Source: Rhodocyclales bacterium (lineage in GTDB: Bacteria > Pseudomonadota > Gammaproteobacteria > Burkholderiales > Rhodocyclaceae). From it: a stretch of DNA of 64,000 nt. The stretch lies in NCBI GenBank assembly GCA_026399435.1, contig JAPLQX010000017.1, positions 62,001 to 126,000 of the forward strand, read 5' to 3'. The translations under genes and the position numbers were made by a program. The notes below the pieces were generated by a model. It made no database searches. It saw only the letters and a program-made list of their open reading frames with translations, and was not told the DNA's origin. Of the stretch, positions 1-64,000 are shown piece after piece. Position 1 is the stretch's first letter. Every line of letters starts with the position of its first letter.

Positions 1-106
1 TGCGTATGCAGCGCCAGCGCTTGCCGGTCTTGGTAACGATAAGTCGCATTTCGCTGCGCGGGTGATGCGTGCGGCAGTGGTAGCAGTAAGTTTGTTCTGT
101 GGCCAT
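1..106 (-). CDS. Small zinc-ribbon-like hypothetical protein (partial, cut by window start)
   Basis: Reading the minus strand from an ATG at 104-106 gives an open frame to the window edge. The first 35 residues start MATEQTYCYHCRTHHP and end KTGKRWRCIR. A CxxC pair at residues 8 and 11 and a further Cys at 33 in a basic context (WRC) look like half of a small zinc ribbon. The C-terminus lies outside the window, so neither length nor family can be fixed. I do not recognise a named family. Confidence 0.5.
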   Translation of the reverse strand, partial: MATEQTYCYHCRTHHPRSEMRLIVTKTGKRWRCIR

Positions 107-207
107 GGGCGTATGCGGGCAACGGGCGGTGACGGTTTCAATTATGCCCTTCCCGGCACCGTTTGTTCCGTCCTGCGCTAAACTCGCACCACGCGTGCTG
201 AGCGCAT

Positions 208-284
208 CCGCCCGTAGCTCATCTGGATAGAGCACCGGCCTTCTAAGCCGGGGGTAGTGGGTTCGAATCCCGCCGGGCGGGCCA
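208..284 (+). tRNA. tRNA-Arg (anticodon TCT)
   Basis: A full cloverleaf is visible. The acceptor stem CCGCCCG pairs with CGGGCGG, followed by a G discriminator and an encoded CCA. The D arm is GCTC..GAGC. The anticodon stem CCGGC/GCCGG holds the loop CTTCTAA, which reads TCT. The T arm is GTGGG-TTCGAAT-CCCGC. The CCA end is only 14 bases before the next gene's ATG, so upstream frames through the tRNA are not real starts. Confidence 0.97.
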
Positions 285-298
285 TTCAAGGGGAGTTC

Positions 299-769
299 AT
301 GAAATCGACGCGTTTTTCCGGCATTGCTGATGCCAAAGCCCGCCTGGGCCAGGAGGTCGGCGTCAGCGACTGGCTGCTGATCGATCAGGAACGCGTGAAC
401 GCCTTTGCCAAGGTTACCGGCGACGAACAGTGGATTCATGTCGATGTCGAGCGGGCGAAGCGCGAATCGCCGTTCGGCGGGCCGATCGCGCACGGCTATC
501 TGACCGTATCGCTGCTGGCCAGGTTTGCCCAGGAATGCATCGCAGTCGAGGGCATCAAGCTGGCTGTGAATTACGGTCTCAATCGCGTGCGCTTCGCCTC
601 GCCCGTGAAGGTCGGCAGCCGCGTCCGTGCGAGATTCGTGCTGGCCGCGCTGGAAGAGATTCCCGGCGGCGCGCAAATCGTCTGGAAGGCGACGATCGAG
701 ACCGAGGGCGGCGACAAGCCTGCCTGCGTGGCGGAGATGGTCACCCGCTGGTATTTCCAGACGGCCTGA
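299..769 (+). CDS. MaoC-like (R)-specific enoyl-CoA hydratase/dehydratase
   Basis: The product has 156 residues with a single hotdog fold of the MaoC/NodN type. Family features are the N-terminal RINAFAKVTGDEQWIH-like segment (here VNAFAKVTGDEQWIHVD) and PFGGPIAHGYLTVSLLARF, where Asp and His of the hydratase dyad lie about residues 43 and 66. NYGLNRVRFASPVKVGSRVR is also typical. Such proteins hydrate or dehydrate acyl-CoA substrates in the cytoplasm; the substrate cannot be told from sequence. The start at 299 is chosen because GGGGAG lies just upstream and the longer frame would run through the tRNA. Confidence 0.9.
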   Translation: MKSTRFSGIADAKARLGQEVGVSDWLLIDQERVNAFAKVTGDEQWIHVDVERAKRESPFGGPIAHGYLTVSLLARFAQECIAVEGIKLAVNYGLNRVRFASPVKVGSRVRARFVLAALEEIPGGAQIVWKATIETEGGDKPACVAEMVTRWYFQTA

Positions 770-823
770 GGCTTTCCTGATGGCTGTGCCAACACCTGCG
801 GCGGCGACCGGGCTACGGCTGCC

Positions 824-1414
824 ATGAGCCTGCCCACCTACGTCTGCGTCGCTCGCCATGGCGAAACCGACTGGAACATCGCCGGGATTCTGCAGGGCTG
901 GACCGATGTTCCGATCAACGATCAGGGGCGTCGGCAAGCCTACGAGCTGGTCGGCGGCTTTTCCCATGCGAAGTTTTCAAGGGTCTACTCGAGCCCCCTG
1001 ATCCGTTCGCACGAAACCGCGGAGATCATCGCCCGTTCGCTGAGGCTGGATCCCCCGGAGTGTCACGACGGCTTGAAGGAAAGGCATTTCGGGGTGATCC
1101 AGGGAATTCCGAAATCGGAACTTGCGGACCTGAATCCGGTGCTGCTGCAGCAGATCCTCAAGCGAAATCCTGCGATCGATTTCGATCAGGGCGAGTCGAT
1201 GGATGAATTCGCCGATCGCGTGCTCAATGCGATCGCATGCATTGCCAGGCCGAATGCCGGCAAGCGTATCCTCGCGATTACGCATGGCTGGGTCATGGAT
1301 GTGATTACCCGGCATATCGCGAACCGGCCGCGCAGCACTATCCTCAACATGAAACGCAAGAACGGCGAATGTCTGTGGCTCGAGGTCACGGAAAAATCCA
1401 TTCGCCCCGTGTGA
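824..1414 (+). CDS. Histidine phosphatase family protein (phosphoglycerate-mutase-like)
   Basis: The product has 196 residues. The catalytic RHGET motif is near the N-terminus (VARHGETDWN), followed by GWTDVPINDQGRRQA, SSPLIRSHETAEII and a C-terminal catalytic His in ILAITHGWVMD. These are hallmarks of the 2-histidine phosphatase/GpmB branch, which forms a phosphohistidine intermediate. Cofactor-independent mutase activity is less likely than broad phosphatase activity. It sits 54 bp after the MaoC gene on the same strand. The ATG at 824 has no strong ribosome-binding site, so the exact start is moderately secure. Confidence 0.88.
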   Translation: MSLPTYVCVARHGETDWNIAGILQGWTDVPINDQGRRQAYELVGGFSHAKFSRVYSSPLIRSHETAEIIARSLRLDPPECHDGLKERHFGVIQGIPKSELADLNPVLLQQILKRNPAIDFDQGESMDEFADRVLNAIACIARPNAGKRILAITHGWVMDVITRHIANRPRSTILNMKRKNGECLWLEVTEKSIRPV

Positions 1415-1458
1415 GGAAGGAAGCCGGCGCGGAGCGGGGCTGAAGAAGGGGCAAGCAA

Positions 1459-1866
1459 ATGAAGAAGAAATGTTTTGCGGCGCTGGTCATTGCGGCTTGC
1501 AGTGCCAGCGAGGCTAACGCCGGCCCCGCCGGATATGTCTGCACGATAGCCGCGATTCAGGAACTGGGAATGACGGGAACGTTCGCGCTACACGGGGGAG
1601 CGTTTGCAAACCTCGTGGGCAAGACCTTTTCCATCGACAGGCGGACCGGGCAGGTGGTCGGTCTGCCGTTCACCACGGGCCCGAACATGGAAATCAGGAT
1701 TCTCGACCGCGGCAGCGACGTTGACTCGTACAAGCAGTTGATTGTGCTGCCGCCACCCAATGTATGGGTCAGGTACATTTATGTCAGGGAACAGATCAAG
1801 CCCGACAGGAAGCCTTTCTGGGCAACCGATTACGGCAACCTGATCTACAGCGGCACTTGCGAATAA
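1459..1866 (+). CDS. Small exported hypothetical protein
   Basis: The product has 135 residues and begins with a clear Sec signal peptide: MKKK, a hydrophobic core, and an ANA cleavage site near residue 22. The mature part of about 113 residues has two cysteines, one near each end (YVCTI and SGTCE), which could form a disulfide in the periplasm. No family is recognised. A good purine-rich site (GAAGAAGGGGCAAGCAA) precedes the ATG. It probably ends the short plus-strand group that starts with the MaoC gene. Confidence 0.75.
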   Translation: MKKKCFAALVIAACSASEANAGPAGYVCTIAAIQELGMTGTFALHGGAFANLVGKTFSIDRRTGQVVGLPFTTGPNMEIRILDRGSDVDSYKQLIVLPPPNVWVRYIYVREQIKPDRKPFWATDYGNLIYSGTCE

Positions 1867-1886
1867 CCGGCGAATAGCCGGCCGGT

Positions 1887-1915
1887 GAAAATGAAAAGCG
1901 CCCCGAAAGGCGCTT
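1887..1915 (-). terminator. Probable intrinsic terminator after tRNA-Ser
   Basis: On the minus strand AAGCGCC-TTTCGG-GGCGCTT forms a 7-bp hairpin followed by the T-rich tract TTCATTTTC. It lies directly downstream of the minus-strand tRNA-Ser. In the plus direction the T tract is poor, so it mainly serves the tRNA. Confidence 0.6.
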
Positions 1916-1929
1916 GGTTGCAGGCTTCA

Positions 1930-2020
1930 TGGCGGAGAGGGAGGGATTCGAACCCTCGTTAGGATATTATCCTAAACACGCTTTCCAGGCGTGCGACTTA
2001 AACCGCTCATCCACCTCTCC
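1930..2020 (-). tRNA. tRNA-Ser (anticodon GGA)
   Basis: On the minus strand the acceptor GGAGAGG pairs with CCTCTCC, then a G discriminator and encoded CCA. The anticodon arm is CACGC-CTGGAAA-GCGTG, which reads GGA. A long variable arm (TAGGATAATATCCTA) marks it as a class II serine tRNA of 91 nucleotides. Confidence 0.97.
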
Positions 2021-2070
2021 GCATTGCTTGCTGATTCCTGCTGGTCAAGCAGGGCGCGAATTCTAGCAGA

Positions 2071-2919
2071 TCAGTCCTCACTGTGCCGCAGCGACAGATC
2101 GACGGCGCGCACGTTCTTGGTCAGGCTGCCTATGGAAATGCGGTTGACGCCGGTCTCGGCGATGGCGCGCACGGTTTCCAGGCTGACGCCGCCGGAGGCT
2201 TCGAGTTCGGCGCGTCCTGCGGTGAGGCCCACGGCCTGGCGCATCTGATCCAGGTCCATGTTGTCGAGCAGGATCATCGTGGCGTTGGCGTCGAGGGCTT
2301 CGGCGAGCTGCTCCAGGGTTTCGACCTCGATCTGGATGAAGACATCGTCGCGGCCGATTTCCCTCGCCTGCGCCAGCGCCGCGGTAACTCCGCCGGCCGC
2401 CATGATGTGGTTTTCCTTGATCAGGATGCCGTCATAGAGGCCGAGGCGGTGGTTGCTGCCGCCGCCGCAGGTGACGGCGTATTTCTGCGCCAGGCGCAGG
2501 CCGGGCAGGGTCTTGCGCGTATCGACGATTTTCGCCCCGGTGCCGGCGACGGCATTGACATACAGGCGCGTGACGGTTGCGGTAGCGGAGAGCAGTTGCA
2601 GGAAGTTCAGCGCGGCGCGCTCGGCGGTGAGCAGGGCGCGGGTGGTGGCCTCGATTTCACACAGCGTCTGGCCGGCGGCAATCGGCTCGCCGTCGGCTGC
2701 ACTCCAGCGGATCACCGCCAGCGGATCGAGACGGCGGAAGCAGGCGTCGAACCATGCGGAGCCTGCGAGCACGGCATCTTCGCGGCTGAGCACGGTGCCC
2801 CGCGAACGTCTTGTGGCGGGTGTGAGCAGGGCGGTCAGGTCGCCGCCGCCGATGTCTTCCACCAGGGCGGCGAGGACGTTGCGCTGCACCTCGGCGGCAA
2901 GCTGAAGAGGGAGTTCCAT
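2071..2919 (-). CDS. nadC: Nicotinate-nucleotide pyrophosphorylase (quinolinate phosphoribosyltransferase)
   Basis: This enzyme converts quinolinate and PRPP to nicotinate mononucleotide and CO2 in de novo NAD synthesis. The product has about 282 residues, the usual length. Visible motifs are EDIGGGDLT near the start, the helix RALLTAERAALNFLQLLSAT, the substrate-binding DTRKTLPGLR, HRLGLYDGILIKENH, and near the end the barrel strands EASGGVS and ISIGSLTK. ATG 2919 (MELPLQ) aligns best with the family; an in-frame ATG at 2943 would add 8 residues. No other NAD-synthesis gene is adjacent. Confidence 0.95.
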   Translation of the reverse strand: MELPLQLAAEVQRNVLAALVEDIGGGDLTALLTPATRRSRGTVLSREDAVLAGSAWFDACFRRLDPLAVIRWSAADGEPIAAGQTLCEIEATTRALLTAERAALNFLQLLSATATVTRLYVNAVAGTGAKIVDTRKTLPGLRLAQKYAVTCGGGSNHRLGLYDGILIKENHIMAAGGVTAALAQAREIGRDDVFIQIEVETLEQLAEALDANATMILLDNMDLDQMRQAVGLTAGRAELEASGGVSLETVRAIAETGVNRISIGSLTKNVRAVDLSLRHSED

Positions 2920-2967
2920 GATGTGTCGATGCGTGAAGTACAAGTGCGATTGATTCTAGCACCGGCC

Positions 2968-3010
2968 GTAGGGCGGACTTTAGTCCGCTGCCGACTGAAG
3001 TCGGCCCTAC
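2968..3010. repeat. Palindromic intergenic repeat (GTAGGGCGGACTT... family)
   Basis: This is a mirror-like element running from GTAGGGCGGACTTTAGTCCG to GACTGAAGTCGGCCCTAC. It contains a short hairpin (CGGACTTTAGTCCG), and its two ends are near-complementary (GTAGGGC/GCCCTAC). A related but differently arranged element occurs at 18628-18716. It lies between nadC and the glutamate-synthase-like gene and resembles REP-type extragenic repeats. Confidence 0.7.
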
Positions 3011-3065
3011 AGGTCCAACATATCCGCCAGGCCTTACCGGCCGTACATCCGCTGCGGCCCACCTG

Positions 3066-4718
3066 TCAGTGAATTTTCGATCCCCGCAGGCTGAGCGCCG
3101 TCGCCGGCGCGGCGAAGCTGTCGGCGCGGGATACGTCCCAGAACACCTTGAACACGGGATGGTCGGGCACCCCGGACAGCAGTTCCCCCTGTCTTGCCCA
3201 ATGATGCAGGGCTGCCAGCGAGCGCACCTCGGTGGCCGAGACGCGACGAATCACATGCTCCGGTCCGAGTTCGCAGGGATGCTTCAAGCCGGAAGCGCCG
3301 AGCAGTTCCTTGAGCGCAAGCAGCGTGTTCTGGTGAAACTGGAACACCCGCGTCGCCTTGTCCGGCACATCGAGGGCGCGCATGCGTTGCGGATCCTGTG
3401 TCGTGACGCCGGTGGGGCACTTGCCGGTGTGGCAGGTCTGCGCCTGCAGGCAGCCGAGGGCGAACATGAAGCCGCGCGCGGAATTGCACCAGTCGGCGCC
3501 CATGGCCATGGTGCGCGCCATGTCGAAGGCGGTGACGATCTTGCCGGAAGCACCGAGGCTGATCTGGTGGCGAAGATTGACGCCGACCAGCGTGTTGTGC
3601 ACCAGCATCAGGCCCTCGCGCAGCGGCGCGCCGACGTGGTCGGTGAACTCCAGGGGTGCGGCGCCGGTACCGCCTTCGCCGCCGTCGACGACGATGAAGT
3701 CGGGGGCGATGCCGGTCTGCAACATGGCCTTGACGATGGCAAACCATTCCCACGGATGGCCGATCGCCAGCTTGATGCCGACCGGCTTGCCGCCCGACAG
3801 CTCGCGCAAGCGGGCGATGAAGGCGACCAGTTCCAGCGGCGTGGAAAATGCCGAGTGCCGGGCGGGAGAAATGCAGTCGGTGCCGACCGGAACACCGCGC
3901 GCCTCGGCGATTTCCCTGGTTACCTTGGCGCCGGGCAACACGCCGCCGTGCCCCGGCTTGGCACCCTGCGAGAGCTTGATCTCGATCATCTTGACCTGGT
4001 CGAGGCGGGCGTTCTCGGCAAATTTGTTCTCGTCGAAATGCCCGCTGCCGTCGCGGCAGCCGAAATAGCCGCTGCCGATTTCCCAGGCCAGGTCGCCGCC
4101 GTTCTGGCGGTGATAGCGCGAGATGGAGCCCTCGCCGGTGTCGTGATAGAAATGGCCACGCTTCGCACCCTCGTTCAGGGCCAGAATCGCATTCGCCGAG
4201 AGCGCACCGAAGCTCATCGCGGAGATGTTGAATACGCTGGCGGAATAGGGCTGCGTGCAGGCCGGCCCGCCGATCTCGATGCGGAAGTCGTGGCTGTCGA
4301 TGTGCACCGGCGCGATGGAATGGTTGATCCATTCATAGTGCGGTTCATAGACGTTGAGCTGTGTGCCGAACGGGCGCTTGTCGGCCGCCTGCTTGGAGCG
4401 CTGGTAGATGATCGAGCGTTGCGCGCGGGAAAACGGCAGTTCATCTGAGTCGGCCTCGAGAAAATACTGGCGGATTTCCGGCCGGATGTACTCGAAGAAA
4501 AAGCGGAAATGCGCGAGCACCGGATAATTGCGGCGGACCGCCTGCTTGACCTGCAGGTAATCGCTGAGGCCGAGCAGCGCCAGCGCGGCGAAGACGGCGG
4601 CAGGCCATAGCCATTGCGGCGAGAAGGGCAGCAGGGCAAAACAGATTGCGCCAAGAATCGCGCAAATGCTCCAGGCCCAGTAGCGTTTCGGAACGATGTT
4701 GTCGAGACTCTGCAACAT
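3066..4718 (-). CDS. FMN-binding glutamate-synthase family protein, membrane-anchored
   Basis: The product has 550 residues. Two hydrophobic segments near residues 17-34 and 38-50 form an N-terminal membrane hairpin. The rest is the FMN-binding (beta/alpha)8 domain of glutamate synthase, with INISAMSFGALS-like VFNISAMSFGALSANA, GEGSISRYHR, KPGHGGVLPG and DFIVVDGGEGGTGAAP. A CX5CX4C iron-sulfur motif (CLQAQTCHTGKC) lies about residues 421-432. The amidotransferase domain of true GltB is absent, so a free-standing redox role is likely but the substrate is unknown. It is monocistronic, between a repeat and the EamA gene. Confidence 0.85.
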   Translation of the reverse strand: MLQSLDNIVPKRYWAWSICAILGAICFALLPFSPQWLWPAAVFAALALLGLSDYLQVKQAVRRNYPVLAHFRFFFEYIRPEIRQYFLEADSDELPFSRAQRSIIYQRSKQAADKRPFGTQLNVYEPHYEWINHSIAPVHIDSHDFRIEIGGPACTQPYSASVFNISAMSFGALSANAILALNEGAKRGHFYHDTGEGSISRYHRQNGGDLAWEIGSGYFGCRDGSGHFDENKFAENARLDQVKMIEIKLSQGAKPGHGGVLPGAKVTREIAEARGVPVGTDCISPARHSAFSTPLELVAFIARLRELSGGKPVGIKLAIGHPWEWFAIVKAMLQTGIAPDFIVVDGGEGGTGAAPLEFTDHVGAPLREGLMLVHNTLVGVNLRHQISLGASGKIVTAFDMARTMAMGADWCNSARGFMFALGCLQAQTCHTGKCPTGVTTQDPQRMRALDVPDKATRVFQFHQNTLLALKELLGASGLKHPCELGPEHVIRRVSATEVRSLAALHHWARQGELLSGVPDHPVFKVFWDVSRADSFAAPATALSLRGSKIH

Positions 4719-4762
4719 GGACGCCCTCCCGTCAGGTGATTCGGTGTGGCTGCGCTACGCCA

Positions 4763-5650
4763 TTACTTTACACCTGATGCTTCTCCGCTTTTGAATCGTT
4801 CCGTGAGCGCGATCGAGAGACTGCTGGCGGCGATCACCGCCATGCCCGCCACCGAGAGCAGGTCGGGCAGGTGGTCGTAGAACAGCCAGCCGAGCAGCAG
4901 AGCCCAGATCAGCTGGCCGTAGAGGAAGGGCGACAGCGTCGAGGCCGGGGCGTGGCGGAAGGCGCGGGTCATGCAGAGATGTCCGGTGCCGCCCATGATG
5001 CCGAGCGAAGCGATGGCCAGCGCCTGCCAGGCGTCGGGCATCGGCCCGCCCCAGTAGAGCGGCGCCGCCAGCGACATCGACACGCTGCCCACCAGCGCGG
5101 TGTAAAAGAGCATGGTGACGGTGTTTTCGGTGAGCGACATGTGCCGCGTCTGCACCTGGTAGATCGCGTAGCAGCCGGCCGCCAGCGCCATCAGGATGAT
5201 GCCCTCGGTGGACATCGCGCCGCCGGGACGCGCGATCAGCAGGGCGCCGGCAAAGCCGGCGATGATGGCGATCCAGCGCCCCGGCGTGACCGACTCCTTG
5301 AGCAGCCAGCTCGCCAGGATCACTACGATCAGCGGCGTGACGAAAAGGATGGCGGTGCTTTCGGCGAGCGGCAGGATCTTGAATGCCGCCATCGCGAAAC
5401 TGGTGACGCCGACCAGCATCAATGCGCGCACCGTGAGTGCGAAAGGACGCTGCGTGGCGATCAGCCTGGCCCGCATCGAGGGCGCGAGAAAGACCACCAT
5501 CAGCAGCAGATGCACCGTGTAGCGCGCCCAGACCAGCATCGGCACCGGAAAGGTCTGCGACAAATGCTTGGAGGTGGCGTCGAGCGCGGCGAAGCACAGG
5601 CCCGCACCCAGCATCAGCAGGATGCCGATGAACGGCCGAGGTTCAGCCAT
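4763..5650 (-). CDS. EamA/DMT-family transporter
   Basis: The product has 295 residues with about ten hydrophobic segments in two homologous EamA halves. The first is GILLMLGAGLCFAALDATSKHL and the second starts near ILMALAAGCYAIYQV. It is an inner-membrane metabolite or drug exporter; the substrate cannot be predicted. It overlaps the start side of nnrDE's stop by 8 bp and is therefore the last gene of the minus-strand run that begins with the TRAP transporter genes. Confidence 0.88.
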   Translation of the reverse strand: MAEPRPFIGILLMLGAGLCFAALDATSKHLSQTFPVPMLVWARYTVHLLLMVVFLAPSMRARLIATQRPFALTVRALMLVGVTSFAMAAFKILPLAESTAILFVTPLIVVILASWLLKESVTPGRWIAIIAGFAGALLIARPGGAMSTEGIILMALAAGCYAIYQVQTRHMSLTENTVTMLFYTALVGSVSMSLAAPLYWGGPMPDAWQALAIASLGIMGGTGHLCMTRAFRHAPASTLSPFLYGQLIWALLLGWLFYDHLPDLLSVAGMAVIAASSLSIALTERFKSGEASGVK

Positions 5651-7043
5651 TCTTTGCGATCAGCCGATTCAGAAGTGTGCGTGCGACGGGAATCAGTTCG
5701 CTGGCGGCAATGCCGATAGGGCCGGCGCCGGTGGCGGTGAGCGCATCGGCCGCGGCGCCATGCAGATGGACTGCGCCCGACAAGGCGGCTGCCGCAGGCC
5801 AGCCCTGTGCCAGCAGCGCACCGGTCATGCCGGAAAGTACATCGCCGCTGCCGGCCGAGGCTAGCCCCGGATTGCCGCTGGTGTTGATGCGCCAGCGGCC
5901 GTCGGGATGGGCGATCACGGTGCCGCAGCCCTTGAGCGCAACGTGGGCCTTGAATCGTTGCGCCAGTTGCAGCGCCGCGCCGACGCGGTCGGCCAGCACC
6001 GCTTCGGTGGTGGTCGCCAGCAGCCGCGCGGCTTCGGCCGGGTGGGGCGTGATCACCGTGGGTGCTTCGCGGCGCGCGACACGCGCGGCCAGCACCGGAT
6101 GCACGGCGAGCAGATTCAGCGCATCGGCATCGAGCAGCAAGGGACAGTCGGCGCCGGGTTTGGGTGACAGGGTACGGCGAAGAATCTCGACAGCGGCATC
6201 GGTTGCGCCGAGGCCGGGGCCGATGACGACTACCGTTGCCTGCGCCAGCGCATCGTCGGGCGTGCGCAACATCAGTTCGGGCTGCAGCGGATCGACGGCC
6301 AGCGGCTGCAGCAGACCGACAAACACCCGCCCGGCGCCGAGCTTCAGTCCGGCGCGCGCCGCCAGCAGCGCGGCACCGGTCATACCGGCGGCGCCGCCGA
6401 TCACGGCCAGCGAACCGTAGCTGCCCTTGTGGCTGTTCTTTGCGCGCGGCTTCAGGCTGTCGCGGAAATCGTCGGCGCCGAGCAGGGCGCCGGGGAACTC
6501 GTCGAGGTTCAGACCGAGATCGACCACGCGGACCTCGCCGCAGTGATCAGGGCCGTCGAGCGTGTATAGCCCCGGCTTGCCGCCGATGAAACTGATGGTA
6601 TGCGTGGCGCGCACGGCGGCGCCCAGCAGGCGCCCGGTGTCGCCGTCGAGGCCACTGGGAACGTCCAGCGCCAGGACCGGGCCGGGGAAGGCGTTGATGC
6701 GGGCAATCATCACGGCATACTCGCCGGCGATGGGCCGCGTCAGGCCGATGCCGAACAGGCCGTCCACCACCAGCCCGTAGTAGCCTTGAGGAACTTCGTC
6801 GCCAGGATCGGCGACGACAACCTGGATTCCCTGTCGCCTGAGGATACGGGCCATGACCTGCGCATCGCCGCCGTTGTTGCCGGGGCCGGCGAACACCAGA
6901 ACGGGAGCGCGGCTGCCTTGCAGCAGCTTCCTGGCGAATGCGGCGGCGGCGCGGCCGGCGCGTTCCATCAAGGGCGGCACGACGCCGGCATAGCGCGTTT
7001 CGAGGCTGCGCAATTCGGAGCTGCGCAAGAGGGGGGTCTGCAT
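5643..7043 (-). CDS. nnrDE: Bifunctional NAD(P)H-hydrate epimerase/ADP-dependent NAD(P)H-hydrate dehydratase
   Basis: The product has 466 residues and two domains. The YjeF N-terminal epimerase domain (about 1-210) shows VFAGPGNNGGDAQVMARIL and DVPSGLDGDTG. The C-terminal ADP-dependent dehydratase (about 225-460) shows KGSYGSLAVIGGAAGMTGAALLAAR, VVIGPGLG, LDADALNLLA, TPHPAEAARLL, LKGCGTVIA and NTSGNPGLASAGSGDVL. It repairs hydrated NADH and NADPH in the cytoplasm. It begins 16 bp after the pxpA stop codon, so it is probably co-transcribed with the 5-oxoprolinase genes. Confidence 0.95.
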   Translation of the reverse strand: MQTPLLRSSELRSLETRYAGVVPPLMERAGRAAAAFARKLLQGSRAPVLVFAGPGNNGGDAQVMARILRRQGIQVVVADPGDEVPQGYYGLVVDGLFGIGLTRPIAGEYAVMIARINAFPGPVLALDVPSGLDGDTGRLLGAAVRATHTISFIGGKPGLYTLDGPDHCGEVRVVDLGLNLDEFPGALLGADDFRDSLKPRAKNSHKGSYGSLAVIGGAAGMTGAALLAARAGLKLGAGRVFVGLLQPLAVDPLQPELMLRTPDDALAQATVVVIGPGLGATDAAVEILRRTLSPKPGADCPLLLDADALNLLAVHPVLAARVARREAPTVITPHPAEAARLLATTTEAVLADRVGAALQLAQRFKAHVALKGCGTVIAHPDGRWRINTSGNPGLASAGSGDVLSGMTGALLAQGWPAAAALSGAVHLHGAAADALTATGAGPIGIAASELIPVARTLLNRLIAKNG

Positions 7044-7059
7044 GACGCGATTGTAACCG

Positions 7060-7842
7060 TCAGCCGTGCGATCCGATTTCCGTCAGCGGCAGGATTTCAT
7101 AACCGGCCTGCTTCAGTTCGCCGCGAAGATGGCGCGCAACGCCGACCGCATCGGGGCTGTCGCCATGGACGCAGATGCTGCCGATCGGTGTGGCGATGCG
7201 CGTGCCGTCCACGGCGATCAGGGCGCCGGCTTCGAGCATGGCCAGTACATGGGCCAGGCAGGCGTCGGGATCGTGGATCATGGCGTCGGCGCGCGCACGC
7301 GGCACCAGTTGGCCGTCGGGCAAGTAAGCGCGGTCGGCAAAAATTTCCTCGACGACCGCGAGGCCCGCGGCGCGCCCGGCGGCCACCAGTTGCGATGCGG
7401 CGGGCGCCAGCAGGATCAACTTCCGGTCGATGGCGCGGATCGCGCGGCAGATCGTGTCGGCCACGGCGCGGTCGACGCAGGCGAGGTTGTTCAGCGCGCC
7501 ATGCGGCTTGACGTGGGTGACCTGCGCCGCTTCGAGCGACGCAACGCCGGCCAGCGCACCGATCTGGGCTGCGACCTGGTTTTCGAGTTCGGCGGGCGAC
7601 AGGGCCATGGCACGGCGGCCGAAGCCCTGCAGGTCGGGATAGCTCGGATGGGCGCCGATCGAGACGCCGCGCTCCCTGGCCAGGCGCATGGTACGGCGCA
7701 TGACGTCGGGGTCGCCGGCATGACCGCCGCAGGCGATATTGGCCGAGGCGACGATGTCGAGCATGGCGGCGTCATCGCCCATGCGCCAGGGGCCGAAGCC
7801 TTCGCCGAGATCGGCGTTGAGGTTAATTCGCTTGCTGGGCAT
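7060..7842 (-). CDS. pxpA: 5-oxoprolinase subunit A (LamB/YcsF family)
   Basis: The product has 260 residues. It starts with the family signature INLNADLGEGFG and continues with SANIACGGHAGDP, GAHPSYPDLQGFGRR, HVKPHGALNN, EIFADRAYLPDGQLVPR and ICVHGDSP. PxpABC hydrolyses 5-oxo-L-proline to glutamate with ATP. Its start lies 20 bp inside the 3' end of pxpC, which indicates translational coupling. The operon order is TRAP-pxpB-pxpC-pxpA-nnrDE. Confidence 0.95.
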   Translation of the reverse strand: MPSKRINLNADLGEGFGPWRMGDDAAMLDIVASANIACGGHAGDPDVMRRTMRLARERGVSIGAHPSYPDLQGFGRRAMALSPAELENQVAAQIGALAGVASLEAAQVTHVKPHGALNNLACVDRAVADTICRAIRAIDRKLILLAPAASQLVAAGRAAGLAVVEEIFADRAYLPDGQLVPRARADAMIHDPDACLAHVLAMLEAGALIAVDGTRIATPIGSICVHGDSPDAVGVARHLRGELKQAGYEILPLTEIGSHG

Positions 7843-8842
7843 CGATGACTCCGTCGATCAGGTTGGCGGCATACAGGGCGTCGAGATTGAATTCCGCGCT
7901 GCCCGGTGCAATGCCTGCGATGCATTCTGCCAGTTCGGCCGCGGCCTGGCGGCGGGCGGCGAGCGCTTGGGCGATGCTGACCTCGACAAAATGCAGGGTC
8001 TGGCCGGGCAGGGCGTGGCCCAGGCGCGGCAGGTCGGCGCCGATCACGGTGGCGATTTTCGGGTAACCGCCGACGGTCTGGCAATCGGCCAGCAGGATGA
8101 TCGGCCGGCCGTCGCCGGGGACCTGGATGGTGCCAGGCGTGACGGCATCCGAGACGATGTCGGCGCCGTACGCCGAATCGTGTTCGAGGCGCGCACCGTC
8201 GAGGCGCAGGCCCATGCGGTCCGCCTCGCGGCTGACAGTGAATTCTGCATTGAGAAAGCACGCCCAGGCGGCATCGGTGAAGTATTCGCGCTGGGGGCCG
8301 GGTATCACGCGCAAGGGGCTGGCGGGCAGATGCGGAGGCCGCGGCAGGCGCAACGAAAGCCGCGTATTGGTGGCTCCGACTGTTATGCAATCGCCGGCTC
8401 GCAGGCTGCGGCCGTCGATGCCGCCGAGTCCGGCACGGGCATAGGTGGAGCGGCTACCCAGAACTTGCGGCAAATCGAATCCGCCGTGGACAGCGAGGTA
8501 GCCGATGCCGCTGCGCAGGTTTCCGGTGACCAGGATCTCGTCCGTGGCCAGCGCATGGCTGCGCCAGTTCGAGGCGGCGCGCGATTGGCCGGCGGCATCC
8601 TCGATGCGCGCCGAGAATTCGCCCGCCATGGCGATGGTGACCGGAGCTTTGGCGCGCAGCCTGGGTCCGAGCAGGTGCACCTCCAGCGCGACGGTGCCGG
8701 GCGGGTTGCCCGCCAGCGCATTGGCGATGGCCAGCCAGTCGGCATCCAGCGCACCGGAAAGCGGCACGCCCAGATGTCGGTAGCCGGGCCGGCCGGCGTC
8801 CTGAAAGCTGGCCGGCATGGGACAGTCGAGGACTTCGATCAT
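7823..8842 (-). CDS. pxpC: 5-oxoprolinase subunit C (KipA/biotin-dependent carboxyltransferase-like)
   Basis: The product has 339 residues and begins MIEVLDCPMPASFQDAGRPG at the ATG 8842. Family motifs include FQDAGRPGYRHLGVPLSGALD, VALEVHLLGP, RSGIGYLAVHGGFD, VIPGPQREYF, GLRLDGARLE, SDAVTPGTIQVPGDGRP and LLADCQTVGGYPKIA. It is the second partner of the oxoprolinase complex. The ATG at 8842 overlaps the pxpB stop by 4 bp (ATGA); reading further upstream in this frame would run through pxpB in the wrong frame. Confidence 0.95.
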   Translation of the reverse strand: MIEVLDCPMPASFQDAGRPGYRHLGVPLSGALDADWLAIANALAGNPPGTVALEVHLLGPRLRAKAPVTIAMAGEFSARIEDAAGQSRAASNWRSHALATDEILVTGNLRSGIGYLAVHGGFDLPQVLGSRSTYARAGLGGIDGRSLRAGDCITVGATNTRLSLRLPRPPHLPASPLRVIPGPQREYFTDAAWACFLNAEFTVSREADRMGLRLDGARLEHDSAYGADIVSDAVTPGTIQVPGDGRPIILLADCQTVGGYPKIATVIGADLPRLGHALPGQTLHFVEVSIAQALAARRQAAAELAECIAGIAPGSAEFNLDALYAANLIDGVIDAQQAN

Positions 8843-9561
8843 TTCGCCTGCCACTCCTGGCGCCCGATCTTTCCTGCCTCGACGTCGGCGGCAAGTCGCA
8901 GGAACTCGTCGCGGCCGGCCGGCGCGAAGCGCACCGTGTCGCCCGGAGCCAGTAGTGCCGGGCGGGCGGCATCGCCCAAGTCGAACAGACGCACCGGCGT
9001 GCGCCCCAGCAGATGCCAGCCGCCGGGACTCTGCCACGGGTAGACAGCAGCCTGTGCGCCGGCGATGGCGAGGCTGTTGGCGGGGACCGCGGCGCGCGGT
9101 GTGGCGAGGCGCGGCAGCCGCAGCCATTCCGGCAACTCGCCGAGATAGGGAAAGCCGGGCAGGAAACCGATCAGGAAGACACGCAGTTCGCTCGCGCAGA
9201 GCGCTTCGATCACGGCGGCTTCGCTGCGCCCGGTGGCGCGTGCGACCTCCGCCAGATCCGGCCCGTATTCCCCGCCGAAGACCACGGGGATCCGCCACCG
9301 TGTCGCCAGCGCCGACTCTTTGGCAGGCGCTTGCGCTGCTTCCAGAAGGCGGGCGGTCAGGATTTCCCGGTCCAGCCGCAGCGGATCGAAATGCACGGTC
9401 AGCGAGCGGTAGGTGGGCACCACGTCGCTGATGCCGTCGAGCTTCAGGGCCGCCAGCGCATCGCGCGCCGCCATGACTCTGGCGTTGAGGGCCGGATCGA
9501 TGCGGTCCCCGAATTCGAGCGTCAGCGCGCCGTCACCGAGGGCCAGGATGCGCGGGTTCAT
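8839..9561 (-). CDS. pxpB: 5-oxoprolinase subunit B (KipI-like)
   Basis: The product has 240 residues and begins MNPRILALGDGALTLEFGDR at 9561. The family motifs SDVVPTYRSLTVHFDP, RVFLIGFLPGFPYLGELP, PRLATPRAAVPANSLAIAG, YPWQSPGGWHLLGRTP and FAPAGRDEF are all present. The start overlaps the end of the TRAP large permease gene by 4 bp, directly tying the transporter to the 5-oxoprolinase genes in one operon. Confidence 0.95.
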   Translation of the reverse strand: MNPRILALGDGALTLEFGDRIDPALNARVMAARDALAALKLDGISDVVPTYRSLTVHFDPLRLDREILTARLLEAAQAPAKESALATRWRIPVVFGGEYGPDLAEVARATGRSEAAVIEALCASELRVFLIGFLPGFPYLGELPEWLRLPRLATPRAAVPANSLAIAGAQAAVYPWQSPGGWHLLGRTPVRLFDLGDAARPALLAPGDTVRFAPAGRDEFLRLAADVEAGKIGRQEWQAK

Positions 9562-10856
9562 CCCACCATGCGCTGCGGCAGCCAGGTGATGATTGCCGGG
9601 AAGGCATAGAGTAGGCCGACGGCAGCCACCATCAGGAAGAATGCCGGCATTGCGGTGCGCGCGATCCACGGCAGTTGCTTGCCCGTCATGCCCTGGATGA
9701 CGAACAGGTTGAAGCCGACCGGCGGCGTGATCTGTGCCATTTCGACCACCACCACGAGAAAGATGCCGAACCAGATCAGGTCGATGCCGGCGGCGACGAT
9801 GGTCGGCTGGATCACGGCGATGGTCAGCACCACCATCGAAATGCCGTCGAGAAAGCAGCCGAGGATGATGAAGAAAATCATCAGGCCGAAGAGCAGGCCG
9901 AACTGGCCGAGGCCGAGGCTGGCGATCCATTCCGCAAGGTGGCGCGGCAGGCCCATGTAGCCCATCGACAGGGTCAGAAACGCGCTGCCCGCGAGGATCA
10001 GGGCAATCATGCAATACAGGCGCGTGGCGCCCAGCAGGCTGTCGCGGAAGGTGGTCCAGCTCATCGAGCCCTGCGCCGCCGCCAGCAGCAGGCTGCCGAC
10101 CACACCGAGTGCCGCTGCCTCGGTGGCCGTGGCGATTCCGGCATAGATCGAACCCAGCACCAGCGTGATGAGAAGCACCACCGGGATCAAATGGCGCGAG
10201 GCGTAGATTTTCTGACCGAATGTGGTTTGCTCCGTTGCGGGCGGCACGGCATCGGGATTGAGCAAGGCCCAGACCACGATCCAGCCCATGAACAGGGTGG
10301 CGAGCATGATGCCCGGCAGCACGCCGGCGATGAAGAGCTTGGCGATCGAGACTTCGGCAGCGACACCGTACACGATCATGATGATCGACGGCGGGATCAG
10401 CAGACCCAGCGTCCCGGCGCCGGCCAGGGTGCCGATGGTGATGGCTTCCGGATAGCCGCGCTTTTTCAGTTCCGGCAGGGTGATCTTGCCGATCGTGGCG
10501 CAGGTCGCGGCCGACGACCCGGACACCGCGGCAAAGATGCTGCAGCCGATTACATTGACATGCAGCAGGCGTCCGGGCAGTTTCTCCAGCCAGGGCGCCA
10601 GGCCCTTGAACATGTCGGACGACAGCCGGGTGCGAAACAGGATCTCGCCCATCCAGAGAAACATCGGCAGGGCGGTGAGTGTCCAGGACGAGGAGGCGCC
10701 CCAGATCGTGACGGCCATGGCGTCGCCGGCGGCGCGGGCGGTAAAGAATTCCATGCCCAGCCAGCCGACGCCGAGCAGGGCGAGTCCGATCCAGATGCCG
10801 CTGCCGAGCAGGGCGAACAGCGCCAGGATCAGGCCCAGGGTGATCATCAGATCCAT
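9558..10856 (-). CDS. TRAP transporter large permease (DctM family)
   Basis: The product has 432 residues and is very hydrophobic, with about 12 membrane segments. Typical signatures are GIWIGLALLGVGWLGM, FMWMGEIL-like MFLWMGEILFRT, SGSSAATCATIGKITLPELKKRGY, TLAGAGTLGLLIPPSIIMIVYG and ITPPVGFNLFVIQG. It forms the sodium-driven transport channel with the small permease 3 bp upstream. The position immediately before pxpBCA suggests 5-oxoproline or a related acid as substrate; that is inference from context. Confidence 0.93.
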   Translation of the reverse strand: MDLMITLGLILALFALLGSGIWIGLALLGVGWLGMEFFTARAAGDAMAVTIWGASSSWTLTALPMFLWMGEILFRTRLSSDMFKGLAPWLEKLPGRLLHVNVIGCSIFAAVSGSSAATCATIGKITLPELKKRGYPEAITIGTLAGAGTLGLLIPPSIIMIVYGVAAEVSIAKLFIAGVLPGIMLATLFMGWIVVWALLNPDAVPPATEQTTFGQKIYASRHLIPVVLLITLVLGSIYAGIATATEAAALGVVGSLLLAAAQGSMSWTTFRDSLLGATRLYCMIALILAGSAFLTLSMGYMGLPRHLAEWIASLGLGQFGLLFGLMIFFIILGCFLDGISMVVLTIAVIQPTIVAAGIDLIWFGIFLVVVVEMAQITPPVGFNLFVIQGMTGKQLPWIARTAMPAFFLMVAAVGLLYAFPAIITWLPQRMVG

Positions 10857-10859
10857 GGC

Positions 10860-11375
10860 TTATTCACTCCTGACGGGTTCGCTATCGGCTGCGCGATGGC
10901 GCAATTTCTCGCCGCGCAGCGTGGCGACCAGTTCGTCCGCAATCGCGACGGCAAAGATGACGGTCCCCAGCGCCATGCCCATTTGCGGAATCCACAGCGG
11001 GGTCGCATCGGTTCCCTGCGAGATGTCGTTGAACTGGAAGGATTGCCATGCCAGGCGCAGCGCGAACCACGCCAGCAGCACGGCGCAGAGCAGCCCGGCG
11101 ACGTGGCTCCAGATTTCCAGCGCCTGCCGGCCGCGCGAACCGACGTGATCGAGGATCAGCGTTACCCGGATGTGCTCGCCGCGCTTCAGCGTATGTGCCA
11201 GTGCCAGGAAGGCGGCTGCGGCCATGCAATAGCCGGCGTAGGCGTCGGTGCCGCGGACATGGAAATCGAACAGACGTCCGGTGACGGAGAGCAGGATCAT
11301 CACCAGGGTGCCGATCATGAACAGCGCCGCCGCCCAGGCGGCGGCACCGTAGATCCGGTCGAGGATGTGCCGCAT
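10860..11375 (-). CDS. TRAP transporter small permease (DctQ family)
   Basis: The product has 171 residues with four hydrophobic segments (for example LFMIGTLVMILLSVTGR and YCMAAAAFLALAHTLKRGEHIRV). The motif TLKRGEHIRV is typical of DctQ. It lies 10 bp downstream of the binding-protein gene and 3 bp upstream of the large permease gene. It stabilises the membrane part of the TRAP complex. Confidence 0.92.
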   Translation of the reverse strand: MRHILDRIYGAAAWAAALFMIGTLVMILLSVTGRLFDFHVRGTDAYAGYCMAAAAFLALAHTLKRGEHIRVTLILDHVGSRGRQALEIWSHVAGLLCAVLLAWFALRLAWQSFQFNDISQGTDATPLWIPQMGMALGTVIFAVAIADELVATLRGEKLRHRAADSEPVRSE

Positions 11376-11385
11376 GGACCGCGGC

Positions 11386-12360
11386 TTACTTCTTGTAGGC
11401 GTCGAGAATGGCTTGTCCTTCAGCGCCGGTTGTCTTCAGCCATTCGCCGATCATCGTGTCGCCGACTTTCTTCAAGTCGGCTTTCAGTGCCGCCGAAGGC
11501 GCCGCGACGTTCATGCCGTTCTTCGCCAATTGCTCGACATAGAACTTGGTTTTCTCCTCGCTGCTTTTCCAGCCGCGCGTTTCGGCCTCGCTTGCGGCTT
11601 TCAGCAGCGCATCCTGCGTCGGCTTGTCGAGTGCGTCGAAAGCCTTCTGCGACACCAGCACGGCATTCTTCGGCAACCAGGCCTGTGCGTCGTAGAAATA
11701 CTTGACCTGTTCCCACACCTTGCTGTCGTAGCCGGTCGCGCCCGAGGTCATGAAGGCAGCCACTGCGCCGGTGGCCAGCGCCTGCGAGAGTTCGGCGGCC
11801 TGGATGGTGACGGGCTGGGCGCCGACCAGTTCGGCGATGCGCGAGGTCTGCGGGCTGTAGGCGCGCCACTTGACGCCCTTCAGGTCAGCGGCGGAGTTGA
11901 TCGGCTTTGCCGAGAAGATTCCCTGCGGCGGCCACGGTACGGAGAACAGAACTTTGAGGCCCTGCTTGGCCAGCAGCGCATCCAGCGCCGGCTTCTGCGC
12001 TGCCGCCAGTTTCTTCGCTTCGCCATAGGAGGTCGCGAGGAAGGGCACGTTGTCGGTGCCGAACAGCGGATTCTCGTTGGCGTAGCCGCCGAAGATGATT
12101 TCGCCGATTTGCGCCTGGCCGCCCTGCACCGCGCGCTTGATCTCGTTGGCCTTGAACAGCGAACCACCGGCATGCACGGTGATCTTCAGCTTGCCGGCGG
12201 AGGCCTTGTCGACGTCGGCGGCGAACTGGGTGATGTTTTCAGTGTGGAAGTTGGCGGCGGCGTAACCGGTGGGCATGTCCCACTTGGTCTGGGCCGAGAC
12301 GGACAGTGCAGTGAAACCGAAACCGAGTGCGGCGAAGAGCGTGCAAAGGCGGGTATTCAT
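11386..12360 (-). CDS. TRAP transporter periplasmic substrate-binding protein (DctP family)
   Basis: The product has 324 residues with a signal peptide (MNTRLCTLFAALGFGFTALSVSAQ). The DctP fold is shown by NFHTENITQFAADVDKASAGKLKITVHAGGSLFKANEIKRAV, FSAKPINSAADLKGVKWRA-like stretches and MTSGATGYDSKVWEQVKYFYD. Arg in KWRAYSP (about residue 165) is placed like the ligand-carboxylate arginine of the family, which suits an organic acid. The start at 12360 is preferred because TGAGGA precedes it; ATG 12375 lies upstream of that site. It is the first gene of the TRAP-pxp operon. Confidence 0.93.
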   Translation of the reverse strand: MNTRLCTLFAALGFGFTALSVSAQTKWDMPTGYAAANFHTENITQFAADVDKASAGKLKITVHAGGSLFKANEIKRAVQGGQAQIGEIIFGGYANENPLFGTDNVPFLATSYGEAKKLAAAQKPALDALLAKQGLKVLFSVPWPPQGIFSAKPINSAADLKGVKWRAYSPQTSRIAELVGAQPVTIQAAELSQALATGAVAAFMTSGATGYDSKVWEQVKYFYDAQAWLPKNAVLVSQKAFDALDKPTQDALLKAASEAETRGWKSSEEKTKFYVEQLAKNGMNVAAPSAALKADLKKVGDTMIGEWLKTTGAEGQAILDAYKK

Positions 12361-12432
12361 CGGCTGATTCCTCACAAAGGTGGCGGGATGGATGCGATCA
12401 AGCGTGACATCACGTTAACATTACATTTACAA

Positions 12433-12463
12433 AACGTCAATAAAATGTTTCAATTATTGCGTT
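12433..12463. promoter_or_regulatory. Long inverted repeat, candidate operator of the MarR-type regulator
   Basis: AACGTCAATAA (12433-12443) and TTATTGCGTT (12454-12463) are inverted copies separated by ten bases; the left arm carries one extra T. The site is in the AT-rich 124-bp gap between the divergent TRAP/pxp operon and the MarR gene, 22 bp before the regulator's ATG. That is the expected position for autoregulation, and possibly for control of the operon too. Confidence 0.55.
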
Positions 12464-12484
12464 GTGCAGACACCGGGAATCATC

Positions 12485-13045
12485 ATGGCAAAGAAGAAAC
12501 TGAACCCTCCTGCTGGCGCCGGATCCGTCATCCGTGAGTCGGACGTGCGCCGTATCGTGTCCTCCGAGCACCTGGTGTCCGACAAATGCCCCGAACTGTC
12601 GGAACTCGAATTCGGGCTCATCATTTCCAGCCACGCCTTCGGTCGCTGGATGACGCGCTGCATGGCCGGTGCGGGGGTCAAGGACATGACCGAGACCGAG
12701 ATTCTCGTGGTGCATCACGTCAATCATCGCGGGCGGGAGAAGAAGCTGGCCGACATCTGTTTCGTGCTCAACATCGAAGACACCCATGTCGTCTCCTACG
12801 CGCTGAAGAAGCTCGCCAACCTGGGGCTGGTGTCGGGCAACCGGCGCGGCAAGGAAGTGTTCTGGTCGACCACCGCGGCCGGGCAGGCACTGTGCGAGCG
12901 CTATCGCCAAGTGCGCGAAGCCTGTTTGATGCCCGGCTTTTCAGGCGCCGAGGAAGAGAACCTGCGCATCGGTGATCTGGCACGGCTGCTGCGCACTTTG
13001 TCGGGCCGCTACGACCAGGGCGCGCGCGCGGCATCTTCCATTTGA
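12485..13045 (+). CDS. MarR-family winged-helix transcriptional regulator
   Basis: The product has 186 residues from ATG 12485, where GGGAA precedes the start. The C-terminal two thirds is a winged helix: MTETEILVVHHVNHRGREKKLADICFVLN, then the recognition region DTHVVSYALKKLANLGLVSGNRRGKEVFWSTTAAGQALCERYR. An N-terminal KKKLNPPAGAG stretch is low-complexity and basic. It is divergent from the TRAP/5-oxoprolinase operon and directly upstream of glutamate dehydrogenase, so it probably regulates one or both. The ligand is unknown; 5-oxoproline or glutamate would fit. Confidence 0.85.
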   Translation: MAKKKLNPPAGAGSVIRESDVRRIVSSEHLVSDKCPELSELEFGLIISSHAFGRWMTRCMAGAGVKDMTETEILVVHHVNHRGREKKLADICFVLNIEDTHVVSYALKKLANLGLVSGNRRGKEVFWSTTAAGQALCERYRQVREACLMPGFSGAEEENLRIGDLARLLRTLSGRYDQGARAASSI

Positions 13046-13074
13046 GAGCAAACCGAGGGAGCACGTAGACGGCT

Positions 13075-14358
13075 ATGACGATGAACAACAGCAGTCTTTC
13101 CTATCTCGACCCGGCGCGACCCGAACCCTGGGCCAGCTTCATCGAGCAGATCGACCGTGTCGCGCCCCATCTGGGTTCGTTGGCGCACTGGATAGAAACG
13201 CTGAAGCGCCCGAAGCGCATCCTGATAGTCGATGTGCCCATCGTCCGCGATGACGGCACGATCGCGCACTACGAGGGCTATCGCGTGCAGCACAATCTGT
13301 CGCGCGGGCCGGGCAAGGGCGGCGTGCGCTTTCATCCGCATGTGTCGCTGAGCGAAGTGATGGCGCTGGCCGGTTGGATGACCATCAAGAACGCCGCGCT
13401 GGGCCTGCCTTACGGTGGCGCCAAGGGGGGTGTCCGCATCGATCCGCGAGCGTTCTCCCGCGCCGAGCTGGAGCGGATTACCCGCCGCTATACCTCCGAG
13501 ATCGGCATCGTCATCGGGCCCGACAAGGACATTCCGGCACCCGATGTCGGCACCAACGAGCAAACCATGGCGTGGATGATGGACACCTACTCGATGAACG
13601 TCGGCCATACCGCCAGCGGCGTCGTCACCGGCAAGCCGATCGCGCTGGGCGGATCGCTGGGTCGCCAGGAAGCGACGGGGCGCGGCGTCTTCATCGCTGC
13701 GCGCGAAGCCGGCCGCCGCAGCGGTGTTCCGATTTCCGGTGCGCGGGTTGCGGTGCAGGGTTTTGGCAATGTCGGCGGCATCGCCGCGCGCATTTTTCGC
13801 GAGAATGGGGCGAAGGTCGTTGCCCTGCAGGATGCCGAGGCGACGATCGCCAATCCGGCAGGCATCGACATTCCCGCCGCACTCGCCCACGCGGCTGCGC
13901 ACGGCAGCCTGTCCGGATTCTTCGGTGCGGAGCCCGTCCGCGAGGACGACTTCTGGCAACTCGAGTGCGAGTATTTTGTTCCCGCCGCACTCGAGGGCCA
14001 ACTGACGCCGCAGCGGGCGAGCCGCTTGCGGGCCAGGATCGTCGTCGAGGGGGCGAACGGGCCGACCACGCCGGCCGCCGACGACATCCTGCACGAGCGA
14101 AACATTCTGGTGATTCCCGATGTGCTGGCCAATGCAGGCGGCGTCACGGTGTCCTACTTCGAATGGGTGCAGGATTTTTCGAGCTTCTTCTGGAGCGAGG
14201 AAGAGATCAACGCCCGCCTGGAAAGCATCATGATCAAGGCCTTCGATGCGATCTGGCAGATGGCGCAGGAGCGCAAGGTGTCGATCCGAACCGCGGCTTT
14301 CATCATCGCCTGTCAGCGCGTGCTTGCGGCCCGCGAACAGCGCGGGCTATATCCCTGA
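13075..14358 (+). CDS. gdhA: Glu/Leu/Phe/Val-type glutamate dehydrogenase
   Basis: The product has 427 residues. Family motifs are [17 protein letters not shown], the active-site [23 protein letters not shown] with the catalytic Lys, [31 protein letters not shown], the Rossmann loop [29 protein letters not shown] and [15 protein letters not shown]. The glutamate-type substrate residues fit glutamate dehydrogenase best, although leucine dehydrogenase is not formally excluded. It starts 29 bp after the MarR gene. Downstream of 5-oxoproline hydrolysis it would turn glutamate into 2-oxoglutarate and ammonia. Confidence 0.93.
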
Positions 14359-14384
14359 GCCGCAGCGGCGGCAGTAGTGACAAC

Positions 14385-15461
14385 TTAGCGCCCTGACTGC
14401 TGGACGACGCGGTTGCGGCCGGCTTGCTTGGCCTGGTAGACGTTGCGGGTGGCCTTGGCCAGCAAGAGATCCAGGCTGTTGCCATCCGGGGGGAAGCTTG
14501 CCGTGCCGATGCTGACTGTCGTGGTGACGGCCCGGCCGAGCAGTGTCAGCGAACTCGTTGCCGCCGCCGCGCGGATCTTTTCGGCGACATGGAGTGCTCC
14601 GGCGGCCGGGGTTTCCGGCAGCAGCACGACGAACTCTTCGCCGCTCTGGCGAGCCAGTATGTCCGAGCGGCGCAGCTGCCCCTGGATGATCGTGACCAGT
14701 GACGCCAGCAGGGTATCGCCCGCCTTCTGGCCTTGCTCGTCATTGACTTGCTTGAGCGTGTCGCATTCGATGACCAGCAGGGTTATGGCCCTGTCGTAGC
14801 GTATGGCCTGGCCGAACAGGCTGTCGGCGATGATGGCAAATCCGCGCGCACTGAGAGCATCGGTCAGCTCGTCTGTTTCCGACGGGAGCGTCGTCTGGCT
14901 GATGCCGTAGCGTATGTCGGATGCGAACATGGTGGTGATGTAGGCCACCAGTACCATCGGGGCGAGCTGGACAAAGAGGCCGGCAAGGTACCTGGGCGAG
15001 ACTATTTCGACGAGGTTGAAATCCCCGCCCAGGAAAACCAGGCAGACGGCGATCAACGCCAGTTCGAGGAGCGTGGTGAGCTTGCCCAGAGCCAGTGCGC
15101 TGGTGATGATGATCAGCAGGTAGGAGTTCAGCAGCGGACTTTCGAGCCGGCCCGTATGCAACAGCGCCCAGGTGATGAAGCCGGTCATGATCCAGGTTTC
15201 CACCGCGAGCTTCCAGCGCGACTCACGCTTGAAAAACGTCGCGTAACGCAGGCCCATGATGGTCATGGTGTAGAGCACCATGGAGAGGACGATGCCCGGC
15301 CGGTCGTCCGGGTCGGTGCCGCCGAAGACGTGGTAGAGCAGCACCACGATCAGCAGCAGCCATTCGATTTCGCCGACGGATCGTGAGATTCCTCGGAGTT
15401 GTTCCTCTTCTATGGAGGAGGGGGTTCCCAACTCCTTGTGGTTGTTGTCCATGAGTGTCAT
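14385..15461 (-). CDS. Membrane diguanylate cyclase (GGDEF domain, SGEEF variant)
   Basis: The product has about 358 residues. The N-terminal half has around six hydrophobic segments (from IEWLLLIVVLLYHVFGG to LAPMVLVAYITTMFA) and a linker, followed by a GGDEF domain from about residue 190. The signature loop reads SGEEF rather than GGEEF. The upstream I-site position (RSDILARQ) has no RxxD five residues before the loop in the usual register. It should make cyclic di-GMP, with sensing by the membrane part. Start 15461 gives a sensible N-terminus; an in-frame ATG at 15557 would extend into a region rich in basic residues. Confidence 0.82.
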   Translation of the reverse strand: MTLMDNNHKELGTPSSIEEEQLRGISRSVGEIEWLLLIVVLLYHVFGGTDPDDRPGIVLSMVLYTMTIMGLRYATFFKRESRWKLAVETWIMTGFITWALLHTGRLESPLLNSYLLIIITSALALGKLTTLLELALIAVCLVFLGGDFNLVEIVSPRYLAGLFVQLAPMVLVAYITTMFASDIRYGISQTTLPSETDELTDALSARGFAIIADSLFGQAIRYDRAITLLVIECDTLKQVNDEQGQKAGDTLLASLVTIIQGQLRRSDILARQSGEEFVVLLPETPAAGALHVAEKIRAAAATSSLTLLGRAVTTTVSIGTASFPPDGNSLDLLLAKATRNVYQAKQAGRNRVVQQSGR

Positions 15462-15628
15462 TTGTCGTTCGCTTTCCGTCCGCTTCCGGCGGCGCCGCAA
15501 TTTTTGGTCATTATGCCCCTGTCGCGCAAAGGCAGGGTGCAGCGGCTGGCTCCCCATCGCGTCCGATTTGACGGCACAATCGCATCAGACGCGGGCCGGA
15601 CTCGCGCTCAAGACAAGGAGCAGATGAA

Positions 15629-16573
15629 TTGAAGATCGCCAACAACGTCGCCGAACTGATCGGCAATACCCCGCTGGTGCGCCTCAACCGCATCAATGCC
15701 GGGACGCAGTTTGAAAATGCGGCGACCATCGTGCTGAAGCTGGAGTTCTTCAATCCGGCGCACAGCGTCAAGGACCGCATTGCCGTGGCGATGCTCGATG
15801 CCGCCGAAAAGGCGGGCAGGATCAAGCCGGACACCATCATTCTTGAGCCGACTTCGGGCAATACCGGGATCGGGCTCGCCATGGTCGCCGCGGCGCGCGG
15901 CTACAAGTCTGCCTTTGTCATGCCGGAGACCATGAGCCGTGAACGCAAGCTGATGCTCAAGGCCTATGGCGCCGAACTGATCCTGACGCCGGGGTCGGAG
16001 GGCATGCCCGGCGCGATCAGGAAGGCCGACGAAATGGCGGCAGCGGATTCACGCTACTTCATCCCGCAGCAGTTCGAAAATCCGGCCAATGCGGAAATTC
16101 ATCGCCAGACCACGGCCGAGGAGATCTGGCGCGATACCGACGGCAAGGTCGATATCTTTGTTTCCGGCATCGGCACCGGCGGCACCATCACCGGCGTCGG
16201 CGAGGTGCTCAAGGCGAGGAAACCGGGCGTGCAGATCATCGCCGTCGAGCCCGATGCCAGCCCGGTGCTTTCGGGTGGTGCACGCGGCCCGCATCCGATT
16301 CAGGGCATCGGCGCCGGTTTCGTTCCGGCGATTCTCAACACCGCGATTTATGACGAAGTGTTTCGCGTCACCAACGACCAGGCACTCGGCACCGCGCGCA
16401 AGCTCGCCACCGAGGAAGGCCTGCTGGTGGGCATTTCTTCAGGCGCGGCGGTATGGGCAGCACTCGAAATCGCCAAGCGGCCGGAGAACAAGGGCAAGCT
16501 GGTGGTGGTGATCATTCCGTCCTTCGGCGAACGCTATCTATCTACGGTCTTGTATCAGCATCTGGAGGTCTAG
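15629..16573 (+). CDS. cysK: Cysteine synthase A (O-acetylserine sulfhydrylase), TTG start
   Basis: The product has 314 residues. The N-terminus [22 protein letters not shown], the PLP lysine in [61 protein letters not shown] and [10 protein letters not shown] are diagnostic. It makes cysteine from O-acetylserine and sulfide; the matching cysE is 20 kb away in this window. The start is TTG: AAGGAG at 15615-15620 is 8 bases upstream, whereas an overlapping ATG at 15624 gives only ATG-AAT-TGA. Confidence 0.95.
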
Positions 16574-16588
16574 CGCTCCAAGAGGGCT

Positions 16589-17656
16589 TTACATCGCCGT
16601 CCCGCCAGCGCCGACTTTTGACTCCATGCCTCGGCTGAACTGCGACATGGAGTAGCAGCCGATCCAGTAGATCGCGCCGATGAACAGGTAGCCTTCAAGG
16701 TAGAAGGAGCGCCATTCGGCGTCGCCTGCCAGCGCCAGCGATAGCGATCCGGTCAGCTCGTAGAGGCTGACCACGGTCACCAGCGACGTGTCCTTGAACA
16801 CGCTGACCGCGCTGTTCATCATCGACGGAACCACGGCGCGCAGCGCCTGCGGCAGGATGATCCAGCGCATCGCCTGCCAGTGGCCGAGCCCCAGCGCCGC
16901 CGCTGCGTCATGCTGGCCGGACGGCACGGCCTGCAGGCCGCCGCGGATGGTTTCCGACAGATAGGCCGCGGCGAACAGCACGATGCCGGCCTGCACCCGC
17001 AGCAGCACGTCGATAGCGAAGCCCTGCGGCAGAATGATGGGGAAGAGGAAGGAGGCGAGGAACAGCACCGAAATCAGCGGCACGCCGCGCACCAGCTCGA
17101 CGTAGAGCGTGCACAGGCCGCGCAGCAGCGGCAGGCCGGATTGGCGGCCGATGGCCACCCCGATCGCCAGCGGAAAGGCCAGCAGCATGCCCATGGTGGC
17201 CAGCAGCAGCGTCAGCGGCAAGCCGCCCCACTGGTCGCTGCCGATCGGCGTGAGGCCGAAGCTGCCGCCGCCCATGAGCATGATGAAGATTGGCAGGGCC
17301 AGCGCCCACGTTGTCAGCAGCGAGCTGCGGTTCAACAATCGCAGCCCGCTGGCGACGATCACCAGTAGGAGCAGCGCGGTCGCCAGCAGCGGCCGCCACT
17401 GTTCGGCATGGGGATAGCGGCCGAACAGGATGAAGCGGTATTTCTCGGCGATCACGCCCCAGCAGGCACCCGCGTGATTCGCGGCGTGGCAGGCGGAGGC
17501 ATCGGCCTTGAACACGGCTTGAAGCAGCATCCAGTCGATCAGTCCCGGAAGCCAGTTGAGCACGGCGGCCAACAGCAGCAGCGTCGTCAGGCCGCTGAAG
17601 GCATCGGAAAACAGGTTGCGGCGCAGCCAAGCCTGACTCGCGGCGATTCGGTTCAT
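16589..17656 (-). CDS. Amino-acid ABC transporter permease (AapM-like)
   Basis: The product has 355 residues from ATG 17656, which overlaps the preceding permease stop by 4 bp. It is hydrophobic with a C-terminal HAAT permease domain: GVAIGRQSGLPLLRGLCTLYVELVRGVPLISVLF, YLSETIRGGLQAVPSGQHDAAAALGL and LPQALRAVVPSMMNSAVSVFKDTSLV, which contains the EAA loop. The long N-terminal part with extra membrane segments is typical of AapM rather than GlnP. It pairs with the AapQ-like permease. No ATPase gene follows. Confidence 0.92.
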   Translation of the reverse strand: MNRIAASQAWLRRNLFSDAFSGLTTLLLLAAVLNWLPGLIDWMLLQAVFKADASACHAANHAGACWGVIAEKYRFILFGRYPHAEQWRPLLATALLLLVIVASGLRLLNRSSLLTTWALALPIFIMLMGGGSFGLTPIGSDQWGGLPLTLLLATMGMLLAFPLAIGVAIGRQSGLPLLRGLCTLYVELVRGVPLISVLFLASFLFPIILPQGFAIDVLLRVQAGIVLFAAAYLSETIRGGLQAVPSGQHDAAAALGLGHWQAMRWIILPQALRAVVPSMMNSAVSVFKDTSLVTVVSLYELTGSLSLALAGDAEWRSFYLEGYLFIGAIYWIGCYSMSQFSRGMESKVGAGGTAM

Positions 17657-18615
17657 GAGCGCTCTGCCCAGCGCCCGCTGCGCCGCTCCAACCACGCGCT
17701 GAGCCAGGCGGTCAATAGCGAGAGGATCAAATATACGGCCATGATCAGAGCGATGCATTCGGTGGCGCGGCCGGTCTGGTTCAGCGTGGTGTTGGCCACC
17801 GACACCAGATCGGGATAGCCGATGGCGACGGCCAGCGAGGCGTTCTTGGTCAGGCTCAGGTGTTGGTTGGTCAGCGGCGGGATGATGCTGCGCAGGGCCT
17901 GCGGCAGCAGCACATGGCGAAACAGCTGGACCCGCGTCAGGCCCAGCGCCAGCGCGGCATCGCTTTGCCCGCGCGGCACCGCCTGGATCCCGGCACGTAC
18001 CGTCTCGGCGACATAGGCCGCGGTGTAGAGGCTCAAGCCGAGCAGCAGGGCAAGGAACTCGGGCGTCAGCGCCGCACCGCCAACGATACCCATCTCGCCG
18101 CGCAGCGGCAGGTCGAACAGTCCGCTGTCACCACCCGGCCAGGGCAGCGCCAGCCCGCTCTTGCTGAGGAATACATGCGGCGTCAGTTGCAGCGCTTCGC
18201 TCGCCAGCGGCAGCAGGTCGGTCACCACGAAGTACCAGGCCAGCAGTTGCAGCAGCAGCGGCACGTTGCGCAGGGTTTCGACGTAGGCGGCGCACAGCCC
18301 GCGCAGCAGCAGGTTGGTCGACAGCCGGCCGAGGCCGATCAGGGTGCCGAGCAGGGTGCTGATGAGGATCGCCGGCAATGCCACGCGCAGGGTGTTGGCC
18401 AGCCCGGCGGCCAGCGCCATCAGCGTGCTGTCGCCGGAATCGAAGGGCAGCAGGCTCTCGCCGATGGCGAAGCCGGCGGGTTCACGCAGAAAGTCGAAAC
18501 CGCTGCGTATGCCGCGCTCGGCCATGTTGGCGGCCGTGACATCGAGCAGCCACCAGAGCGCGGCCAGCAGCCCTGCCGCGAGCAGCGCCTGGAGGACTAG
18601 TTGCGTGCTGCGCAA
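17653..18615 (-). CDS. Amino-acid ABC transporter permease (AapQ-like)
   Basis: The product has 320 residues. The N-terminal segment with TAANMAERGIRSGFDFLREPAGFAIGESLLPF is the AapQ signature. The transport domain follows with TLIGLGRLSTNLLLRGLCAAYVETLRNVPLLLQL, YVAETVRAGIQAVPRGQSDAALALGL and LPQALRSIIPPLTNQHLSLTKNASLA. It imports L-amino acids with AapM and AapJ across the inner membrane. A palindromic repeat fills the gap to the upstream binding-protein gene. Confidence 0.92.
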   Translation of the reverse strand: MRSTQLVLQALLAAGLLAALWWLLDVTAANMAERGIRSGFDFLREPAGFAIGESLLPFDSGDSTLMALAAGLANTLRVALPAILISTLLGTLIGLGRLSTNLLLRGLCAAYVETLRNVPLLLQLLAWYFVVTDLLPLASEALQLTPHVFLSKSGLALPWPGGDSGLFDLPLRGEMGIVGGAALTPEFLALLLGLSLYTAAYVAETVRAGIQAVPRGQSDAALALGLTRVQLFRHVLLPQALRSIIPPLTNQHLSLTKNASLAVAIGYPDLVSVANTTLNQTGRATECIALIMAVYLILSLLTAWLSAWLERRSGRWAERS

Positions 18616-18627
18616 ATGTGGCCCCCT

Positions 18628-18716
18628 GTAGGGCCGGCTTCAGCCGGCCGGGGTGAATGGCGTTGTAGGGCCGGCTTCAGCCGGCCGAGTGAATAGCGGA
18701 CTGAAGTCCGCCCTAC
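18628..18716. repeat. Compound palindromic repeat cluster
   Basis: Two copies of GTAGGGCCGGCTTCAGCCGG begin at 18628 and 18665. The second runs into GCGGACTGAAGTCCGCCCTAC, ending at 18716. Each unit holds a hairpin (CCGGCTTCAGCCGG or CGGACTGAAGTCCG), and the outer GTAGGGC/GCCCTAC ends are complementary. It is related to the element at 2968-3010. It separates the binding-protein gene from the permeases and could act as an mRNA stabiliser or attenuator, as REP elements do. Confidence 0.75.
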
Positions 18717-18742
18717 GGTCCGCCCTGCGGCCCGTCGCAGGT

Positions 18743-19780
18743 TCATCTCACGGGCGGCGCGTACATTAGTCCGCCCTTGTTCCACAAGGCATTGACGCCG
18801 CGCGGCAGCTTCAGCGGCGAGGCGCTGCCGACATTGCGCTGGAATATCTCGCCGTAGTTGCCGACCGCCTTGACGGCGCGTGCCGCCCAGTCGCGCTCCA
18901 GGCCGAGCAGTTTGCCGGTGTCTTCCGCGCTGCCGAGCAGGCGCTGGATGGCGGGATCGGTGCCGGCTTTCATCTGTTCGAGATTGGCCTGCGTGATGCC
19001 GTATTCCTCGGCTTCAACCAGGGCGAAGATCACCCACTTGACGATCGCGAACCACTCGTCGTCGCCGCGCCGCACCACCGGCCCCAGTGGTTCCTTCGAG
19101 ATCAGTTCGGGCAGGACAACGTAGTCATCCGGCTGCGGCGCCTCCTTGCTGCGGATGAAGGCCAGCGCCGAGGCGTCGGTGGTGTAGGCCTGGCAGCGGC
19201 CGCTGAAGAAGGCCTTGATCGAGGCTTCGAATTTCTCGAACACCACGGGCTTGATCTTGATGCCCTGTGCCTTGAACCAGTCGCTGAGGTTCTTCTCCGT
19301 CGTGGTGCCCGACTGCACACAGATCTCCGCGTTCTTCAACTGCTTTGCGCTGGTGATCTTGAGCTTCTTCGGCACCAGGAAGCCCTGTCCGTCGTAGTAG
19401 GTGATGGCAGTGAACTGCAGGCCCAGCGAGGCATCGCGCGTCAGCGTCCAGGTCGTGTTGCGCGAGAGCAGATCCACCTCGCCCGACTGCAATGCGGTGA
19501 AGCGCTGTTGCGCATTGAGCGGAACGTACTTGACCTTGTTCGGATCGTTCAGAACGGCGGCCGCGATGGCGCGGCAGATATCGACATCGAGGCCGTTCCA
19601 GCGGCCCTGGCTGTCGGCCGAGGAAAAGCCGATGACGCCGGTGCTGACGCCGCAAACCAGCTGCGCGCGCTGCCTGATCTGGTCCAGCGTCTTGCCGGCG
19701 TGGGCGGGTGCGAGGTGGAGGAGCAGCATCAGCAAAGCAATGATTGCGGGCCAGTGGCGCGCAATGTTCGGGAATCTCAT
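18743..19780 (-). CDS. Amino-acid ABC transporter substrate-binding protein (AapJ-like)
   Basis: The product has 345 residues with a signal peptide (WPAIIALLMLLLHLAPAHA). The family-3 binding-protein core begins KTLDQIRQRAQLVCGVSTGVIGFSSADSQGRWNGLDVDICRAIAAAVL and continues with FTALQSGEVDLLSRNTTWTLTRD, YDGQGFLVPKKL and VCVQSGTTTEKNL-like ICVQSGTTTEKNLSDWF. This is the AapJ/BztA subtype, which binds general L-amino acids or glutamate/glutamine. It is the first gene of the aap group. Confidence 0.93.
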   Translation of the reverse strand: MRFPNIARHWPAIIALLMLLLHLAPAHAGKTLDQIRQRAQLVCGVSTGVIGFSSADSQGRWNGLDVDICRAIAAAVLNDPNKVKYVPLNAQQRFTALQSGEVDLLSRNTTWTLTRDASLGLQFTAITYYDGQGFLVPKKLKITSAKQLKNAEICVQSGTTTEKNLSDWFKAQGIKIKPVVFEKFEASIKAFFSGRCQAYTTDASALAFIRSKEAPQPDDYVVLPELISKEPLGPVVRRGDDEWFAIVKWVIFALVEAEEYGITQANLEQMKAGTDPAIQRLLGSAEDTGKLLGLERDWAARAVKAVGNYGEIFQRNVGSASPLKLPRGVNALWNKGGLMYAPPVR

Positions 19781-19853
19781 GAGGGCAGGCAGGCCGCGAA
19801 GGTGGAACGGGCAAGCATTCTAGCAATCCGGGGTTCGCGCAGCGCCATGCCGG

Positions 19854-20132
19854 TCAATCCGGCGCCCGCTCGGGCACTGGCGCTGCGGGGCGCGTGTCCT
19901 GCGCCGTGACGGAGCGCTCGGTATCGGGAACCGGCTCCGCGTTGTTGGCGGGTGGATCGCCAGCAGTCGCGCCGACGACGGGCGGTGCAGCCTCGGCTGG
20001 CGCGGGCGCGGCAGGGACGATTTTTGGCACGGGCAGCGGTGGCGGCGGGCCTTCGATGCGGCTCTGCAACTGGAAGTCCGCGACGCCCCACGCTATCGCC
20101 AGGAGGATGATGAGCCAGAGGAAAAGTCCCAT
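19854..20132 (-). CDS. Small proline/alanine-rich membrane-anchored hypothetical protein
   Basis: The product has 92 residues. A single N-terminal hydrophobic segment (LFLWLIILLAIAWGVADF) is followed by a Pro/Ala-rich tail with no predictable fold, probably exposed to the periplasm. GAGAGG lies 9 bases before the ATG, within the 13-bp gap after dinB. The ribosome-binding site and the operonic spacing support a real gene. No family is recognised. Confidence 0.6.
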   Translation of the reverse strand: MGLFLWLIILLAIAWGVADFQLQSRIEGPPPPLPVPKIVPAAPAPAEAAPPVVGATAGDPPANNAEPVPDTERSVTAQDTRPAAPVPERAPD

Positions 20133-20145
20133 TTCGGTGTACCTC

Positions 20146-21312
20146 TCAGCGTCCAGGCGCGGTCAGCGGCAGTTCACCCTGCGGCGATTCAACCACGGCC
20201 TGCGGTGCACTGCCGGATGACAGGGCACTGGCGCGGACGCCTAGCAGGCGCAGCCTCTGCTCCAGCGGCACGCGGCGCAGGCACTCGCCGGCGGCGCGGC
20301 GGATGACGACAGGATCGGCGGTGGATTCGGGCAGCGTCAGGTCGCGCGTCACGGTGCGGAAGTCCTCGAAGCGCAATTTGATGCCGATGGTGCGTCCGAG
20401 ATAGCCCTTGCGCCGGAGATCTTCCGCGACGCCGGCACAGAGCTCGGTGAATATTTCGGACAGGATGGCGCGGTCGCGGCGCGCGTGGAGGTCGCGTTCG
20501 AAGGTGGTTTCGCGACTGATCGATTTCGGTTCGGAATGCGTCACCACGGGCCGTTCGTCGATCCCATGGGATGCCTGGTTGAGCCACTCGGCGTAGCTGC
20601 GACCGAAGTGGTCTTGCAGCAAAGCCGGTTCGGCGGCGGCCAACTGGCCGATCGTGGCGATCCCCAGCGCCGCGAGCTTTTCGCCGGCCTTGGGGCCGAT
20701 GCCGTTGATCTTGCGTACCGGCAGCGGCCAGATGCGCAGTGGAATGTCGCTCTCATCCAGTAGCGTGAGGCCGTCGGGCTTTTCCAGGTCCGAGCAGATT
20801 TTCGACAGCAGCTTGTTGGGGCTGACGCCGATCGAGCAGGAGAGGCCGGTCGCGTCCTTCACCGCCTGCTTGATGCGCTGGGCGAGGGTGAGGGTATCGT
20901 CGGGCAGATCGGTCAGGTCGACGTATATTTCGTCGATGCCGCGATCCTCGATCTCGGGAGCAACGGCCGCTACCGCCGCCTTGAACAAGCGGGAGTAATG
21001 GCGATAGGCGTCGAAATCCACCGGCAGCAGGATCGCATCCGGGGCAAGCTTCGCCGCCTTCATCACGCCCATTCCCGAGAACACGCCCAGCGCCCGCGCT
21101 TCGTAGGTGGAGGTGGTGATGACGCCGCGTCCGACGTAGTCCTGCATGCGGGCAAAGCGTCGGCTGCCGTCGGCCAGCAGTTCCGGCTGGTGGATGCTGC
21201 GCCCGCCGATCACTACCGGCAGGCCGCGCAGTTCGGGATAGCGCAGCAATTCGACCGACGCATAGAAGGCGTCCATGTCGAGGTGAGCGATACGTCGTGG
21301 GGGCGTGTTCAT
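20146..21312 (-). CDS. dinB: DNA polymerase IV (Y-family, error-prone)
   Basis: The product has 388 residues from ATG 21312 (MNTPPRRIAHLDMDAFYASVE). Y-family motifs are HLDMDAFYASVELLRYPELRGLPVVIGG, the catalytic DRGIDEIYVDLTD, SCSIGVSPNKLLSKICSDLEKPDGLTLL, the helix-hairpin-helix PVRKINGIGPKAGEKLAALGI, and a little-finger domain from about residue 240. It does translesion synthesis. The C-terminus is long for DinB (about 350) and ends EGELPLTAPGR-like, but lacks a clean QLxLF clamp motif. Confidence 0.95.
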   Translation of the reverse strand: MNTPPRRIAHLDMDAFYASVELLRYPELRGLPVVIGGRSIHQPELLADGSRRFARMQDYVGRGVITTSTYEARALGVFSGMGVMKAAKLAPDAILLPVDFDAYRHYSRLFKAAVAAVAPEIEDRGIDEIYVDLTDLPDDTLTLAQRIKQAVKDATGLSCSIGVSPNKLLSKICSDLEKPDGLTLLDESDIPLRIWPLPVRKINGIGPKAGEKLAALGIATIGQLAAAEPALLQDHFGRSYAEWLNQASHGIDERPVVTHSEPKSISRETTFERDLHARRDRAILSEIFTELCAGVAEDLRRKGYLGRTIGIKLRFEDFRTVTRDLTLPESTADPVVIRRAAGECLRRVPLEQRLRLLGVRASALSSGSAPQAVVESPQGELPLTAPGR

Positions 21313-21400
21313 CGAGAAGAGAAGATACCGGAATTCGTCGAGTTCACAACCGCGCTGTCGCTTTGGGCTAGGATTGCCAATCTGACACAGAGGTTTCGTC

Positions 21401-22559
21401 ATGATCAACGAACTGCTGCCAACCCTGACGCCAAAGATCGCCGCACTGCGCCGCGACATCCACGCCCACCCCGAACTGGCCTTCGACGAGAAGCGCACGG
21501 CGGCCAAGGTCGCCGACTACCTCGACGGCCTCGGTCTCGAAGTCCATCGCGGGATTGCCCGTACCGGCGTGGTGGCCAAACTCGCACTTGGCAGCAGCAA
21601 ACGCGCGATTGGTTTGCGGGCCGACATGGATGCGCTGCCGCTCTCGGAACTGAATACCTTTCCCCACCATTCGACCCATCACGGAAAGATGCACGCCTGC
21701 GGCCACGACGGCCACACGGCGATGCTGCTGGGTGCCGCCGAGGCCTTGTCCCGGCTGCGCAACTTCGACGGCACGGTCTATTTCATTTTCCAGCCGGCGG
21801 AAGAACATGAAGGCGGCGGCCGGGTGATGGTGGAAGAAGGCCTGTTCGAGCGCTTCCCGATGGACATGGTGTTCGGCCTCCACAATTGGCCGGGCATGCC
21901 GGCCGGCAGCTTCGGCGTCACCGAAGGGCCGGTGATGGCCGGCACCGATCGCTTCGAGATCGAGATCACCGGGCGCGGCGGCCACGCCGCGATGCCGCAT
22001 CAGGCGGTGGATGTGGTGCTGCAGTGCGCTGGTGCAGGCGGTGCAGTCGCTGGTGTCGCGCAATACCGATCCGCTCGCCGCGGCCGTGGTCAGCGTCACC
22101 CGCTTTCATGCCGGGCATGCCGACAACGTGCTGCCCGAGACGGCGGTGCTCGGTGGCACGGTGCGCACCCTGAATGGCGAGTTGCAGGATGCGCTCGAAG
22201 AGGGCTTGCGGCGCATCTGCAGCGGCATCGAGGCGACCTACCGGGTGAGCATCGACCTGCGCTACGAGCGCGGCTATCCGCCGACCATCAACGCGCCCGA
22301 GCCGAGCTTCATTGCCCGCGAAGTGGCCCGCCACGTGGCGGGCGAGGCACAGGTGCTGACGCAACTGCCGCCGAGCATGGGCGCCGAGGATTTTGCCTAC
22401 ATGGCGCGGGTGGTGCCCGCCTGTTACGTCTGGCTCGGCAACGGCCCGGGCGAGGGCGGCTGCATGCTGCACAGCCCGCACTACGACTTCAACGACGAGA
22501 TCATCGCCACCGGCATCCGCTACTGGGTGCGGCTGGCGGAACGGGCGCTGGCGCCGTAG
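21401..22559 (+). pseudogene. M20-family amidohydrolase (hippurate hydrolase-like) with a frameshift
   Basis: The 5' part (21401 to about 22025) encodes RRDIHAHPELAFDEKRTA, GLRADMDALPL, MHACGHDGHTAMLLG, FQPAEEHEGGGRVMVEEG and GRGGHAAMPHQAVDVVL, with the metal ligands. The frame then becomes nonsense, and the family sequence resumes one frame on: ALVQAVQSLVSRNTDPLAAAVVSVTRFHAG to SMGAEDFAYMARVVPACYVWLGNG, ending at 22559. The break is at about 22020-22030 (CTGCAGTGCGCTG) and fits a 2-base loss or 1-base gain. Either it is a young pseudogene or a sequence error; both halves are otherwise intact (about 385 residues). Confidence 0.85.
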
Positions 22560-22620
22560 CGACATCGAGTGCGCGAGTTTGGCCTGGCCAGCGCACAAAG
22601 AAACATCGGGAGGTGATCTC

Positions 22621-23163
22621 ATGCGTCAATTGAAGCTGAGCAAGGCCTTTACCCTGATGGAATCCGGGCCTGTCGTCCTCGTGACGACCCATGACGGGCA
22701 GAAGGACAACATCATGACGATCTCCTGGACCATGGTGAACGATTTCACGCCGGTATTTGCCATTACCACGGGTGCATGGAACCACTCTTTCGCGGCCTTG
22801 CGAAAGCACAGGGAGTGCGTCATTGCCATTCCCACGGTCGACATGCTGGATAAGGTCGTCGGCATCGGCACGTGCTCCGGGGCGGACACGGACAAGTTCG
22901 CCAGGTTCAAGCTCACACCGGTTCAGGGCAAGGTCGTCAGGGCACCGCTGATCAAGGAATGCCTCGCCAACATGGAGTGCAAGGTCATCGACATCGTCAA
23001 GAAGCACAACATTGTCGTATTGGAGGCGCTTGTTGCCTACGTCGATACCGCACGCAAGGAGAAGCGCACCCTCCATGCCGTTGGCAACGGAACGTTCATT
23101 GTCGACGGGCGCAAGATTGACCGGAGGAAGATGATGGCCTCCAAGATCCCATACGGCGCTTAG
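22621..23163 (+). CDS. Flavin reductase-like (DIM6/NTAB) domain protein
   Basis: The product has 180 residues with start ATG 22621 and a strong GGGAGGTGA site. The flavin-reductase-like fold is suggested by PVVLVTTHDGQKDNIMTISWTMVNDFTPVFAITTG, WNHSFAALRKHRECVIAIP, GIGTCSGADTDKFARFKLTP and APLIKECLANMECKV. These proteins bind FMN and reduce it or another small partner. The substrate is unknown. It follows the broken amidohydrolase by 61 bp. Confidence 0.82.
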   Translation: MRQLKLSKAFTLMESGPVVLVTTHDGQKDNIMTISWTMVNDFTPVFAITTGAWNHSFAALRKHRECVIAIPTVDMLDKVVGIGTCSGADTDKFARFKLTPVQGKVVRAPLIKECLANMECKVIDIVKKHNIVVLEALVAYVDTARKEKRTLHAVGNGTFIVDGRKIDRRKMMASKIPYGA

Positions 23164-23337
23164 CGTTCATTGGCCAGCCACGCGGAAGCCCGGAAGTTGG
23201 ATGAGAAGCACAACGGCAGCCAACATTCGGTATGGGCACAATGCCGCAATCCGGCCAGAAGCAGACCTTCGAGATGGCAAATCCATTTGCATAGTTTCAC
23301 AATTATTCGCGCGCGCCTTCCATTTCACGCCCACTTT

Positions 23338-23361
23338 GTATAACATACAAAACAGTTATAC
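23338..23361. promoter_or_regulatory. Candidate VapB operator (inverted repeat)
   Basis: GTATAAC (23338-23344) and GTTATAC (23355-23361) are perfect inverted arms separated by ten bases, 18 bp before the antitoxin start. Ribbon-helix-helix antitoxins bind such palindromes to autorepress their operon. The role here is inferred from position. Confidence 0.6.
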
Positions 23362-23378
23362 GCGTGGAGATTGCAATC

Positions 23379-23615
23379 ATGAACTTCAACATCTACCTTG
23401 ATGACGAAACAGGTCAGCAGCTCAACAAAGTTGCGAAGAAGGCTGGCGAAAGCCGGAATGCGCTAGTTCGGCAGGCTGTGAGCGAATGGTTGAAGAGGCG
23501 CGGCAAGCCGCAATGGCCTGAAGAGGTGCTTGCATTCAAGGGTATGGCCGACATGCCGCTGTTTGAAGCAAGTAGAGACCGCCTACGGCCGCCGGTCGCA
23601 GACCCGCTAGCATGA
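23379..23615 (+). CDS. Ribbon-helix-helix antitoxin (VapB/CopG-like)
   Basis: The product has 78 residues. MNFNIYLDDETGQQLNKVAKKAGESRNALVRQAVSEWLKRRG is a classic ribbon-helix-helix dimer: a beta strand, then two helices with the NxxVRxAVxEWL pattern. The tail (WPEEVLAFKGMADMPLFEASRDRL) would wrap the toxin. ATG 23379 follows TGGAGA. The stop overlaps the toxin start by 4 bp (ATGA), giving translational coupling. The region is visibly less GC-rich than its neighbours, which suggests acquisition. Confidence 0.88.
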   Translation: MNFNIYLDDETGQQLNKVAKKAGESRNALVRQAVSEWLKRRGKPQWPEEVLAFKGMADMPLFEASRDRLRPPVADPLA

Positions 23616-24010
23616 AGTATCTGCTCGATACGTGCACGGTCTCTGATTTCGTCAAAGGCCAACCCAACGTTTTGACGCGGGTCAAGGCTACGTCGCCGAA
23701 TCTAATAGCCGTATCCGCGCTTACGCGCATGGAGGTTGATTACGGCCTTGCACTCAACGCCGAGCGTGCGAAGAAGCTGGCACCAATACTGGATGCCTTC
23801 TTTGCGACCATCGCAACGTTACCATTTGATGAAGCCGACGCACAGGCCGCTGCGGCAATTCGCGCAGCGCTTAAGACCCAGGGACAACCAATCGGCTCTT
23901 ACGATGTCTTGATCGCTGGAACGGGGCTGGCACGTGGCTTGGTGGTCGTTACTTCTAATGTCGGCGAGTTCAAGCGGGTCAGCGGATTGCATGTCGAGGA
24001 TTGGAGATGA
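23612..24010 (+). CDS. vapC: PIN-domain toxin (VapC-like endoribonuclease)
   Basis: The product has 132 residues. It starts MKYLLDTCTVSDFVKGQ, where Asp6 is the first PIN acidic residue. The second cluster is SALTRMEVDYGL (Glu about residue 42). The third is GSYDVLIAGTGLARGLVVVTSNVGEF, with Asp and the TxNxxEF motif near the end. VapC toxins cleave RNA, often tRNA-fMet or the 23S sarcin loop. It pairs with the overlapping ribbon-helix-helix antitoxin. Confidence 0.92.
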   Translation: MKYLLDTCTVSDFVKGQPNVLTRVKATSPNLIAVSALTRMEVDYGLALNAERAKKLAPILDAFFATIATLPFDEADAQAAAAIRAALKTQGQPIGSYDVLIAGTGLARGLVVVTSNVGEFKRVSGLHVEDWR

Positions 24011-24078
24011 AGTCGCAGATCGGCCATTTCCGGTCAGTCGAGGTTGCCATTCCATTGGCCTAGTGGCACGATAACGTC

Positions 24079-24768
24079 ATGAAGATATCTTCCCTACAGC
24101 GTCCAGCGCACATCACCCTTGGAGTCATGCTTGCGACTGTCAGTTTGAGTGCGTTTGGATTTTTGGGATTTGGTACGGATAGCTGGCAAGAGGAAGTGCT
24201 ATTACATGATGGCAGCAAGCTGATTGTGAGCCGTTCGCAAAATTACGGTGGCAGGCATGAAATAGGGCAGCCGTCTCCGATTAAGGAGCACACCGTTGCC
24301 TTCATCCTCCCTAGTTCGGGAAAGTCGTTCGTCTGGAAAAGCGAGTACGGCGACGATATTGGCCGGGCCAATTTTGGCTTGCTTGCCATTCATGTTCTCG
24401 ACGGCACGCCTTATGTCGTAGCCGAGCCAAACCTTTGCTTGTCGTACAGCAAATGGGGGCGCCCAAACCCGCCGTACGTCTTTTTCAAACACGATGGCAA
24501 GGGATGGCGACGCATTTCGCTGCAAGAGTTTCCGGCTGAGTTTAAGAGCTTAAATGTTTCGGTTTATCTTGGTAGTCGTGAGGTAGAAATGATGGTCAGG
24601 CAGGGTACGGTTTCTTCTCAACAGATTGCAAAAGCTAATAGCGAGATGAGACAGCCAGAATACAAGGCCATCCTGCGGGAGGCACTACCTGAAAGTGCGC
24701 TTTGCCCACAATACTCAAGTAGTCCGAAGGCTCCTATTCCAATGAAACCGAAGGCCCCACAAGAATAG
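24079..24768 (+). CDS. Exported hypothetical protein
   Basis: The product has 229 residues. It has a basic N-terminus then a hydrophobic stretch (ITLGVMLATVSLSAFGFLGFG) that works as a signal peptide or anchor. The mature part contains SWQEEVLLHDGSKLIVSRSQNYGGRHEIGQ and VAFILPSSGKSFVWKSEYG, a beta-rich pattern. The C-terminus is Pro/Lys-rich (PKAPIPMKPKAPQE). I recognise similarity only to short uncharacterised proteobacterial proteins. It lies in the same lower-GC patch as the toxin-antitoxin pair. Confidence 0.65.
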   Translation: MKISSLQRPAHITLGVMLATVSLSAFGFLGFGTDSWQEEVLLHDGSKLIVSRSQNYGGRHEIGQPSPIKEHTVAFILPSSGKSFVWKSEYGDDIGRANFGLLAIHVLDGTPYVVAEPNLCLSYSKWGRPNPPYVFFKHDGKGWRRISLQEFPAEFKSLNVSVYLGSREVEMMVRQGTVSSQQIAKANSEMRQPEYKAILREALPESALCPQYSSSPKAPIPMKPKAPQE

Positions 24769-24952
24769 CTGACGGCAACAATGAGCCTTTGGGGATTGGA
24801 GACTTTTTGACGTCCGCTTTAGAGGAACCGGCACGTCTGCTTAGGGCACGATGGAGACCAAGCCGGTTTCATCGCTTGACCATGCATATCCGGAAGGACG
24901 TCGCGCCGCGACATGGAAATCGAATACCAATCGCGAATTGCAGATAGCCAAG

Positions 24953-24981
24953 AAAAAGGGCAGCCGAAGCTGCCCTTTTTT
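24953..24981 (-). terminator. Intrinsic terminator of earP-efp
   Basis: The plus-strand sequence reads GGGCAGC-CGAA-GCTGCCC flanked by five A's on one side and six T's on the other. On the minus strand this is a stable 7-bp hairpin with a TTCG tetraloop and a terminal T run, 18 bp after the efp stop. The A/T flanks make it bidirectional. Confidence 0.9.
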
Positions 24982-24998
24982 ACTGAATCCGGCTCGGC

Positions 24999-25556
24999 TT
25001 ACTTGACCCGGTTCTTGTACTCGCCGGTGCGCGTGTCGATTTCGATCTTGTTGCCGATCTCGACGAACAGCGGCACGGGGAGCGTCATTCCGGTGCTGAT
25101 CTTGGCCGGCTTCATGACCTTGCCCGAGGTGTCGCCCTTGACGGCGGGCTCGGTGTAGATCACTTCGCGGACGACGCTGTTGGGCATTTCGACGGAGATG
25201 GCCTTGCCGTCGTAGAACACCACTTCGACGGGCATGCCGTCTTCGAGGTAGTTCACCGCATCGACCATGTTCTCGCCTTCGACTTCGTACTGGTTGTACT
25301 CGGCGTCCATGAACACGTACATGGGGTCGGCGAAATAGGAGTAGGTGCATTCCTTGCGGTCGGGCACTACCTGCTCGAACTTGTCGTCGGCCTTGTAGAT
25401 GGCCTCCGACGCGGCTTCGGTGAGCAGATTCTTGAACTTGAACTTGACGACCGCCGAACTGCGGCCGCCTTTGCTGTATTCGGCTTTTTGCACGACGAGC
25501 GGTTCGCTGCCGACCATAATGACGTTGCCGGCGCGGAGTTCCTGGGCGGTTTTCAT
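24999..25556 (-). CDS. efp: Translation elongation factor P (Arg32 type)
   Basis: The product has 185 residues, the standard length, with three beta-barrel domains. The loop at residues 28-34 reads SKGGRSS, placing Arg at position 32. This is the site that EarP rhamnosylates; the Lys34 type modified by EpmA is not used. Other motifs are [33 protein letters not shown] and [17 protein letters not shown] at the end. It rescues ribosomes stalled at polyproline. It lies 33 bp after earP in the same operon. Confidence 0.97.
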
Positions 25557-25589
25557 GGATGCACTTCCTGAAGCAAAAATAATAACCCG

Positions 25590-26633
25590 CTATTTTAGCC
25601 GCTCAAGGCAGAACTGCACAAGCTTGCTGGCGAGATCGGGGCGGGCGGCGAGCGTTCTTGCCCATTGTTGCGACGCTCCCTCCAGGCCGGGCAGGCGGGC
25701 GGCGAAATCCGGCCAGTCAGGCGTCCCTAAGCCATTCCAGGCGTGCCAGAAGGCTTTCAACTGCCCTCCGGCGGGATGGATGTCGAGGAAGGCGTCCAGT
25801 TTGGCGCGATGGGCATCGTCGGCCTGCGGATAGATGTGCCAGACGAAGGGTTTGCCCGCCCACTGGGCGCGGACAAAGGAATCTTCGCCGCGGACGAAAT
25901 TGAGGTCGCAGGCCCAGAGCAGTTCGTCGTAGCGGCGCTGGGGCAGGAAGGGCAGGGGATGGGCGCTCAGATTGCGGGTTTTTGAGGCGGCATCGCCGTT
26001 TCCCGGCCGTAGCACCCGGATAGGGCGCTCCGAGGCCGCCCAGGCCTTCATCAGCGCGGGCAGTGCGGGGTTTTCGTAGCTGAACAGCGAAATCGTCAGT
26101 TCGTCCGGCGATTTGGCGGGCAGGCCGAATTCGGCGCGAAAGGCGGCTGCGTCGAAGTCCTTGCGGCGCACGTCGTAGTCGCGCTCGCGCAGCAGCCCGC
26201 CGGTGCCTGCGGCGAATCCGGGAAAGAAGAAGTGCTTGACCAGCGGCAGCCGCGGATGGGGTGAGCTCATGCCGTGGCAGCCGGCGACCCAGCGTTCGGC
26301 CGAGAGGTATTCCAGATTGAGCCAGACCGGCGGCCGGCTGCGGGTCGCCATGGCTTCAACGTAACTCGGCGGCGGCTCGCAGGCGAAGGCCTCGATCACC
26401 ACGTCGGCGGTATCCGTGGCGAGCCACGGGCTGGGCCACGGGCGGACCTCGACCGGGCCGCTGGCGTGATCGGGCGCTAGCAGTTGCAGGGGGACCGGAT
26501 TGTCGATCCAGAGCCGCACCCGCCAGCCGTATTCGTCGGCCAATTGCCGCGCCAGGCGCCAGCAGACGCCGGCATCGCCGTAGTTGTCGACGACGACGCA
26601 GAAAATGTCGCAGCGGATTGGATTGTTCGTCAT
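25590..26633 (-). CDS. earP: EF-P arginine rhamnosyltransferase
   Basis: The product has 347 residues. The N-terminus DIFCVVVDNYGDAGVCWRLARQLADEYGWRVRLWIDN is the family signature, with the catalytic-region Asp residues. WLNLEYLSAERWVAGCHGMSSPHP, KHFFFPGFAAGTGGLLRE and the dTDP-rhamnose site WACDLNFVRGEDSFVRAQWAGKPFVWHIYPQ follow. It transfers L-rhamnose from dTDP-rhamnose to EF-P Arg32 in the cytoplasm. The adjacent EF-P carries the matching Arg32. Confidence 0.96.
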   Translation of the reverse strand: MTNNPIRCDIFCVVVDNYGDAGVCWRLARQLADEYGWRVRLWIDNPVPLQLLAPDHASGPVEVRPWPSPWLATDTADVVIEAFACEPPPSYVEAMATRSRPPVWLNLEYLSAERWVAGCHGMSSPHPRLPLVKHFFFPGFAAGTGGLLRERDYDVRRKDFDAAAFRAEFGLPAKSPDELTISLFSYENPALPALMKAWAASERPIRVLRPGNGDAASKTRNLSAHPLPFLPQRRYDELLWACDLNFVRGEDSFVRAQWAGKPFVWHIYPQADDAHRAKLDAFLDIHPAGGQLKAFWHAWNGLGTPDWPDFAARLPGLEGASQQWARTLAARPDLASKLVQFCLERLK

Positions 26634-26655
26634 GGCGAGGCGGTATCCTAGCCGA

Positions 26656-27285
26656 ATGAATGCACTTTTACGCTGTACCGATTGCCCGCGTCTGGCGGGA
26701 TTTCTTGCCGAGGTGCGCAGCCGCCAGCCCGACTACCATGCCCGCCCGGTGGCGCCGTTCGGCGATCCTCGGGCGCGACTGCTGATCGTCGGCCTCGCGC
26801 CCGGCATGCATGGCGCCAACCGGACCGGGCGACCCTTTACCGGCGACCATGCCGGCATCCTGCTCTACGAAACCCTGCACGCCTTCGGCTTCGGCTCGAA
26901 ACCCGTGTCGGTCGCCGCGGACGACGACTTGCGGCTTTCCGATTGCCGCATCACCAATGCGGTGAAATGCCTGCCGCCGGAAAACAAGCCGGAGCCGGCC
27001 GAGATCAGGACCTGCAACCACTACCTGGCAGCCGAGCTGCAGACCTCGCCCGACGTGCGCGTGATTCTGGCGCTGGGTCTGGTGGCGCACAAGGCGGTGC
27101 TGATGGCCCTCGGCCTCAAGCAGTCGGCGCTGCCTTTCGGCCATGGCGCGCGCCACGTCCTGCCCGATGGCCGGATATTGATCGACAGCTACCATTGCAG
27201 CCGCTACAACACCCAGACTCGCCGTCTCACCAGCGCCGGCTTTCAGAATGTCTTCCGCAAGATTCGTGACGAGCTCGACGCCTAA
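26656..27285 (+). CDS. Uracil-DNA glycosylase, family 5 (UdgB-like)
   Basis: The product has 209 residues from ATG 26656 (MNALLRCTDCPRL). Cys residues at 7 and 10 and a later CLPPENKPEPAEIRTC pair fit the [4Fe-4S] cluster of families 4/5. The motif LAPGMHGANRTGRPFTGDHAG is that of UdgB, which lacks the usual catalytic acid. The second motif reads SYHCSRYNTQTRRLT, where most relatives have HPSR, so Pro is replaced by Cys. It removes uracil and other deaminated bases from DNA. It is divergent from earP. Confidence 0.9.
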   Translation: MNALLRCTDCPRLAGFLAEVRSRQPDYHARPVAPFGDPRARLLIVGLAPGMHGANRTGRPFTGDHAGILLYETLHAFGFGSKPVSVAADDDLRLSDCRITNAVKCLPPENKPEPAEIRTCNHYLAAELQTSPDVRVILALGLVAHKAVLMALGLKQSALPFGHGARHVLPDGRILIDSYHCSRYNTQTRRLTSAGFQNVFRKIRDELDA

Positions 27286-27302
27286 GGATTCGCGGAATAA
27301 GC

Positions 27303-27373
27303 CCGTCACACCGGCGAAGGCCGGTGTCCAGTGCTTCGATTCTCCTGGATTCCGGCTTTCGCCGGAATGACGA
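27303..27373. repeat. Inverted-repeat element abutting uvrC start
   Basis: Two hairpins, ACACCGGCGAAGGCCGGTGT (27308-27327) and ATTCCGGCTTTCGCCGGAAT (27349-27368), lie inside an outer palindrome CGTCA...TGACG and CCAG...CTGG. This is the widespread GTCATTCCGGCGAAAGCCGG-type extragenic repeat. It ends one base before the uvrC ATG, so it supplies the uvrC ribosome-binding region. Confidence 0.8.
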
Positions 27374-27374
27374 T

Positions 27375-29189
27375 ATGGCACTTGATCAGCGCTTCCCTAA
27401 ACCAACTTTCGATTCGAAGGAGTTTCTGGCGACGCTGACCGACGCGCCGGGGGTCTATCGCATGCTCGACGCGGACAGTGCGGTGCTGTATGTCGGCAAG
27501 GCAAAGAACCTGAAGAGGCGCGTCTCGTCCTACTTCCAGAAGACCGGTCACAGCCCGCGCATTGCGCTGATGCTGCAGCAGGTGGCGGCCATGGAAGTGA
27601 CGGCGACGCGTTCCGAGGCCGAGGCGCTGATCCTCGAAAACACCCTGATCAAGAAGCTGGCGCCGAAGTACAACATCCTGTTTCGCGACGACAAGTCCTA
27701 TCCCTACATTGGGCTTTCCGGCGGCGAATTCCCGCGCCTGTTCTACCATCGCGGCCCGTTCGAAAAGAAGTCGCATTACTTCGGGCCATTTCCCAACGGG
27801 CTGGCGGTGCGCGAGAGCATTCAACTGATCCAGAAGACCTTTCTGCTGCGTACTTGCGAGGAGTCGGTATTCGCCCATCGCTCGCGGCCCTGCCTGATGC
27901 ACCAGATCAAGCGCTGCAAGGCTCCCTGCGTGGGCCTGGTGTCGAAGCAGGACTATGCGGCCGACGTGCGGCTGGCCGGGATGTTCCTGCGCGGCAGGCA
28001 CTCGGAGGTAATCGAGGGCCTGACCGGCCAGATGGACGCCGCGGCAACGGAGCTTCGCTTCGAGGAAGCCGCCGCCTTGCGCGACCAGATCAGGGCGCTG
28101 CAAGCCGTGCTGCATCGCCAGTACGTCAGTTCGACACGTGATGCCGATGTCGACATCATTGCCGCGGTAGTCGAGCGCAGCGGTCTGTGCGTCAATCTGG
28201 CCATGGTGCGCGGTGGCCTGCACCTGGGCGATCGGGCCTATTTCCCGCAGGCGGCGGCCGAGGCGGAAGCCGCCGAAGGCCTGGCGGCCTTCATCGCCCA
28301 GCATTACGTGGAGCAGCCGGCGCCGGCACGCCTGATCCTGAGCCCCTGGCCGGTCGAGGATCTGCCCGACGGCCTGAATGCCGGACCGCCGAAGAACGAG
28401 ATGGAGCGCGCCTGGGTCGAGATGGCGGTGACCAACGCGCGGCTTGCCGTGCAGGCCCGCTGGCAGGCCAAGACCCGCAGCAGCGGGCGCCTGACGGCCC
28501 TGCAGGAGGCGCTCGACATGCCCGAGCCGCCGCGGCGCATCGAATGCTTCGACATCAGCCATACCATGGGCGAAGGCACCGTGGCGTCCTGCGTGGTCTG
28601 CGTCGACGGCGCGATGAAGAAGGGCGACTATCGCCGCTTCAACATCGAGGGCATCCAGCCCGGCGACGACTACGCCGCGATGCGCCAGGCCCTGACGCGG
28701 CGCTACGAGAAAGTCGCCACCGGGGAAACCGTGGCGCCCGATCTGGTGCTGATCGATGGCGGCAAGGGCCAGCACCGCGTCGCGCGGGAAGTGTTTGCCG
28801 AACTGGGCCTCGACCATCTGGCCAGCATCGGCGTAGCCAAGGGTGAGGAGCGGAAGCCGGGCCTGGAAACACTCTTCGTCCATGGCCCGACCGGGCCACA
28901 TGAGCTGCCGCTACAATTGGCAATGGACCATGCGGGCTTTCACCTGATACAGGAAATTCGCGACGAGGCGCATCGCTTCGCCATTGTGGGGCATCGCGCA
29001 CGGCGGGCCAAGGCGCGCGGACGTTCGAAACTGGAAGACGTGGCAGGTGTGGGGCCGGCGCGACGGAAGAAGCTTCTGGCGCAGTTTGGCGGCCTGGATG
29101 GCGTAAAGGCGGCTACCATTGAAGATCTTTGCCGCGTCGACGGAATCTCGCGGCGCCTGGCGGAAGAAATACACAAAACCCTGAGATGA
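27375..29189 (+). CDS. uvrC: Excinuclease ABC subunit C
   Basis: The product has 604 residues. The N-terminal GIY-YIG nuclease (about 17-95) shows APGVYRMLDADSAVLYVGKAKNLKRRVSSYF. The Cys-rich region HRSRPCLMHQIKRCKAPCVG and a UVR motif EGLTGQMDAAATELRFEEAAALRDQ follow. The RNase-H-like C-terminal nuclease begins at IECFDISHTMGEGTVASCVV, and the tandem helix-hairpin-helix (DVAGVGPARRKKLLAQFGG) ends the protein. It makes both incisions in nucleotide excision repair. ATG 27375 aligns with the family; upstream in-frame codons lie within a repeat. Confidence 0.96.
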   Translation: MALDQRFPKPTFDSKEFLATLTDAPGVYRMLDADSAVLYVGKAKNLKRRVSSYFQKTGHSPRIALMLQQVAAMEVTATRSEAEALILENTLIKKLAPKYNILFRDDKSYPYIGLSGGEFPRLFYHRGPFEKKSHYFGPFPNGLAVRESIQLIQKTFLLRTCEESVFAHRSRPCLMHQIKRCKAPCVGLVSKQDYAADVRLAGMFLRGRHSEVIEGLTGQMDAAATELRFEEAAALRDQIRALQAVLHRQYVSSTRDADVDIIAAVVERSGLCVNLAMVRGGLHLGDRAYFPQAAAEAEAAEGLAAFIAQHYVEQPAPARLILSPWPVEDLPDGLNAGPPKNEMERAWVEMAVTNARLAVQARWQAKTRSSGRLTALQEALDMPEPPRRIECFDISHTMGEGTVASCVVCVDGAMKKGDYRRFNIEGIQPGDDYAAMRQALTRRYEKVATGETVAPDLVLIDGGKGQHRVAREVFAELGLDHLASIGVAKGEERKPGLETLFVHGPTGPHELPLQLAMDHAGFHLIQEIRDEAHRFAIVGHRARRAKARGRSKLEDVAGVGPARRKKLLAQFGGLDGVKAATIEDLCRVDGISRRLAEEIHKTLR

Positions 29190-29190
29190 C

Positions 29191-29754
29191 ATGCCGCTGA
29201 ACATTCCGAACCTGCTGACCTGGGCGCGCATTCTCCTCATACCGCTGGTGGTGGGTGTGTATTACCTGCCGCTGACGGCCGTCGAGCAGAACTTCGTCGC
29301 CACCGCGGCCTTTCTGGTCGCCGCCGTCACCGACTGGATCGACGGTTGGCTGGCGCGCAAGCTGAATCAGACCTCGGCCTTCGGCGCCTTCCTCGATCCG
29401 GTCGCGGACAAGCTGATGGTGGCCGCCGCGCTGGTGATGCTGGTGGAATTGAATCGCGTTAATGCAATTCTGGCCTTTATCATCATCGGTCGCGAAATCG
29501 CGATCTCGGCCTTGCGCGAGTGGATGGCGAAAATCGGCGCGTCGAAAAGCGTCGCGGTATCGCTGATCGGAAAACTGAAAACCATCGCGCAGATGACGGC
29601 GATTCCAATGCTGCTCTGGCAGGCTCCCATCGGCCCGATCAACGTCCAGCTTCTCGGCACCTGGTCGCTCTGGATTGCGGCGCTGCTCACGCTGTGGTCG
29701 ATGGTCTATTATCTGAAAATGGCGTGGCCGGAAATCTCGGCCCGCAGCCGTTGA
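29191..29754 (+). CDS. pgsA: CDP-diacylglycerol-glycerol-3-phosphate 3-phosphatidyltransferase
   Basis: The product has 187 residues with several membrane segments. The CDP-alcohol phosphatidyltransferase signature is complete: DWIDGWLARKLNQTSAFGAFLDPVADK. The N-terminus NIPNLLTWARILLIPLVVGVYY is typical of PgsA. It makes phosphatidylglycerophosphate at the inner membrane. It starts 1 bp after uvrC stops, as in many proteobacteria. Its stop codon TGA (29752-29754) lies inside the -35 box of the tRNA promoter. Confidence 0.95.
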   Translation: MPLNIPNLLTWARILLIPLVVGVYYLPLTAVEQNFVATAAFLVAAVTDWIDGWLARKLNQTSAFGAFLDPVADKLMVAAALVMLVELNRVNAILAFIIIGREIAISALREWMAKIGASKSVAVSLIGKLKTIAQMTAIPMLLWQAPIGPINVQLLGTWSLWIAALLTLWSMVYYLKMAWPEISARSR

Positions 29755-29778
29755 CACAATGATTTCGACCGCTATAAT
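29751..29778 (+). promoter_or_regulatory. Strong sigma-70 promoter of tRNA-Gly
   Basis: A consensus TTGACA (29751-29756), a 16-bp spacer and a consensus TATAAT (29773-29778) lie 13 bp before tRNA-Gly. The -35 box overlaps the stop codon of pgsA. Both hexamers are perfect. Confidence 0.9.
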
Positions 29779-29791
29779 GCGCGGCTGTTCT

Positions 29792-29867
29792 GCGGGAGTA
29801 GCTCAGTTGGTAGAGCGCAACCTTGCCAAGGTTGAGGTCGAGAGTTCGAGACTCTTCTCCCGCTCCA
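29792..29867 (+). tRNA. tRNA-Gly (anticodon GCC)
   Basis: The acceptor GCGGGAG pairs with CTCCCGC, followed by T and an encoded CCA. The anticodon arm CAACC-TTGCCAA-GGTTG reads GCC. The T loop is TTCGAGA. It totals 76 nucleotides. Confidence 0.97.
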
Positions 29868-29874
29868 AATTCCG

Positions 29875-29902
29875 GGGGGAAAGCCATTGCTTTCCCCCTT
29901 TT
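29875..29902 (+). terminator. Terminator or attenuator between tRNA-Gly and tRNA-Cys
   Basis: GGGGGAAAGC (29875-29884), a CATT loop, GCTTTCCCCC and TTTT form a perfect 10-bp hairpin with a short T run. It lies 7 bp after tRNA-Gly and 20 bp before tRNA-Cys, so it either ends the tRNA-Gly transcript or lets part of it read through to the next two tRNAs. Confidence 0.85.
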
Positions 29903-29922
29903 AGCTTCAACAAGTCCTTCGC

Positions 29923-29996
29923 GGCGCGATGGCAGAGTGGTTATGCAGCGGCCTGCAAAGCCGTGTACCTCGGTTCGATTCCGGGTCGCGCCTCCA
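29923..29996 (+). tRNA. tRNA-Cys (anticodon GCA)
   Basis: The acceptor GGCGCGA pairs with TCGCGCC, followed by T and CCA. The anticodon arm GCGGC-CTGCAAA-GCCGT reads GCA. The T arm contains GGTTCGATTCC. It totals 74 nucleotides. Confidence 0.97.
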
Positions 29997-30025
29997 GTGT
30001 TCCACCGCTTCGAGAGCGCTCTCGA

Positions 30026-30110
30026 GCCCGGGTGGTGAAATTGGTAGACACAAGGGACTTAAAATCCCTCGGCGCAAGCCATACCGGTTCAAGTCCGGTC
30101 CCGGGCACCA
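30026..30110 (+). tRNA. tRNA-Leu (anticodon TAA)
   Basis: The acceptor GCCCGGG pairs with CCCGGGC, followed by A and CCA. The anticodon arm AGGGA-CTTAAAA-TCCCT reads TAA. A long variable arm (CGGCGCAAGCCAT) marks the class II leucine tRNA, 85 nucleotides. Confidence 0.97.
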
Positions 30111-30123
30111 GCCACCCAAACAC

Positions 30124-30555
30124 GTGATAGTTCTCAATCTCCTCTGCGACCACGGACACCACTTCGAAGGCTGGTTTGCTTCGGGCGACGCGTTTCGCGA
30201 TCAAAGCGACCGCCATCTGGTGCACTGCCCGCAGTGCCAGACCTCGGGCATCAGCCAGTTGCCGTCGGCGCCGCACGTCAAGCGCGCCGGCACTGACGTC
30301 GCGCTGCCGGAAAGGCCTGGGGCACCGGTTGCCGCGCCTGGCGTGGCGCAACTGCATCAGGCCCTGGCGGCGATGGCACGGCAGGCGGAGAACGTCGGCG
30401 AGCGATTTCCGGAAGAGGCGCGCCGCATTCACTATGACGAGGCGCCTGCCCGCGCCATCCGCGGCATCGCGACCGCCGATGAGACCCGCGACCTGCTCGA
30501 AGAAGGAATCCTCGTACTGCCGGCGCCGATCCCGCCGGACGACGAAATTCATTGA
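30124..30555 (+). CDS. DUF1178 family protein, GTG start
   Basis: The product has 143 residues. The N-terminus MIVLNLLCDHGHHFEGWFASGDAFRDQ is the DUF1178 signature (V/L-C-D-xGHxFEGWF). A second cysteine pair is in LVHCPQCQTSGISQLPSAPHV, so the N-terminal 45 residues are probably a zinc ribbon. The helical C-terminal part ends GILVLPAPIPPDDEIH. No biochemical function is known for the family. The start is GTG at 30124, the only start that keeps the family N-terminus without reading back into tRNA-Leu. Confidence 0.88.
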   Translation: MIVLNLLCDHGHHFEGWFASGDAFRDQSDRHLVHCPQCQTSGISQLPSAPHVKRAGTDVALPERPGAPVAAPGVAQLHQALAAMARQAENVGERFPEEARRIHYDEAPARAIRGIATADETRDLLEEGILVLPAPIPPDDEIH

Positions 30556-30558
30556 ACT

Positions 30559-31511
30559 TCAGTCAGCCTGCGGGCGCGCTCGCCAGAATCGCGGCAAGAA
30601 TCTGAACACCTGCGGATCGGCCGCATCCACGGTGCCCCTGACCCAGCCGAAGAAAGGCGAACCCATGGTTTCCATGCGGGTGAAATTCTTCACCGTTTCC
30701 TTCGTCTCGGGATCCCGCATCGGCTGATCGATCCGGTGATGGTGGCTGTCGCCATGCACCAGCACGACTTGTCCGGCGAAGACCTGGGTTTGTTCGCGCA
30801 GCTGGGTCAGGAAGTCGTGATAACCGGGACTCGGCTTGCCGGCATCGGCGTCCTCGAAGCCCGGGTTGGCTTGGATCACGATCAGAATGCCATGCAGTTT
30901 TTTGCTGCGTGCGAGAGCGAACGCCTGTGCCAGCCAGATGCGGTTGGCGGCGCTGCGTTCGATGAACTCGGCCACCGGGCCCCCGCTGCGCTGGGTGCCG
31001 TTGAAGTTGTTGTCGCTGCCCGGCAGATTCATGCCGACGAACAGGGCCCCGCCGGCTTCCCAGCGCACGTTTTCGCGATACTTCGCGAAGGCCGGATCGT
31101 TGCTCTGGCGCTCCAGCTTCAGCGGGCGCCCGCCCAGTGCAAGGTCGTCGGGAAAGAACCATTGGCGCAACTTGTCGAGCCGTTCCAGCGGGTCGTAGCT
31201 GCCATTGCTCCTGCGGTGGCAGTCGGTCCACTCGTTGTCGCCCGGCACATAGACCAGCGGCGTCGCAGATTTCTTGAAGACCGCGAGAACGCCTTGCAAC
31301 AGCTCGTCGCTGCAAACCTCGGAACCGCTTTTGATGTCGCCATCGTGCACCACGAAGGCCAGATTCTCGCCATCCATCTCGGCGATCAGGTCGGGCAGAT
31401 GTTCGCGCTCCCAGTGGTTGTAGGGCGTGTCGCCGAACAGGCCAAATGCCACGGGTTCCGCATGCGCCGGCAGCGCCAGCAGCGCAACCGCCAGCGCCGG
31501 AAGAAGCCGTT

Positions 31512-31515
<4 letters not shown>
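30559..31515 (-). CDS. Exported metallophosphoesterase
   Basis: The product has 318 residues with a signal peptide ([19 protein letters not shown]). The calcineurin-like metal site is partly visible: [10 protein letters not shown] (Asp), [15 protein letters not shown] (DGDIKSG), [14 protein letters not shown] (GDNEWTDC) and [15 protein letters not shown] (GDSHHHR). It is probably a periplasmic phosphatase; the substrate is unknown. Its ATG overlaps the mutS stop by 4 bp, so it is co-transcribed with suhB-mutS. Confidence 0.85.
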
Positions 31516-34112
<2,597 letters not shown>

Positions 34113-34122
34113 CGGGCCCGGA

Positions 34123-34929
34123 TCAGGCGGCCAGGGCGGCCGTGCGGTGCGGCGCGATGAGCTGCAGCAACTGCGCGAATATCTTCGGGTTGCCGCCGAT
34201 GATGTTGCCGGTCTTCATGTAGTTCGATTCACCCGCCAGATCGCCGACCAGGCCGCCGGCTTCGGTGATCAGCAGGGCACCGGCCGCCATGTCCCAGGGC
34301 GACAGGCCAAGCTCCCAGAAGCCGTCCATGCGGCCGCAGGCCACCCAGGCGAGGTCCAGTGCGGCGGCGCCGGGCCGGCGCATGCCGGCGGTCTTTTGCG
34401 CGACGTCGCGGAAGATCGCCAGGTAGGCGTCGATGTGGTCGAACATGCGATACGGGAAGCCGGTGCCGATCAGCGCTTCATCGAGCTTGGTGCGCTTGGC
34501 GACGCGGATGCGCTTTTCGTTGACGAAGGCGCCGCCGCCCTTGCTGGCGGTGAAGATTTCATTGCGGTTGGGATCATAGACCACGGCCTGCGTCATCACC
34601 CCGCGGTGGGCCAGGGCGATCGAGATGGCATATTGCGGCACGCCGTGAATGAAGTTGGTGGTGCCGTCCAGCGGATCGATGATCCACTGGTATTCGCTGT
34701 CGGCGCTGGTGCCGGCCAGCCCAGACTCCTCTGCTAGAATTCCATAGGTCGGATAGGCCTCGCGCAACACATCGAGAATCGCCGCTTCCGCGGCGCGGTC
34801 GACTTCCGTCACGTAATCGCTTTGCTGCTTGACGTCGATCCTGAGCTTGTCGACGTCGAGGCTGGCGCGGTTGATGATCTGGCCGGCGCGACGCGCGGCT
34901 TTGACGGCTATGTTCAGCGTGGGATGCAT
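34123..34929 (-). CDS. suhB: Inositol-1-monophosphatase family protein
   Basis: The product has 268 residues. Metal-binding motifs are EESG ([10 protein letters not shown]), [25 protein letters not shown] and [37 protein letters not shown] is also typical. SuhB acts as a phosphatase and, in E. coli, as a ribosomal RNA transcription antitermination factor. Divergence from trmJ is a common proteobacterial arrangement. Confidence 0.93.
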
Positions 34930-34989
34930 GGATTTTTACGGCGGGGCAGCCAAAGATGGGCGCAATCAGCGCGCGAAGTGCGCAATTCT

Positions 34990-35067
34990 ATCCCGGGATA
35001 CCGTCCAGGCCCAGAGGGGCCCGGACATATCCTGGGATACCGTCCCGGTCCAAGGGGACCGAGACAT
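34990..35067 (+). repeat. Tandem 39-bp hairpin repeat upstream of trmJ
   Basis: Two adjoining 39-base units (34990-35028 and 35029-35067) share ATCC-GGGATACCGTCC at the left and GACAT at the right. Their middle parts differ but each keeps a 10-bp stem (GTCCAGGCCC/GGGCCCGGAC and GTCCCGGTCC/GGACCGAGAC, one mismatch each). The changes are compensatory, so base pairing seems conserved. The second unit ends 3 bp before the trmJ ATG and would cover its ribosome-binding site (GGGGACCGAGA). Confidence 0.85.
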
Positions 35068-35070
35068 AAT

Positions 35071-35859
35071 ATGAACACCACGCCATTGCCCGAACCTACC
35101 GTCCTCGATCGCATCCGCATCGTCCTCTCGCACCCCAGTCATCCGGGCAATATCGGTGCCGCGGCGCGGGCGATGAAGACCATGGGTCTATCGCGCTTGG
35201 TACTGGTGAATCCGAAAGTCTTTCCCGACGCCCAGGCCGATGCCATGGCGGCGGGCGCCACCGATCTGCTGGTGCAGGCCGAGGTGGTCGATTCGCTGTC
35301 CGAGGCCTTGAGCGGCACCGTGCTTGCCGTGGCAATGACGGCGCGCCGCCGGGAACTGGCCGTGCCGGCGTTGTGGGTGCGCGAGGCAGCCGCGGAAGTG
35401 GTGGCGATGGCATCGAGCGGCGACGTTGCTATCGTCTTCGGCAACGAGACCTCGGGGCTGTCCAACGAAGAGCTGGGGCAGTGCCGGCGCTGGGCGATGA
35501 TTCCGGTCAACGTCGACTTCAGTTCCCTGAATCTCGCCGCGGCGGTGCAGGTGATGTGCTATGAACTGCGCCTGGCGGCGCTCGATCCCGGTCGGCCGCC
35601 GGCGATTTCGGGGGCAGGGGAACTCGCCAGTCACGACGAGATCGAGGGGCTGATCGCCCATATCGAGCGTGCGGCGATTGCCAGCGAGTTCCTCGATCCG
35701 GCGAGCCCGAAGCGGCTCATTCTGCGTCTGCGGCGCATGTTCTCGCGCGCCGCGCCGGAGAAGGAAGAGGTGAATATTCTGCGCGGATTGTTTGCAGCAC
35801 TGGAAAAAGGGATTTCCGGCCCAATCAAGGGTAAAGCGAATCCTGAAAATAAAACTTGA
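35071..35859 (+). CDS. trmJ: tRNA (cytidine/uridine-2'-O-)-methyltransferase TrmJ
   Basis: The product has 262 residues. SPOUT-fold motifs are IVLSHPSHPGNIGAAARAMKTMGLSRLVLVNPK near the N-terminus, then VAIVFGNETSGLSNEELGQCRRWAMIPVN (motif 2) and FSSLNLAAAVQVMCYELRLAA (motif 3, knot). The C-terminal extension (residues 170-262) is TrmJ-specific. It methylates the ribose at position 32 of tRNA anticodon loops. The ATG at 35071 directly follows the tandem hairpin repeat. Confidence 0.94.
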   Translation: MNTTPLPEPTVLDRIRIVLSHPSHPGNIGAAARAMKTMGLSRLVLVNPKVFPDAQADAMAAGATDLLVQAEVVDSLSEALSGTVLAVAMTARRRELAVPALWVREAAAEVVAMASSGDVAIVFGNETSGLSNEELGQCRRWAMIPVNVDFSSLNLAAAVQVMCYELRLAALDPGRPPAISGAGELASHDEIEGLIAHIERAAIASEFLDPASPKRLILRLRRMFSRAAPEKEEVNILRGLFAALEKGISGPIKGKANPENKT

Positions 35860-35887
35860 CCCCGGCGCTGGGGATTTCTACCATTTC
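35857..35887 (+). promoter_or_regulatory. Possible sigma-70 promoter of cysE
   Basis: TTGACC and TACCAT separated by 17 bp lie at the trmJ stop codon and about 90 bp before the cysE ATG. The -10 box is weak. The 114-bp gap otherwise shows no clear regulatory motif. Confidence 0.4.
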
Positions 35888-35973
35888 AGAAAACGAAGTT
35901 TCAGCGCAGGCTAATGCCGGAATCATCGGCGTTAAGCGAAGCGGCCGTAGCTAAAGTGCTAATAGAGTGATCC

Positions 35974-36726
35974 ATGTTCTCCCGTCTGCGTGAAGATATT
36001 TCCTGCGTTTTTGAACGCGATCCGGCCGCCCGCTCCACGTGGGAGGTGCTGACCTGCTATCCGGGCTTCCATGCCCTGACCCTGCACCGTGCCTCGCATT
36101 GGCTCTGGAGTGCGCGCTTGCGCTGGCTGGCGCGCTTCCTGTCGCATTTCACGCGCTGGATCACCGGCATCGAGATTCATCCCGGGGCGACCATCGGCCG
36201 CCGGGTGTTCATCGACCATGGCATGGGAGTGGTCATTGGCGAGACCGCGGTGATCGAGGATGAATGCACGCTCTATCATGGCGTCACGCTGGGCGGCACG
36301 TCGTGGAACAAGGGCAAGCGGCACCCCACCTTGCAGCGCGGCGTGGTGATCGGCGCCGGGGCCAAGGTGCTGGGACCGATTGTTCTGGGCCCGGGCGCCA
36401 AGGTCGGCTCGAACGCCGTGGTGGTGCGCGACGTCCCGGCGGGGGCGACGGCGGTCGGCATTCCGGCGCGCATCGTCGAGGACCACCGCGAGATCGACCG
36501 TGAGGTCAAGGCCGGCCAGATGGGCTTCTCCGCCTATGCCGTGACGCGCAACGAGGATGATCCGCTGGCGCAGGCGATACACGGCCTGCTCAATCACGCC
36601 GTGGAAACCGACCGGCGCATCGAGGCCCTGCTGAAGACCATGGAACGGTCAGGGGTATCGCTGGAAGACGACGTGGCGACTGCCGACAAGTTCGATCCGA
36701 ACTACCTGTCGAAAATAGTTGACTAA
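35974..36726 (+). CDS. cysE: Serine O-acetyltransferase
   Basis: The product has 250 residues. The left-handed beta-helix hexapeptide repeats run from [42 protein letters not shown] to [19 protein letters not shown]. The catalytic His-Asp pair is in the IDHGMG and YHGVTLGGT segments. It acetylates serine for cysteine synthesis with CysK. The C-terminus is long and acidic and contains no clear final Ile known to bind CysK. The stop codon lies inside the putative IscR site of the next promoter. Confidence 0.93.
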
Positions 36727-36748
36727 AACGATCGGGATACCATATAGT
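36715..36748 (+). promoter_or_regulatory. iscR promoter with probable IscR type 1 site
   Basis: TTGACT (36719-36724) and TATAGT (36743-36748) are spaced 18 bp. The stretch ATAGTTGACTAAAACGATCG followed by GGATACCATA resembles the type 1 [2Fe-2S]-IscR site (ATAnTTGACTAAA..TCGGGTAT) known in front of isc operons. The -35 box overlaps the cysE stop. IscR bound here would repress the operon when Fe-S clusters are plentiful. Confidence 0.7.
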
Positions 36749-36815
36749 CGATAGAAATGCTCGGGTATTGCTCCTGACGCGTTTCTCAACTGTATTACCC
36801 TGACGGAGAGTTCAA

Positions 36816-37307
36816 ATGAGACTGACGACCAAAGGACGTTTTGCGGTAACCGCGATGATCGATCTTGCCCTGCGCCAGCACGCCGGCCCGGTAACCCTGG
36901 CTGGCATCAGCGAGCGGCAGAAGATTTCCCTTTCCTACCTCGAGCAGTTGTTCGGCAAGCTGCGCCGCCGCCAGCTGGTATCGAGCGTGCGCGGACCGGG
37001 CGGCGGCTATTGTCTGGCCAAGCCGCTGGAAGCGGTTTCGGTCTCGGACATCATCCATGCGGTCGATGAGTCGCTCGATGCCACGAATTGCGGCGGCAAG
37101 GGTAACTGTGCAGAGGATCAGCGTCCCTGCATGACCCACGAACTGTGGACCAGCCTCAACGAAAAAATGTTCGAATACCTCAATTCGGTCAGCCTCGCCG
37201 AGCTGGTGGCTCAGCAGCGCGAGAGAACCGGCACCGCCAACGTGCTGCACGACGAACGTCCGCTGCGCCGCGTGCGCCGTCCGGCCGAGGAACTCGTCGC
37301 TGCCTGA
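36816..37307 (+). CDS. iscR: Fe-S cluster regulator IscR
   Basis: The product has 163 residues of the Rrf2 family. The winged helix begins [21 protein letters not shown] and the recognition helix is [19 protein letters not shown], with the wing [13 protein letters not shown]. The cluster ligands are Cys92, Cys98 and Cys105 with His108 (one residue longer spacing than in E. coli). It senses [2Fe-2S] status and represses the isc operon, of which it is the first gene. Confidence 0.96.
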
Positions 37308-37325
37308 TAGCGCGCAGGTCTTGTC

Positions 37326-38483
37326 ATGTTCGCTCCCGTCTATTTCGATCACAACGCCACCACGCTGCTCGATCCGCGCGTGCTGGAAGGCATGCTGCCC
37401 TACCTGCGCGAGCAGTTCGGCAATGCCTCCAGCCGTCACGAATACGGTCGCGCGGCGCGGCGTGCGATCGACGAGGCGCGGCAGCGTGTGGCGTATGCCG
37501 TAGGCGCGCATCCGACCGAAGTGGTGTTCACCAGCGGCGGTTCGGAAGCCAACAATCTTTTCATCAAGGGCGCGGCCGCCTGCCTCGCACCTGGCACGGT
37601 GGCGATTTCGGCCATCGAGCATCCCTGCGTGCGTGAGCCGGCAAGGCAGCTTGCACGCGCCGGCTGGAGGCTGCGCGAGATTGCCGTCGATGACAATTGC
37701 CGCGTCGCCAGCGCCGACTTTCAGGCGGTGCTCGCGGAAAAACCGGCGATCGTTTCGGTCATGCTGGCCAATAACGAAACCGGCGCCGTGCAGGACATCA
37801 GCGCCCTCGCGGCGCAGGTCAGGCCGACACGGGCGTGGTTTCACAGTGATGCGGTGCAGGCCTTCGGCAGGCGTCCACTGGATTTTCGCGCGCTCAACGG
37901 CGCCGGCGTCCATGCCTTGACGCTCTCCGCGCACAAGCTGGGCGGGCCGAAAGGCGTCGGCGCGCTGGTGGTCGACAAACGCGTCGAAGTGCAGCCGCTG
38001 ATTGCCGGCGGCGGCCATGAACGCGGCCTGCGTTCCGGTACGGAAAACGTCGCGGCAATTGTCGGTTTCGGCCTCGCGGCTGAACTGGCGGTCGCTCGTC
38101 TCGATGCACGCGCGCAGCAGCTTGCGGCGCTGCGTGCGGCACTCGAAGCCGGCCTCGTGGCGCAGGGGGCGACGATATTCGCCGGTGCCGCCGAGCGCTT
38201 GGCCAACACGAGTTACTTCGCCTTCGCCGGCATCGACGGCGAGACGCTGGTGGGCAAACTCGATCGTGCCGGGTTTGCCGTCGCGGCCGGGGCGGCCTGT
38301 TCCAGCGCCAATCCGGAGCCTTCGCATGTGCTGCTGGCGATGGGCGTGGAATCACGGCTTGCGCGCGGTGCCGTGCGGGTGAGCCTGGGGACCGACAACA
38401 CCGCGTCGCAGGTGCGCGATCTTCTCGACGCATTGAATACTACAATCTTGCAACTCAAGGGCCTGAAGGCCCTGACAAGCTGA
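37326..38483 (+). CDS. NifS/IscS-type cysteine desulfurase, second copy
   Basis: The product has 385 residues of PLP class V aminotransferase fold. It contains [58 protein letters not shown], the PLP lysine in [14 protein letters not shown], and the catalytic loop [19 protein letters not shown]. It is only loosely similar to the adjacent IscS ([14 protein letters not shown] loop), so it is an ancient paralog. It lies between iscR and iscS, an unusual extra gene. It could supply sulfur to a different acceptor. Confidence 0.88.
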
Positions 38484-38499
38484 ACTGGAGAAATTTGTA

Positions 38500-39711
38500 A
38501 TGAAGCTACCGGTGTACCTCGACTACTCCGCAACCACGCCGGTTGATCCGCGCGTGGCAGCGAAGATGATTCCCTGGCTGACCGAGCATTTCGGCAACCC
38601 GGCCTCGCGTTCCCATGCCTACGGATGGGAAGCCGAGAAAGCCGTGGAAGAAGCGCGCGAGGAAGTCGCTGCGCTGGTCGGCGCGGACGCCAAGGAGATC
38701 ATCTGGACCTCAGGCGCGACGGAATCCAACAACCTCGCGATCAAGGGCGCAGCGCATTTTTACGCCGGGACCAAGGGCAAGCACATCGTCACGGTCTCCA
38801 CCGAACACAAGGCGGTGCTGGATACCGTCAAGGAACTTGAACGCCAGGGCTTCGAGGCGACCTATCTGGTGCCTCAGGAAAACGGGCTGATCACTCTCGA
38901 ACAGTTCAATGCGGCGCTGCGGCCCGATACCGTGGTGGCGTCGGTGATGGCGGTGAACAACGAGATCGGCGTGATCCAGCCGCTCGCCGAGATCGGCGAA
39001 ATCTGTCGCGAGAAAGGCGTGATCTTCCACGTCGATGCGGCGCAGGCCACCGGCAAGATGCCGATCGATCTGGGCAAGCTGAAAGTGGACTTGATGTCCT
39101 TCTGTGCCCATAAGACCTACGGCCCCAAGGGCATCGGCGCGCTCTACGTCAGGCGTAAGCCGCGCATCCGGCTCGAAGCGCAAATGCACGGCGGCGGCCA
39201 CGAGCGCGGCATGCGCTCCGGCACGCTGGCGACGCACCAGATCATCGGCATGGGCGAATGCTTCCGTCTGGCGCGAGAGGAAATGGCGACCGAGAACGAG
39301 CGCATCCGCATGCTGCGCGACAGGCTGCTCAAGGGTCTGATGGATATCGAGGAAACCTACGTCAATGGCGACATCGACCAGCGCGTGCCGCACAACCTCA
39401 ACGTCAGCTTCAACTTCGTCGAAGGCGAATCGCTGATCATGGCGATCAAGGACATCGCCGTGTCGAGCGGTTCGGCCTGCACCTCCGCGAGTCTCGAGCC
39501 TTCTTATGTACTGCGCTCGTTGGGACGCTCCGATGAGCTGGCGCACAGTTCGATCCGCTTTACCCTCGGCCGTTTCACGACGGAAGAGGAAATCGATTTC
39601 ACCATCAAGCTGCTGCACGACAAGCTGGGCAAGCTGCGCGAACTGTCGCCGCTCTGGGAAATGTACCAGGACGGCGTCGATTTTAACTCCGTTCAATGGG
39701 CTGCACACTGA
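38500..39711 (+). CDS. iscS: Cysteine desulfurase IscS
   Basis: The product has 403 residues. Motifs are [72 protein letters not shown]-like [27 protein letters not shown], the PLP Lys in [16 protein letters not shown], and the active Cys in [17 protein letters not shown]. It provides persulfide sulfur for clusters built on IscU. It starts 16 bp after the second desulfurase. Confidence 0.97.
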
Positions 39712-39721
39712 GGAAACCATC

Positions 39722-40105
39722 ATGGCATACAGCGAAAAAGTACTGGATCACTACGAAAACCCGCGCAACGTCGGATCCTTTGCGAAGGACGACGAAGGCG
39801 TTGCGACCGGCATGGTCGGCGCACCGGCTTGTGGTGACGTCATGAAGCTGCAGATCAAGGTCGGCAAGAACGGCATCATCGAAGACGCCAAGTTCAAGAC
39901 CTACGGCTGCGGCTCGGCGATCGCCTCGTCGTCGCTGGTGACCGAATGGGTCAAGGGCAAGACCCTGGATCAGGCTCTGGACATCAAGAATACCCAGATC
40001 GCGGAAGAACTGGCGCTGCCGCCGGTGAAAATTCACTGCTCGATCCTCGCCGAGGATGCGATCAAGGCCGCCGTGGCCGACTACAGAAAGAAACAGGGAG
40101 CTTGA
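39722..40105 (+). CDS. iscU: Iron-sulfur cluster assembly scaffold IscU
   Basis: The product has 127 residues. The three cluster cysteines are Cys37 ([11 protein letters not shown]), Cys63 ([11 protein letters not shown]) and Cys106 ([11 protein letters not shown]), as in E. coli IscU. The HscA-recognition motif LPPVK (residues 99-103) is intact. It is a transient scaffold for 2Fe-2S clusters. ATG 39722 is 10 bp after iscS. Confidence 0.97.
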
Positions 40106-40107
40106 AC

Positions 40108-40512
40108 ATGACTGCCTGCACCACTACCACGCCCGATGCCGCGGCCACTCCGGTCCCACCGACAAACTGGCAGGGCAGCGAAGGCGCGAGTCCGGTGACC
40201 CTCAGCGAGCGCGCCGCCGACCACATCGCCAAGTACATCGCCAAGCGCGGCAAGGGCATCGGCATTCGCCTCGGCGTGCGTACCTCGGGTTGCTCGGGCA
40301 TGGCATACAAGCTGGAATTCGCCGATGCGCCCAACGCCGAGGACATCGAGTTCCTCAGCCACGGCGTCAAGGTACTGGTCGATCCGAAGAGCCTGCCCTA
40401 CCTGGCCGGCACCGAACTCGACTATGCACGCGAGGGCCTCAACGAGGGCTTCAAGTTCAACAACCCGAACGTGAAAGATGCGTGCGGCTGTGGCGAGTCG
40501 TTCAATACCTGA
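40108..40512 (+). CDS. iscA: Iron-sulfur cluster assembly protein IscA
   Basis: The product has 134 residues, about 27 longer than E. coli IscA. The extra N-terminal segment is Thr/Ala/Pro-rich ([19 protein letters not shown]). The A-type carrier core starts at [15 protein letters not shown] and keeps the cluster cysteines in [14 protein letters not shown] and [10 protein letters not shown]. It delivers clusters to apo-proteins. The start is 2 bp after iscU with AGGGAG upstream. Confidence 0.95.
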
Positions 40513-40522
40513 TGCTCGCTCG

Positions 40523-41065
40523 ATGACTACGTTCGACCTGAATTTCGCTGCCGATCACTTCACGCTGTTTGGCCTGCCGCGTGCGCAGTCACTCGATCTG
40601 GAAAGCTTGGAGAACTGCTTTCGCGCGGTCCAGGCCCAGGTGCATCCCGACAAGCACGCGCACGCCACCGATGCTGACCGGCGCCTGGCGATGCAATGGG
40701 CAACGCGTGTCAATGAGGCCTTCCAGACGCTCAAATCGCCCGGCAAGCGTGCACGCTATCTGCTGAACCTGCTCGGACATGATCCGCAGATTGAAAGCAA
40801 CACGGCGATGCCGATGGAATTCCTCATGAGCCAGATGGAATTGCGCGAAGCAGTGATGGAGGCCCGTGCCGCGGCCAATGAGGAGGCTCTGGATGCGGTT
40901 CGCGTGCGCCTGCTGAATGAAATCAAGGTCGAATACCAGCATCTTGCGGAACTCATGGACGTCGCGAAGGATTTCACGGCTGCGGCCAATCTGGTGCGGC
41001 AACTCATGTTTCAGGAAAAACTGCTCAACGAAATTGATGACGCGCTCGAAGCGGTCACTGCTTAA
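40523..41065 (+). CDS. hscB: Fe-S assembly co-chaperone HscB
   Basis: The product has 180 residues. The J domain begins MTTFDLNFAADHFTLFGLPRAQSLDLESLENCFRAVQAQVHPDKHAH and contains the essential HPD. The C-terminal helical bundle (from about residue 90) binds IscU. It stimulates HscA ATPase and presents IscU. The start is 10 bp after iscA; HPD lies at about residues 39-41. Confidence 0.96.
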   Translation: MTTFDLNFAADHFTLFGLPRAQSLDLESLENCFRAVQAQVHPDKHAHATDADRRLAMQWATRVNEAFQTLKSPGKRARYLLNLLGHDPQIESNTAMPMEFLMSQMELREAVMEARAAANEEALDAVRVRLLNEIKVEYQHLAELMDVAKDFTAAANLVRQLMFQEKLLNEIDDALEAVTA

Positions 41066-41074
41066 AAGAAAAAC

Positions 41075-42943
41075 ATGGCACTTCTTCAGATTGCGGAGCC
41101 GGGAGAATCCGCCGCGCCCCATGAGCATCGTCTTGCGGTAGGCATCGATCTCGGTACCACCAACTCGCTGGTGGCGACCGTCAGAAGCGGCATGAGCGTG
41201 GTGCTCAATGACGTGCAGGGGCGTCCGCTGCTGCCCTCCGTGGTCACCTATGCCGCCGATGGCAGCGTCGAGGTGGGTTACGGCGCCGAGGCCAAGCAGT
41301 CCATCGACCCCAAGAACACCATTGTTTCGGTCAAACGTTTCATGGGTCGCGGCCGGCACGATATTGCCCACATCGAAACTCTGCCCTACGATTTTCTCGA
41401 TGCGGAAGGCATGGTCAAGCTGAAGACCATTGCCGGCATCAAGAGCCCGGTCGAGGTCTCGGCGGAAATCCTGAAGACTCTGCGCAATCGGGCCGAGGCT
41501 TCGCTGGGCGGCGAACTCACCGGTGCGGTGATCACCGTACCGGCGTACTTTGACGACGCCCAGCGCCAGGCCACCAAGGATGCGGCGCGCCTTGCCGGCC
41601 TCAACGTGCTGCGTCTGCTCAATGAGCCGACGGCCGCTGCCATCGCCTATGGCTTGGACAATTCGGCCGAGGGCATCTATGCGGTCTTCGATCTGGGCGG
41701 CGGAACTTTCGACATTTCGATCCTGCGCCTGTCGAAGGGCGTCTTCGAGGTCATGGCCACCGGCGGCGACTCGGCCCTCGGCGGCGACGACTTCGATCAC
41801 CGCATCTTCTGCTGGATCATCGAACAATCCAAGCTGGCGCCGCTCTCGCTGCAGGATGCGCGACTGCTGCAAATGCGCGCCCGGGAAGCCAAGGAGCAGT
41901 TGTCCCAGCATGGTCAGGTGCCAATCACGGTCAAACTCGGTAGCGGCGAGTATGTCGATCTGACGCTGACCACCGAGATCTTTACCGACATAACCCGCAC
42001 TCTGGTGCAGAAGACTCTAGTGCCGACCAAAAAGGCTCTGCGCGATGCCGGTCTCACCGTGGCCGATGTGAGAGGCATAGTGATGGTGGGCGGCTCGACG
42101 AGAATGCCGCAGATCCAGCATGCCGTGGCCGAGTTGTTCAAGCAGGAGCCGCTCAACAACCTCGATCCCGAAAAGGTGGTGGCCCTAGGCGCGGCGATCC
42201 AGGCCAACCTGCTGGCCGGCAACCGCGCCGCCGGCGACGACTGGCTGCTGCTCGACGTGATTCCCTTGTCCCTGGGGCTGGAGACCATGGGCGGCCTGGT
42301 CGAAAAAGTCGTTCCGCGCAACTCGACGATCCCGATTGCGCGTGCGCAGGAGTTCACGACCTTCAAGGATGGCCAGACAGCGATGGCGATTCAAGTCGTC
42401 CAGGGCGAACGCGAGCTGGTATCCGACTGTCGCAGCCTGGCACGCTTTGAATTGCGTGGCATACCGCCGATGGTGGCGGGGGCGGCGAGAATCCGCGTCA
42501 CTTTCCAGGTTGATGCAGACGGTCTGCTCTCCGTTACGGCCCGCGAACAAACCAGCGGCCGCGAGGCGCGAGTCGAAGTCAAACCATCCTACGGGCTCTC
42601 CGACGATGAAATTGCCGGCATGCTCAAGGACAGCTTCAGCCATGCCAGCGATGACGCGTTCCGCCGTGCATTGAAAGAGGCGCAGGTCGAAGCCCAGCGC
42701 CTGATTGAGGCCACGCAGTCGGCGCTGCACGAGGATGCCAGCCTGCTGTCGACGCTGGAGCGGGCCCACATCGACGGCGCCATTGCCAAACTGCAGGCAG
42801 TGATCATGGGCGATGATCGCCGCGCGATCGATGAAGCCATGCGCGACTTGAGTGCCGCCACCAACGAATTTGCAGCACGACGCATGAACCAGAGCGTGAA
42901 GCGTGCGCTCGCCGGCCGGAAAATTGATCAGCTATCACTATGA
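41075..42943 (+). CDS. hscA: Fe-S assembly chaperone HscA
   Basis: The product has 622 residues and is a specialised Hsp70. The nucleotide-binding domain (about 20-400) has [64 protein letters not shown] and [10 protein letters not shown]. The substrate-binding domain follows from about residue 400, with [18 protein letters not shown]. It acts on IscU through LPPVK. It starts 9 bp after hscB. Confidence 0.97.
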
Positions 42944-43284
42944 CCCAAATTATTGTTCTGCCCCACGTCGAATTGTGTCCGGATGGGGCGGTGATCGATG
43001 CTGCACCCGGAATCTCGATCTGTGATGCGTTGCTCGGCAACGATATCGAAATTGAACACGCCTGCGAGAAGTCCTGCGCCTGCACCACCTGTCATGTCGT
43101 CGTGCGCGAAGGCTTCAATTCGCTGGCGGCGGCCGAGGATATCGAGGAGGATCTGCTCGACAAGGCCTGGGGCCTGGAACCCAACTCGCGCCTTTCGTGT
43201 CAGGCTCTGGTCGGTCAGGTTCCGCTGGTGATCGAAATCCCGAAATACACCATCAACATGGTCAAGGAAGGGCACAAGAAATGA
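42940..43284 (+). CDS. fdx: ISC [2Fe-2S] ferredoxin
   Basis: The product has 114 residues. The adrenodoxin-type cluster motif is [17 protein letters not shown] (Cys at about 42, 48, 51) with a fourth Cys in RLSCQALVG. It supplies electrons for cluster assembly. Its start overlaps hscA by 4 bp (ATGA). The C-terminal [11 protein letters not shown] tail is typical. Confidence 0.96.
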
Positions 43285-43289
43285 CCACC

Positions 43290-43470
43290 TTCCCCCCGGC
43301 CCCCTTCCCGAGGAAGGGGCGCGAATGCGCCCCGACGGGAAATGTGACGGCCCACCCTCCTTCCCCCGCCCCGAGGGCGGGGGTGACTAGTCACCTCCCC
43401 CGCTTGGCGGGGGAGGGCGGGAGGGGGTGTCGATTGTTTTCCCGCGCAAGCGCGGGCGGCCCTGCGGAGG
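43290..43470. repeat. Hairpin-rich GC insertion between fdx and iscX
   Basis: This 193-bp gap breaks the otherwise tight isc operon. It is made of stacked inverted repeats: CCTTCCCGAGGAAGG near 43312, CCCCCGCCCCGAGGGCGGGGG near 43365, CCTCCCCCGCTTGGCGGGGGAGG near 43396-43418 and CCCGCGCAAGCGCGGG near 43441-43456. No open frame of note is present. The last hairpin ends 22 bp before the iscX ATG. Confidence 0.75.
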
Positions 43471-43477
43471 CGACGAA

Positions 43478-43672
43478 ATGAAGTGGACCGACAGCCTCGA
43501 CGTCGCCATTGAGCTGGCCGAAGCTCACCCGGAGGTCGATCCGACCAGGATCAACTTTGTCGACCTGATGCGCTGGGTCATGGCGCTGCCCGGCTTCGAG
43601 GAAAACGAGAGCCACTGTGGCGAGAAACAGCTCGAAGCGATTCAGCAGGCCTGGATCGACGAGCTGGACTGA
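43478..43672 (+). CDS. iscX: Fe-S assembly protein IscX
   Basis: The product has 64 residues (MKWTDSLDVAIELAEAHPEV...). The acidic helical IscX fold is shown by KWTDSLDVAIELAEAHPEVDPTRINFVDLMRWV, and ENESHCGEKQLEAIQQAWIDE ends it. It binds IscS and modulates cluster assembly. GGAGG lies just before ATG 43478. It is the last isc gene, after the hairpin-rich gap. Confidence 0.95.
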   Translation: MKWTDSLDVAIELAEAHPEVDPTRINFVDLMRWVMALPGFEENESHCGEKQLEAIQQAWIDELD

Positions 43673-43676
43673 TTCC

Positions 43677-44450
43677 ATGCTGGTCGACACCCACTGTCAT
43701 CTGGACGCCGCCGAGTTCGACGGCGACCGTGCGGCGGTGGCTGATGCGGCGATGCAGGCCGGAGTAAGGCTGATCGTGGTGCCGTCGGTAGAGCGCGCCA
43801 ATTTCGGCGCCGTCGCCTCGATCTGCCGCGATTATTTCGGTTGTGTCGCGGCCTACGGCATTCATCCCATGTTTGTCGAGCGGGCCCGCGAAAGCGACCT
43901 CGACGCCCTGCGCGAAACCGTCCTGCGCGAGCATCCCCTAGCCGTGGGTGAAATCGGCCTCGATCGCTTTGTGGAACCGCGCGACGACTTGCTGCAGGAG
44001 TTCTATTTCACTGCCCAGTTGAAGATCGCCAGCGATGCCGGCCTGCCGGTGTTGCTGCATGTCCGTCGTGCCATCGATCCGATATTGAAGCAGCTGCGGC
44101 TTTGTCCGGTACCCGGCGGAATCGCCCATGCCTTCAACGGCAGCCGGCAGCAGGCAGACGAATTCATCAAGCTCGGCTTCAAGCTGGGCTTTGGTGGCGC
44201 GATGACCTTTCCGCGCGCCAGCCGCATCCGCGAACTCGCTGCGACGCTGCCGCTCGATGCCATCGTGCTGGAAACCGATGCACCGGACATTCCGCCCGAG
44301 TGGATAGTCGGCGCCCGCAACACGCCGGACCAACTGCCGCGCATTGCGCAAACGCTGGCCGACTTGCGCGGCATTGCCGTGCAGGAGATTGCCGAGGCCA
44401 CCACGGCCAATGCCGCCGCGGTGCTTCCCGGGCTGGCCCGGATTCACTAG
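43677..44450 (+). CDS. TatD-family metal-dependent hydrolase
   Basis: The product has 257 residues. It begins [21 protein letters not shown] with the HxH metal motif; [42 protein letters not shown] supplies the Glu and His; [15 protein letters not shown] and [12 protein letters not shown] supply the last ligands. TatD proteins are DNases or deacylases of poorly defined role. ATG 43677 is 4 bp after iscX, suggesting co-transcription with the isc operon. Confidence 0.92.
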
Positions 44451-44496
44451 AATCGGCTCTGACTTTCCCCCAACCAACCCCAATAAGGAGCGACCC

Positions 44497-45000
44497 ATGA
44501 GTACAACAATATCCCTGCGCGGAACCCCCGTTCGCGTCGATGGCGATTTGCCCGCTGCCGGATCGAAGGCCCCGGATTTCAAACTGACCAGCGCGGCGCT
44601 GGCCGATGTCTCGCTCAAGGACTTTGCCGGCAAGCGCAAGGTCCTGAACATTTACCCGAGCATCGACACGCCGACCTGCGCCACCTCGACCCGCAAGTTC
44701 AACGAGGCCGCCGGAGACCTGCCCAACACGGTCGTGCTCTGCGTTTCCGGAGATCTGCCCTTTGCCGCCAAGCGTTTCTGCGAACTGGAAGGACTGAAGA
44801 ACGTGGCCCATCTGTCCACCTTCCGCCATCCGGAATTCCTCAAGGCTTGGGGCGTGGCCATGGCCGACGGACCGATGGCCGGACTGACTGCCCGCGCCGT
44901 GGTCGTGCTGGACGAAAACGACAAGGTGATTCACGCCGAAATGGTGCCGGAGATCGCGCAGGAGCCCAACTACGCGGCAGCGCTGAAGTCGCTCGGCTAA
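44497..45000 (+). CDS. tpx: Atypical 2-Cys thiol peroxidase Tpx
   Basis: The product has 167 residues. The peroxidatic Cys61 lies in [15 protein letters not shown] and the resolving Cys95 in [11 protein letters not shown], both at the positions of E. coli Tpx. The N-terminal [10 protein letters not shown] and C-terminal [12 protein letters not shown] are typical. It reduces organic peroxides with thioredoxin. AAGGAG is 6 bases before ATG 44497. Confidence 0.96.
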
Positions 45001-45040
45001 GTCACGGCACAATCGGCGTGTTGCCAGCGCCGACTCTTGA

Positions 45041-45073
45041 AAAACAAACGGGAGCTTCGGCTCCCGTTTTTTT
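45041..45073. terminator. Bidirectional terminator between tpx and typA
   Basis: ACGGGAGC-TTCG-GCTCCCGT forms an 8-bp stem with a TTCG tetraloop, flanked by an A-rich tract (AAAAACAA) and seven T's. It lies between converging tpx and typA and serves both; the last T's overlap the typA stop codon. Confidence 0.9.
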
Positions 45074-46886
45074 AGGCCGACGCCTTGTTGGCGCGCTTGC
45101 GTTCGATTTCCGTGAGGAAGCGCTTGCGCAGGCGGATCGACTTGGGCGTGATTTCGACCAGTTCGTCGTCGGCGATGAATTCGACGGCGGATTCGAGCGT
45201 CATCAGTATCGGCGGCACCAGACGCACGGCTTCGTCAGTGCCTGACGATCGAACGTTGGTCAGTTGCTTGCCCTTGATCGGGTTCACCACGAGATCATTG
45301 TCGCGGCTGTGGATGCCGATGATGATGCCTTCGTAAAGCGGGTCGCCGTGACTCACAAACATGCGACCGCGATCCTGCAGCTTCCACAGGGCATAGGCGA
45401 CGGCGGAGCCGTTATCTTGGGAAATCAGCACGCCGTTGCGGCGTTCAGCCATGATGCCTGCCATGGGGCCGTAGTCGTCGAAAATATGGCTGGCCATGCC
45501 GGTGCCGCGGGTCAAGGTGAGGAATTCGCCCTGAAAGCCGATCAGGCCGCGGGCGGGGATGCGGTACTCGAGCCGCACCCGACCCTTGCTGTCCGACTCC
45601 ATGTTGAGCAATTCGCCACGCCGGCGGCCGAGCTCTTCCATGACGCCGCCCTGATTTTCGTTTTCGATGTCGACCGTGAGCAGTTCATACGGCTCGCACT
45701 TCTCGCCGTTGATTTCCTTGAACAGCACGCGCGGGCGCGACACCGCGAGTTCATAGCCTTCGCGGCGCATGGTTTCGAGCAGGATGGTCAGATGCAGTTC
45801 GCCGCGGCCGGAGACCAGGAATACGTCGGCATCCTCGGTCTCTTCGACGCGCAGGGCCACGTTGGACAACAGTTCCTTCTGCAGGCGCTCGCGGATCTGG
45901 CGGCTGGTGACGTACTTGCCTTCCTTGCCGGCCAGGGGCGAGGTATTGACCTGGAAGTTCATGGTCAGCGTGGGCTCATCCACCACCAGCGGGGCCATGC
46001 CGACAGGCGCGGCCGGGTCGCAAATGGTGACGCCGATGCCGACCTGTTCGATGCCGGTGACCAGCACGATGTCGCCGGCTTCGGCTTCGGTCGCCTGCTC
46101 GCGCTCGAGCCCGGTGAACATCATGATCTGGGCGATTTTCGACTTGCCCTTGTTTTCGTCACCGTACATCACGGTGACTTCCTGGCCTGCCCGCATGCGG
46201 CCCTGCTTGATGCGGCCGATGCCGATGCGGCCGACATAGCTGTTGTAGTCGATGGAGCAGATCTGCAACTGCAGCGGCTTTTCCGCGTCGACGTCGGGCT
46301 GCGGCGTGTGCTTGATGATGGCCTCGTAGAGCGGGCGCATGTCGGTGCCGGGCTTGGTCGCGTCGAGCATGGCGAAGCCGTTCAGAGCCGAGGCGAAGAC
46401 CACGGGGAAATCGAGTTGCTCTTCGGTAGCGCCGAGCTTGTCGAACAAGTCGAAGGTATGGCTGATGACCCAGTCGGGCCGTGCGCCGGGGCGGTCGATC
46501 TTGTTGACCACGACGATCGGCTTCAGGCCCAGCGCCAGCGCCTTGCGCGTGACGAAGCGGGTTTGCGGCATGGGTCCTTCGACGGCGTCGACCAGCAGCA
46601 GCACGCCGTCGACCATCGACAGTACGCGCTCGACCTCGCCACCGAAGTCTGCGTGCCCCGGCGTGTCGACGATGTTGATGTGAACGCCTTCATAGTCGAT
46701 GGCGCAGTTCTTCGACAGAATGGTGATCCCGCGTTCCTTCTCGAGATCGTTGGAATCCATTACCCGCTCGGTAACAGCCTGGTGGGCGGCGAACGTGCCG
46801 GATTGACGAAGCAACTGGTCGACGAGGGTGGTCTTGCCGTGGTCAACGTGGGCGATAATGGCGATGTTTCTGAGGGCGCGGGACAT
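45072..46886 (-). CDS. typA: Ribosome-associated GTPase TypA/BipA
   Basis: The product has 604 residues. G motifs are [19 protein letters not shown] (G1), RGITILSKN (G2), [22 protein letters not shown] (G3) and [16 protein letters not shown] (G4). EF-Tu-like beta-barrel and EF-G-like domains III and V follow, and the C-terminal [20 protein letters not shown] is positively charged. It helps ribosome assembly and stress adaptation. ATG 46886 is supported by family length. Confidence 0.96.
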
Positions 46887-46990
46887 AGTGGGGGGCAGTG
46901 GTTGTTTCGGTGGGTTGTTGCGGCGCGGAATAACCGAATATTATATCACCCTTATGCTTGCATTTCTGTTGAATTTTCAGGGAATTTTTT

Positions 46991-47728
46991 ATGCTCGGTA
47001 TCATCGGCGGCAGCGGCCTGACCCAGTTGGCGAGCCTGGATGTGTCCCACCGCGAGGTGGTGCGCACGCCCTATGGCGAGCCTTCCGGCCCGCTGACCTT
47101 CGGCCGCGTCGGCTGCCAGGATGTGGTCTTTGTCGCTCGTCACGGCTACGGACATACCATCCCGCCGCACATGGTGAATTACCGCGCCAATATGCATGCG
47201 CTGCAAATCTCGGGTGCGACGCAAGTTATCTCGATCGCATCGGTGGGTGGAATTCGAGGCGATCTCGGGCCCGGCACCCTGGTGGTGCCGCATCAGATCA
47301 TCGACTACACCTGGGGTCGCGAGATGACCTTCCAGTCGGGTGGCGAGGGGCCCGTGGTGCACGTGGATTTCACCGAACCTTATGATGCAGGCGTGCGCAA
47401 GCTGCTGCTCGATGTCGCACAGCGGATCGGCGAGGAAATGGTCGATGGCGCGGTGTATGCCACCACGCAAGGGCCGCGGCTGGAGACGGCGGCCGAGATC
47501 GAGCGCATGCGCGGAGATGGAGCCGATGTCGTCGGCATGACCGGCATGCCGGAGGCCGCTCTGGCGCGCGAACTGCAACTGCCCTATGCGGCGCTTTGCG
47601 TGGTTTCCAACTGGGCGGCGGGGCGTGAAGATTCCTTGCACGCCATCAAGTTCGCCAGTGTCGAAGCGGTGCTGCACCTGGCCATGGGCCGCGTTCGCCG
47701 GGTCATCGAAGGAATTTGCCAAGCATGA
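46991..47728 (+). CDS. S-methyl-5'-thioinosine/5'-methylthioadenosine phosphorylase
   Basis: The product has 245 residues of the purine nucleoside phosphorylase class. Motifs are [57 protein letters not shown], and [40 protein letters not shown]. The sequence around the purine site matches the bacterial MTI phosphorylase branch better than human-type MTA phosphorylase; this is an inference and exact substrate preference is not certain. AGGGA precedes ATG 46991. Confidence 0.85.
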
Positions 47729-47761
47729 TGGCCCTCGCTTTGCGTACCTGGGATTCCGCTT

Positions 47762-47786
47762 TATGTCCCGAAGGGACGGTATCCCC
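47762..47786 (-). repeat. Third copy of the GGGATACCGTCC...GACATA hairpin repeat
   Basis: Read on the minus strand, GGGGATACCGTCCCTTCGGGACATA shares GGGATACCGTCC and GACATA with both units before trmJ. Its stem is the shorter GTCCC-TTC-GGGAC. It lies between the MTI phosphorylase gene and def. The rest of the 148-bp gap holds GC-rich hairpins (CCCCCCCACGGGGGG) but no gene. Confidence 0.7.
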
Positions 47787-47876
47787 TGGTGGGACGCGGG
47801 CAGGCAACGCTCGCAAACCCGGCTCGCTGCCCCCCCACGGGGGGCGCATTTCGCCTTGGGACGGCCCGGCGGCGAA

Positions 47877-48404
47877 ATGATCCGCGAGATCCTGCGCATG
47901 GGCGACCCGCGCTTGCTGCGCGTGGCACAACCGGTGACGGAGTTTGGCACGCCGCAACTGGCCGCGCTGTTGCAGGATATGCGCGACACAATGGCGCATC
48001 TCGATGGCGCGGGGCTCGCTGCGCCGCAGATCGACGTCGATTTGCGCGTGGTCATTTTCGGCGGCATGTCGAATCCCCGTTACCCGGATGCGCCGGCAGT
48101 GCCCGACACCGTGCTGATCAATCCGGAACTCGTGCCGCTGGCCGATGAAGAGGAAGCGGGTTGGGAAGGCTGCCTGTCGGTACCCGGTTTGCGCGGCTGG
48201 GTGCCGCGCTGGAAGCGCCTGCGCTACGCCGGCTGCGACGAAACCGGTCGGCGTTTAGAGCGTACCGTGGAGGGATTCCATGCGAGGGTCGTGCAGCACG
48301 AGTGCGACCATCTCGATGGCATTCTGTACCCGATGCGAATCAGGGACTTTCGCCTGTTCGGCTTCACCGACGTCCTGAATGTTCCGGGTGTCGTCGACGA
48401 ATAA
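47877..48404 (+). CDS. def: Peptide deformylase
   Basis: The product has 175 residues. The three motifs are [16 protein letters not shown] (motif 1), [17 protein letters not shown] (motif 2, Cys ligand) and [17 protein letters not shown] (motif 3, HEXXH). It removes the formyl group from nascent proteins. It is free-standing, not beside fmt, so it may be a second deformylase. ATG 47877 gives the family N-terminus ([14 protein letters not shown]); its upstream context GGCGGCGAA is a weak ribosome site. Confidence 0.95.
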
Positions 48405-48488
48405 GCGGTTGATGCCTGCCGTGACCCGGTTTTCCATCGGGCTGGGCAATCCCCTTTAGTTCAGGAGTCGGCGCCGGGGGGTGGCGCT

Positions 48489-49955
48489 TCATGCCGGGCT
48501 TGATCTTGCGGCCACTTCCACCCGGTTGCGCCCGCCATGCTTGGCCTCATACAGGGCGCTGTCGGCGAAATCCACCGTCTGATTGGGGAGCTCGGTGCCG
48601 TCGTACTCGCTGACACCGATGCTGACGGTCACGGCGATGCGCTGGCCATCGACCTCGATGGGCGTTGCCGCGATCTTGTGCCGCAGGGTCTCGGCGATAC
48701 GTTGCGCTTCGTTGTGATCGCAGCCCCGCAAAACCAGCAGGAATTCCTCGCCGCCCCAGCGCACCGCGATGTCCGATTCGCGCAGTCCCGCCAGTAGCAG
48801 GCCAGCGACATGTTCGAGCACCCGGTCGCCGGCCAGGTGGCCGTGGCGGTCATTGACTTCCTTGAAGTGGTCGATGTCGGCGAGCAGCATGGAAAGCGGT
48901 TGCGGCACCCGGCGGTATTCGGCCAGCAGCTTGTCGATCAGGATGGTGAAGGCGTGGCGATTGAGCAGGCCGGTGAGTTCGTCGGTCGAGGCCATTTCCT
49001 CGATGCGATGCTGGTAGCGTGACAGCACCAAATGCGTCAGGAACAGCACCACCAGGGTTACTGCGAGGCTGATGGCGAGGTTGGCATACAGCGTGCGGCG
49101 GATGCCGGCCAGCGCCACCTCCTCGTTCTGCTCGACGAACAAGTACCACTTCAGTTCGGGCAGGTAATTGACGTTGAGGATGTGGTTGTCGCCATTGGAC
49201 ACGTACTGGTAGGAACCGGATCGTTCATGGAGGATGCGTTCGACCAGCGGCCCAAGCCCCGGAGTGCTGCGCAAATCCGGAACACGGTTGGTCTGGTTGC
49301 CGAAGACGACAACCTGTCCCTTGGCGTCGACAAAATAGATGGTGCGCTGAAACTGCTGCTGATACTCGGCAATCAGGCGGCGTACCGCATCCACGGTGAG
49401 CCCTATGCCCGTAGTGCCGATGTAGTTGCCGGAGAAATCGAAGACCCGGTAGTTGATGAAAATGGTCAGCGCGTCGGCGTTGGCCAGATCGGGGTCGACA
49501 TTGATTTCGTAGTCCTGCTTCATGTCGCGGACGCGGTAATACCAGACATCGCGCGGCTCGTTGGGCGAGACGTGCTTGAGAACGCCCTCGCCGGTGTAGT
49601 AGATGGCGCTCCTGTCGGACACGAAAAAGCTGCTGAAGGCGCCGTAGCGCTGTTTCATCTCGCGCAGATAGCGGGCCATTTCGGCAACGTTGCGCTCACC
49701 CTTCAGCACCCAGTCGCGCAGGAAGGTGTCGTGCGCCATGGTCGAGGAGATCAGCACCGGCCGCACCAGATCCTTCTGGATTTCGGAATAGATATTGCTC
49801 GCCGTGAGCGGCAGGTCCTGGCCGATGATGGCGGTGCGAATCGCCTGTTTCGAAACGAAATAGCCGAACAGCGTGGTCGCGAAAAAGCCGGCCGTCAGCA
49901 ACAGGCCCAGCAGCAGCAACAGGCCGCGACGGTCGAAAATGCGGAATTCAGTCAT
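48489..49955 (-). CDS. Diguanylate cyclase with a periplasmic dCACHE sensor
   Basis: The product has 488 residues. Membrane segment 1 is at about 11-32 and segment 2 at about 288-310; between them lies an extracytoplasmic dCACHE-like domain (DVWYYRVRDMKQDYEINVDPD, IFINYRVFDFSGNYIGTTGIGLTVDAVRRLI). The C-terminal GGDEF domain has ADIDHFKEVNDRHGHLAGDRVL and an intact GGEEF (RWGGEEFLLVL). An I-site RESD five residues before the loop suggests product inhibition. The ligand is unknown. Confidence 0.93.
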   Translation of the reverse strand: MTEFRIFDRRGLLLLLGLLLTAGFFATTLFGYFVSKQAIRTAIIGQDLPLTASNIYSEIQKDLVRPVLISSTMAHDTFLRDWVLKGERNVAEMARYLREMKQRYGAFSSFFVSDRSAIYYTGEGVLKHVSPNEPRDVWYYRVRDMKQDYEINVDPDLANADALTIFINYRVFDFSGNYIGTTGIGLTVDAVRRLIAEYQQQFQRTIYFVDAKGQVVVFGNQTNRVPDLRSTPGLGPLVERILHERSGSYQYVSNGDNHILNVNYLPELKWYLFVEQNEEVALAGIRRTLYANLAISLAVTLVVLFLTHLVLSRYQHRIEEMASTDELTGLLNRHAFTILIDKLLAEYRRVPQPLSMLLADIDHFKEVNDRHGHLAGDRVLEHVAGLLLAGLRESDIAVRWGGEEFLLVLRGCDHNEAQRIAETLRHKIAATPIEVDGQRIAVTVSIGVSEYDGTELPNQTVDFADSALYEAKHGGRNRVEVAARSSPA

Positions 49956-50048
49956 GGGACCGGCATTCTATGGCATCCGGCCTGGAATGCCCTGCAGGAT
50001 CGATTCGGACCGGCGATAGCGGACGATCGCCATCGCCGTTTGCGCCGA

Positions 50049-50450
50049 TCAGCTTGCCTTGGCGAGCTTGGCCTTAAGTCGTTGCGCCGTCTTCTCGACG
50101 CCGACGATGAAGCGGTTGTGCTTGCCGCGGGCAACTTCCTCGACCGCATCACGCGCCGTAAAGTCGAACGAAACGGCGCCGCCATTAACCTCGGTCAGTG
50201 TGACTGTGATATCCACCCACATGCCCATTAGCGTGGCGCCGACGTGATCCAGTTCGACCCGGGTGCCGACCGAGTCCTTGCCCGGCTCGATGTGCTGCAG
50301 CAGCAGATCGCGGCATGCCATCTCGATGTCGTAGAGCAGGTTGGGGGTCGAGTAGACCCGGCAGTCCTCGCCCATGAAGCTGATGGTGCGCTCGCGGTCG
50401 ACATCGACGTGGCGGGTGGCCGTGAGGCCGGCTTTAAGTGTTTCGCTCAT
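50049..50450 (-). CDS. FlK-like hotdog acyl-CoA thioesterase
   Basis: The product has 133 residues. It resembles fluoroacetyl-CoA thioesterase FlK-type hotdog proteins: MGEDCRVYSTPNLLYDIEMACRDLLLQHIEPGKDSVGTRVELDHVGATLMGMWVDITVTLTEVNGGAVSFDFTARDAVEEVARGKHNRFIV. In that family Thr, Glu and His act together; here T36, E43 and H69 fall in the matching segments. It lies 68 bp downstream of the acyl-CoA synthetase on the same strand, so it may release or police an aryl-acyl-CoA. Confidence 0.8.
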   Translation of the reverse strand: MSETLKAGLTATRHVDVDRERTISFMGEDCRVYSTPNLLYDIEMACRDLLLQHIEPGKDSVGTRVELDHVGATLMGMWVDITVTLTEVNGGAVSFDFTARDAVEEVARGKHNRFIVGVEKTAQRLKAKLAKAS

Positions 50451-50518
50451 GATCTGTCCTCGAATTGATGTGGCTTGTTCTTCAAAAAAACGGGCTGACT
50501 TCTGTTTGCAGAAACTTT

Positions 50519-52621
50519 TCAGCGACGGCTTCTGAGGGAATCGGTGTACAAGCGGGCCTCAACGTAGCGTACCAGCGCCTTGGTGCCGCGCGCGCAGTTG
50601 CGGAACACGCAGACGCCCTGATCCATCAGGCCGGCGCACATGGCGTCGTAGAGCTGCCCGCCGTCGACGATGCCGATCACTGGCTTCTCGTTGCGCTCCA
50701 CCAGCGGCGGCATCAGATGCACGGTGCTCTTCGGGTCCGTGATATCGAAACCGGGGCGCAGGGTGCTTTGTTGCAGCGCCCGCACCGCGGGTGCTGTGGG
50801 GTCGAGGCCGACCACGACGGCATCGATCTCGGGATCCTGCAGAAAGGCCTCGACGATTTGCAGGTGGGCTTCGTCATCGGCACCGGGATTGATGTCGATC
50901 GGGTTTCTGACCTCGACCAGGGCATTCAGCTTCTTGGCGAGCAGAATCTCTTCCAGGCGCTTGACCGTATCCTCGCTGAGGGCGCCCATGGTCATGGCAA
51001 AGGTCTCCGACTCGATGGAATCGGCCATGCCGACCGCTTCGAAGCCGGCGCCGCTGATGGCTCCGAGGCGATTGCCGCCGATCTTCTTTTTGTGCAGCGC
51101 GCCGGCGATGTAGAACAGGTCGTCGAAGCTGTTGAAGTCTTCGGCGACGATCGCTCCCGCCTGGCGCACCACCGATTCGAACAGGACCGGGCCGCCCGCG
51201 ATCGACGCGGTATGGCCCATGACGCCGCCCATGCCGGGCGCGGTCTTGCCTGACTTGTAGACTACGACCTGCTTGCCCTTGAGCACGGCCTTGCGCACTG
51301 CCCGGGCGAAGTCGAGGCCGTCCAGATCCTTGAAGCCCTCGATGTAGATGCCGATGGTTTCGATTTCGGGCAACTCGGCAAAATAGCCGAGCATGTCGCC
51401 GTGGGTGAGATCGGTCTGGTTGCCCAGGGCCAGCATATAGCGCGGATCCAGCCACGGATTCTGGCTGATGCGGGTGATCATGAAGGCGCCGCTCTGGCTC
51501 AGCATGACCGAGTTGCGCTCGGATTTCTTCTGCGGCTTGGGCAGGCGCTCCAGCGGGATGAACCAGGAGTCGCAGGAGCCGGGATGCGACACCACGCCGA
51601 GGCAGTTGGCGCCGAGGAACACCGGGCCGCCGCCCGGCTTGGCATGGGCCGCGTTGATGCGCCCGGCCAGTGCAGCGGCGGGCTCGCGGCTGGCCTTGGT
51701 TTCGCCCAGGCTGCCGGGAATCAGCATCACCGATTCGACGGAGTCGGTTTCGATGATTTCATCGACCAGTTCGTAGACCGCACTGGCGGCCACCGCGACG
51801 ATCAGCAGGTCGAGCTTGTGATCCAGCGCCTTGAGGCTTTCGACGCACTTGACGCCGTCGATCTCGGTCTCGCCGGCGCGGATGATGCACAGGCGTTCCT
51901 TGCTGTAGCCGCTTCCCATCAGGTTCTTCAGGATGATGCGGCCGAAATTCATGTTGGAAGACGATACGCCGATGATGCCGATCGAGGCCGGATGGATCAG
52001 CTTGTCGATCTTGTGAATCGGGCGGGGCAGGCGGCCTGTAGGCGGCGCGACGAATTCGCAATGTGCCTTTTGAACCGTCAGACGATCATCGCAATGGACG
52101 GGATTGAGCTCCAGACTCTTGAGTACGAATGCGGCATCCGTGTCGCCTGGCGAGTGGCAACTCGCCAGCGCAAGCATTTGTTCGAAGCAGTTCTCGAGCT
52201 GCTGGTCCGCGACGGGCTGACCATCGCGCTTGGGGATGGCGGCGAGTCGTTGATAGGCCAGCGTGCGTTTGAACAGGCCGAGGAAGTCGCTGGCGCTGGT
52301 CAATTCGGTGGCGGCGTAGACCGACGCCCGATCCTTCCTGAAGTTGCCTTCGTCGAGATCGGCATCCAGGCCGCCCAGCCCGGCGCTGATGACCATGCCG
52401 AATTCGCGGGTGTTGTTCAGGCTGATTCGGAGTTCGACGGCGTGCGAGCGTGGTGTCGGCGGCACATCCTGAGCGAATGCGATGTCCAGGCTGGCAAGCA
52501 GGGTACCCAGTTCTCCCGTGTTCAGCGAGTCGCGCCCCGCGGCGGCGGCTTGCCGGAACAATTCCGTCGTTACGGGCTTGTTGGCAACGGCTCGGGTCCT
52601 GAACTGTGACGGATTCTGCAT
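50519..52621 (-). CDS. NDP-forming acyl-CoA synthetase, beta-alpha (permuted) order
   Basis: The product has 700 residues. The N-terminal 215 look like the ATP-grasp (beta) portion, ending LKSLELNPVHCDDRLTV. A CoA-binding Rossmann domain follows (PASIGIIGVSSSNMNFGRIILKNLMGSGY, GANCLGVVSHPG), then the ligase-CoA domain with FMITRISQNPW, IGIYIEGFKD and the phospho-histidine loop VMGHTASIAGGPVLFESVVRQAG. Usual ADP-forming acyl-CoA synthetases have alpha then beta, so the order is reversed. The ATP-grasp part is short and its catalytic residues are unclear. It lies beside the paaX/pad genes and carries a candidate PaaX operator. Confidence 0.85.
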   Translation of the reverse strand: MQNPSQFRTRAVANKPVTTELFRQAAAAGRDSLNTGELGTLLASLDIAFAQDVPPTPRSHAVELRISLNNTREFGMVISAGLGGLDADLDEGNFRKDRASVYAATELTSASDFLGLFKRTLAYQRLAAIPKRDGQPVADQQLENCFEQMLALASCHSPGDTDAAFVLKSLELNPVHCDDRLTVQKAHCEFVAPPTGRLPRPIHKIDKLIHPASIGIIGVSSSNMNFGRIILKNLMGSGYSKERLCIIRAGETEIDGVKCVESLKALDHKLDLLIVAVAASAVYELVDEIIETDSVESVMLIPGSLGETKASREPAAALAGRINAAHAKPGGGPVFLGANCLGVVSHPGSCDSWFIPLERLPKPQKKSERNSVMLSQSGAFMITRISQNPWLDPRYMLALGNQTDLTHGDMLGYFAELPEIETIGIYIEGFKDLDGLDFARAVRKAVLKGKQVVVYKSGKTAPGMGGVMGHTASIAGGPVLFESVVRQAGAIVAEDFNSFDDLFYIAGALHKKKIGGNRLGAISGAGFEAVGMADSIESETFAMTMGALSEDTVKRLEEILLAKKLNALVEVRNPIDINPGADDEAHLQIVEAFLQDPEIDAVVVGLDPTAPAVRALQQSTLRPGFDITDPKSTVHLMPPLVERNEKPVIGIVDGGQLYDAMCAGLMDQGVCVFRNCARGTKALVRYVEARLYTDSLRSRR

Positions 52622-52678
52622 GCTTTGACTCCCTTGGTGCCGCGATCGACAGGGTGGTGCCGGGGAGCAACTATAACA

Positions 52679-52716
52679 GATACAGAAATATCAATAAACT
52701 TTAGTCTTAATGTATC
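52679..52716. promoter_or_regulatory. Candidate PaaX operator at the acyl-CoA synthetase promoter
   Basis: GATACA (52679-52684) and TGTATC (52711-52716) form a perfect 6-bp inverted repeat with 26 bases between. In minus orientation the site overlaps a weak promoter (TTTATT, 17 bp, TATAGT) for the acyl-CoA synthetase. The right half continues CGT, as in the twin site at 53780-53818. Confidence 0.65.
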
Positions 52717-52756
52717 GTTTGATCTCCATCAAGTCGCGGGTTGGCTGGAGCCTGTA

Positions 52757-53692
52757 TCAGGCAGCGGGCGTCGCCAGGCCGCCGAAACGTTCGTAGAAGT
52801 ACGTGGCAGCGGGAGGCAGAGGGCCGTTGGCGGTCTCGCAAACCGCCAGCAGATGCTGCTGGGCGAGCGGGTAGGTGATGCTGTACAGGTCGCGGCAAAG
52901 CTGGCGGGCGACGCCGCCGCTCCAGTTGGCCGGAAGAAGCTGCGACGGCAGTTGGGGATCGTGCAGCAGCGCCCGCCGGAAGTGGTGCATGAGCAGCGTC
53001 TGAACCAGGAAGCACTGCTCGGGATCGAGGCTGCCGGCGGCGCGCATGGTGCGCAGTACCGGACGGAACAGTTCGATGAAGTCGTGATACTTGGCGGAAA
53101 GGACATCGAGATTCCAGCATTCATGCACCAGTTCCTGCAGCGGCTTGCTGGTCAGGGCACTGATATTGACGGCTTTCATGGCGACGACCTTGTCGTGCGC
53201 TCCCGTCTCCTGAAGGATGTCGAGCAGGGCGTCGGTATCCGCCGAGGGGTGGGCGAGTATGCCTGAGGCCAGCGCGCCGTAGCCCGCCCAGGCCAGTTCC
53301 TTGCGCAGGGCGTCGCGTTGCGCGCCGGCCAGCGAGCCGGGGATCATGACCAGTTGCCACTCTCCGCTCCAGGTGTCCTGCGGCGCGAAATAGATTCGGC
53401 GATAGGCGTGTTCGAAGCGGCGCCGGCCCGACGTGGTCAGGCTGTAATAGCTCTTGCGGCCCATCTGCTCGGACACCAGCCATTTTTCCTGGGACAGGCG
53501 ATAGACGCTGGTGCGCACCATGCGCTCGTTGAGGCCAAGCGGTTGCACCAGCCTGATGAAGCTGCCGAGCCAGACCGTGCCGCCGTGCGGGGCGATGAAG
53601 TCGCCATAGATCGTGATGATCAGTGAGTTGGCGCGGGTCGGGTGCTGATCGAGGAAGTCCTTGATCCACTGACTGATATATCGGCTTTTCAC
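52757..53692 (-). CDS. paaX: PaaX-family transcriptional repressor
   Basis: The product has 311 residues. PaaX-type N-terminal winged helix: SLIITIYGDFIAPHGGTVWLGSFIRLVQPLGLNERMVRTSVYRLSQEKWLVSEQMGRKSYYSLTTSGRRRF. The central and C-terminal PaaX domains follow (WSGEWQLVMIPGSLAGAQRDALRKELAWAGYGALASGI, LVQTLLMHHFRRALLHDPQLPSQLLPANWSG). In E. coli PaaX represses paa genes and is released by phenylacetyl-CoA. It is divergent from fdhD-pad and upstream of the acyl-CoA synthetase. Confidence 0.93.
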   Translation of the reverse strand: MKSRYISQWIKDFLDQHPTRANSLIITIYGDFIAPHGGTVWLGSFIRLVQPLGLNERMVRTSVYRLSQEKWLVSEQMGRKSYYSLTTSGRRRFEHAYRRIYFAPQDTWSGEWQLVMIPGSLAGAQRDALRKELAWAGYGALASGILAHPSADTDALLDILQETGAHDKVVAMKAVNISALTSKPLQELVHECWNLDVLSAKYHDFIELFRPVLRTMRAAGSLDPEQCFLVQTLLMHHFRRALLHDPQLPSQLLPANWSGGVARQLCRDLYSITYPLAQQHLLAVCETANGPLPPAATYFYERFGGLATPAA

Positions 53693-53779
53693 ATTATTCC
53701 TAATAGACGGATCGGGGCGGTCGCGACGCTACACATTGTATTGGATCATCCGACCCGCAGCATTAGATAACTCTAATGT

Positions 53780-53820
53780 GATACAAAACCATTGCATCAA
53801 TTCTGGCAAAAGTGTATCGT
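53780..53820 (+). promoter_or_regulatory. fdhD-pad promoter with candidate PaaX operator
   Basis: GATACA (53780-53785) and TGTATC (53813-53818) are perfect inverted arms 27 bases apart. They bracket the predicted promoter TTGCAT (53792-53797), 17 bp, TATCGT (53815-53820), which starts about 50 bp before fdhD. A further palindrome TTAGATAACTCTAA lies at about 53763-53776. The same GATACA/TGTATC pair recurs upstream of the acyl-CoA synthetase. PaaX in the same gap is the obvious binder. Confidence 0.7.
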
Positions 53821-53870
53821 AACATCAATAGGGTCAAATCTGACCCCGATACGAACAGACGAGGCGGGCA

Positions 53871-54686
53871 ATGCAACACGAGGCGGGTGTGGGCATCGAG
53901 GCACATAACAAATACGGCGCGTATCGCTGGGCGGACGGCGCCGGCACGGATTCGCACGAGACGGTGGCGGAAGAGGTGCCGGTGGCGCTGGTCTATAACG
54001 GCATCTCTCATGCCGTGATGCTGGCGACGCCACTGGACCTGGAGGATTTCGCCCTGGGTTTCAGCCTCAGCGAATGCATCGTCGGCCGCGTGGGCGAAAT
54101 CCACGATCTGGAAATCGTCGAGCGCGACAACGGCATCGAAGTCCATATGCAGCTCTCCGCCGAGCGCGCCCACATCCTCAAGGAACATAAGCGGACACTG
54201 GCCGGACGCACCGGCTGTGGTCTCTGCGGTTCGGAAAGTCTCGATCAACTGGCCAAGCGGGCCGCTACCGTCCGTTCTTCTGCCGTGCTGAGCGCGGGAG
54301 CCTTGCCGCGTGCCTTGTCCGCGCTGCAGGACATGCAGCACCTGTTTCAGTTGACGGGGGCGGTGCATGCCGCCGCCTGGTGCGACTTCAACGGCGGAAT
54401 CCATCTGGTGCGGGAGGACGTGGGGCGCCACAACGCGCTCGACAAGGTGATCGGCTCGCTGGCGTCCCAGCGCCGGGCGTTCGATGGCGGCTTCGTCCTC
54501 ATGACCAGCCGTGCCAGTTATGAAATCGTGCAGAAGGCAGCGGCTGTCGGCATTGCGGTAGTCGCGGCGGTTTCTGCACCTACCGGCATGGCAGTCAGGG
54601 TGGCGATCGACTCGGGGGTCACGCTCATCGGCTTTGCCCGCGGCGAGCGGCATTGCGTCTATTCGCATCCCGAACGCGTTCAATAG
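53871..54686 (+). CDS. fdhD: Formate dehydrogenase accessory sulfurtransferase FdhD
   Basis: The product has 271 residues. It shows VPVALVYNGISHAVMLATPLDLEDFALGFSLSECIVG, the catalytic GRTGCGLCGSESLD (CxxC loop), GAVHAAAW, REDVGRHNALDKVIGSL and TSRASYEIVQKAA. FdhD passes sulfur from IscS to the molybdenum cofactor of formate-dehydrogenase-type enzymes. No formate dehydrogenase is nearby; the only such enzyme is PadB, 27 bp downstream, so FdhD probably matures it. Confidence 0.95.
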   Translation: MQHEAGVGIEAHNKYGAYRWADGAGTDSHETVAEEVPVALVYNGISHAVMLATPLDLEDFALGFSLSECIVGRVGEIHDLEIVERDNGIEVHMQLSAERAHILKEHKRTLAGRTGCGLCGSESLDQLAKRAATVRSSAVLSAGALPRALSALQDMQHLFQLTGAVHAAAWCDFNGGIHLVREDVGRHNALDKVIGSLASQRRAFDGGFVLMTSRASYEIVQKAAAVGIAVVAAVSAPTGMAVRVAIDSGVTLIGFARGERHCVYSHPERVQ

Positions 54687-54713
54687 TCACGGAAACAGGC
54701 GAGGAAAATCAGC

Positions 54714-57467
54714 ATGGCAGCAGTCCAACCGAAATCCGTCAAGCACGTTCCGACCCTTTGCTACAACTGCGTCTCCGGTCCCGACTTCATGACCGTCAAG
54801 GTGGTTGATGGCGTGGCGACCGAGATCGAACCCAATTTCGCTGCGGCCGAGGTGCATCCGGCGAAGGGGAAAGTCTGCGTCAAGGCCTACGGCCTGGTGC
54901 AGAAGACCTACAACCCGAACCGCATCCTCACGCCGATGAAGCGGACCAATCCGAAGAAGGGCCGCAACGAGGATCCCGGCTTCGTGCCGATCTCCTGGGA
55001 CGAAGCGCTTGACCTCGTCGCCGGCAAGCTCAATGCCGCGCGCGCCAAGGGTCTGGTCGACGAGGCCGGGTTGCCGCGGGTCGCCGTCAGCCTTGGTCAC
55101 GGCGGCACGCCGTCGAATTACATGGGCACCTTCCCGGCCTTTCTGGCCGCCTGGGGCCCGGTGGATTTCAGCTTCGGGTCGGGCCAGGGCGTCAAGTGCG
55201 TGCATTCCGAACACCTCTACGGCGAGTTCTGGCATCGCGGCTTTACCGTCGCCTCCGACACGCCGAACGCCCGCTACGTAATCGCCGTCGGCGCCAATGT
55301 TGAAGTGACGGGCGGTCCCTGCGCGGTGATCCGTCATGCTGATGCGCGGATCCGCGGCTACAAGCGCGTCCAGGTGGAGCCGAGCCTGACGGCGACGGGC
55401 GCCTGCTCGGCCGAATGGGTACCGATCCGGCCCAAGACCGATCCGGCCTTCCTGTTCGCCCTGATCCACGTCCTGATGCACGAAAACGGACTGGGGAAGC
55501 TCGACATTCCGTTCCTGCGCGACCGCACCGCTTCGCCGTACCTGATTGCGCCGGACGGCCTCTATCTGCGCGACCCGCAGAGCGGCAAGCCGCTGGTCTG
55601 GGATGAAGTCTCCGGTACCGCCGTGCCGCATGACACAGCCGGCGCGCAGCCCGCCGTGGCAGGTGCCTACCGCCTCGCGCACGCCGTGGTGGTCGATGCC
55701 GACAAGGAGCGCCGCGAGTACTCCGACGTCGAAGGCAAGACGGCCTACGAGATGCTTTTGCAGCACATTGCGAAGTACACGCCGGAATGGGCCGAGACGA
55801 TCTGCGACGTGAAGGCCGCGACCATCCGCCGCATCGCCAACGAGTACCTCGAAGCCGCCAGTATTGGCGAGACGATCGAGATCGACGGCAAGACCTTGTC
55901 CCTGCGGCCGGTCGCTGTGACGCTGGGCAAGTCGGTGAACAACGGCTGGGGCGCCTACGAATGCTGCTGGGCGCGCACCGTGCTGGCCGCTTTGGTCGGC
56001 GCGCTGGAAAACCCCGGCGGGCTGGTTGGCACCACGGTGCGCCTCAACAAGTCGCGCGACAACCGCCACCTTTCCGTGGCGCCCGGCGAAGACGGCTTCA
56101 TGGTCCAGTACTTCAATCCGACCAGCAAGGAGGAGTGGCAGTCGACGCCGTCCACCCGCAACCTGCACCAGACCCTGGTGCCCATCGTCGGCCACAACGG
56201 CGCCTGGAGCCAGGCCCTCGGCCCGACGCAACTGGCCTGGATGTTCCAGGGCGAGCGCCCCGACGACTGGTCGATGCCGATGCCGACGCTGCCGGACGTG
56301 TGGATCGTCTACCGCTCGAATCCGTCGATCTCCTTCTGGGACACGCGGCACCTGGCGGAGGTTGCGGCACGCTTTCCGTTCATGGCCTGCGTGGCCTACA
56401 CGGTCGACGAGACCAACTACATGGCCGACGTGCTGCTGCCGGAGGCGACCGATCTCGAATCCACCCAGATGATCCGCATGGGCGGAACCAAGTACATGGA
56501 GCAGTTCTGGGACTACAAGGGCGTGGTGCTGCGGCAGAAGGCCGTCGAGCCGCAGGGCGAGGCCCGCGACTTCACCTGGATCACCACCGAGCTGGCCAGG
56601 CGCACCGGCCTGCTCGACCCGTATTTCGGCGCCATCAACAAGGGCATCTCCGGCGTTTCGCCGCTCAAGGGCGAGGGCTACGATTTCAGCCTGGATCCGG
56701 CCAGCGAACCGGCGCCCGAACAGATCTGGGACGCGGTCTGCCGCGCTGCCTCCGTCACGCTCTCGGAAGGCCGCGAGGAGCACGACCTGGAATGGTTCCG
56801 CGAAAACGGCTTCTTCGCCGTGCCGATGTCGCGGCTCGAGTGGTATTTGACGCCGACCATGGAAAAACTCGGGCTGCGCTACGAACTGCCCTACCAGGAA
56901 CGCCTGCTGCGCGCCGGTCGCGAACTCGGTCGGCGGCTGCACGAGAAGAAGATGAACTGGTGGGATGAACAACTTTCCGAATACACCGCCTTGCCGGAAT
57001 GGCACGACGTGCCGGGGCGCTGGATACGCAACCTGGAAAAATCGGGTGCCAAGCTCGAGGACTTCCCGTTCTGGCTGCTGACCACCAAGAGCATGCAGTA
57101 CCACGCCGGCGGCAATGCCGCGATCGAGGTGATGCACGAGGTGGCGCAGAACCTGCGCGGCCATGCCGGAGTGATCATGAATGCGAAGACCGCGGCCGGC
57201 CTCGGCATCGCCGAGGGCGACCGCGTCGAGGTGCGCTCCCACATCGGCGCCACCTACGGCAAGGCGTCCCTGATGCAGGGCATCCGGCCGGATACCCTGG
57301 TCATCATCGGCCAGTTCGATCACTGGGCGACCCCCTTTGCCAAGACCATGGATGCGCCCAGCCTCAACACCATCGCGCCGATGTCGCTCGACCTCACCGA
57401 CGCGACGGGTTCCGGTGCCGACATCGTGCGGGTGGGCGTGCGTCGCGCGGAGGGGATGGCAGCATGA
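54714..57467 (+). CDS. padB: Phenylacetyl-CoA:acceptor oxidoreductase, molybdopterin subunit PadB
   Basis: The product has 917 residues of the DMSO-reductase family. It oxidises phenylacetyl-CoA to phenylglyoxylate by four electrons. The bis-MGD fold is shown by FVPISWDEALDLVAGKL, LGHGGTPSNYMGTFPAF, GQGVKCVHSEH, IVGHNGAWSQAL, the substrate-site loops, and the C-terminal cap VIMNAKTAAGLGIAEGDRVEVRSHIGATYGKASL. The N-terminal iron-sulfur motif has only three Cys (C16, C19, C55), so it cannot match CX2CX3CXnC. No twin-arginine signal is present, so it is cytoplasmic. Confidence 0.92.
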   Translation: MAAVQPKSVKHVPTLCYNCVSGPDFMTVKVVDGVATEIEPNFAAAEVHPAKGKVCVKAYGLVQKTYNPNRILTPMKRTNPKKGRNEDPGFVPISWDEALDLVAGKLNAARAKGLVDEAGLPRVAVSLGHGGTPSNYMGTFPAFLAAWGPVDFSFGSGQGVKCVHSEHLYGEFWHRGFTVASDTPNARYVIAVGANVEVTGGPCAVIRHADARIRGYKRVQVEPSLTATGACSAEWVPIRPKTDPAFLFALIHVLMHENGLGKLDIPFLRDRTASPYLIAPDGLYLRDPQSGKPLVWDEVSGTAVPHDTAGAQPAVAGAYRLAHAVVVDADKERREYSDVEGKTAYEMLLQHIAKYTPEWAETICDVKAATIRRIANEYLEAASIGETIEIDGKTLSLRPVAVTLGKSVNNGWGAYECCWARTVLAALVGALENPGGLVGTTVRLNKSRDNRHLSVAPGEDGFMVQYFNPTSKEEWQSTPSTRNLHQTLVPIVGHNGAWSQALGPTQLAWMFQGERPDDWSMPMPTLPDVWIVYRSNPSISFWDTRHLAEVAARFPFMACVAYTVDETNYMADVLLPEATDLESTQMIRMGGTKYMEQFWDYKGVVLRQKAVEPQGEARDFTWITTELARRTGLLDPYFGAINKGISGVSPLKGEGYDFSLDPASEPAPEQIWDAVCRAASVTLSEGREEHDLEWFRENGFFAVPMSRLEWYLTPTMEKLGLRYELPYQERLLRAGRELGRRLHEKKMNWWDEQLSEYTALPEWHDVPGRWIRNLEKSGAKLEDFPFWLLTTKSMQYHAGGNAAIEVMHEVAQNLRGHAGVIMNAKTAAGLGIAEGDRVEVRSHIGATYGKASLMQGIRPDTLVIIGQFDHWATPFAKTMDAPSLNTIAPMSLDLTDATGSGADIVRVGVRRAEGMAA

Positions 57468-58111
57468 AGCGCTACGTGATGAGCATCGACCTGCGCCGCT
57501 GCGTCGGTTGCCAGACCTGCACCGCGGCCTGCAAGGGCGCCAATGCAACGCCGCCTGGGATTCAATGGCGCCGCGTGCTCGATATCGAGACCGGCGAATT
57601 TCCCGATGTGCGGCGGACCTTCCTGCCCATGGCCTGCATGCATTGCGCCAATCCTCCTTGCGAGAAGGTGTGTCCGACCCGGGCCACCACCAAGCGCGCC
57701 GACGGCCTGGTGGCGATCGACTACGACCTTTGCATCGGTTGCGCCAATTGCGTCATGGCCTGTCCTTACGATGCCCGCTCCATCGTTCATGAGGCCCATT
57801 TCGCCTATGGCGACACGCCGATGGCTTCCGAGGCCGCGCGCTTCGATCCGGACCGGATCGGGGTGTCGATGAAATGCACCTTCTGCGTGGATCGCATCGA
57901 TCTCGCGGCACGCACCGGACAGATTCCGGGCGTCGACCCCGAGGTGACGCCGGCCTGCGTCAATTCCTGCATTTCGGGCGCAATGGAGTTTGGCGACATC
58001 GAGGATCCGGAAAGCAGCGTCAGTCGTTTGCTGGCGCAGACGCAGCATTACCGCATGCACGAAGAGCTGGGCACCGAACCGGGCGTGTACTACATTTGGG
58101 ATCAGTCATGA
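57464..58111 (+). CDS. padC: Phenylacetyl-CoA:acceptor oxidoreductase, iron-sulfur subunit PadC
   Basis: The product has 215 residues. Ferredoxin-type clusters: CVGCQTCTAACKG, CMHCANPPCEKVCP, CIGCANCVMACPYDAR and the fourth CTFCVDR with ACVNSC. This is the DmsB/NrfC pattern of four [4Fe-4S] sites. It passes electrons from PadB to PadD. ATG 57464 overlaps padB by 4 bp (ATGA). Confidence 0.95.
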   Translation: MKRYVMSIDLRRCVGCQTCTAACKGANATPPGIQWRRVLDIETGEFPDVRRTFLPMACMHCANPPCEKVCPTRATTKRADGLVAIDYDLCIGCANCVMACPYDARSIVHEAHFAYGDTPMASEAARFDPDRIGVSMKCTFCVDRIDLAARTGQIPGVDPEVTPACVNSCISGAMEFGDIEDPESSVSRLLAQTQHYRMHEELGTEPGVYYIWDQS

Positions 58112-59028
58112 AGAAACCCCTCCTTCGCGCCTCCAGCCTGGCTTCCCCCAAGCAGCAGCACAATTGGGACTGGCGCGCGGCGACCAATTTCATCGCCGGC
58201 GGCGCCGGCGGGGGGCTGTTGCTGTGGGCAGCGGTGGTCAATGCGTCAGCCGATGCCACCCGGATGGCGATCCTGCTGGGCCTGATCCTGATCGGCAGCG
58301 GACTCACCTGCGTCTGGTTCGAAATCGGCCGGCCGTGGCGCGCATTGAACGTGTATCGGCATTTCGCTACTTCCTGGATGACACGCGAGGCGGTGGTGGC
58401 CCTGGGAGTGTTCGTCGCGGGCGGGCTGGCCTTCCTCACCGGCGCTTCCGCACTGAGCTTCCTCGCGGGCATTCTGGGTCTGACGTTTCTGTACAGCCAG
58501 GCGCGAATCCTGGCGGCCAACAAGGGGATTCCGGCATGGCGGCATCCACGCAGCATCTCGCTGATGATCGCGACCGGCCTTGCTGAAGGCGCCGGCTTTC
58601 TCGTCTGCGTGCTGTCGTTGTCGTCCACCCCAGTGGCCTTCCCGGTTCTCGCCGGCCTGATCGCGCTGATCGTCGTCCGGGCATATTTCTGGAAGAGCTA
58701 TCTCGGCGGACTGGTTGCCGACGGTGCGCCTGACGCGACACTGAAGGTGCTGAGCGGGATTGCCCCGAGATTGCTGGTCGTGGGTCACGTGCTGCCGGCA
58801 CTTGCTGTCGTCGCAGCCATGGCGGGAATGCCAGGGCGGGCAGGGTTGAGCTTTGCGGCGGGGATCATGGTGGTCGCCGGCGGCTGGTTCCTGAAGTTCA
58901 CGCTGGTCAGACGCGCGGCGTTTACCCAGGGGTTGGCACTGCTGCACTTGCCGGTACGCGGGCAAGGCACGGCCGGCGCGGCCGCAAAGCCAGGCTGGAA
59001 AGTCGCGCCAGGGGTCAAGGCAGGATAG
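58108..59028 (+). CDS. padD: Phenylacetyl-CoA:acceptor oxidoreductase, membrane anchor PadD
   Basis: The product has 306 residues with about eight membrane segments; it is of the DmsC/NrfD anchor type. Segments include NFIAGGAGGGLLLWAAVVNA, MAILLGLILIGSGLTCVWFEIGRPWRALNVYRHFATSWMTREA and VLPALAVVAAMAGMPG. It anchors PadBC at the inner membrane and hands electrons to quinone. ATG 58108 overlaps padC by 4 bp. Confidence 0.92.
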   Translation: MKKPLLRASSLASPKQQHNWDWRAATNFIAGGAGGGLLLWAAVVNASADATRMAILLGLILIGSGLTCVWFEIGRPWRALNVYRHFATSWMTREAVVALGVFVAGGLAFLTGASALSFLAGILGLTFLYSQARILAANKGIPAWRHPRSISLMIATGLAEGAGFLVCVLSLSSTPVAFPVLAGLIALIVVRAYFWKSYLGGLVADGAPDATLKVLSGIAPRLLVVGHVLPALAVVAAMAGMPGRAGLSFAAGIMVVAGGWFLKFTLVRRAAFTQGLALLHLPVRGQGTAGAAAKPGWKVAPGVKAG

Positions 59029-59091
59029 CCGGACGCAAGAAAGAAAACAGGGAGTGGGGCCAGAGAGCCCCATCGAATCGGAGGAGACGGA

Positions 59092-59664
59092 ATGTACGAA
59101 GTACGCTTTCATGGCCGCGGCGGCCAAGGCGCCGTTACGGCGGCATCGATGCTCGCGTCGGCGCTGCTGGAAGAAGGCAAGTATGCGGTGTCGATCCCGT
59201 CCTTCGGTTTCGAGCGGCGCGGCGCGCCCGTGGTCTCCTTCCTGCGCTGCAGCGATCGCGAAATCCGCCAGCTGACCAACATCTACACGCCCGACTGCCT
59301 GATCTGCGTCGATCCGACGCTGGCGAAGTCGGTCGATATCTTCAGCGGCCTCAAGCCGGGCGGCACGCTGGTGCAGGCTACGCACAAGCCGCTGGCCGAA
59401 GTGGTGATCGCCGATACGGTCGGGGTGGTCGGCCTGTGCGACGCGATCGGCATCGCGCTCGAGGTTTTCAAGCGCCCGATTACCAATACCATAATGCTCG
59501 GTGCATTCGCGAAGACGACCGGAGTGGTCTCGCTGGAAGCGCTCAAACGCTCGCTGGAAGAGTCGGATTTTCGCGACGCCGGTCTGGCGCAGAATCTCAT
59601 CGCGCTGGAGCGCGGTTACAACGAGACGACGGTGCACACCATCGAGCGGAGGGTCGCGGCATGA
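59092..59664 (+). CDS. padE: Phenylglyoxylate dehydrogenase, gamma subunit PadE
   Basis: The product has 190 residues. It is the gamma subunit of 2-oxoacid:acceptor oxidoreductases: YEVRFHGRGGQGAVTAASMLASALLEEGKYAVSIPSFGFERRGAPVVSFLRC. Phenylglyoxylate is oxidised with CoA to benzoyl-CoA and CO2 with NAD reduction. It starts 63 bp after padD, and CGGAGGAGACGG lies before the ATG. Confidence 0.93.
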   Translation: MYEVRFHGRGGQGAVTAASMLASALLEEGKYAVSIPSFGFERRGAPVVSFLRCSDREIRQLTNIYTPDCLICVDPTLAKSVDIFSGLKPGGTLVQATHKPLAEVVIADTVGVVGLCDAIGIALEVFKRPITNTIMLGAFAKTTGVVSLEALKRSLEESDFRDAGLAQNLIALERGYNETTVHTIERRVAA

Positions 59665-59960
59665 GCCGGCACGACAGCTACCCCCTGTTCGACTTGGCCA
59701 AGGCCAATGTGCCGGACGATCTTTGTCCGGTCGCGACCGTGGTCAGCCCGATGCTTCCCGGCGACTGGCGCAGCATGCGACCCGTGGTCAACCGCGACAA
59801 GTGCGTCAAATGCGCTGTCTGCTGGCTGTATTGCCCGGTGCAGTGCGTCGAGGAACATGCGGCCTGGTTCGATTTCAACCTGACGACCTGCAAGGGTTGC
59901 GGCATCTGTGCCAACGAGTGTCCGCAACGCGCGATCACCATGGTTCCGGAGGCGACATGA
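59661..59960 (+). CDS. padF: Phenylglyoxylate dehydrogenase, delta (ferredoxin) subunit PadF
   Basis: The product has 99 residues. Two [4Fe-4S] motifs are KCVKCAVCWLYCPVQCVEE and TCKGCGICANECPQRAI. It shuttles electrons within the complex. ATG 59661 overlaps padE by 4 bp. Confidence 0.94.
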   Translation: MSRHDSYPLFDLAKANVPDDLCPVATVVSPMLPGDWRSMRPVVNRDKCVKCAVCWLYCPVQCVEEHAAWFDFNLTTCKGCGICANECPQRAITMVPEAT

Positions 59961-61204
59961 CTACCGCCACCCTCGCAACCCCGAACCAGGCCAAGCCGGC
60001 GAAACAGAAGGTGATCCTCTGCGAAGGCAACGAAGCCGCCGCTCTGGGCGTTGCGCTGGCGCGTCCCGACATGGTCGCCGTGTATCCGATCACGCCGCAA
60101 TCGTCACTGGTCGAGCACGTCGCCAAACTGATCGCCGATGGCCGCATGGACGCCGACATCGTCGACGCCGAAGGCGAACATTCGGTGCTCTCGGTGCTGC
60201 AGGGCGCAGCCCTGGCCGGGGCGCGGACCTATACCGCGACCTGCGGCCCCGGTCTCGCCTTCATGTTCGAGCCCTATTTCCGCACCTCGGGCATGCGCCT
60301 GCCGATCGTCATGTCCATCGTCACGCGCGACGGCATCACGCCGCAATCGGTCTGGGGCGGACATCAGGACGCGATGACGGTGCGCGAGGTGGGCTGGGTC
60401 CAGGTGTATTGCGAGACCGTGCAGGAAGTTCTCGACACCACCATCATGGCCTTCAAGATCGCCGAGCACCACGACGTGATGCTGCCGGTGAATGTCTGCC
60501 TCGACGGCAACTACCTTTCCTACGGCACCTCGCGTGTCGAACTGCCCGATCAGGCCGAGGTCGATGCCTTCATGGGCGTCAAGGACGTCAATTGGCACGT
60601 GGCGCTCGACCCGCTGCGGCCGATGGCGGTCGACCCGCTGACCGGCGGTTCGGGCGGCAAGGGGCCGTCCACCTTCGTCCGCTATCGCAAGGGCCAGTGC
60701 CGCGGCATGCAGAACTCGCTGCGGGTGATCGAGGAAGTGCATGAGGAATGGGCGCAGCGCTTCGGCCGCCGCTTTGCGCCGCTGGTCGAGGAATACCGCA
60801 TGGACGGCGCCGACTACGCGATCATGACCCTGGGCAGCATGACCGGCGCGGCGAAGGATGCGATCGACGAAGCACGCGACGCCGGCAAGCGGGTAGGGCT
60901 GATCAAGATCAAGACCTTCAGCCCCTTCCCGGTTGAAGCCCTGCTCAAATCGCTGGCCAAGGTGCAGGCGCTCGGTGTGGTCGACCGCTCGGTCGGCTTC
61001 CGCTGGAACTGCGGGCCGATGTACCAGGAGACCATGGGGGTGCTGTATCGCCTCGGCAGGCACGTGCCGTCGATGAGCTTCATCGGCGGCTTGGCCGGCG
61101 CCGACATCACGGTCGGGCATTTCCATCGCGTCATCGAGGCCACCGAGAAACTGCCGAGCAGTCCGGCGCCGAGCGAGCCGGTCTGGCTCAACGAGAAGGA
61201 TTGA
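59957..61204 (+). CDS. padG: Phenylglyoxylate dehydrogenase, alpha subunit PadG
   Basis: The product has 415 residues. It is the alpha subunit of the pyruvate:ferredoxin-oxidoreductase class: CEGNEAAALGVALARPDMVAVYPITPQSSLVEHVA, AEGEHSVLSVLQGAALAGARTYTATCGPGLAFM and the C-terminal domain KTFSPFPVEALLKSLAKVQALGVVDRSVGFRWNCGPMY. The YPITPQS motif is typical of 2-oxoacid oxidoreductase alpha subunits. ATG 59957 overlaps padF by 4 bp. Confidence 0.95.
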   Translation: MTTATLATPNQAKPAKQKVILCEGNEAAALGVALARPDMVAVYPITPQSSLVEHVAKLIADGRMDADIVDAEGEHSVLSVLQGAALAGARTYTATCGPGLAFMFEPYFRTSGMRLPIVMSIVTRDGITPQSVWGGHQDAMTVREVGWVQVYCETVQEVLDTTIMAFKIAEHHDVMLPVNVCLDGNYLSYGTSRVELPDQAEVDAFMGVKDVNWHVALDPLRPMAVDPLTGGSGGKGPSTFVRYRKGQCRGMQNSLRVIEEVHEEWAQRFGRRFAPLVEEYRMDGADYAIMTLGSMTGAAKDAIDEARDAGKRVGLIKIKTFSPFPVEALLKSLAKVQALGVVDRSVGFRWNCGPMYQETMGVLYRLGRHVPSMSFIGGLAGADITVGHFHRVIEATEKLPSSPAPSEPVWLNEKD

Positions 61205-61206
61205 TC

Positions 61207-62460
61207 ATGGAACAGACCAAGTATCTGGTGGTCGGCAGCAGCCACGCCGCGCTCGAAGCGGTAACCGCGATCCGCATGCACGATGCGACCGGCAGCCTGA
61301 CGCTGCTGACGCGCGATCCGCACCTGCCTTACTCGCCGACCGTGCTGCCCTATGTGGTCTCCGGGCGTTCCGCGCCCGAAGGCATCTTCCTGCGCGACGA
61401 AAAGTTCTTTGCCGACAACCATGTTGCCTTGAAGCGCGGCACGGCACTGAAGGCGCTGCATGCCGACCGCAATGCGGCCGAACTGGCCGACGGCAGCGAG
61501 ATCGCCTACGAGAAGATCCTGCTCGCCACCGGCGCTTCACCCGCCATTCCGCCGATTCCCGGCATCGATACGGTGTCGTATCATGTGCTGCGCACGCTGG
61601 ACGACGCGACGAAACTGAACGCTGCGATCAAGCAGTCGAAGCAGGCCGTGGTGATGGGCGCCGGGCTGGTCGGCATGCACGCCGCCGAGAACCTGGTCAA
61701 GGCCGGCGCCAAGGTCACCATCGTCGAAATGGCCAAGCAGCTCACCGACGGTTATTTCGATGCCGTTGCCGCGAGCCTGATCGAAAAGGCCTTCACCGAC
61801 AACGGCGCGACGATTCTTACCGGCAGTCGCGTCGTGAAGCTCGCGCCTTCAGCCGTCGGCGCAACGCTGACACTGGAAAACGGCACGACGCTGGAAGCCG
61901 ATCTGTTGCTGGTGGCCACCGGCGTCAAGCCGAACATGGAGTATCTGGCCGGCAGTCCGGTCGAGCACGATCGCGGGATTCTGGTCAGCGACACCATGCA
62001 GACCAGCGTCGCCAATGTCTGGTCCGCCGGTGACTGCGCGCAGGCCAAGGGTTTCTTCACGGATGGCAAGGTGATGAATGCCATCCTGCCGGACGCGACG
62101 GAACAGGGCCGCATCGCGGGCATGGCCATGGCGGGCGATCCCGGCCTGAAGCACTACCCGGGCGGCGTGCCGCTCAACGCCTATCATTTCTTCGGCCGCC
62201 ATGCGATTTCCGTCGGCAGCAGCAAGGTGCCCGACGGCGCCGAGGTGGTGACGCGCTTCGACGAAAACAGCGGGCGTTATCTCAAGGCGATCTTCAAGGA
62301 TGGCTGCTTGCTGGGCATCTATGGCGTCAATGAATTCTTCGACGGCGGCGTCATGTGCCAACTGATTCTGCGGCGGGTCGATCTATCGGCCGTCAAGGAC
62401 CGCTTCGTGGCGAATCCGCTGGCTGTCGGCCGCGAACTGATGTCCAAACTCTGGCGTTAG
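61207..62460 (+). CDS. padH: Phenylglyoxylate dehydrogenase, NAD-binding flavoprotein subunit PadH
   Basis: The product has 417 residues. FAD motif VVGSSHAALEAVTAIRMHD, NAD Rossmann motif VVMGAGLVGMHAAENLVKAGA and the FAD motif NVWSAGDCAQAK are visible; LLATGASPAIPPIPGID also fits pyridine-nucleotide-disulfide oxidoreductases. It passes electrons from the ferredoxin subunits to NAD. The start is taken as ATG 61207; an in-frame TTG at 61201 overlaps the padG stop. Confidence 0.93.
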   Translation: MEQTKYLVVGSSHAALEAVTAIRMHDATGSLTLLTRDPHLPYSPTVLPYVVSGRSAPEGIFLRDEKFFADNHVALKRGTALKALHADRNAAELADGSEIAYEKILLATGASPAIPPIPGIDTVSYHVLRTLDDATKLNAAIKQSKQAVVMGAGLVGMHAAENLVKAGAKVTIVEMAKQLTDGYFDAVAASLIEKAFTDNGATILTGSRVVKLAPSAVGATLTLENGTTLEADLLLVATGVKPNMEYLAGSPVEHDRGILVSDTMQTSVANVWSAGDCAQAKGFFTDGKVMNAILPDATEQGRIAGMAMAGDPGLKHYPGGVPLNAYHFFGRHAISVGSSKVPDGAEVVTRFDENSGRYLKAIFKDGCLLGIYGVNEFFDGGVMCQLILRRVDLSAVKDRFVANPLAVGRELMSKLWR

Positions 62461-62469
62461 GAGACGACC

Positions 62470-63825
62470 ATGGGAAGAAGCTACAACACCATCGCCTTCG
62501 ACGCCGCCAAGTGCGACGGCTGCGGCGACTGCATGACGGCATGTGCGACGGTCAAGACCGGAAGCACCGACAAGAGCCGCTCGCGCATCCAGATCGTCGG
62601 CGATGAGAGCGACGGCTTCGAACTCGCGCTGTGCCGCCAGTGCGGCGATCCGAAATGCGTCACGGTCTGCCCGGCCGCGGCATTGACCAAGAACTTTGAT
62701 TCCGGCGTGATCGAATGGAATGCGTCGAAGTGCGTCGACTGTCTGTTGTGCACGGTCGGCTGCGCCTATGCCGGCATCGCGCTCGATGAGGGCGTCGGCC
62801 ACGTCGCCAAGTGCGACATGTGTTACGCAAGCCCCGACGGCGCCCCGGCCTGCGTGCCGGCCTGTCCGCACGATGCGCTGACCTACATCACGACTTCGCG
62901 CATCTACAACGAGGTCGGCGACTGGGAAGATCTCTTCGCTCCGGGGCTGGCCGGCTGTCAGGGCTGCAACACGGAGCTGCTGATGCGCCACACGCTGCGC
63001 CGGGTCGGGCCGGAGACCGTACTGGCGACGCCGCCCGGCTGCGTGCCCGGCATGGGTTCGGTCGGCTTCAACGGCACCACCGGCACCAAGGTCCCGGTTT
63101 TTCATCCGCTGCTGACCAATACCGCGGCCATGCTGGCCGGCATCAAGCGGCAATACAAGCGTGTCGGCCGCGAAGTCAATGCGCTGGCGATTGCAGGCGA
63201 CGGCGGCGCTTCCGACGTCGGTTTCCAGTCGCTGTCCGGCGCCGCCGAACGCAACGAGCAGATACTTTTCATGGTGGTCGATAACGAGGGCTACATGAAC
63301 ACCGGCATGCAGCGTTCGAGCTGCACGCCGTATGGCGCCTGGACGTCGACCACGCCGATCGGCAAGGGATCGGGCGGCATGCCTTCGCAGGGCAAGACGC
63401 AGGATGCCAAGAATCTGCCGCTGATCATGGTCAATCATCGCTGCGAGTATGTCGCGACGGCGTCGACAGCCTACATGCAGGATCTCTACGACAAGCTCGA
63501 CAAGGCGATCCAGGCCTCCAAGCGCGGCTTTGCCTACCTGCATGTCTATTCGCCCTGCACCACGGGCTGGCGCTTCCCGACCGACCAGAACATGGAAGTC
63601 GCGCGCAAGGCAGTCGAAACCAATTTCGTGATGCTCTGGGAGTACAACCCGAAGGATGGCCTGGAGTTCACGCGGCCGGTGGATGATCCGCTGCCGGTGA
63701 CCGAGTATCTGAAGGCGATGGGGCGCTTCCGCCATCTGAGTCCGGATCAGATTTCACACATACAAGGCAAGGTCGTGGAAAATCTCGCTTTCGTCAAACA
63801 AATGGCTCATCGACAGAGCGCTTAG
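62470..63825 (+). CDS. padI: Phenylglyoxylate dehydrogenase, beta (TPP-binding, ferredoxin-fused) subunit PadI
   Basis: The product has 451 residues. The N-terminal 150 residues hold 4Fe-4S motifs (CDGCGDCMTACA, CRQCGDPKCVTVCP, CVDCLLCTVGCA, CDMCYASPDGAPACVPACP). The TPP-binding domain starts at about 155 with GCQGCNTELLMRHTLRRVGPETVLATPPGCVPGMG; the TPP motif is AGDGGASDVGFQSLSGAAERNEQILFMVVDNEGYMNTGMQ. It is the catalytic subunit. The start is 9 bp after padH with TAGGAGA before it. Confidence 0.94.
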   Translation: MGRSYNTIAFDAAKCDGCGDCMTACATVKTGSTDKSRSRIQIVGDESDGFELALCRQCGDPKCVTVCPAAALTKNFDSGVIEWNASKCVDCLLCTVGCAYAGIALDEGVGHVAKCDMCYASPDGAPACVPACPHDALTYITTSRIYNEVGDWEDLFAPGLAGCQGCNTELLMRHTLRRVGPETVLATPPGCVPGMGSVGFNGTTGTKVPVFHPLLTNTAAMLAGIKRQYKRVGREVNALAIAGDGGASDVGFQSLSGAAERNEQILFMVVDNEGYMNTGMQRSSCTPYGAWTSTTPIGKGSGGMPSQGKTQDAKNLPLIMVNHRCEYVATASTAYMQDLYDKLDKAIQASKRGFAYLHVYSPCTTGWRFPTDQNMEVARKAVETNFVMLWEYNPKDGLEFTRPVDDPLPVTEYLKAMGRFRHLSPDQISHIQGKVVENLAFVKQMAHRQSA

Positions 63826-63836
63826 GGGGAAGAAAA

Positions 63837-64000
63837 ATGAGCAAGCAGGATTTGCCGGGCAGCGGCCTGGAACCGATCGAGAAGGCAAGCCGGGACGAAC
63901 TGCAGGCGCTGCAGCTGCAGCGCATGAAGTGGTCCTTGCAGCACGTCTATGACAACGTGCCGCACTACCGCAAGAAGTACGACGCCGCCGGCGTGCACCC
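63837..64000 (+). CDS. paaK: Phenylacetate-CoA ligase (partial, runs off the window)
   Basis: The first 54 residues are open to the window edge: MSKQDLPGSGLEPIEKASRD, then LQALQLQRMKWSLQHVYDNVPHYRKKYDAAGVH. This N-terminus (IEKASRDELQALQLQRMKWSLQHVYDNVPHYRKK) is characteristic of the AMP-forming phenylacetate-CoA ligase. GGGGGAAGA precedes the ATG. Position after padI supports the role of making phenylacetyl-CoA for PadBCD. Only the start is seen. Confidence 0.85.
   Translation, partial: MSKQDLPGSGLEPIEKASRDELQALQLQRMKWSLQHVYDNVPHYRKKYDAAGVH

Follow-up and report, generated by a model that had tools for sequence, protein, structure and literature searches.

GATACA palindromes flanking paaX as predicted PaaX operators at the pad locus of a Rhodocyclales bacterium

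The window analyzed here is a stretch of 64,000 nucleotides from a Rhodocyclales bacterium (contig JAPLQX010000017.1), in which a paaX gene lies between genes for an acyl-CoA synthetase and thioesterase on one side and the fdhD-padBCDEFGHI genes on the other (Table 1). By its profile matches, the protein encoded between the two palindromes described below is a member of the PaaX family: the Pfam profiles PaaX (PF07848), PaaX_M (PF20803), and PaaX_C (PF08223) are all matched above cut-off, and the protein consists of an N-terminal winged helix-turn-helix domain, a Cas2-like middle domain, and a C-terminal domain. Residues 9-306 match the solved PaaX chain 8a39, which we take to be PaaX from E. 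coli; identity to E. coli PaaX is 39% over 302 amino acids. This gene gives the only PF07848 match in the assembly.

The synthetase is of the NDP-forming type, although its ATP-grasp_5 match falls below the cut-off of that profile. Its thioesterase neighbor also follows the synthetase gene at two related loci (L083 and L084), where some 2.0-2.1 kb separate the end of the synthetase gene from a padB homologue behind it; the pairing with a FlK-type thioesterase and the position near padB support the putative membership of the synthetase in the pathway. On the other side of paaX, the names padB, padC, padD, padF, and padG are putative assignments from gene order. For the phenylacetate-CoA ligase homologue that begins at the right end of the window, comparison at L190 gave 66% identity with E. 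coli PaaK across 433 amino acids.

Table 1. Genes, palindromes, and likely promoter elements of the window (positions count from the first nucleotide).
Feature	Position	Strand	Remarks
FlK-type acyl-CoA thioesterase gene	50049..50450	-	Pfam FlK, 5.3e-30
NDP-forming-type acyl-CoA synthetase gene	50519..52621	-	Pfam Succ_CoA_lig and CoA_binding_2 above cut-off
Likely -10 TATAGT, synthetase promoter	52670..52675	-	3 bp outside operator arm; 17 bp from -35
Operator 1, GATACA-N26-TGTATC	52679..52716		Upstream of acyl-CoA synthetase; perfect in 19/19 synthetase-paaX intergenic regions
Likely weak -35 TTTATT, synthetase promoter	52693..52698	-	Inside operator 1 spacer
FNR/Anr-type box TTGAT-N4-ATCAA	52719..52732		Perfect; 2 bp from operator 1
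paaX, PaaX-family repressor	52757..53692	-	GTG start; TIGR02277 312.6 bits (cut-off 264.55)
Second dyad CATTAGA-TAAC-TCTAATG	53761..53778		Perfect; directly upstream of operator 2; degenerate versions in relatives
Operator 2, GATACA-N27-TGTATC	53780..53818		Between paaX and fdhD-pad
Likely -35 TTGCAT, pad promoter	53792..53797	+	Inside operator 2; TTG nearly invariant in 34 perfect N27 pad sites
Likely -10 TATCGT after TG, pad promoter	53815..53820	+	Overlaps right arm; 17 bp from -35
fdhD, first gene of pad operon	53871..54686	+	TIGR00129 241.2 bits (cut-off 140.9)
padB, large molybdopterin subunit, phenylacetyl-CoA:acceptor oxidoreductase type	54714..57467	+	Pfam Molybdopterin
padE, phenylglyoxylate dehydrogenase gamma subunit	59092..59664	+	NF045762 337.7 bits (cut-off 300)
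padH, phenylglyoxylate dehydrogenase epsilon subunit	61201..62460	+	NF045765 743.3 bits (cut-off 475)
padI, phenylglyoxylate dehydrogenase beta subunit	62470..63825	+	NF045766 834.7 bits (cut-off 700)
Phenylacetate-CoA ligase homologue (paaK/padJ type), start	63837..64000	+	Runs on beyond the window

Both gaps flanking paaX contain a perfect inverted repeat with the arms GATACA and TGTATC, termed operators 1 and 2. An earlier note on this DNA had described the pair, and its coordinates, 6-bp arms, and 26- and 27-base spacers proved exact; the right-hand extension that it gave as common to both sites, TGTATCGT, holds as the plus strand reads, but site 1 presumably serves the minus strand, on which its extension is TGTATCTG. 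The two operators are the only matches to GATACA-N22..30-TGTATC in the window, and 100 dinucleotide shuffles of the window gave none. Single GATACA hexamers are not above chance (11 observed versus 8.9 +/- 2.4 expected), so the signal resides in pairing and spacing. Across the assembly (2,875,774 bases, 80.9% complete) GATACA-N20..32-TGTATC has three matches and its reversed control has none; the number expected over the 13 spacers, from the composition of the window, is 0.45 with independent bases or 0.18 with a first-order Markov model. At the position of the second dyad, many related pad promoters of the genus carry a conserved block resembling GTATAAGG-N-TCTAATGT, and in several Aromatoleum-type pad promoters an FNR box stands where genus members have this block.

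The third palindrome of the assembly (contig C3, 10244-10281) lies just upstream of paaABCDE, a classical PaaX target. It is about 70 bp before an ATG of a frame that is 64% identical to E. coli PaaA and is followed by paaB, paaC, paaD, and paaE; the start of paaA is uncertain, as an earlier in-frame ATG overlaps the palindrome. A PaaX operator would be expected to recur in front of paaA in its own genome, and the palindrome was found there. Each of the six genus genomes searched contains exactly three palindromes, two of which flank paaX. The third is at paaA, as identified with the E. coli protein, in four of them (G000, G001, G117, and G151); in the other two (G069 and G181), which have no paaA match, it precedes a diverged gene of the PaaA_PaaC family beside a second PaaX paralogue. 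That paralogue (L039 5515-6458; L045 5032-5974) is 63-64% identical to the PaaX of the window, and the PaaA_PaaC-family gene with its own PaaX paralogue possibly represents a different aryl-CoA oxygenase. When the motif is loosened to GATNCA-N25..27-TGNATC, the six genus genomes have 8-15 matches each; most of those added to the three perfect sites have a spacer rich in G+C. The regulon of an anaerobic pathway envisaged in the earlier note is supported as far as the pad operators are concerned, which are conserved, but in this genus it is not anaerobic only, as paaABCDE is included in four of the six genomes.

Control of paaA through this motif looks narrow, because none of 18 paaA loci outside the genus (eight from the same family and ten from other families) has a GATnC-armed palindrome upstream of paaA. 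When up to two mismatches were allowed, one of the eight family loci (L168) gave a candidate with a single mismatch to GATACA, some 300 bp upstream. In a genome without a padB match, a palindrome (L060 5984-6020) lies upstream of an aldehyde dehydrogenase gene that is followed by homologues of paaG, paaH, paaI, and paaK; aerobic clusters of other genomes may therefore use the motif as well. For scattered motif matches at two further loci (L055 and L049), Pfam searches of nearby open reading frames gave no evident link.

Conservation at pad loci was assessed in the best 80 of 382 confirmed padB loci in a genome collection; of the named records there, those closest to the window carry the labels Sulfuritalea, Rhodocyclaceae, or Rhodocyclales. 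A perfect site is present within 2.5 kb upstream of padB at 43 of these 80 loci, and a site with up to one mismatch at 53; the remaining 27 have none in that interval even at one mismatch, some of them with incomplete upstream DNA and many others being more distant homologues. Each of the 119 other arms made from the same letters occurs as a perfect site at one at most of the best 80 loci. With one mismatch allowed, 60 random permutations gave a mean of 1.5 of the best 80 loci, the largest counts being those of AGATAC (24), ATACAG (13), and then CGAAAT (8); the first two are apparently shifted readings of the GATACA site. Although spacers of 10 to 59 were allowed, 65 of 67 perfect arm pairs have a spacer of 25, 26, or 27. 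A set chosen from the best 80 loci independently of the motif, with paaX and fdhD divergent and less than 500 bp apart (n = 31), contains a perfect site in 30 regions and a one-mismatch site in the remaining one, versus 0 perfect and 2 one-mismatch sites in 1550 base-shuffled controls. Where the synthetase gene is less than 500 bp from paaX, again among the best 80 loci, a perfect site lies between them in every region (Table 1). The search that the earlier note had proposed, for GATACA-N25-28-TGTATC upstream of paaX and pad genes in relatives, was thus strongly positive.

Named strains with a perfect pad site include Aromatoleum toluclasticum, A. diolicum, A. toluvorans, A. buckelii, A. toluolicum, and A. 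evansii, as well as Azoarcus sp. Aa7. A single mismatch is found in the pad site of Thauera aminoaromatica and in that of one A. anaerobium locus (L145); the other padB locus of A. anaerobium (L147) has no pad site at up to one mismatch. A record labelled Desulfobulbus (L133) contains a pad locus with a perfect palindrome and a PaaX 67% identical to that of the window, which reflects either transfer or a mislabelled metagenome bin.

Palindromes of this kind could be accidental, or could work as terminators or as hairpins in DNA or RNA, and some Aromatoleum-type genomes do have a terminator-like second palindrome 3' of paaX. At L046 (6387-6424) and L047 (7620-7657) a hairpin resembling a terminator, with runs of A and of T, lies between the GATACA and TGTATC arms, and such a hairpin 3' of paaX is also found at L121 and L145. 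At the pad and synthetase sites, however, the arms are conserved far above the spacers, in which the mean frequency of the majority base is only 0.58 and 0.67, and the spacing is fixed at 25-27; chance is countered by the shuffles, which returned no match. An origin by chance or as hairpins has next to no likelihood for the sites of the window, and a terminator or hairpin role for them is ruled out by the counts at padB loci together with the fixed spacing and the conservation of arms over spacers.

PaaX operators of E. coli share the layout of these sites: a long-spaced inverted repeat at paaA with related arms, the span being 37-39 bp here versus 37 in E. coli. According to the accessible part of PMC9493321, the published EcoPaaX box is TGATTC(N27)GAATCA and the inducer is phenylacetyl-CoA. 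The E. coli K-12 paaA promoter contains TGATTC-N27-GAATCG, which the strict published form misses by the last base. The half-site differs: GATACA with a spacer of 25-27 between 6-bp arms is found here instead of TGATTC, and the arm TGATTC has no perfect match at the best 80 padB loci. The 5-bp cores GATAC and GATTC differ at one position, and the GATACA operator is accordingly called a variant, in agreement with the earlier description of known PaaX sites as long-spaced TGATTC-type palindromes and of the sites here as diverged boxes. The predicted targets differ as well, as they include the anaerobic pad operon and the synthetase-thioesterase operon, the latter with an adjoining FNR box.

Another transcription factor might recognize the palindromes, with paaX merely a neighbor. 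The motif does occur in some genomes without a TIGR02277 match, one of which (G121) has the palindrome by the synthetase gene, and at several padB loci the site is present although no paaX lies next to it. On the whole, however, the motif tracks PaaX. It is present in 50 of 199 family genomes (reversed control, 9 of 199). A TIGR02277 match occurs in 60 of the 199, and 32 of these have the motif, versus 18 of the 139 genomes that lack such a match (Fisher 7e-9, uncorrected for shared ancestry); among 40 genomes with a padB homologue (E up to 1e-100) it is present in 24 of the 30 that have PaaX and in 3 of the 10 that do not (Fisher 0.006, likewise uncorrected). The loci are phylogenetically non-independent, and several occur in both the family-genome and the padB-locus data sets. 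The extra targets, paaA and the PaaA-family gene beside a PaaX paralogue, and the architecture shared with the E. coli PaaX box also speak against a different factor, which is therefore improbable. Recognition by PaaX itself, as the earlier note had suggested, is supported by conservation in relatives and by the location of the only other site of the assembly just upstream of paaABCDE.

Likely promoter elements are associated with all three palindromes of the assembly. In pad promoters the right operator arm forms an extended -10, TG-TATCGT, and with the -35 also inside operator 2, the likely mechanism is occlusion that phenylacetyl-CoA would lift. At the synthetase promoter the -10 TATAGT is present in all six genus members and absent from the three sequences of other genera compared. 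At the third site the left arm is preceded by TTGACA and immediately followed by a likely -10. A consensus sigma-70 scan of 52600-53900 called no promoter, and the boxes of the window consequently rest on conservation and not on consensus. That both sites overlap a -35 and a -10, as first proposed, holds for both boxes at operator 2 and for the -35 at operator 1, but not for the -10 there, which is just outside the arm. Judged from these positions, PaaX bound at any of the three sites would be placed to hinder RNA polymerase. In E. coli, PaaX competes with polymerase by steric hindrance at Px, and competition likewise operates at Pz, whereas at Pa, the paaA promoter, PaaX acts by a different mechanism (accessible part of PMC9493321); simple occlusion may therefore not hold at paaA.

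The synthetase promoter is distinguished by the FNR box next to operator 1, which is the only match to TTGAT-N4-ATCAA in the window (0.02 expected). Twelve of the 19 synthetase-paaX regions have a perfect FNR box, separated from the operator by 2 bp in 11 and by 18 bp in one (L120). With a relaxed pattern, another genus (L017, L018, and L020) also shows FNR-like boxes at a 2-bp distance from the synthetase operator, and such boxes are found 17 bp from the pad operator at seven loci (L109, L111, L112, L118, L132, L135, and L138), but at this distance not at L117, L121, L124, or L145. Provided that the -10 has been placed correctly, the FNR box of the synthetase promoter would be centered near -61.5, a class I position. 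FNR orthologues are present in all five other genus members (43-47% identity to E. coli FNR); none that is clear was found in the assembly, at its 80.9% completeness. The location of the box beside the operator suggests a promoter governed by the absence of oxygen AND the presence of phenylacetyl-CoA, which would probably need FNR as well as release from PaaX and would fire only when both hold. A role for PaaX alone at every site is thought unlikely for the synthetase promoter, given the conserved FNR box. Assignment of the synthetase and thioesterase genes to the PaaX regulon, as originally suggested, stands on the perfect operator in all 19 regions, with the amendment that their promoter also has this box.

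The palindromes are thus best explained as PaaX operators from which PaaX is released, probably by phenylacetyl-CoA, with FNR added at the synthetase promoter; this sequence-based reading is given a probability of roughly 0.87. PaaX would bind two GATACA half-sites, separated by about three turns of the helix, and cover promoter elements in and beside the spacer. Bound at operator 2 it would shut off fdhD-padBCDEFGHI, probably together with the ligase gene that comes next; at operator 1 it would shut off the synthetase-thioesterase operon; and at the third copy of the palindrome it would act on paaABCDE in the same way. Phenylacetyl-CoA is the likely releasing signal, as the substrate common to the anaerobic (pad) and aerobic (paa) branches. 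The ligand could instead be a different aryl-CoA from the anaerobic route, such as benzoyl-CoA, considering that the pad operon runs from phenylacetyl-CoA to benzoyl-CoA and that this PaaX has diverged from its E. coli counterpart. Such a ligand is nevertheless unlikely: the same operator stands immediately before paaABCDE, the products of which act on phenylacetyl-CoA, the protein scores above the TIGR02277 equivalog cut-off, and phenylacetyl-CoA is the inducer in characterized PaaX systems (accessible part of PMC9493321).

At the pad loci of Aromatoleum that have enough upstream DNA, a PaaX-type gene and the operator are mostly present, L147 being the exception. The PaaX-type gene beside fdhD-padB at L046 is presumably padR of Aromatoleum aromaticum EbN1. 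In that strain padR (EbN1_C30890) goes with the pad cluster, as the regulator gene does here, and other regulators go with the aerobic genes (accessible part of PMC9765128, which specifies neither a family nor an operator for padR). The separate regulators of the aerobic genes fit the lack of GATnC-armed palindromes at the eight family paaA loci outside the genus; in Aromatoleum-type genomes PaaX has apparently been kept on pad but not on paaA.

Several known systems are comparable. PaaX of Pseudomonas sp. Y2 co-regulates styrene and phenylacetate degradation, so that, as proposed here, one PaaX links separate pathways through phenylacetyl-CoA, with the difference that it joins upper and lower styrene catabolism instead of anaerobic and aerobic branches (accessible part of PMC9493321). 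MbdR, BzdR, and BoxR also exert aryl-CoA-responsive control over aromatic catabolism, the MbdR pathway being anaerobic, but they belong to the TetR and XRE families and use other operators (accessible part of PMC4424350). A term search of the main text of a comparative study of aromatic regulation in Betaproteobacteria found no mention of PaaX (PMC6449761). A literature search with coverage mostly outside subscription papers returned nothing on a GATACA operator or on PaaX control of pad.

In this interpretation, to which we incline with some reserve, one PaaX would be the common phenylacetyl-CoA switch for paaABCDE and pad, to which FNR boxes at fixed distances (2 bp at the synthetase operator and 17 bp at several pad operators of Aromatoleum type) would add the choice by oxygen, forming a composite FNR-PaaX AND gate with wiring that has changed from genus to genus. 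For the anaerobic phenylacetate/phenylglyoxylate pathway of denitrifiers such as Aromatoleum, where the literature covered gives no more than an associated regulator gene, a specific operator sequence and a predicted regulator can thus be named, and a rule is offered for how a facultative degrader of aromatic compounds may pick the oxygen-dependent or the oxygen-free route from the same intermediate. The GATACA palindrome is a ready motif for finding further members of the regulon.
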